Source: Microcaldota archaeon (GTDB lineage Archaea > Micrarchaeota > Micrarchaeia > Norongarragalinales > UBA10210). Taken from it: DNA of 5,898 bases. Under the pieces are notes generated by a model. It was not told the DNA's origin, ran no database searches, and saw only the letters and a program-made list of their open reading frames with translations. Below, piece by piece: positions 1 through 5,898 of this stretch (position 1 is the stretch's first letter; each line of letters starts with the position of its first letter). The position numbers and the translations under genes were made by a program. The stretch is from positions 1-5,898 of the forward strand of contig DUGE01000085.1 of assembly GCA_013331595.1 (NCBI GenBank), written 5' to 3'.

Positions 1-56
1 GTGAAAACCGCCATCCAGAACGCGTTTTCGGTCAGCTTTCTCCAGTCTAGTGGCAT
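1..56 (-). CDS. Partial small membrane-type protein, paralogue of the upstream 71-aa gene (5' end only)
   Basis: Only the first 18 codons are in the window; the gene continues past position 1. It begins with ATG at 56-54 and reads MPLDWRKLTENAFWMAVF. The start is supported by a GGAGGG Shine-Dalgarno site (minus strand, about 65-70) eight bases upstream. Its N-terminus matches the upstream 71-aa protein: DWRKLTENAFWMA against HWTKLKENHFAMMA, so the two look like tandem paralogues. The start codon lies inside the last codons of that gene, a 10-nt overlap in a different frame, which implies translational coupling in the same operon. From the resemblance it is probably another small membrane protein of the DUF2933-like kind. 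The family assignment is inferred and cannot be confirmed from 18 residues. Confidence 0.75.
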   Translation of the reverse strand, partial: MPLDWRKLTENAFWMAVF

Positions 57-262
57 GTTTTTTTCCCTCCTTTTAAGGCGGAATGCATCATGAACAGGTG
101 TCCCCCTATGCATGCGCCAATCACGATCGTGTACAGCCAAGCGCCTCCAAACCCCGCAATCTGAAGGGCCACGATTATGATTACGGGCAAGATGCAGCAC
201 AACGCCATCATTGCGAAATGGTTTTCCTTTAGTTTTGTCCAGTGTTCCCTGAATGTCGCCAT
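47..262 (-). CDS. Small two-helix membrane protein, DUF2933-like
   Basis: A 71-aa protein with two predicted membrane helices at about residues 17-35 and 41-59 and a short polar tail. Possible metal ligands are C22-C23 in helix 1, C51, H55 and H60 at the end of helix 2 (motif CIGGHLFMMH), and C70-H71 at the very C-terminus. The motif resembles the CPLMHLFMH signature of DUF2933, a family of small membrane proteins often found near bacterial copper-resistance genes; this is recalled family knowledge, not a search result. An AGGGG Shine-Dalgarno site about seven bases upstream supports the ATG at 262. It follows the 104-aa gene by 19 nt and overlaps the next gene by 10 nt, so it is an operon member. 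The biochemical role is unknown; metal binding or transport accessory work is inferred. Confidence 0.72.
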   Translation of the reverse strand: MATFREHWTKLKENHFAMMALCCILPVIIIVALQIAGFGGAWLYTIVIGACIGGHLFMMHSALKGGKKTCH

Positions 263-281
263 GCGCTTTACCCCTTGCTTT

Positions 282-596
282 TTATCCGATTATCTGCCCG
301 AGCGTTTTTCCGGTGGCTTTCTGCAAAAACGCTGGGTCAACCTGCTTCAAGCAATCCGCAAACTGGCTTGGATGGTGGGATAGGTGCTGGACGTTTGCCT
401 CGTCGTTCAGGTTGCCGCACTCGTTGCCTACCTGCAGGGCTTGTTGTTGGAAATACTGTTCGTTCGCCTGCGTTTCCAACAGCAGTCCTCTCGCATCCCT
501 GTCAAGCTGCGGTTTAGCGAAAGTCGAGAACGCGCTCCAAGCCAAGAGGAGCACTCCGACGAAAAGCATTGCGTAAACCAAATACTCGTTTTTCAT
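282..596 (-). CDS. N-terminally anchored small Cys/His protein, unknown function
   Basis: A 104-aa protein of no family I recognise. Residues 5-24 form one hydrophobic helix, followed by a short polar, Gln-rich segment (about 40-56) and then a compact domain with C60, H71, H74, H75 and C82 in the pattern CGN-x2-DEANVQHLSHHP-x5-CL. These clustered Cys and His residues could bind a metal, and with an N-out or signal-anchor arrangement the domain would face outside. I chose ATG 596 because it overlaps the stop of a short upstream ORF (TGATG) in a coupling arrangement. ATG 605 would add MLL and is possible. An AAGGGG site lies 12 nt before ATG 596 and 3 nt before ATG 605, neither ideal. The gene sits between the CCAHH membrane protein and the DUF2933-like gene, which supports a metal or thiol role by context. 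Confidence 0.72.
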   Translation of the reverse strand: MKNEYLVYAMLFVGVLLLAWSAFSTFAKPQLDRDARGLLLETQANEQYFQQQALQVGNECGNLNDEANVQHLSHHPSQFADCLKQVDPAFLQKATGKTLGQIIG

Positions 597-631
597 CAGC
601 AGCATCCGCCCCTTCTTTTTTTTCCGGTCAT
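596..631 (-). CDS. Possible 11-codon leader ORF ending GGCC
   Basis: A very short ORF, MTGKKRRGGCC, between two longer genes. Its ATG has the best Shine-Dalgarno site in this gap: GAGGTG (638-643), six bases upstream, the same hexamer used by the 72-aa gene at 3466. Its TGA stop overlaps the ATG of the 104-aa gene as TGATG. These two facts suggest ribosomes load here and re-initiate on the next gene. The peptide has a basic run KKRR followed by GGCC, echoing the GGC ends of two plus-strand proteins. It could be a real micropeptide, a coupling leader, or chance; the length gives no statistical support by itself. Confidence 0.35.
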   Translation of the reverse strand: MTGKKRRGGCC

Positions 632-637
632 GTTCAA

Positions 638-643
638 CACCTC
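638..643 (-). promoter_or_regulatory. Shine-Dalgarno site for the 11-codon ORF
   Basis: GAGGTG on the minus strand, six bases before ATG 631. It is too far from ATG 605 or ATG 596 to serve them directly, so it favours translation of the short ORF with coupling to the next gene. Confidence 0.5.
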
Positions 644-648
644 TTTTT

Positions 649-1221
649 TTACAGGAATATGGCCGCGTAAGCGGCGATTATCGCAAGACTAGCAACCGCG
701 CTTGCTTTGAACGCGACATCCCATTGCGAAGCGGAGAGATGCCGGACTATCGGGCACTTCCCGTCTATTCCCATTTTCTTGAAAACCCCTAGCATCATCA
801 CTATTCCAACCGTGTTCGAAAGCACGCCTATGAGCAAAAAGAATTCCTGGTATTGCGCCAGGACGGTTGCGAACGCAGCAAGCCCGATGAAGGGCAGGAA
901 ATCCGTAAAATGGTGCGCGCAGCAGGCGACCATTGCGGTTGTTGACATGCCTCCCGCGGCTGCAACCCCGCCCTTTGCCTTTGCCAGAGCCGCTTTTTTG
1001 GCAATGGATTTTTTGAGCACCGCGTAAAGGTAGGCTTGGATTGAAAAACCGGTTACAAGCGCGGCGATCCACGGAAACAGGCGGTTGAATTCCGACAACG
1101 CCACGCTCCACGGGTTTGTTGCAAGCATGAGCCCGAAGAATACGGCCAGCAGGAAAAGCCCTCCGGCTATTCCGGCCAGCAAAGGCCGTTTCCAAAAGAA
1201 TGCCAAAAACGCGCGCGCCAT
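649..1221 (-). CDS. Polytopic membrane protein with CCAHH motif, probable metal-related
   Basis: A 190-aa protein with about four or five hydrophobic segments, near residues 13-33, 45-68, 107-122, 126-148 and 172-190. A basic Ala/Lys linker (KKSIAKKAALAKAK) follows the second segment. The central signature is GGMSTTAMVACCAHH at 90-104, with C100, C101, H103 and H104 beside a membrane entry. The next stretch, FTDFLPFIGLAAFATVLAQY, and then GVLSNTVGI look conserved. A vicinal Cys pair plus His pair in a membrane segment suits a soft-metal site such as copper, and recalls the Cys pairs of MerT-like transporters, though overall it is not MerT. It is first in its operon, with its own TATA box and the operator at 1224-1248 directly before the ATG. 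The weak AAGGT Shine-Dalgarno lies inside that operator. Transport or metal binding is inferred. Confidence 0.8.
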   Translation of the reverse strand: MARAFLAFFWKRPLLAGIAGGLFLLAVFFGLMLATNPWSVALSEFNRLFPWIAALVTGFSIQAYLYAVLKKSIAKKAALAKAKGGVAAAGGMSTTAMVACCAHHFTDFLPFIGLAAFATVLAQYQEFFLLIGVLSNTVGIVMMLGVFKKMGIDGKCPIVRHLSASQWDVAFKASAVASLAIIAAYAAIFL

Positions 1222-1223
1222 GC

Positions 1224-1248
1224 TTTTACCTTTACAACTTTTGTAAAA
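1224..1248 (-). promoter_or_regulatory. Operator 1, probable BlaI-like repressor site
   Basis: On the plus strand this holds a perfect 7-bp inverted repeat TTTACAA-CTT-TTGTAAA (1231-1247), which contains TACA-N5-TGTA. An outer pair CTTTTAC (1223-1229) and GTAAAAG (1243-1249), separated by 13 bp, adds a third half-site. Read toward the gene on the minus strand, 21 of 25 positions match operator 2 at 2522-2546. It lies between the TATA box and the start codon, over the predicted transcription start, so a bound protein would block initiation. TACA/TGTA half-sites are typical of BlaI, MecI and CopY repressors; the N5 spacing is wider than their usual N2. Confidence 0.72.
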
Positions 1249-1264
1249 GTAATTGCCGGTCCTG

Positions 1265-1272
1265 ATTTAAAT
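1265..1272 (-). promoter_or_regulatory. TATA box for the 649-1221 operon
   Basis: ATTTAAAT, self-complementary, within CTATTTAAATCAGG on the minus strand. Its centre is about 26 bp from position 1242, giving a predicted leader of about 20 nt before ATG 1221 and placing operator 1 over the start site. It begins about 20 bp beyond the stop of the M56 gene, so this operon can be transcribed independently of the repressor operon. Confidence 0.6.
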
Positions 1273-1292
1273 AGTTTTGTGTGGAGCCGCGG

Positions 1293-2045
1293 TCACTTTA
1301 TAGAGACTTTTTTCTTTGCGGAGTTTATGTGCCTGAGCGTTTTTTGCCGCATTATTGCGTAAGCGTCGGCGTTTTGCTCTTCGGCATCGATGCTGAAGCC
1401 GAAACCCCGTACCGCGGCAAAAGGCGAGAAAATCTTGAGCATTGAAGATGAGAACTTGAACCATGCTGAGGAGTTTTTAACGTGCGCCAGCTCGTGCAGG
1501 AGTACGGCTTGCATTTCTTTTTTCGTCAGGACCTCCTGCATTCCTACGCTGATGAAAATGCGGGGTTTGAAGAACGAAGTGGAGAACGCAAAGGGCTTTC
1601 CGGAATCGAAGGAGAATGCCTGGGGCGTTTTCGCGAGACCCATGCGCCTGGATTCATTGTTGACGAATGATTGTATGCTTTTGGCCGACTTGGAGCTGGC
1701 CTTCTCGTAGTACCAAGGCACGAGGACTAGCCCTGCAGTCAGGGCTGCCATTACCACTATCGGAATCGAGTAGATCAAGAGCTGGGTAAGGGTTACTGCG
1801 CAGGTTAGCGATACGGACTGGCAGGAAAGGGATACTGCAAACAAAACCAGCGGAGTGAATAGGAAAGCCAGGTGCACGTATATCAGTGTAATTCTGGTTT
1901 TTTGCGAAAGGCTCTTGTCGGTAAGCTTGGTCAGCAGAAGCAATGCCAAAGCCATGGCTGCGACGGAAATGCTTACGTTGAACGGGTTGGACAAGAATAT
2001 TCCTATGGCGTTAGAAAGGTGCGGAAGCATTAGCTCTTCAAACAT
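1293..2045 (-). CDS. Minimal M56-family (BlaR1-like) membrane metalloprotease
   Basis: A 250-aa protein with three predicted membrane helices (about 24-44, 55-73, 87-110) followed by a cytoplasmic-side gluzincin domain. The zinc motif HELAH is at 184-188 and the likely third ligand is E223 in EEQNAD (222-227), the ExxAD pattern of M48/M56 peptidases. In bacteria BlaR1/MecR1 detects beta-lactam with an external penicillin-binding domain and triggers loss of the partner BlaI repressor. Here that sensor domain is absent; the protein stops soon after the protease core. The loop between helices 2 and 3, predicted outside, carries C75 and C82. The start ATG follows an AGGGA Shine-Dalgarno site and lies 12 nt after the repressor stop, so the two are co-transcribed. 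The probable role is sensing an envelope signal and relieving repression; the signal is unknown. Confidence 0.85.
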   Translation of the reverse strand: MFEELMLPHLSNAIGIFLSNPFNVSISVAAMALALLLLTKLTDKSLSQKTRITLIYVHLAFLFTPLVLFAVSLSCQSVSLTCAVTLTQLLIYSIPIVVMAALTAGLVLVPWYYEKASSKSAKSIQSFVNNESRRMGLAKTPQAFSFDSGKPFAFSTSFFKPRIFISVGMQEVLTKKEMQAVLLHELAHVKNSSAWFKFSSSMLKIFSPFAAVRGFGFSIDAEEQNADAYAIMRQKTLRHINSAKKKVSIK

Positions 2046-2057
2046 GATTATTCCCTA

Positions 2058-2435
2058 TTACTTCTTGAAACGCTCGTTGAAATAGCTTACTGCAGTCGAC
2101 CCAAAACTTTCCATGAGCTTGTTCACCGTGTTTTCCAAAACCGAGTATTCCAAATCTTTTTTCGATGCTTTTGCGCTGTAAACGTAGTGCTGCCCGCCCC
2201 TGCCGTAGTGGGCCTTGCGTGAAACCAGTTTTTTGTCGTGCAGCCTGTCGAGTATGACCGCTACGCTGGTAAGCGCGCATTTTCCGCGCAGCTTCTTGTG
2301 GACTTCCCTAACCTTGGCCTCGTGGCAATTGCACAATACATCCAGAACTTCGCTTTCAAGCGGGCTCAAAACCGATTTCAGCCCCTTGGTTTTGGAACCC
2401 TTCTTCTCGAAGCGGAAGCCAGTTACGTCTACCAT
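2058..2435 (-). CDS. BlaI/MecI/CopY-type winged-helix transcriptional repressor
   Basis: A 125-aa protein from ATG 2435. The core begins LSPLESEVLDVL (24-35), then KVREVHKKL and a recognition-helix region ALTSVAVILDRLHDKKLVSR (54-73), a wing with GRGGQHYVY (78-86), and a C-terminal helix pair, ENTVNKLMESFGSTAVSYF, for dimerisation. This order and length match the BlaI/MecI/CopY family, which binds TACA/TGTA dyads as a dimer. Family repressors are released by BlaR1-type proteolysis or by metal, and the next gene encodes an M56 protease, supporting a proteolytic switch. C35, C37 and C53 are possible metal or redox residues. A TTG at 2441 would add two residues, but the TATA position predicts transcription starting at about 2436, so ATG 2435 on a leaderless transcript is preferred. 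It likely controls both flanking operons and itself. Confidence 0.87.
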   Translation of the reverse strand: MVDVTGFRFEKKGSKTKGLKSVLSPLESEVLDVLCNCHEAKVREVHKKLRGKCALTSVAVILDRLHDKKLVSRKAHYGRGGQHYVYSAKASKKDLEYSVLENTVNKLMESFGSTAVSYFNERFKK

Positions 2436-2455
2436 AAACAAGACTGCCCCCCCGG

Positions 2456-2467
2456 AATATTTAAAGC
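2456..2467 (-). promoter_or_regulatory. TATA box for the repressor/protease operon
   Basis: GCTTTAAATATT on the minus strand, centre near 2462. A start 26 bp downstream falls at about 2436, one base before ATG 2435, so the repressor mRNA is predicted to be leaderless or nearly so. Confidence 0.6.
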
Positions 2468-2484
2468 TTTACAACATCTGCACC
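2468..2484 (-). promoter_or_regulatory. Weak third operator at the repressor promoter
   Basis: On the plus strand TTTACAAC matches operator 1 exactly over its first eight bases. TACA (2470-2473) is followed after N5 by TGCA (2479-2482), a one-base mismatch to TGTA. It lies directly upstream of the repressor TATA box, over the expected BRE, and also just before the divergent TATA at 2487. Binding here would give autoregulation, presumably weaker than at the two full sites. Confidence 0.45.
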
Positions 2485-2486
2485 AC

Positions 2487-2494
2487 TTTATTAA
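2487..2494 (+). promoter_or_regulatory. Candidate TATA box for the plus-strand operon
   Basis: TTTATTAA, centre near 2490, about 26 bp before position 2516 as the predicted start. Operator 2 begins about 6 bp downstream of that start. It is a less perfect TATA element than the other three in the window. Confidence 0.4.
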
Positions 2495-2505
2495 CCACTT
2501 CAAAC

Positions 2506-2518
2506 ACGAGAATCTCGT
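2506..2518 (+). promoter_or_regulatory. 13-bp palindrome at the predicted start of the plus-strand operon
   Basis: ACGAGA-A-TCTCGT, a perfect 6-bp inverted repeat with a single central base, between the candidate TATA box and operator 2. It does not resemble the TACA/TGTA elements and has no copy at operator 1, so it may be a site for a second regulator. Chance is also possible. Confidence 0.35.
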
Positions 2519-2521
2519 AAG

Positions 2522-2546
2522 TTTTACAAAAACTGTAAGTGTAAAA
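2522..2546 (+). promoter_or_regulatory. Operator 2, probable BlaI-like repressor site
   Basis: TACA (2525-2528) and TGTA (2534-2537) are separated by five bases, and a further TGTAAAA lies at 2540-2546. The outer pair TTTTAC (2522-2527) and GTAAAA (2541-2546) has a 13-bp spacer, as at operator 1. Read toward its gene, 21 of 25 positions match operator 1. It lies just downstream of the predicted transcription start and 20 nt before ATG 2567, consistent with repression. Confidence 0.72.
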
Positions 2547-2566
2547 AAAGCGGATGGTGGTTTTGG

Positions 2567-3430
2567 ATGGCTGAACACGAAAAGGACGAGAACGTGCAGA
2601 GTTTGGTTTACGTTGCTATTGCGGTTCTTGTCATGATCCTTGCTTTCAACCAGTATCAACTCGCGACCGTGAGCAGCCAGATTTCCCTTTATTCGGCACC
2701 CCGCCTTTCCTCACCCCAGGGAAGCGGGGTTGCCTCGCAGGCTTCAAACATAAACCTTCAAGCCCTGGCCGACCGGGTAATTCCGACCGGCGTTCCGGCT
2801 GTTTACGGAACCGAGCTTGGAGTGAGTTACGATGATCCGGTAGGAAGCCTGACCGTTCTCGGACTGCTCGACGGCGACTTGAATCCCGGCGGGAAACTGA
2901 AATTTTCGCAGTTGAATGCCCAGGCGCAACAGCGCTATGTGGCTATGGGCCAGATGATCGCGTGCGAATACTGCTGCGGTGCAAATGCCCTGGTGTTTCC
3001 GAACGGCCAGCCTGCTTGCGGCTGCCAGCATTCGGCTGCTATGAGGGGGTTGGCTATGTACCTTTTGATAAACCATCCAGACATGACCGACGTCCAGATT
3101 CTAGCGGAAATGGGGAAATGGAAGACGCTGTTCTTCCCGAAACAGGTTTTGAGCAAGGCGATTTCCTTCGCTTCAGCCGGGTTGGATTCCAACATCAACA
3201 CGATAGACTTGACTTCGGAAAAATTCCGTGATTTCAAGGCATCCGCAATTTCGACGTCTTCCGGAAGCCCTGCATCATCAGGCTCAATCGATACGAGCGG
3301 TTGGTCGGAGGACGAGAAAATGAATTACGAAATGCATGGAATCATCCCCGCAAGAGTCCAGCAAAGCACCAGTTCAGGAAGCGCTGGTGGCGTGCTTGCG
3401 AACGCGCCGGACATGGTCGGCGGATGCTGA
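2567..3430 (+). CDS. Membrane-anchored CGC-type cysteine protein with MVGGC tail
   Basis: A 287-aa protein. Residues 12-28 are a membrane helix with an acidic N-terminus (MAEHEKDEN), so the rest is probably outside. A Ser/Gln-rich linker runs to about 65. The core is C133-x2-C136-C137, then C151-G-C153 with H155, then AMRGLAMYLL, H170, and DVQILAEMGKWKTLFFP (175-191). The ACGCQH segment and what follows resemble the PCYCGC-motif proteins, which are secreted cysteine proteins of uncertain, possibly copper-related, function; this is my judgement by eye. A Ser/Gly-rich stretch (226-276) leads to the final APDMVGGC, identical to the end of the next protein. GGTGG six bases before ATG 2567 is the likely Shine-Dalgarno. 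First gene of the plus-strand operon, behind operator 2. The Cys/His core probably binds metal; the tail's role is unknown. Confidence 0.82.
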   Translation: MAEHEKDENVQSLVYVAIAVLVMILAFNQYQLATVSSQISLYSAPRLSSPQGSGVASQASNINLQALADRVIPTGVPAVYGTELGVSYDDPVGSLTVLGLLDGDLNPGGKLKFSQLNAQAQQRYVAMGQMIACEYCCGANALVFPNGQPACGCQHSAAMRGLAMYLLINHPDMTDVQILAEMGKWKTLFFPKQVLSKAISFASAGLDSNINTIDLTSEKFRDFKASAISTSSGSPASSGSIDTSGWSEDEKMNYEMHGIIPARVQQSTSSGSAGGVLANAPDMVGGC

Positions 3431-3465
3431 ATTTGAAATAAAATATAAAACTGAGGTGGAGAAAC

Positions 3466-3684
3466 ATGGAACAACAGACGATTTTGGCCGCGTTGATAGG
3501 GATTTTAGTTTTAGTGAGCGTCTTCCAGGCATTCCAGCTTGTGGAGTTGAGCGGCAGGGTGCAGGGAATGAACTCATACGGCGCTCAGTCTTACTCGGTC
3601 CCGTCCGGACAGCAAAGCCAGGTAAGCGGGCAGCAACTTCCGGCCGGACTTTTGAGCGCGCCCGACATGGTAGGCGGCTGTTGA
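3466..3684 (+). CDS. 72-aa membrane-tethered protein ending MVGGC
   Basis: A short protein with a hydrophobic helix at about residues 6-24, then QLVELSGRVQG, then a Gln/Ser/Gly-rich flexible stretch (about 38-60), and a final APDMVGGC. Its only cysteine is the last residue, C72. The plan is the same as in the 287-aa protein upstream (helix, QL-x4-S-x2 segment, low-complexity linker, identical tail) but with no folded domain between. A strong GAGGTG Shine-Dalgarno seven bases before ATG 3466 supports translation. It follows the previous gene by 35 nt of AT-rich DNA and belongs to the same operon. I do not know a named family. A tethered thiol on a flexible arm, perhaps a substrate or partner of the DUF411-like/CcdA-like pair downstream, is an inference. 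Confidence 0.78.
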   Translation: MEQQTILAALIGILVLVSVFQAFQLVELSGRVQGMNSYGAQSYSVPSGQQSQVSGQQLPAGLLSAPDMVGGC

Positions 3685-3709
3685 CGCAATGCCGTCTGCC
3701 TGCCCCCTA

Positions 3710-3726
3710 TTTTTTTCAGAAAAAAG
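3710..3726 (+). repeat. T7/A6 inverted stretch before the DUF411-like gene
   Basis: T7 at 3710-3716 and A6 at 3720-3725 flank CAG, giving a weak 6-bp A-U hairpin. Oligo-T runs can promote archaeal termination, so this may reduce transcription between the two MVGGC genes and the redox pair, but it is short and unconvincing alone. Confidence 0.2.
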
Positions 3727-3739
3727 GTTGGTTTTGCCA

Positions 3740-4327
3740 GTGAAGATGCTGTTATTCGCATTGTTGGTTTTGAGCGGCCTCGTTTTCGCCTACGCGCCTC
3801 AAAGCGCGATAGTTTACAAGAACGAGGCTTGCGGCCACTGCACTTCCTACATTTCCAGCCTTTACCAAACGCTCGATTCGATCGGAGTTAAGCAGATTGA
3901 AATCAAGGATTTTTTGAGCGACCAAGAGGCAAGGGGGGACGTGGCGTCAATCCAGGATAAATTCAAGGTTCCGGTTGAACTGCAGGGGCACTTGCTAACT
4001 GTCGTGGACGGGAAGTATTTGTTCGAAGGGCATTTTCCGCTTGAACTAATGAAAAAGTTTTTGGTTGATGAAGCGCAGGATTTCGATTCCCTGGTCGTGA
4101 CGCAGGATTCGATGGGAGACGTAGATTCGTACTTCCACCTGAAGGACGGGGTGATTCAGGAATGCCCGATAAGCCAGCCCATTTCCGAATGCGATTCGCA
4201 CGCGGGGAAAAGCGTTGCCGGGCTGGACGTGTTGAAAGTGAAGTTTGATTCGAACGCGCTAGTCCTAGCTCTGCTGGGCGTTGCGCTAGTGGTTTTGGTT
4301 TTGCTTTATTCGGGCGTGATAAAATGA
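3740..4327 (+). CDS. DUF411-like thioredoxin-fold protein with CGHC motif and C-terminal membrane anchor
   Basis: A 195-aa protein from GTG 3740. Residues 2-17 form a signal peptide or membrane helix (cleavage plausible after VFA, residue 17). The motif VYKNEACGHC follows, with C31 and C34. After a helix and strand comes KVPVELQGHLLTVVDG (about 77-92), then YLFEGHFP and LELMKKFL. This pattern matches DUF411 (CGCC, GVP, VDGY, EGHVP), a small family often beside copper genes. Here CGCC is CGHC, thioredoxin-like, and the usual CHT before VVDG is QGH. C142 and C151 form a second pair, and residues 173-192 are a C-terminal helix, so the domain is tethered outside. GTG is preferred because GGTTGG lies eight bases upstream; ATG 3746 and ATG 3689 are alternatives, the last adding a non-hydrophobic N-terminus. 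It overlaps the CcdA-like gene by 4 nt. Confidence 0.8.
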   Translation: MKMLLFALLVLSGLVFAYAPQSAIVYKNEACGHCTSYISSLYQTLDSIGVKQIEIKDFLSDQEARGDVASIQDKFKVPVELQGHLLTVVDGKYLFEGHFPLELMKKFLVDEAQDFDSLVVTQDSMGDVDSYFHLKDGVIQECPISQPISECDSHAGKSVAGLDVLKVKFDSNALVLALLGVALVVLVLLYSGVIK

Positions 4328-4998
4328 GTTTCGAAACCCTGATTCCGCTGGTGGCCGTTTCTGGAGTAATCGACGGCTTGCACCCTTGCGGTTTTGCGGT
4401 TTTGCTTTTCTTCATAGCATTCCTGCTTTCGTTAGAGCACCAGCGGAAGGCAATCTTGTTGATGGGCGCGGCGTTCATTTTCGGAGTTTTCGCCACGTAT
4501 TTGCTCATCGGACTGGGAATTTTGACGGTGTTCACTTTCTTCACCCCCCACTTTATTTCCAAGCTCGGCGCTTACCTCGTCATTCTCGTGGGCTTGATTG
4601 ACTTGAAGGACGCTTTCGCCGGGACGAGCACGCTTAAAATCCCGAAGTTCGCTTCCCCGCACATCAGCAAAACCATTGAAAAAGCCACACTTCCCGCGGC
4701 GCTAGTCGCCGGGCTGTTGGTGGGGTTGTGCGCGTTTCCGTGCGCTGGCGGGATTTACGTGGCGGTGTTGGGCTTGTTGAACGCGCAAACCACCGCAATG
4801 CAAGGTTTGGCTTTGCTCGTGCTTTACAATTTGATGTTCGTTTTGCCCCTGGCTTTTGTTTTGCTGTTCGCCTCCAACCCTAAGGTGATCGACGGAATAG
4901 AGCGTTTCCAGCACAAGCACAAGAAGGCGTACAAACTCGCATTGGGGGCAATAATGATTTTGTTCGGGCTGCTGATCCTGTACGGCGGGTTCATGTGA
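4324..4998 (+). CDS. CcdA/DsbD-like transmembrane thiol electron carrier
   Basis: A 224-aa polytopic protein with about six membrane helices. The two hallmark cysteine motifs of the CcdA/DsbD membrane domain are present: DGLHPCGFAVL in the first helix (C22) and GLCAFPCAGGIY near residues 135-144 (C136, C140). In the family, one cysteine from each motif forms the pair that moves reducing equivalents from cytoplasmic thioredoxin across the membrane. The second motif has an extra cysteine here. The surrounding text, such as VLYNLMFVLPLAF, also fits the family. The start ATG overlaps the previous gene's stop as ATGA (4 nt), indicating tight coupling, so the DUF411-like CGHC protein is its likely outside partner. 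A role in cytochrome c maturation is possible, but no haem-lyase or apocytochrome gene is nearby. Confidence 0.9.
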   Translation: MSFETLIPLVAVSGVIDGLHPCGFAVLLFFIAFLLSLEHQRKAILLMGAAFIFGVFATYLLIGLGILTVFTFFTPHFISKLGAYLVILVGLIDLKDAFAGTSTLKIPKFASPHISKTIEKATLPAALVAGLLVGLCAFPCAGGIYVAVLGLLNAQTTAMQGLALLVLYNLMFVLPLAFVLLFASNPKVIDGIERFQHKHKKAYKLALGAIMILFGLLILYGGFM

Positions 4999-5009
4999 GG
5001 GGATTGTGG

Positions 5010-5126
5010 ATGATTTGCAAGAAGTGCAAGAAAGTGTTTTACGACTGTTGCGGCATAAGCCCGGTTTGCCCCGCATGTGAGAAGGGCATGAGCAAAAGCG
5101 AAATCGCCGCTTTGTTGAAAGACTAG
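5010..5126 (+). CDS. 38-aa zinc-ribbon-like protein
   Basis: A short gene with sequence beginning MICKKCKKVFYDCCGISPVC and ending CPACEKG plus an acidic-basic helix (SKSEIAALLKD). C3-x2-C6 and C20-x2-C23 are the two knuckles of a zinc ribbon, with an unusual vicinal C13-C14 between them. GAGGGG seven bases before ATG 5010 is a good Shine-Dalgarno site, and the start is 11 nt after the CcdA-like stop, so it is the last gene of the operon. It has no membrane helix and is predicted cytoplasmic. Six cysteines in 38 residues could also bind copper or zinc as a small metallothionein-like buffer. The function is unknown. The conserved pattern, Shine-Dalgarno site and operon position make it a likely real gene despite its size. 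Confidence 0.72.
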   Translation: MICKKCKKVFYDCCGISPVCPACEKGMSKSEIAALLKD

Positions 5127-5143
5127 TTTTAAGGAAACCCCTT

Positions 5144-5157
5144 CCGCGCGCGGTTTT
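5144..5157 (+). terminator. Possible terminator of the plus-strand operon
   Basis: The palindrome CCGCGCGCGG is followed by TTTT, 17 nt after the zinc-ribbon stop and just before the SDR promoter. The stem can only fold with part of the palindrome as loop and the T-run is short, so this is tentative. A protein-binding palindrome is the alternative. Confidence 0.25.
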
Positions 5158-5162
5158 GAAAA

Positions 5163-5171
5163 CTTTAAATC
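5163..5171 (+). promoter_or_regulatory. TATA box for the SDR gene
   Basis: CTTTAAATC with upstream GAAAA as a possible BRE. A start about 26 bp downstream falls near 5193, directly before the GGGGGAGGAG Shine-Dalgarno site (5196-5205), giving a leader of about 22 nt. No TACA/TGTA element is present, so this gene is probably outside the BlaI-like regulon. Confidence 0.55.
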
Positions 5172-5214
5172 CTTTGCCTGCCTTCTCGTTATCGTGGGGG
5201 AGGAGTTGATAAGA

Positions 5215-5898
5215 ATGGCTAGGCTCAGCGGCAAGGTTGCACTTATTACGGGCGCGAGCAAGGGCATAGGCGAAGGCGTCGCCCGCGTTTTCGCGAAGGA
5301 AGGCGCGAAAGTCGTTATTGCGGACGTGGATGTTGCAACAGCAAAGAAAGTCGCTTCTTCAATCGGCTTGGGTGCTCTCGCAGTAGAGTGCGACGTTTCC
5401 AACGCGGGCCACGCGAAGCAAGCGGTCGCGGCCGCAGTTGAAAAATTCGGAAAAATCGACATTCTCGTCAACGACGCGGGAATCTATCCGTTCAAGAATT
5501 TTCTCGACCAGGATTTCGGCGACCCGGCTTGGAACAAGGCTTTGGCCGTAAACGTAGAGGGCGTCAGGAACTGCACTCTCGCCGCGGCAAAGCAAATGAA
5601 AAAACAGGGCAAAGGCGGGAAGATAATAACGATTTCGAGCATTGCAGCAGTCAAAGGATACCCTGGGTTGGTGCACTATTGCACGACGAAAGCCGCGGTT
5701 TTGGGTTTCACGCGTGCGCTGGCGTTGGAACTAGCTCCTTTGAAAATAAACGTGAACGCCGTATGCCCCGGTTTGATAGACACGCCGGGAGTGCATGCTG
5801 TGGGGATGAGCAACGAAGTCGTCAGACAGACGGCTAAAACAATTCCACTGCAGTTTTCTGGAAAGCCTGAAGACATTGCCTGGGCGTGCGTTTACCTT
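5215..5898 (+). CDS. Short-chain dehydrogenase/reductase (SDR), 3' end beyond the window
   Basis: The first 228 residues of a classical SDR oxidoreductase with a Rossmann fold; the family is usually about 250 aa, so perhaps 20-30 residues are missing. Visible motifs are TGASKGIG (12-19, dinucleotide binding), D37 at the end of strand 2, which favours NAD(H) over NADP(H), D60-V61, NDAG (86-89), N113, S142, Y155-x3-K159 as the catalytic set, and CPG (184-186). The NNAG motif is NDAG here, a tolerated variant position. It resembles the 3-oxoacyl-ACP reductase or glucose/alcohol dehydrogenase type, but the substrate cannot be read from sequence. A strong Shine-Dalgarno (GGGGGAGGAG) precedes ATG 5215. 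It has its own promoter 89 nt after the previous gene and shows no functional link to the metal/thiol module. Confidence 0.92.
   Translation, partial: MARLSGKVALITGASKGIGEGVARVFAKEGAKVVIADVDVATAKKVASSIGLGALAVECDVSNAGHAKQAVAAAVEKFGKIDILVNDAGIYPFKNFLDQDFGDPAWNKALAVNVEGVRNCTLAAAKQMKKQGKGGKIITISSIAAVKGYPGLVHYCTTKAAVLGFTRALALELAPLKINVNAVCPGLIDTPGVHAVGMSNEVVRQTAKTIPLQFSGKPEDIAWACVYL

Follow-up and report, generated by a model that had tools for sequence, protein, structure and literature searches.

A cysteine at the very end of two adjacent, membrane-tethered archaeal proteins belongs to a widespread multi-gene system that is apparently both large and undescribed. The two proteins, of 287 and 72 amino acids (aa), end in the same eight residues, APDMVGGC; across their relatives this tail is conserved, is restricted to one system, keeps a recurrent gene context and interchanges between a position in cis, on a protein with a five-cysteine domain (hereafter the core), and a position in trans, on a short companion that lacks the domain. 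We lean, somewhat more than we doubt, towards the reading that the tail cysteine, borne on a swinging arm and offered in cis or in trans, provides the sixth thiol of a thiol/metal centre, probably a copper one, outside the cytoplasm.

The DNA analysed (the window) is a whole stretch of 5,898 nucleotides (contig DUGE01000085.1) with the following features:

1232..1246 (+), TTACA-N5-TGTAA palindrome, the second of two, upstream of a 190-aa open reading frame (ORF) at 649-1221 (-)
1293..2045 (-), M56/M48-type membrane metallopeptidase, adjoining the repressor (PF05569, E=3.5e-10)
2058..2441 (-), divergent Penicillinase_R (BlaI/CopY-type) repressor (PF03965, E=2.8e-14)
2524..2538 (+), TTACA-N5-TGTAA palindrome upstream of the core gene
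2567..3430 (+), core protein gene (ORF, 287 aa), encoding from 5' to 3' an N-terminal transmembrane (TM) helix, the CEYCC...CGCQHS domain (five core cysteines), the SEDEKMNYEMHG motif, a flexible linker and the APDMVGGC tail
3404..3427 (+), cis tail APDMVGGC of the core protein
3466..3684 (+), companion protein gene (ORF, 72 aa), encoding one TM helix (VFQAFQL motif), a Ser/Gly/Gln linker and the APDMVGGC tail, without the core domain
3658..3681 (+), trans tail APDMVGGC of the companion
3689..4327 (+), thioredoxin-like protein with a YKNEACGHC motif and a C-terminal hydrophobic helix
4324..4998 (+), CcdA/SfLAP-like multi-TM protein (PF11139, E=3.4e-11)

The core and the companion end in VLANAPDMVGGC and LLSAPDMVGGC, respectively, the tail cysteine being the companion's only one; both stop at that residue, and the statement in an earlier note on this DNA that neither a membrane helix nor a basic tail follows the motif thus holds. 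Neither protein matched Pfam or NCBIfam (threshold for NCBIfam, E<=0.1). The same note had pointed to a redox pair encoded next, and this agrees with the two genes downstream: the 212-aa thioredoxin-like protein, which scores 16.8 bits against DUF411 (below the Pfam cut-off of 27), is a likely reductant donor, and the CcdA/SfLAP-like protein likely moves electrons across the membrane. CopY repressors belong to the Penicillinase_R family, and the palindrome, with two exact sites observed in the window versus 0.08 expected, may serve as an operator for the divergent BlaI/CopY-type repressor (2058-2441, -). Of the 80 loci described below, 13 have it no more than about 85 bp upstream of their core ORF (L001, L003, L006-L009, L026, L028, L035, L060, L062, L064 and L080).

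Searches with the 287-aa protein returned 443 relatives, the best 120 of which, the window's own included, were examined. Absence of the tail from homologues, which the earlier note had named as speaking against its claim, is not what we found: cysteine is the last residue in 117 of the 120 homologues listed (93 MVGGC, 18 QVGGC, 2 MIGGC, 2 QIGGC, 1 MVGAC and 1 QVGSC), two of the other three stopping at ...MVGG and one being a fragment. The search with the 72-aa protein recovered P0121 and P0123, both relatives, and P0122, a fragment that matches the window's own protein exactly; all three end in APDMVGGC. Alignment A1, built from 101 of these 120 homologues of the core (fragments, near-duplicates and the three not ending in cysteine left out), has invariant columns that include C133, E134, C136, C137, C151, C153, H155, S156, R160, G285 and C287; the tail cysteine is as invariant as the core cysteines across these 101 sequences, from which the three members not ending in cysteine had been excluded beforehand.

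A scan of a genome collection, consisting mostly of metagenome bins, gave 247 relatives. The best 80 of the 247 (numbered from L001 onward) come, by record title, from Micrarchaeota, Aenigmatarchaeota, Pacearchaeota, Woesearchaeota, Diapherotrites, Nanoarchaeota, a few other archaea and one Buchananbacteria bin. In that bin (titled Candidatus Buchananbacteria, L070) core and companion both carry QVGGC tails, and either transfer or misbinning is possible. Exactly five cysteines are found in the core domain of all 80 members, the spacing pattern CE[YFW]CC...C[GS]C-x-H is present in 79, and [MQ][VI]G[GSA]C forms the C terminus of 74, again among the best 80 of 247. The distance from the FP motif to the tail cysteine is 21-65 residues in the 71 cores measured. 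In the predicted structure of the 287-aa core, mean pLDDT is 85 at residues 281-287 and below 50 at 263-270, which is no more than suggestive of contact between tail and core. With the core model as query, Foldseek against the PDB gave 89 matches at E<=10 and 0 at E<=0.001; a profile search of PDB sequences gave two matches only, at E=0.24 and 1.1.

What has been conserved is the peptide. The shared end of the 287-aa and 72-aa proteins, recognized earlier from the letters alone, is confirmed on the sequence, as are the synonymous differences in four of its eight codons (CCG/CCC, GTC/GTA, GGA/GGC and TGC/TGT); the last 27 nucleotides of the two genes, stop included, are identical at 23 positions, and judging from the window alone a recent DNA duplication is a possible source of its two tails. 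Among relatives, however, core/companion pairs with identical last five residues (n=91) differ at one to five of the five codons in 83 cases and at none in 8. Because these pairs diverge synonymously, it is the peptide rather than the DNA that is conserved, as the earlier note had proposed.

In 77 of 80 loci, one or more short ORFs ending in this type of tail lie within 3 kb downstream of the core; two of the other three run off the contig (L023 and L064), and L010 has a cis tail only. Apart from the tail residue, 73 of 98 nearby companion ORFs, their starts taken as the longest reading, contain no cysteine. In an alignment of 29 companions the final G-G-C alone is invariant, preceded by a hydrophobic helix with a QAxQL-like motif and then a variable linker. 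A pattern search placed a Met/His motif (WTENEIMNYEMHGTIPAR, YEEMMARMHPDQ) in the stretch from helix to tail of 40 of 102 companion ORFs (for example L011, 9179-9421) and in 0 of 80 cores; similar stretches occur in the A2 family described below (EEMMKAHHG) and in the window core, and in companions the motif is a possible metal site. The least typical tail bearer is a 75-aa His/Met-rich ORF ending in MVGGC about 5 kb from the core in L114 (959-1186, -).

A core can have its tail in cis or receive it in trans, because every tail-less core that we identified adjoins a tail-bearing companion. Six of the 80 cores lack the cis tail, a state that corresponds to three changes on the core tree, and in 6/6 a tail-bearing companion lies directly downstream. 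Cores of a second type (CDYCC), with or without a fused N-terminal membrane region, carry a cis tail in none of ten cases (L011, L024, L025, L047, L113, L115 and L152-L155), each with a tail companion within about 0.6 kb; the single core of a more distant type (type 4; L151) has no cysteine tail, and its 57-aa companion ends in LPSQVGGC. Further tail-less cores of type 1 are found in L156, L157 and L159 (L158 repeats L063). Altogether, a trans tail lies no more than about 0.6 kb from each of the 20 distinct tail-less cores, a count that includes some extra loci chosen because a tail site lay nearby. The unselected check is a survey of 193 genomes, where ten core matches span the domain and end before the tail, and MVGGC followed by a stop lies within 1 kb in 10/10. 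Among weaker or partial survey matches, L163 and L164 are fragments at contig edges and L161 ends in TGGC in cis, while L162 additionally encodes, at 3482-4084 (-), a remote relative, CCCKCWHWYAYEGLAKYLI, that ends in ACGGTGHAHDET without such a tail. The CCCKCWHW motif and C-terminal DACGGTGHAHDET of this relative make it a further variant of the cysteine domain.

Core and companion tails also agree in their variable positions. The residue at -5 (M or Q) matches between the two in 70 of 71 loci, L019 being the exception, and agreement at positions -8 to -5 exceeds that in all 5000 permutations of companions among loci (at -4, all but one of 5000), in a procedure that ignores the relatedness of loci. 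On the tree, the Q state at -5 arises from six changes in cores and six in companions; three independent M/Q pairs lie on supported branches, of which an average of 2.9 change in the same direction (sign test, median p=0.25), so the M/Q agreement as evidence rests on few independent events.

Genome-wide, the DNA signature of MVGGC followed by a stop codon tracks the core closely. In 26 core genomes drawn from the best 80 loci it occurs at 71 sites, with at least one in 26/26 genomes, and the reversed pattern at 0. Two phylum samples centred on core-bearing genomes (146 genomes for a Micrarchaeota bin and 193 for a Woesearchaeota bin, 339 in total) contain the core in 64 (8/146 and 56/193); the signature is present in 61 of these 64 versus 1 of 275 core-negative genomes, and the reversed pattern matched 0/146 and 1/193. 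The three core genomes without it carry variants, namely QVGGC (G019/L028 and G184/L148) and IVGEC (G252/L149), and the single core-negative match, at which no ORF reaching 40 aa terminates, looks like chance. Within the 193-genome sample, 124 of 127 signature sites are either the core's own tail (55) or lie within 951 bp of a core (69), distances being taken to a core list that excluded nine partial, second-frame or contig-edge matches, four of them examined separately; of the remaining three, G284 has one, at a contig end, and G362 has two, at contig positions 24 and 244. Because the sites follow the core, the MVGGC tail is part of one system and not a general archaeal address tag, and MVGGC or QVGGC before a stop is a simple signature by which the system can be found.

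Two related families place a cysteine similarly. Family A2 (nine aligned rows; CC...CxCGHH...FYP), found beside some cores and profile-related to them at E=2.9e-18, has an invariant G-x-C (for example in TGGC or GAGSCNV), its cysteine separated from FYP by 8-14 residues, close enough on sequence grounds that it could reach its domain; tblastn of an A2-type protein against plasmids gave no match. Family A4 (type 4; nine rows; PCCxN...DCNHG), with profile similarity to the core at E=2.1e-8 and to A2 at E=1.5e-8, comes from seven DPANN loci and two Burkholderiaceae plasmids and keeps one invariant cysteine at or near the C terminus (EASGC, GAGACGV, GGGSCGV), followed by several residues in the two bacterial rows. 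Because the cysteine is kept in A2 and A4, lies a short distance from the domain and is not always terminal, this comparison argues that it would serve the domain itself. The Burkholderia contaminans A4 gene has as neighbours genes for a heavy-metal P-type ATPase, thioredoxin, peroxiredoxin, DUF411, a DsbD-domain protein, CcdA and an ICMT-family protein, and HMA-domain and P-type ATPase genes lie near that of Paraburkholderia fungorum.

Gene context makes copper the most likely metal, because DUF411, HMA, copper-type ATPase and cupredoxin genes are neighbours of the system. In the 26 core genomes DUF411 matched 15 times, in every case no more than 3.8 kb from a tail site; five of the 15 score below the Pfam cut-off. 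Of 38 HMA matches, 32 fall within 9.9 kb of such a site, in 18 of the 20 genomes with any; 11 of the 26 had no DUF411 match and 6 no HMA match. In L053 a neighbour passes the DUF411 cut-off, at 85 bits. A cluster whose representative is a copper-type ATPase, named by eye, lies within 8 kb of the core in 34 of 80 loci, and one with a cupredoxin representative in 25 of 80. CopG is itself a DUF411 member. Elsewhere around the core, a neighbour cluster similar to the window's CcdA/SfLAP-like protein (cluster 1.2) is present in 18 of 80 loci, and a MarR-like cluster with two helices and a cysteine between them (cluster 2; one representative scanned) in 60 of 80, its place being taken by a BlaI-like repressor in the window, L113 and L115. 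In a review (PMC7558416), CopG-like proteins are described as periplasmic, thioredoxin-like, tied to copper export and able to bind a copper cluster, and PMC6444534 states that DUF411 is poorly understood apart from possible cation resistance or metal binding.

Several further proteins recur beside cores. Cluster 12 comprises membrane-anchored proteins of about 390 aa with repeated cysteine pairs (for example L050, 48-1220) and has members close to the core in 13 of 80 loci. Three thioredoxin-like repeats with paired cysteines were recognized by eye in L113 (3836-4987) and L115 (5210-6607), the second with a cupredoxin-like end, both adjoining type-2 cores and their companions. A cluster of PCYCGC type (PF13798) contributes six neighbours among the 80 loci (one scanned with Pfam), and 0/6 end in a GGC tail.

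For the thiol arm we infer topology, docking, chemistry and metal as follows. The core would be anchored through its N-terminal helix and would expose, outside the membrane, a small helical domain whose five cysteines and one histidine are conserved. Its tail cysteine, on the flexible linker, would swing onto the core cysteines, and there either attack or resolve a disulfide during thiol exchange or bind metal. The 72-aa companion, separately anchored and without a core, would carry a further copy of the arm and act on the core in trans, and lineages without a cis tail would depend on it, while the thioredoxin-like and CcdA-like proteins would re-reduce the thiols. An N-in, C-out orientation is suggested because companion N termini are basic (MDKK, MNKN) and because of the redox neighbours; the N termini of the window's own core and companion are not basic. 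Among the options that the earlier note had offered for the tail, a thiol-exchange site or a metal ligand on an arm fits this picture, and a sorting, attachment or lipidation tag does not; the role of the 72-aa protein as a core-less companion able to replace the core's own tail in trans goes beyond that note.

Known systems offer partial likenesses. CcmH (PF03918; 2hl7, 2kw0) is, as the core would be, a small helical extracytoplasmic domain, membrane-tethered, with a CxxC (its counterpart here, C133-x-x-C136 within CEYCC, is invariant in A1) and DsbD/CcdA-type partners, but the core has five cysteines rather than two, a C-terminal thiol tail and companions. As a homologue we rejected it: hhalign of A1 against eight CcmH sequences was not significant (E=0.1, probability 0.6%) and a family search in three core genomes found none, and we retain CcmH as a putative fold-level analogue only; mixed-disulfide chemistry on such a small domain has been proposed for it (PMC8975832). 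We know of no core-less copies of the arm in DsrC/TusE, proteins that resemble the tail in having a working cysteine near the end of a flexible C-terminal region but that are cytoplasmic, unlike the proposed extracytoplasmic core; neither the 287-aa nor the 72-aa protein had a DsrC/TusE match in NCBIfam at E<=0.1. That a conserved cysteine on such a region can be the working residue is stated for DsrC in PMC3397948. CopG/DUF411 copper proteins are neighbours of the system and not homologues of the tail proteins. PCYCGC (PF13798)/CYCXC (seleno)proteins are similarly cysteine-rich domain proteins and neighbours of some cores, and as core homologues they were discarded (hhalign against six sequences, E=0.059, not significant). 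Sortase and archaeosortase signals (LPXTG, PGF-CTERM, PEP-CTERM) need a TM helix and basic residues after the motif, and both window proteins end at the cysteine. A CaaX-like prenylated cysteine with ICMT was set aside too, the methyltransferase being present in just 3 of 26 core genomes and near the core in none.

The main rival to the swinging arm, which we regard as improbable, makes the small proteins and the core's own tail substrates of the core domain, which would form a CcmH-like mixed disulfide with the GGC thiol while metal, sulfur or another cofactor is loaded. It finds no sequence support from CcmH (hhalign E=0.1), it would be odd for enzyme and substrate to be fused in 74 of 80 loci, and the A2 cysteine, 8-14 residues past its domain, looks more like part of an active site. 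We hold it quite unlikely that the tail is instead a sorting, lipidation or anchoring tag, common to two unrelated exported proteins and read by a separate enzyme. The terminal position, the near-strict GGC, its presence on two membrane-tethered proteins and the ICMT-family gene near the type-4 relative in Burkholderia contaminans would all suit such a tag, but MVGGC ends follow one core family, both proteins already have an N-terminal helix, and the cysteine is not terminal in some kin (GAGSCNV, GAGACGV). Moreover, ICMT (PF04140) occurs in 3/26 core genomes (one on the core's contig but more than 100 kb off, two on other contigs), and among the neighbour clusters no tag-processing enzyme was recognized as common to most loci; the sorting or lipidation option of the earlier note is disfavoured by these observations.

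Slightly less probable again is an arm outside the core's chemistry, whose tail would signal thiol or metal status to a neighbouring membrane regulator; the MarR-like cluster in 60 of 80 loci and the BlaI/M56 pair in the window speak for such sensing, but the BlaI-like repressor stands in for the MarR-like protein in the window, L113 and L115, and the tail follows the core rather than one regulator type. We give very little credence to the companion as a deletion derivative of the core whose tail persisted by chance or gene conversion. The two proteins do have the same layout of helix, linker and tail, and their window genes are identical at 23 of 27 terminal nucleotides, yet several DPANN groups retain the companion (77 of 80 loci), 83 of 91 tail pairs show synonymous divergence, and a companion stands beside all 20 tail-less cores; the comparative data contradict a relic.

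Beyond the sixth-thiol arm itself, a wider reading is tentative, and taken as a whole we think it would more probably fail than hold. The system may be a modular redox/metal machine in which a detachable GGC arm works in the five-cysteine domain and also sits on core-less carriers, sometimes in trans only; on the DPANN cell surface the carriers would act as interchangeable thiol or Cu(I) shuttles among the core, copper pumps, cupredoxins and a DsbD-like reductant line, and the system's bacterial relatives, on plasmids, would be neighbours of heavy-metal ATPase genes. Few functions have been assigned to the surface proteins of DPANN archaea, whose genomes are small. None of the open-access papers listed in our searches describes the tail or the core family. 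Extracytoplasmic thiol/metal handling is of a known kind, and a detachable, trans-supplied arm would, if confirmed, be a new principle: an active-site thiol would be a separable module moved between proteins, and many DPANN genomes would carry a dedicated extracytoplasmic thiol/copper pathway. The system combines a wide distribution and several genes with a testable chemical hypothesis centred on one residue.

The window also encodes, at 47-262 (-), a 71-aa hydrophobic protein that ends in KKTCH; a cluster of similar ORFs, an example member of which ends in SCH, lies near the core in 12 loci.
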